Assembly: GCA_017404585.1 (NCBI GenBank)
Contig: JAFRCB010000138.1
Location: forward strand, 1-8,872
Reading direction: 5' to 3'
Source of the DNA: Lachnospiraceae bacterium
GTDB taxonomy: Bacteria > Bacillota > Clostridia > Lachnospirales > Lachnospiraceae
DNA: 8,872 nt
In this document: positions 1-8,872 of the stretch, piece by piece
How positions within the stretch are numbered: the first letter of the stretch is position 1
Layout of the letters: every line of letters starts with the position of its first letter
Made by a program: the position numbers and the translations under genes
Notes under the pieces: model-generated
Seen by the model: only the letters and a program-made list of their open reading frames with translations
Told to the model about the DNA's origin: nothing
Databases searched by the model: none

Positions 1-848
1 AGCACTTTGGCCGTAACACCCTCATCTGCCAGCGCCCGCGCCAGACTTAACGAATAAATCTGTTCGCCGATGATGGCACACTCTTTCGCCTCGCCGACCT
101 GCGCCGCCATGAGTTTTCCGTCAAACGGCAGGCCGCAGACATACGGAATACCGAAACGATCCTGCAATACCCGCGCGGCCGCCAGTCCCCCGTAAGAGAC
201 AACCAGATCGATATCCGCTTCACCGGCCCGGGCGATTTGTTCCAGAGAGTCACCCATCGCAAAGCAGGACAGACACTCCATCCCGTGGTCAAGCAGCCAG
301 CGTTTCAGCGACTCTACCGTCCCTGTAATGCCCATATCGAGCGGGGTCGCGCCCAGGATATTGACCTTGGGAGTCCCGTTCAAAACGTGCTTTTCTTCAG
401 GTTCGCATACGAGCCGCTCGGCCACCGCCTTTAAGGCATCGCGCACGCCGCGTGTGTAGTAGCGCATACCGTTCGAATCGAATCCGAAACAAGGTATGTG
501 CAGTTCCTTTTCGAGCAGGAATGCGATCGCCTTGTAATCAGTACCGACCATGTAGGGCACAGGCGCGCCAACGATAGCGGCAAACTTAGGATGATACTTA
601 CGCGCCACATCGAGCACGTCTTCGATCAGTTTCTCATCCTTGCCTAGGATCGTCTCATTCTGGGAGAGCGCCGAGATATAGATCATGCTGTCCATGTCAT
701 ACCAGCGCGGCTCATCGTGTGTCGTATAGGTCGAATTACAGCCGGATGCATCGTGAATGACGACCAGTCCGCCCAGCTCGTAGAGCGCCGAGCAGACCCC
801 GAACTCATCGGACGAATAAGTTGATGTCAAAGCAAATGTCTGTTTCAT
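1..848 (-). CDS. nitrogenase component 1-like protein (NifK-like partner), 3' end cut by window edge
   Basis: The visible 282 residues have the nitrogenase component 1 fold pattern seen in NifD, NifK, BchN/B and relatives. C19 is followed by H32 and G36-C37, matching the first two cluster cysteines. Next come an ALSQNETILGKDEKLIEDV block (roughly residues 60-78) and a second Rossmann-like unit (NILGATPLDMGITGTVESL, then an FGIPYVCGLPF segment). The third cluster cysteine of NifK appears to be missing, with P96 at that place. The start is fixed by an ATGA overlap with the stop of the preceding NifD-like gene, so the two are translationally coupled and probably form a complex. The family binds metal clusters and receives electrons from a NifH-like ATPase, which is not in this window. 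The substrate is unknown, and nothing supports true nitrogen fixation. I am sure of the superfamily but not of the subgroup. Confidence 0.85.
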   Translation of the reverse strand, partial: MKQTFALTSTYSSDEFGVCSALYELGGLVVIHDASGCNSTYTTHDEPRWYDMDSMIYISALSQNETILGKDEKLIEDVLDVARKYHPKFAAIVGAPVPYMVGTDYKAIAFLLEKELHIPCFGFDSNGMRYYTRGVRDALKAVAERLVCEPEEKHVLNGTPKVNILGATPLDMGITGTVESLKRWLLDHGMECLSCFAMGDSLEQIARAGEADIDLVVSYGGLAAARVLQDRFGIPYVCGLPFDGKLMAAQVGEAKECAIIGEQIYSLSLARALADEGVTAKV

Positions 849-2203
849 ACGCAACTCTCGCAGCCGAATCCCTTCTGGCGGATCAGCGCTCTTCTCTCTT
901 TCCTGTTCTCATAGGCATCGATGATCAGTTCCGCGATCCGGCAGATCCCGTCATAGCCGAGGAACCCGCCGCCTTCCGCCACATTGACAAAATAATCTGT
1001 AGCAAAGAAGTAGGCCGCTTTCTGGCCGATCGCCAGATATCGTCTCTCTGCCTGATCTACGCGTTCGTCAGCCTCATGTTCTCCGGCAAAGAAACGGCTC
1101 TCCGGCTGGTTCGTCGCCAGGATATCAATATCGGGATGCGTCTGCTGCAATGCCTCAAACGCAGCCTTATCTTCCGGCTGGATCAGATCGGTGCAGATCG
1201 CCTGCATGTTAAACCCGTAATCCGCCAGCATTTTGGCAAATGAAACGATGCGTGTGCTGAATGTAAAGTCCACTGCCACCGGCAAATCTCCGACCACTTG
1301 GGCTGCACGCTTCATCGCAGCATCCGCCGCAGCGCGCTCCGCCGTAAAATCAGGAGCCGGGATACCCAGATAATCAGCCAGCGCCTGATAGGCCCCGTCG
1401 ATCTCGTCGAACTGGAAGCTGTTTGTGAAATAGAAGCTCTCCATATCCAGACGCTTTTTAAGGTCTTTCATCTCGGCCGCGCACACCGGTTCATAGTAGA
1501 TATTCAGACCGGCATTTGCCATGTCCAGATACTCCGCAAATGTCTTGCAGTCATGTATGCTCTTAAGCTCATAGCCGGCATCCGTCAGCCACCTGCGCAG
1601 CTCCGCGCTCTCGGACAAGCGCAGGTTGGAACCGAGGATATTGATGCGCTTCGGGTCATTGCCCGTGCGCTCCTGCCAGACGCGCGTCATCTGTCTTCGC
1701 ATCCGCTGCTCAGGTGAGATGCCGCTCTTGCGCATCGCCGGAATCATATAACAATCCAGAAACACAATATCCGGATGAGCCTGCCTGATGCGCTTAAACA
1801 CACTGTTGTGGTCATAACTCAGGAAGAAATGCTGACAGCTGATAAAGATCTGCACACATTTCGGCCTGTAGGGAAGCTTGTTGAGCACATCATCCACACC
1901 GTTTACCATCAGGTCCTCGATCGATCCGGTGATGATGTCGTGCTCACGGATCGCCAGTGTTGAATAACGCCCCAGTGCATTCATCTCGGCGGCGGTCAGC
2001 ACAACGCCGCGCAAACACCCGTATGCACAGACAAAAATCTGGTGCGATTCGGGCATCAAAAGACCTGTATGGGCGATGTTCCACATCCCTCTGGCGGGCG
2101 TACTGTACTCGAGCCCCATGTAAAATGGAGACGGGTACGGCGCCTCTGTGATTTTCAGTTTTCCGGTGCGCTGTGGCCCCTGCGCATTGACTTTTTTGAG
2201 CAT
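845..2203 (-). CDS. nitrogenase component 1-like protein (NifD-like), first gene of the pair
   Basis: This 452-residue protein belongs to the oxidoreductase/nitrogenase component 1 superfamily. A cysteine pair C59-x3-C63 lies in FVCAYGCLRGVVLTAAEMN. After it comes REHDIITGSIEDLMVNGVDD (about 86-105), the counterpart of the E-x-D-I-x-G-G segment. A third cysteine, C123, lies in IFISCQH. A second domain begins near NILGSNLRLSESAELRRWL. The protein ends in an unusual C-x2-C tail (C448, C451). The three N-terminal cysteines resemble the set that holds the P-cluster or a [4Fe-4S] cluster. The start at 2203 has GTGAGG a few bases upstream. Its stop overlaps the next gene by four bases (ATGA). It is not recognisably NifD, BchN, CfbD or MarD, so the reaction is unknown. 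Reduction of a small substrate or a cofactor is the family's usual role. Confidence 0.85.
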   Translation of the reverse strand: MLKKVNAQGPQRTGKLKITEAPYPSPFYMGLEYSTPARGMWNIAHTGLLMPESHQIFVCAYGCLRGVVLTAAEMNALGRYSTLAIREHDIITGSIEDLMVNGVDDVLNKLPYRPKCVQIFISCQHFFLSYDHNSVFKRIRQAHPDIVFLDCYMIPAMRKSGISPEQRMRRQMTRVWQERTGNDPKRINILGSNLRLSESAELRRWLTDAGYELKSIHDCKTFAEYLDMANAGLNIYYEPVCAAEMKDLKKRLDMESFYFTNSFQFDEIDGAYQALADYLGIPAPDFTAERAAADAAMKRAAQVVGDLPVAVDFTFSTRIVSFAKMLADYGFNMQAICTDLIQPEDKAAFEALQQTHPDIDILATNQPESRFFAGEHEADERVDQAERRYLAIGQKAAYFFATDYFVNVAEGGGFLGYDGICRIAELIIDAYENRKERRALIRQKGFGCESCV

Positions 2204-2220
2204 AGTACCTCACTGCAAAA

Positions 2221-2254
2221 TAAGGCTCATGTTCTGATCTGAACATGAGCCTTA
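2221..2254 (-). terminator. perfect 14-bp hairpin just before the NifD-like gene (possible attenuator)
   Basis: TAAGGCTCATGTTC (2221-2234) and GAACATGAGCCTTA (2241-2254) are exact reverse complements around a 6-nt loop. On the minus strand the hairpin is followed by TTTT directly after the TTA end, so the 3' side reads CCTTATTTTGC. That is a plausible though short U-tract. It ends about 17 nt before the start codon at 2203, so it could stop transcription before the gene. The loop centre is GATC, so the whole 34 bp is almost a palindrome and could instead be a DNA operator. On the plus strand a CTTCTTTTTT run follows seven bases later, so weak bidirectional termination is possible. Confidence 0.6.
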
Positions 2255-2304
2255 GGACACTTCTTTTTTGTGAAGGAATGCCATGGCAGACAATTCGCCG
2301 CCAT
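2227..2304 (-). CDS. possible leader peptide, 25 codons (uORF2)
   Basis: An ATG at 2304-2302 has an AGGAG sequence nine bases upstream and opens 25 codons, starting MAANCLPWHSF and ending QIRT. The TGA lies inside the attenuator-like hairpin. It contains two Cys, one Trp and a Lys-Lys-Lys run, but no long run of a single regulatory amino acid as in classic amino acid operon leaders. Its ribosome binding site is better than that of the other short frame at 2252-2326. Translation is not proven; the stretch may be only RNA structure. Confidence 0.25.
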   Translation of the reverse strand: MAANCLPWHSFTKKKCPKAHVQIRT

Positions 2305-2326
2305 CTCTCTTCACTCCTTTTTCCAT
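2252..2326 (-). CDS. possible leader peptide, 24 codons (uORF1)
   Basis: An ATG at 2326-2324, with GGGAG about ten bases upstream, opens 24 codons starting MEKGVKRDGG and ending HKKEVS. Its TAA stop is exactly the first three bases of the hairpin on the minus strand, so a terminating ribosome would cover the hairpin. The ribosome binding site spacing is poor. It overlaps uORF2 in another frame, so at most one of the two is likely to matter. Confidence 0.2.
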   Translation of the reverse strand: MEKGVKRDGGELSAMAFLHKKEVS

Positions 2327-2382
2327 GTGCCTGTATCTCCCTTCTCAGGACGCACCTTCGAAGTCAGATCATCCGCATCATG

Positions 2383-2411
2383 AGTATAGCCGAAGAACCG
2401 TATAATGTCAA
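2383..2411 (-). promoter_or_regulatory. sigma-70/SigA-type promoter of the nitrogenase-like genes
   Basis: On the minus strand TTGACA (2411-2406) and TATACT (2388-2383) are separated by 17 bases: a perfect -35 and a five-of-six -10. Transcription would start near 2376, upstream of the leader. The promoter lies just past the stop codon of the Ldh_2 gene, which shows that the nitrogenase-like genes can be expressed as a separate unit. Confidence 0.75.
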
Positions 2412-2458
2412 TGATTTAACAAGATTTGTACGATGGTAGTCCGCCTTCTGAAACAGCC

Positions 2459-3574
2459 TTACTTTTCAAAGTCAAAATGATAATCCAGACCCAGTTCATC
2501 GCGGATGGTAATGATCTCTTTCTGGACAGCTTCCCCGACGGGAACGCCCTTATCCTTGCGCTCCAGCCAGACCAGATACTCTTTCTCACCGGCCGTGTAT
2601 ATGCGTTCACATCCGGGAGCCTTCTTCGATGCGCGCAGCGCGCGGCAGATTTCACCGGCGATCTTCTCAAATGTTTCGCATCCGCAGAATGCATCGGGAT
2701 CGACAACAAAGAAGAAATGACCGAGATGATACATCTGACGGCTGCCATTGGCCGCTTTGCCAGATAGCGCTTTCATGAACTGTCCGCCGGCCAGAGCCGC
2801 TGAGAGTATCTCCACTACTGTGGCGTAGCCATAGCCCTTGTAGCCGCCCAGTTCCTCTCCGATCCCGCCGAGAGGCGCCAGTGCCGCTGTTCCATCGACG
2901 AGCGCTTTGAGAATCGCATCGCTGTCCGTCATCGGTGTTCCGTCCTCAGCGATTACCTGACCCATCGGGGTCTTCTTCCCTTCGCGGGCATAGTACTCAA
3001 TCTTACCGCGCTGCACGATCGATGTCGCACAGTCGATGCAGAACGGAAATTCCTCATCCGTCGGCAGGGAGAAAGTCAGCGGGTTGGTCCCCAGCATGTT
3101 CTCAACACCGAATGTCGGAGCGATCGACGGACGCGCATTGGTACCGGTAATACCGATCATGCCCTGATCGCTGGCCATCGAGGTCCAGTAACCTGCAATA
3201 CCGTAATGGGTCGAATTGCGAATCGCACCGCCGGCCATACCGTAGGTTTTGGCCTTTTCGATCAGCTTTTCCATCATACGGTAGCTGGCCACCATACCCA
3301 TACCGTCATGTGCATCCATGACCAGCGTCGTCGGTGTCTCTTTGACAATCTCCAGATCGGTCACCGGCAGCAGTGTACCGTTCTTGATGCGGTCAATATA
3401 GATCGGTTTAAAACGGTTACAGCCGTGGCTTTCAATACCGCGTCGATCCGCCTCAAGCAAGACGTCCGCACAGATCGCCGCTTCATCACGCGGCACGCCG
3501 TATGCGGCAAACACATCAGTCATAAATGCATTCATTTGTTCCCATGATACATAAGGTCTGGTTTCTACTGCCAT
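2459..3574 (-). CDS. Ldh_2 family NAD(P)-dependent malate/L-lactate/ureidoglycolate-type dehydrogenase
   Basis: This is a 371-residue cytoplasmic oxidoreductase of the malate/L-lactate dehydrogenase (Ldh_2, YlbC/AllD/YiaK) family, which interconverts 2-hydroxy and 2-oxo acids with NAD(P)H. Family blocks are ADRRGIESHGCNRF (42-55), AIRNSTHYGIAGYW (117-130) with probable catalytic H123, MLGTNPLTFSLPT (160-172), DCATS (181-185) and a C-terminal GGYKGYG glycine segment. An in-frame ATG 15 bases further upstream overlaps the ribosome binding site. The ATG at 3574 has GAGGAG at ideal spacing, so I chose it. It is the last gene of the operon, 79 bp after the SorC regulator with no terminator between. 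The substrate cannot be read from sequence; a sugar acid or a malate/lactate-like acid fits. Confidence 0.88.
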   Translation of the reverse strand: MAVETRPYVSWEQMNAFMTDVFAAYGVPRDEAAICADVLLEADRRGIESHGCNRFKPIYIDRIKNGTLLPVTDLEIVKETPTTLVMDAHDGMGMVASYRMMEKLIEKAKTYGMAGGAIRNSTHYGIAGYWTSMASDQGMIGITGTNARPSIAPTFGVENMLGTNPLTFSLPTDEEFPFCIDCATSIVQRGKIEYYAREGKKTPMGQVIAEDGTPMTDSDAILKALVDGTAALAPLGGIGEELGGYKGYGYATVVEILSAALAGGQFMKALSGKAANGSRQMYHLGHFFFVVDPDAFCGCETFEKIAGEICRALRASKKAPGCERIYTAGEKEYLVWLERKDKGVPVGEAVQKEIITIRDELGLDYHFDFEK

Positions 3575-3653
3575 GATCTGTCTCCTCATCTTGGGTTATA
3601 TGATTAAAATACGATTTCTTTCCTGTTCAGTTTAATCCTTTTCAGCAGATTTG

Positions 3654-4613
3654 TCAGCAATCAGCATCATCTTCCAGCAATTTCAAAGCACAGTTATAGT
3701 CTGTGATGAGCGTGTTGACAAATCCTCCTGCAACAGCCCCTTTAATGGCTTTCTCTTTGTCCATGCCGCCGGCAATGCCGACGGTGAGAGGGATTTTCTT
3801 AAGCTTGCGTGCTTCAACCCCGATAACATAATTATCTTCCTTAAACGGAGCCGTTTCTCCCTGGATATCGTAGAACTGCATATTGATCTCTCCGGCAACT
3901 CCCTTTTGCAGCAAGGTCTCCATCTCATTTTCAGCAAAATACCCTGTGGCTTTTATGGAGGAATACTCATTGGGATAACCGATACCCAAAATGGCGATAT
4001 CCATCTTGTTTGCGTAGGTCATCATAGTGGTTACGGGCATGTCCTTCATCAGTCCGTTCCGTGTCACCCGGCTGTAGACACGAGCCGGGGCAAACATCGG
4101 ATGAAATTCACTGTTATAGAGATGGGCCAGGTGCTCGGCCAGAGAGTTGGCATGGATCTTGATATGGGCATGACCTACTCCTCCCACAAGAGGAATAACC
4201 GTGATCTTTTTATCCCGGCACTCTTCCATCTCCATCACGACCTGATGGAGGGTACTGCCCATGGATATTCCCACCACATCCTGGTCCTTAATCAAGTGTC
4301 CCAGGTAAGCGGCGGCGATGCGCCCGATATTCTTTTTCGTCTCCTCACCGGTAATCCCGGAATCCGCGATCAGCACATCCTTGAGATGATACTTCTCTTT
4401 GATGCGCTCGCTGAGTTCCCAGTACCTGACAAAATCAGCGTCAGTCACCTCGATCTTGATGAGTTTCTCTTCCTTTGCGCCGTTAAGAAGCCTTGACAAT
4501 GTCGGTCTGGAAATGTTCAGAGCCGAAGCGACCTCCTGCTGGGACAGGTTCTCATTGTAGTACATATCGCAGGCCTTAATCATCAGGCGCAGGTCATTAA
4601 CCACTTTTTTCAT
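3654..4613 (-). CDS. SorC-family (DeoR-like) transcriptional regulator with sugar-phosphate-binding domain
   Basis: The 319-residue protein has an N-terminal helix-turn-helix at about 23-43 (LSQQEVASALNISRPTLSRL), a short linker, and a SorC effector domain with the VVGISMGSTLHQVV phosphate-binding loop near 113-126. A VIPLVGGVG segment and a GIAGGMDKEKAIKGAVAGGF segment near the C-terminus are also typical of the family. SorC regulators (SorC, DeoR of Bacillus, CggR, LsrR) bind phosphorylated sugars, which releases or remodels DNA binding. The start at 4613 overlaps the stop of the isomerase gene by four bases (ATGA), so it is translated with the catabolic genes and probably regulates its own operon. 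The effector is probably the isomerase substrate or product. Confidence 0.9.
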   Translation of the reverse strand: MKKVVNDLRLMIKACDMYYNENLSQQEVASALNISRPTLSRLLNGAKEEKLIKIEVTDADFVRYWELSERIKEKYHLKDVLIADSGITGEETKKNIGRIAAAYLGHLIKDQDVVGISMGSTLHQVVMEMEECRDKKITVIPLVGGVGHAHIKIHANSLAEHLAHLYNSEFHPMFAPARVYSRVTRNGLMKDMPVTTMMTYANKMDIAILGIGYPNEYSSIKATGYFAENEMETLLQKGVAGEINMQFYDIQGETAPFKEDNYVIGVEARKLKKIPLTVGIAGGMDKEKAIKGAVAGGFVNTLITDYNCALKLLEDDADC

Positions 4614-5068
4614 GCTGTCTTAAGTTCCTCTATCTGCTCGTTCTCGAAATCAACGATTCTCAGCACTTTGTCCTTGGATCTGCTGTTGGGATCAAAGGTG
4701 TTGGCCAAGTATTCTTCGACCATGCATCTTGCCAGCTTCTCGCCAATGATCTGTGAGCCCATGGTGATCACGTTGGCATTGTTGGAGAGCGCCGCTCTCT
4801 GTGCCTGATAAACATCATGAATGCACGCTGCATAAGCACCCTGCACTTTGTTTGCCGCAATGGAAACACCGATTCCGGTTCCGCATACGATGATGGCTCT
4901 GTCATATTCACCGGAGGCAACTGCCTGCGCGCATTTGATGGCAACATTGGCATAGATGGGGTCATCACTGCCGAAGTCAGCCACTTCATGGCCAAGCTCT
5001 TTCACAAAATCAAGCAGGTTTAATTTGAACTCTGTTGCGTTTGGGTCACTTCCGAATACGATCTTCAT
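4610..5068 (-). CDS. RpiB/LacA/LacB family sugar-phosphate isomerase
   Basis: The 152-residue protein is full length for the family, which interconverts aldose and ketose phosphates. The core motif IVCGTGIGVSIAANKVQGAYAA (61-81) includes the catalytic-base cysteine C62. An ALSNNANVITMGSQIIGEKLA segment (93 onward) follows. Two positions differ from E. coli RpiB: the N-terminal D-H is D8-P9, and the ring-opening His of the HNDTNV motif is S95. This argues against ribose 5-phosphate and for another, perhaps open-chain, substrate such as a tetrulose or triose phosphate, or a LacAB-like one (inference). AAGGAG lies six bases before the ATG. The gene starts 50 bp after the HAD stop and overlaps the regulator. 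Confidence 0.9.
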   Translation of the reverse strand: MKIVFGSDPNATEFKLNLLDFVKELGHEVADFGSDDPIYANVAIKCAQAVASGEYDRAIIVCGTGIGVSIAANKVQGAYAACIHDVYQAQRAALSNNANVITMGSQIIGEKLARCMVEEYLANTFDPNSRSKDKVLRIVDFENEQIEELKTA

Positions 5069-5118
5069 GATAATCTCCTTTTCCGACTCTTCATTCTTAA
5101 TACGTGTGCTATTTATTC

Positions 5119-5913
5119 CTAGAGGTATTTTCTCATTTCATTCAGTGATTCATAGATGCAGGTGGGTTTCACATCGGACTCTGCCACTGTCTGCATATCC
5201 GCTTCTCCGGTGAGAACCAGAAAACCCTTACAGCCATTGTCGACACCCGTTCTCACGTCTGTGTAGAGGCGGTCGCCAACAAAAGCTATTTCCTCCGGTT
5301 TATAGCCGGTGATCTCCGTAATCATATCCACCGTTTCCTTCCATGGTTTGCCCAGGAACCTTGGCTTCACTCCGGTGGATGCTGTGATCAGGCTGCACAT
5401 AGCGCCGCAATCCGGCATGTAGCCGTAGTCCGTGGGACAGTTGACATCCATATGGGTGGCAATAAAAGGAACCCCGTTGCGGATGTAATGGCAGATGCGA
5501 TCCAGCTTCTGGTAAGTCAGGGTGGTGTCAAAACTCTGGACACAGACATCCGGGTCTTCCTCCACCAGCTTGAGCCCCTTCTCTTTCCAGTTCTTCTCAA
5601 GCACAGGTGTGCCGTTCAGATAAATACGCGCGCCGGGGTAATTCACCTTTAAGTACTCCGCGCAGACATCACCCGCTGTGACCACGTGCCTCTCATCCAC
5701 ACAGATCCCCATCCTGGCCAGCTTTTCCACATAGACAGAGGGAACTCTGGATGCATTGTTGGTAAAAAAGATGTAGTCCCTGTCGGGATCTTCCTCCACC
5801 TCACGGATGAAATCAAGCGCTCCTTCGATCGGAGTATCGCTGAGATAGACCGTTCCGTCCATATCCAGGACAAACAGTTTGACACCCTTTAACGCTTCTT
5901 CTTTCGGCAGCAT
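5119..5913 (-). CDS. HAD-IIA (NagD/AraL-type) sugar phosphatase
   Basis: The 264-residue protein has all HAD phosphatase motifs: DMDGT (17-21, nucleophile D17 and acid/base D19), FTNNAS (50-55), K189 in LGKPW, and GDRLYTDV (213-220) with the Mg-binding acids. The large insert between motifs II and III is the C2A cap of NagD-type enzymes, which hydrolyse small phosphorylated sugars, polyols or nucleotides. The start at 5913 is preceded by AAAGGAG at good spacing, and the open frame before it has no such site. It lies 22 bp after the glycerol-1-phosphate dehydrogenase gene. The same pairing occurs as AraL-AraM in Bacillus subtilis, so a sugar- or glycerol-phosphate phosphatase role is reasonable but inferred. 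Confidence 0.9.
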   Translation of the reverse strand: MLPKEEALKGVKLFVLDMDGTVYLSDTPIEGALDFIREVEEDPDRDYIFFTNNASRVPSVYVEKLARMGICVDERHVVTAGDVCAEYLKVNYPGARIYLNGTPVLEKNWKEKGLKLVEEDPDVCVQSFDTTLTYQKLDRICHYIRNGVPFIATHMDVNCPTDYGYMPDCGAMCSLITASTGVKPRFLGKPWKETVDMITEITGYKPEEIAFVGDRLYTDVRTGVDNGCKGFLVLTGEADMQTVAESDVKPTCIYESLNEMRKYL

Positions 5914-5935
5914 ATAATCTCCTTTAGCTCTTTCT

Positions 5936-7117
5936 TTATTCACCGTAAAGCTCTGCGGTGATCTTGCCGGCAATGGTCTCTAAAACGCCCTTATCCTTTG
6001 CGAACTGCAAAACAGAATAACGGGGCCTTACCTTATACCCTTTCAGAAGGCTCTCATGGAAAAGCTCTCTGCTGATATTGATCTGCTGCGGTCTGTACGG
6101 GGCTCCCCCGCGCTGAAGAAGCGCTTCGATCTCCTCATGAGGAGGGCAAAAGTCTTTTACGCCTTCCGGAAGCAGATCTTCCAGTTCCTCATAGAAGCGG
6201 GCAATGACCGGTGTGGCAACACCCACCTGAATACCGTGGTGATTGGGATTGACACCGCGCTCAACCGAATCCATCTCCCAGAAATGGGACAGCATATGCT
6301 CTGCTCCGGAGGCCGGTCTGGATATATTGACCAGCGCCATCGCCACACCGGTGAGCGTAAGGCCTTCCAGGAGATCTCCCAGCGCTTTGGGATCACGTGC
6401 AGGCAGTTGATCGCAGGAATCAAAAGTGACCTTCATGGCTCTGTTTGTCAATTCGACACATGTATCACAGCGATAGTCTCCGTTTGCCTTCACGGCGAGA
6501 TCCCAGTCTGCTATCGCGGTAATCTTACCGACCATATCGCCGAAACCGGCCCGGATCAAATCGTCCGGCGCAGTCTCCAGAATATCTGTATCGCCGATCA
6601 GACCGTAGGTAAGATGAGCGACCGGTGAGATCTTATGTCCCTGGGAGAAAATGGGAGCGCCGTCAGATAGATAACCGTCCATAGAAGGAGCGGTTGCCAC
6701 GACGATATAGGGAAGCCCGGATCTGGACGTGACAAACTTGACGGAGTCATTGATGACACCGGAACCGACAGCCACCATGAGGGAAGTGTCAAGGTCCTGC
6801 TCCTCAAGGATGCGTCCAAGCGTCTTCTCGTCCGGAATCAGGATGTCATCACCGGTATCAAAAAGCAGCTCCTTCACATTGAAGCCATTTCCCTTGAGAA
6901 GCTCTACTGCCTGTTTGCCGGCTGCCTGATAGGTATTGCTGTCAAAAACCACAAGGATCTTTCCGTCTCTGAAAGGTTCTGCCATCCCGGGAAGATCCTG
7001 AATGGCTCCCTTTCTGATAGACATCTCATGAACACTGAAGTTGTGACGGCAGCCACAGGAACAGTCGAACTGCGTCTGCGGCATCTCATTGATGTTAAGA
7101 TTTAAGATTTCATTCAT
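5936..7117 (-). CDS. egsA: sn-glycerol-1-phosphate dehydrogenase family protein (AraM/EgsA-like)
   Basis: At 393 residues it is about the length of B. subtilis AraM (near 394). That enzyme reduces dihydroxyacetone phosphate to sn-glycerol 1-phosphate with NAD(P)H and a divalent metal. Visible features are VAVGSGVINDSVKF (114-127, dinucleotide loop), ATAPSMDGYLSDGA (140-153), metal ligands D193 in GFGDMVGK, H273 in GAEHMLSHFWEM, and H293 in NHHGIQVG. A cysteine-rich N-terminal CSCGCRH (19-25) resembles the CSCGxxH of Firmicutes homologues. The ATG at 7117 has AAGGAG ten bases upstream and is the first gene after the promoter. An earlier in-frame ATG at 7177 overlaps the promoter itself and is rejected. 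The substrate may be another short ketose phosphate. Confidence 0.9.
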   Translation of the reverse strand: MNEILNLNINEMPQTQFDCSCGCRHNFSVHEMSIRKGAIQDLPGMAEPFRDGKILVVFDSNTYQAAGKQAVELLKGNGFNVKELLFDTGDDILIPDEKTLGRILEEQDLDTSLMVAVGSGVINDSVKFVTSRSGLPYIVVATAPSMDGYLSDGAPIFSQGHKISPVAHLTYGLIGDTDILETAPDDLIRAGFGDMVGKITAIADWDLAVKANGDYRCDTCVELTNRAMKVTFDSCDQLPARDPKALGDLLEGLTLTGVAMALVNISRPASGAEHMLSHFWEMDSVERGVNPNHHGIQVGVATPVIARFYEELEDLLPEGVKDFCPPHEEIEALLQRGGAPYRPQQINISRELFHESLLKGYKVRPRYSVLQFAKDKGVLETIAGKITAELYGE

Positions 7118-7148
7118 GTGAGGTCGTCTCCTTTTCCCTTCTGGGCTC

Positions 7149-7177
7149 ATCATATGGCGGGCCGCTTGGCATGTCAA
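7149..7177 (-). promoter_or_regulatory. SigA-type promoter of the five-gene sugar-phosphate operon
   Basis: On the minus strand TTGACA (7177-7172) and TATGAT (7154-7149) are separated by 17 bases. The start of transcription falls near 7142, leaving a leader of about 25 nt with an AAAAGGAG site. Such a strong promoter normally implies repression, probably by the operon's own SorC-type regulator. Confidence 0.8.
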
Positions 7178-7234
7178 CAGACTTTCGCTCTTATTTTTAT
7201 CTTTTTTATTATTTTTGCCGCTAAATATGCATTC

Positions 7235-7272
7235 AGTATTTCTTTAATACTTTTTATTTTTACATTTGTAAA
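7235..7272. promoter_or_regulatory. two AT-rich palindromes upstream of the operon promoter (possible operators)
   Basis: AGTATT-N5-AATACT occupies 7235-7251 and TTTACA-TT-TGTAAA occupies 7259-7272. They lie about 58-95 bp upstream of the -35 element. SorC-family proteins often bind paired palindromes near promoters, so these are candidate sites, but AT-rich palindromes also arise by chance. Confidence 0.3.
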
Positions 7273-7297
7273 TTTAAAGTGCAACAGGGGATTGCGA

Positions 7298-7432
7298 TCA
7301 ACAGCGATGATCGGTTCGTTTGATACCCATGACTGCCGCGACATTCTGATCCTGAATCATGTTGTCATCAAAAAATGATGCCTTACCGGCATTGAAATCA
7401 CCCTTAACCGGCTCCCAGCCTTTCTTCTTTAG
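7298..7432 (-). pseudogene. possible remnant of a coding sequence, no start codon or family assignment
   Basis: A 44-codon open stretch between a TAG and a TGA reads as protein-like sequence (for example KKGWEPVKGDFNAG, then FFDDNMIQDQNVAAVMGIK). It is less AT-biased than its surroundings. In another frame just upstream, NPFWLKQIAKEE could join it through a frameshift near 7420. No start codon or ribosome binding site serves it, and I do not recognise the family. It may be a decayed end of a gene or simply chance. Confidence 0.2.
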
Positions 7433-7563
7433 CTATTTGTTTCAACCAGAACGGATTAGCTTTTATTCTATTTTACATTATACCTTATTTGTGAAGAGTT
7501 TTTATTCACCAGAACGGTTAATTAAAGACTTTCTGAAAACCAAGCCGACAACGATGGCATTAA

Positions 7564-7606
7564 GAAAAAGCCATTTAGTCAACGTTCAAAAACGTGACTA
7601 AATGGC
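7564..7606 (-). terminator. Rho-independent terminator of the tRNA-Val gene
   Basis: GCCATTTAGTC (7570-7580) pairs with GACTAAATGGC (7596-7606), and after one bulged A, ACGTT pairs with AACGT around a CAAA loop (minus strand TTTG). On the minus strand the stem is followed by TTTTTCTT. It begins 11 bp after the tRNA 3' end and would insulate the operon to the left. Confidence 0.88.
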
Positions 7607-7617
7607 CATTTTCCGGA

Positions 7618-7690
7618 TGGGCGCAACGGGGCTCGAACCCGTGACCTCCCGCGTGTGAGGCGGACGCTCTCCCGGCTGAGCTATACTCCC
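7618..7690 (-). tRNA. tRNA-Val, anticodon CAC
   Basis: The minus strand folds as a 73-nt tRNA. The D stem is GCTC/GAGC. The anticodon stem is TCCGC/GCGGG with loop CTCACAC, giving anticodon CAC, which reads GTG. The variable segment is AGGTC and the T arm is ACGGG-TTCGAGC-CCCGT. Discriminator A73 is followed by TCC, so CCA is not encoded. The acceptor is GGGAGTA against TGCGCCC, with an A4/G69 mismatch and a U6-G67 wobble. The mismatch is unusual, but all other arms are intact. Confidence 0.93.
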
Positions 7691-7692
7691 AT

Positions 7693-7724
7693 ATCTGTGC
7701 AAGTGAAAGTATCAGAGCACAGAT
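7693..7724. repeat. inverted repeat between the tRNA and the zinc-ribbon gene
   Basis: ATCTGTGC (7693-7700) and GCACAGAT (7717-7724) form an 8-bp stem with a 16-nt loop. It has no U-tract on the minus strand, so it is a poor terminator for the zinc-ribbon gene. It may instead be a processing hairpin in a transcript that continues into the tRNA. A weak TTGCTT...GATACT promoter-like pair overlaps it (spacing 20, poor). Confidence 0.35.
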
Positions 7725-7739
7725 CATTTTAAAAAGCAA

Positions 7740-8492
7740 TTACGGCAACTTGGTACCGCAGGATGTACAGAACTTGTTCTCTCCGGGCATCACCGAGCCG
7801 CAAGACGGACATATTTTCGTCGCCGGTGCTTCAGGAACAACCGGCTCCGGGATTGGTGCTGTCTCTTCTGAATAGGCGCCGATGACCTGCTGCTGTGTCG
7901 GCTCATCAATGGTATCAGCTTCATCATCCGGAACCTCGATCTCATCGATCACCAGCTCAGGTTCGGGCAATGGCTCCTCGGCTTTGACCGGCTCCTCTGC
8001 CGCAACAGGTGCAGCCGCTGCTGCCGCTGTCAGTGCCGCGATCTTGTCGGAGAGGACTCGTTTTTCCTGCTCCTGCTTTCCGATCAGGCGCTGTGCACCG
8101 TCAAGCTCGCTCTGTGCTGTGGCCAGTGCGCTCTCCTTCTCGCTCAGCTGCGCCTTCAGATCCTCGATCTGCGTGGTAAAGCCTGCGCTGTCAGCCTTGA
8201 GTGTCTCCAGCTCTTTTTCAACTGCTTCGCACTTAGCCTTCAGATCAGCATTTTCCTGCAGTGCCTTCTCCAGCTCCTGTCTTCTCGCCTCCAGATAAGA
8301 CTGAACCTGGCTCACGACCGCGCTGTCTTCCTCATTTGAAATCTTTACTTCCGGTGCTGCGGGTGCAGGGGCAGCCGGTGCCGGAACGGGAGCAGGTGCC
8401 GGTGCAGGGGCAGCCTTGGGCAGCCTGGTTCCGCAGTTTGTGCAGAATACAGCGTCATCCTGAATAATCTCTCCGCAAAATGGGCATTTCAT
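7740..8492 (-). CDS. double zinc-ribbon coiled-coil protein, function unknown
   Basis: The 250-residue protein has a zinc ribbon at each end. The N-terminal one is C3-x2-C6...C17-x2-C20 (KCPFCGEII, FCTNCGTRLP) and the C-terminal one is C228-x2-C231...C242-x2-C245 (ICPSCGSVMP, FCTSCGTKLP). Both have ten residues between the cysteine pairs. A Pro-Ala linker (25-48) leads to a long coiled coil (about 58-153), then an Ala run and an acidic Pro-rich linker (about 160-222). There is no signal peptide or membrane segment, so it is cytoplasmic. Many Firmicutes zinc-ribbon proteins have one ribbon and a membrane helix; this two-ended form suggests a scaffold or oligomerising adaptor (inference). The start at 8492 has AGGAGGG eight bases upstream. 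Confidence 0.85.
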   Translation of the reverse strand: MKCPFCGEIIQDDAVFCTNCGTRLPKAAPAPAPAPVPAPAAPAPAAPEVKISNEEDSAVVSQVQSYLEARRQELEKALQENADLKAKCEAVEKELETLKADSAGFTTQIEDLKAQLSEKESALATAQSELDGAQRLIGKQEQEKRVLSDKIAALTAAAAAAPVAAEEPVKAEEPLPEPELVIDEIEVPDDEADTIDEPTQQQVIGAYSEETAPIPEPVVPEAPATKICPSCGSVMPGENKFCTSCGTKLP

Positions 8493-8563
8493 GGTGTTTC
8501 CCTCCTATAATCTACGATGATCTGTCATCAAACTCCAATTCAAACCGTTTTACAGGCAGTCAT

Positions 8564-8569
8564 ATTATA
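8564..8569 (-). promoter_or_regulatory. extended -10 promoter of the zinc-ribbon gene
   Basis: The minus strand reads TGCTATAAT, a full extended -10 (TGnTATAAT), with no good -35. Transcription would start near 8557 and give a leader of about 65 nt before the start codon at 8492. Confidence 0.55.
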
Positions 8570-8594
8570 GCACAGAAAAAGCATTCGCGTACAG

Positions 8595-8624
8595 TTGATT
8601 ATCACTCCGCAGATAGTGTATGAT
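8595..8624 (+). promoter_or_regulatory. promoter of the HD phosphohydrolase-like gene
   Basis: TTGATT (8595-8600) and TATGAT (8619-8624) are separated by 18 bases on the plus strand. Transcription would start about 30 bases before the start codon at 8661. It is divergent from the zinc-ribbon promoter, and the two -10 elements are about 50 bp apart. Confidence 0.55.
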
Positions 8625-8660
8625 TCTAAGAAACTTACTATAACGAAACGAGGATCGCCC

Positions 8661-8872
8661 ATGGCTGACTATATTACCACATACACAGGAAAACACATGA
8701 TTCCGACAGACCCGAGACCGGAGGATTTCCGCATTGAGGATATCGCGCATGCTCTCTCACTGATCTGCCGCGGAAACGGACAGGTAAAGACCTTCTTCTC
8801 CGTCGGGCAGCACTGTATTGCCTGCGCCAAGGAGGCGGCTGCCAGGGATCTGCCGCAGCGCATCATTCTGGC
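8661..8872 (+). CDS. HD-domain phosphohydrolase-like protein, 3' end cut by window edge
   Basis: The visible 70 residues begin MADYITTYTGKHMIPTDPRP, followed by DFRIEDIAHALSLICRGNG and a FFSVGQHCIACAKEAA segment. This is the start of a small predicted HD-superfamily hydrolase of the YfbR-like type, in which the SVGQHC histidine begins the metal site. The HD pair itself would lie past the window edge. The start has GAGG seven bases upstream and its own promoter. Members act on nucleotides or other small phosphorylated molecules. The assignment rests on the N-terminal part only. Confidence 0.75.
   Translation, partial: MADYITTYTGKHMIPTDPRPEDFRIEDIAHALSLICRGNGQVKTFFSVGQHCIACAKEAAARDLPQRIIL

Follow-up and report, generated by a model that had tools for sequence, protein, structure and literature searches.

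A nitrogenase-like operon with Hyp genes as a candidate HydG-independent route to the H-cluster in Lachnospiraceae

Introduction

What purpose is served by two nitrogenase-like genes at the left end of a Lachnospiraceae contig? The window, meaning the whole stretch of DNA analyzed, is one whole contig (G000:C351) of 8872 bases from a source genome that is 65% complete. Most of its nearest named loci belong to Lachnospiraceae and Clostridiales MAGs. The neighbors of the gene pair in related genomes led to the maturation of hydrogenases. HydG is the known source of the CO and cyanide of [FeFe]-hydrogenase (PMC11736057, PMC9431212). It is a tyrosine lyase giving an Fe(CO)2(CN) synthon, and it hands an Fe(Cys)(CO)2(CN) unit to HydE (PMC11736057). 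In the maturation of [NiFe]-hydrogenase cyanide is made from carbamoyl phosphate by HypF and HypE (PMC6802093, PMC4161419). CO is made by HypX in one of two routes (PMC6802093); in the HypCD route CO possibly comes from CO2, a matter of ongoing debate (PMC4161419).

The gene pair and its place in the nitrogenase superfamily

The pair comprises alpha1 and beta1, both members of the nitrogenase component-1 superfamily (PF00148; 83.8 and 92.5 bits, respectively, cut-off 28.6). The alpha1 stop overlaps an ATG of beta1 as ATGA, and from the sequence this ATG is the likely beta1 start. Invariant residues in alpha1 were C59, C63, C123, H125, C151, C219 and the C-terminal C448 and C451, with C59, C63 and C123 unchanged across 31 aligned sequences. 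In beta1 C39 was invariant and C21 nearly invariant (30 sequences). The description of two overlapping component 1-like genes with cluster-type cysteines in the first-pass annotation was thereby borne out. Directly upstream of alpha1 lies an inverted repeat (Table 1). The minus strand of 2204-2270 folded at -24.3 kcal/mol with a z of -5.0, a value equally low in 0 of 200 shuffles. The window also carries carbohydrate-type genes and a tRNA gene.

Table 1. Features of the window and of other contigs discussed in the text.
Feature	Contig or locus	Position	Strand	Remarks
beta1, nitrogenase component-1 subunit	window	3..854	-	PF00148 match; 284 aa read, C-terminus cut by contig end
alpha1, nitrogenase component-1 subunit	window	845..2203	-	PF00148 match; 452 aa
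Inverted repeat, terminator or attenuator candidate	window	2221..2253	.	Seen in sequence; directly upstream of alpha1
Carbohydrate-type genes	window	2459..7123	-	Ldh_2 dehydrogenase, SorC/DeoR-type regulator, RpiB/LacAB isomerase, HAD-IIA phosphatase, glycerol-1-phosphate dehydrogenase-like protein
tRNA-Val (CAC)	window	7615..7691	-	
NifH	C201, window's genome	2..787		Sole PF00142 match of the genome
alpha2	C201, window's genome	833..2125		
beta2	C201, window's genome	ends 3273		Followed by HypF, HypC, HypD, HypE
TM1266, HydE, second alpha1-type gene	L083 (G000:C116), window's genome	4566..6321		alpha1-type gene cut by contig end
HypF, HypD, divergent alpha1-type gene	L086 (G346)	6668..11744	-	
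ABC ATPase with C-terminal TM1266-like domain	L113	13214..14353	-	Beside NifH1-alpha1-beta1
ABC ATPase with C-terminal TM1266-like domain	L117	11732..12832	-	Beside NifH1-alpha1-beta1
ABC ATPase with C-terminal TM1266-like domain	L120	7600..8670	+	Beside NifH1-alpha1-beta1

The pair was compared with the characterized types of the superfamily. With the NCBIfam nitrogenase-type models the best match of beta1 was NifE at 53.3 bits against a cut-off of 505.1, and alpha1 had no match at E 0.1. The BchB model gave 38.1 bits (cut-off 490.35). The CfbD model TIGR03282 gave 27.4 bits for beta1 (cut-off 268.4) and no match for alpha1. In a 53-protein tree, whose references were Nif and Bch proteins from plasmid records with CfbD and MarDK absent, alpha1 including that of the window formed a single clade (starred support of 100). 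The seven beta1 of relatives, the cut beta1 of the window being left out, formed another (starred, 99). Both clades stood apart from NifDKEN and BchNB, although for BchN/B the tree flags meeting long branches. alpha1 fell on the side of NifD/E and beta1 on that of NifK/N and Bch; the naming of the subunits follows these sides, for which support was weak (73). A PDB search with an alpha1 profile of seven sequences had no match at 0.01, and a profile of 31 sequences found NifE at 0.0013. In the comparison with MarDK, which is absent from the tree, 9fmg and 9d9u gave weak profile matches, and Z was tied.

The pair was rejected as NifD/K/E/N and as BchN/B (DPOR) by scores far below the family cut-offs and by separate clades in the tree. 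It was rejected as CfbD by the TIGR03282 score, a test by model only. The proposal that the pair lies outside the nif, bch and cfb types thus agrees with these results, and with Nif and Bch references the pair clustered with no characterized group. ABC transporters accompany more distant nitrogenase-like pairs at L084, L085, L088, L127, L251 and L255, the last two being Treponema saccharophilum plasmids. In the tree the pairs of the first five are placed close to alpha1 and beta1. No hydrogenase-maturation genes were seen beside the six.

The NifH partner, a second pair and the operon

The NifH of the window's genome is on contig C201, and after it come another component-1 pair (alpha2 and beta2) and HypF, HypC, HypD and HypE. 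In a close relative (L007) the order is alpha1-beta1-NifH2-alpha2-beta2-HypF-HypC-HypD-HypE. From this gene order, C201 is likely the continuation of the window beyond its left edge. A NifH-like partner had been expected elsewhere, most simply past the left edge. Such a protein is encoded in the genome, and the predicted position holds in relatives; in the window's own genome NifH is on another contig and its adjacency is deduced from L007.

An alpha1 scan across species genomes gave 34 loci. After gene calling and clustering, names were given by similarity to a single locus, and a few members were checked with family models. These confirmed one HydF (562.3 bits, cut-off 325.55), one TM1266 (111.9 bits, cut-off 60.8), HypF, HypD and HypE of L018, and HydF, HydE and HypE of L128. 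HydF or TM1266 accompanied the pair in 28 of the 34 loci. Three of the other six (L016, L019 and L038) start less than 400 bases from alpha1, and three (L007, L028 and L040) have room for HydF or TM1266 with none present. Neither gene adjoins alpha1 in the window, L007 or L028. HypF was found in 24/34 loci, which are all those running at least 500 bases past beta2; in the remaining ten the contig stops before beta2 or at most 244 bases after it. All four Hyp genes were seen in 17/34 loci. NifH1 was present in 28 loci and NifH2 in 31, NifH1 being absent from the loci of the window and L007. The P-loop and cluster cysteines are kept in both NifH types (10 aligned).

At L128 (G337) NifH, a fused alpha2=beta2, HypD, HypE, TM1266, alpha1, beta1, HydF, HydE and HypF form a single run without HydG. 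L017, from Anaerostipes sp. MSJ-23, also carries the operon. alpha1 and beta1 are fused (alpha1=beta1) in L035 and L038. A beta2=HypF fusion was seen in a single MAG (L010) and may stem from a sequence error.

NifHEN-like sequences of gut Firmicutes (Coprococcus catus, Dorea longicatena) were described as a red clade by Dos Santos et al. (2012, PMC3464626), with one sentence on neighboring "hydrogenase maturation proteins". In that clade two NifHEN-like copies are closely linked, hydrogenase-maturation genes are neighbors, and the alpha-like subunit has two P-cluster-type cysteines against one in the beta-like subunit. C. catus and D. longicatena are predicted to lack hydG. The operon shares these described features, by which, and not by sequence, it was matched to the clade. 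The available text of that paper differs from the present account in that it names no hydrogenase or maturation protein and gives no mechanism or distribution test; "hydg" occurs in it 0 times. The hydrogenase-maturation neighbors of the gut NifHEN-like genes were thus already known (PMC3464626) and the replacement of HydG is the new reading here. A literature search, whose scope left out most subscription journals, found no link between nitrogenase-like genes and the absence or replacement of HydG.

HydG is missing from genomes with the operon

The window's genome and 34 relatives, several with only part of the operon on a contig, were surveyed by family cut-off. HydG was above cut-off in 0/35, HydE in 32/35 and the [FeFe]-hydrogenase domain PF02906 in 35/35. 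PF02906 scored at least 210 bits in 33 genomes, and the best matches in G001 and G002 were weak (105 and 109 bits). The [NiFe] large subunit (PF00374) was found in two genomes, with cysteine motifs as expected by eye. With HydE, an [FeFe]-hydrogenase domain and HydF or TM1266 beside the operon, these genomes resemble those using HydE-HydF-HydG maturation and differ from them in lacking HydG. Membership in HydEFG maturation was rejected for this reason.

A diverged or unrelated radical-SAM enzyme might replace HydG, leaving the operon as a helper that, for example, reduces or loads iron. Matches to the HydG model below cut-off (166-188 bits) do occur in 26/35 genomes. Atypical HydG candidates are also reported in acetogens (PMC9431212). 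That paper did not detect hydG by its motifs in five of the eight acetogenic clostridia it covered, and it offered other explanations. However, the two of the 26 matches examined (L041 and L042) are ThiH-like genes beside ThiG-like genes, named by eye, on which a hidden HydG was rejected. Nine of the 35 genomes have no match above 85 bits. The HydG matches listed for the family score 902-963 bits, and the weakest of all 175 is at E 8.8e-144. Substitution by such an enzyme is judged unlikely.

A wider set of 397 genomes was drawn evenly from the window's family and searched for alpha1, HydF, HydG and HypD. Many of the genomes are incomplete and the set may overlap in species with the 35. alpha1 (at least 250 bits) was found in 41, HydF in 218 (217 over cut-off), HydG in 175 and HypD in 79. 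Among the 218 HydF-positive genomes HydG was missing from 36 of the 39 with alpha1 compared to 12 of the 179 without it (Fisher p = 2.7e-27), and was present in 3 and 167, respectively. HydG was found in 0/29 genomes with alpha1, HypD and HydF. The 250-bit line admits two divergent ABC-linked loci (G082 and G186); with the line at 284 bits the HydF-positive genomes with alpha1 numbered 3 with HydG and 31 without. Three genomes with both alpha1 and HydG (G258, G390 and G428) count against replacement of HydG, although all three lack HypD.

A further point against replacement is that twelve HydF-positive genomes have neither HydG nor alpha1 at 250 bits. Two of these (G201 and G346) carry related genes. 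No alpha1 match at E 1e-20 was found in G045, G081, G148, G156, G162, G176, G215, G360, G396 and G403. HydF and HydE lie side by side in G360 (L124). The L086 locus of G346, a genome with HydF and without HydG, is a possible reduced variant of the operon.

The number of changes in the alpha1 label was counted on two trees. The rpoB tree covered 60 genomes (two of the 62 requested had no match) and required 15 changes, 9 of them forced by starred branches. Among nine independent pairs on this tree, HydG went opposite to alpha1 in an average of 8.7 and together with alpha1 in none. The HydF tree covered 63 genomes and required 12 changes, 5 of them forced by starred branches. Both are quick trees with controls picked as HydG-positive, so they show the number of changes; the strictness of the exclusion rests on the 218-genome table. 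Gains were indistinguishable from losses on both.

A separate HypD clade and probably dedicated Hyp proteins

The operon Hyp proteins have intact motifs, as do those of HypCDEF maturation. HypE ends in LPRIC in 16/16 sequences, HypC has MCVGL in 22/22, and HypD has MEVCGTHT and GPGCPVC in 23/23. The operon differs from HypCDEF maturation of [NiFe]-hydrogenase in that 33/35 of its genomes have no [NiFe] large subunit, on which ground that role was rejected. It also differs in that the Hyp genes are joined to nitrogenase-like genes, including the fusion in L010, and in that its HypD forms a separate clade. In a tree of 46 HypD sequences the 28 operon copies were one clade (starred support of 99) with 17 from [NiFe]-bearing genomes outside it. 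The separation held even in six genomes carrying both types. Among HypD-positive genomes of the family PF00374 was present in 48 of the 50 without alpha1 (absent from G085 and G201) and in 5 of the 29 with alpha1, these five being the alpha1 genomes with two HypD copies.

The proposed route

From its distribution and context the operon most likely replaces HydG, a well supported reading for which the chemistry is a proposal. The operon is probably a HydG-independent route to the H-cluster, with cyanide from HypE and HypF and with CO supplied or mounted by a nitrogenase-like, ATP-driven reduction. A Hyp set and an ATP-driven low-potential reductase could together be the kind of kit able to replace HydG. 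The first-pass suggestion that the pair performs an undescribed reduction was too vague. A new reductase standing alone was dropped after the neighboring genes were read, as the pair sits in an operon with HypF-C-D-E and HydF or TM1266 that is nearly exclusive with HydG.

The chemical steps, and their assignment to either pair, we infer as follows. As in the maturation of [NiFe]-hydrogenase, HypF and HypE would convert carbamoyl phosphate to cyanide on the cysteine at the C-terminus of HypE. Iron would be bound by a dedicated HypC-HypD pair. NifH2 with alpha2-beta2 would supply ATP-driven electrons of low potential, reducing CO2 or another carbon source to CO. Reduction of CO2 to CO by the Fe protein is known. 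Alternatively, NifH2 with alpha2-beta2 might reduce the iron unit and mount it on a scaffold resembling NifEN. The product of this step would be an Fe(CN)(CO)2-type unit, which NifH1 with alpha1-beta1 would reduce or hand on. The last steps would follow the known pathway, with HydE dimerizing the Fe unit and HydF delivering it to HydA. alpha2-beta2 adjoin HypF and alpha1-beta1 often adjoin HydF or HydE, and these neighbors suggest the assignment of alpha2-beta2 to the Hyp proteins and of alpha1-beta1 to HydE and HydF. The fullest form of the proposal is put forward tentatively, as a serious candidate. In this form the operon would be a third biological way to metal-bound CO and cyanide. Hyp proteins would give the cyanide, and the nitrogenase-like enzyme would either produce CO from CO2 or assemble the Fe(CN)(CO)2 unit on a scaffold like that of NifEN. 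The product would go to HydE and HydF, taking over from HydG.

Another reading is that a different enzyme receives a new Fe-CN/CO cofactor from the operon, HydG having been lost for unrelated reasons, for example where HydA is matured with environmental CO and cyanide. In its favor, Hyp proteins act on [NiFe]-type centers in known systems, and weak in vitro activation of HydA (about 1%) with HydE and HydF alone is cited by PMC9431212. Set against these points are the HydF, HydE or TM1266 genes in or beside the operon, the exclusion of HydG at p = 2.7e-27 with at least nine label changes on the rpoB tree, and the missing [NiFe] large subunit in 33/35 genomes. Another client enzyme is accordingly improbable.

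Members of the superfamily do reduce small substrates, DPOR and MarDK among them. NFL of Rhodobacter capsulatus is a further such member (PMC11423573). That the pair is an ordinary reductase of this kind, acting on a sulfur compound or tetrapyrrole and lying near hydrogenase genes by chance, is nevertheless very improbable, as HypF follows in 24/24 testable loci and HydG is excluded in the family.

If the fullest form of the proposal is correct, the operon would include the first nitrogenase relative manufacturing ligands for a hydrogenase. With nitrogenase-like genes and no HydG in 36/218 HydF-positive genomes of one family, H-cluster assembly without HydG becomes testable, as does the source of CO in Hyp maturation. 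The route would further account for the function of a large "nitrogenase component 1" family of at least 3101 proteins at E 1e-3. The finding may bear on nifH-based claims of gut nitrogen fixation.

A second layout without HypD

Twelve genomes with alpha1 have no HypD, and nine of these also have no HydG. Genomes lacking both leave the source of CO and cyanide unexplained, which counts against replacement of HydG by the operon. Loci were read in 11 of the 12 (L088, L101, L113-L120 and L127; G279 was left out). In eight of these, L088, L116 and L127 being the exceptions, NifH1-alpha1-beta1 had at least one of HydE, HydF and TM1266 nearby. Most of the eight have an ABC transporter of iron or siderophore type, named by eye. 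In three (L113, L117 and L120) the ABC ATPase carries a TM1266-like tail (Table 1), and this transporter possibly imports iron or a ligand complex for H-cluster assembly. A second alpha1-type gene in the window's genome, at L083 beside TM1266 and HydE, shares 54-56% identity with its counterparts in L113, L117 and L120. The window's genome may carry both layouts.
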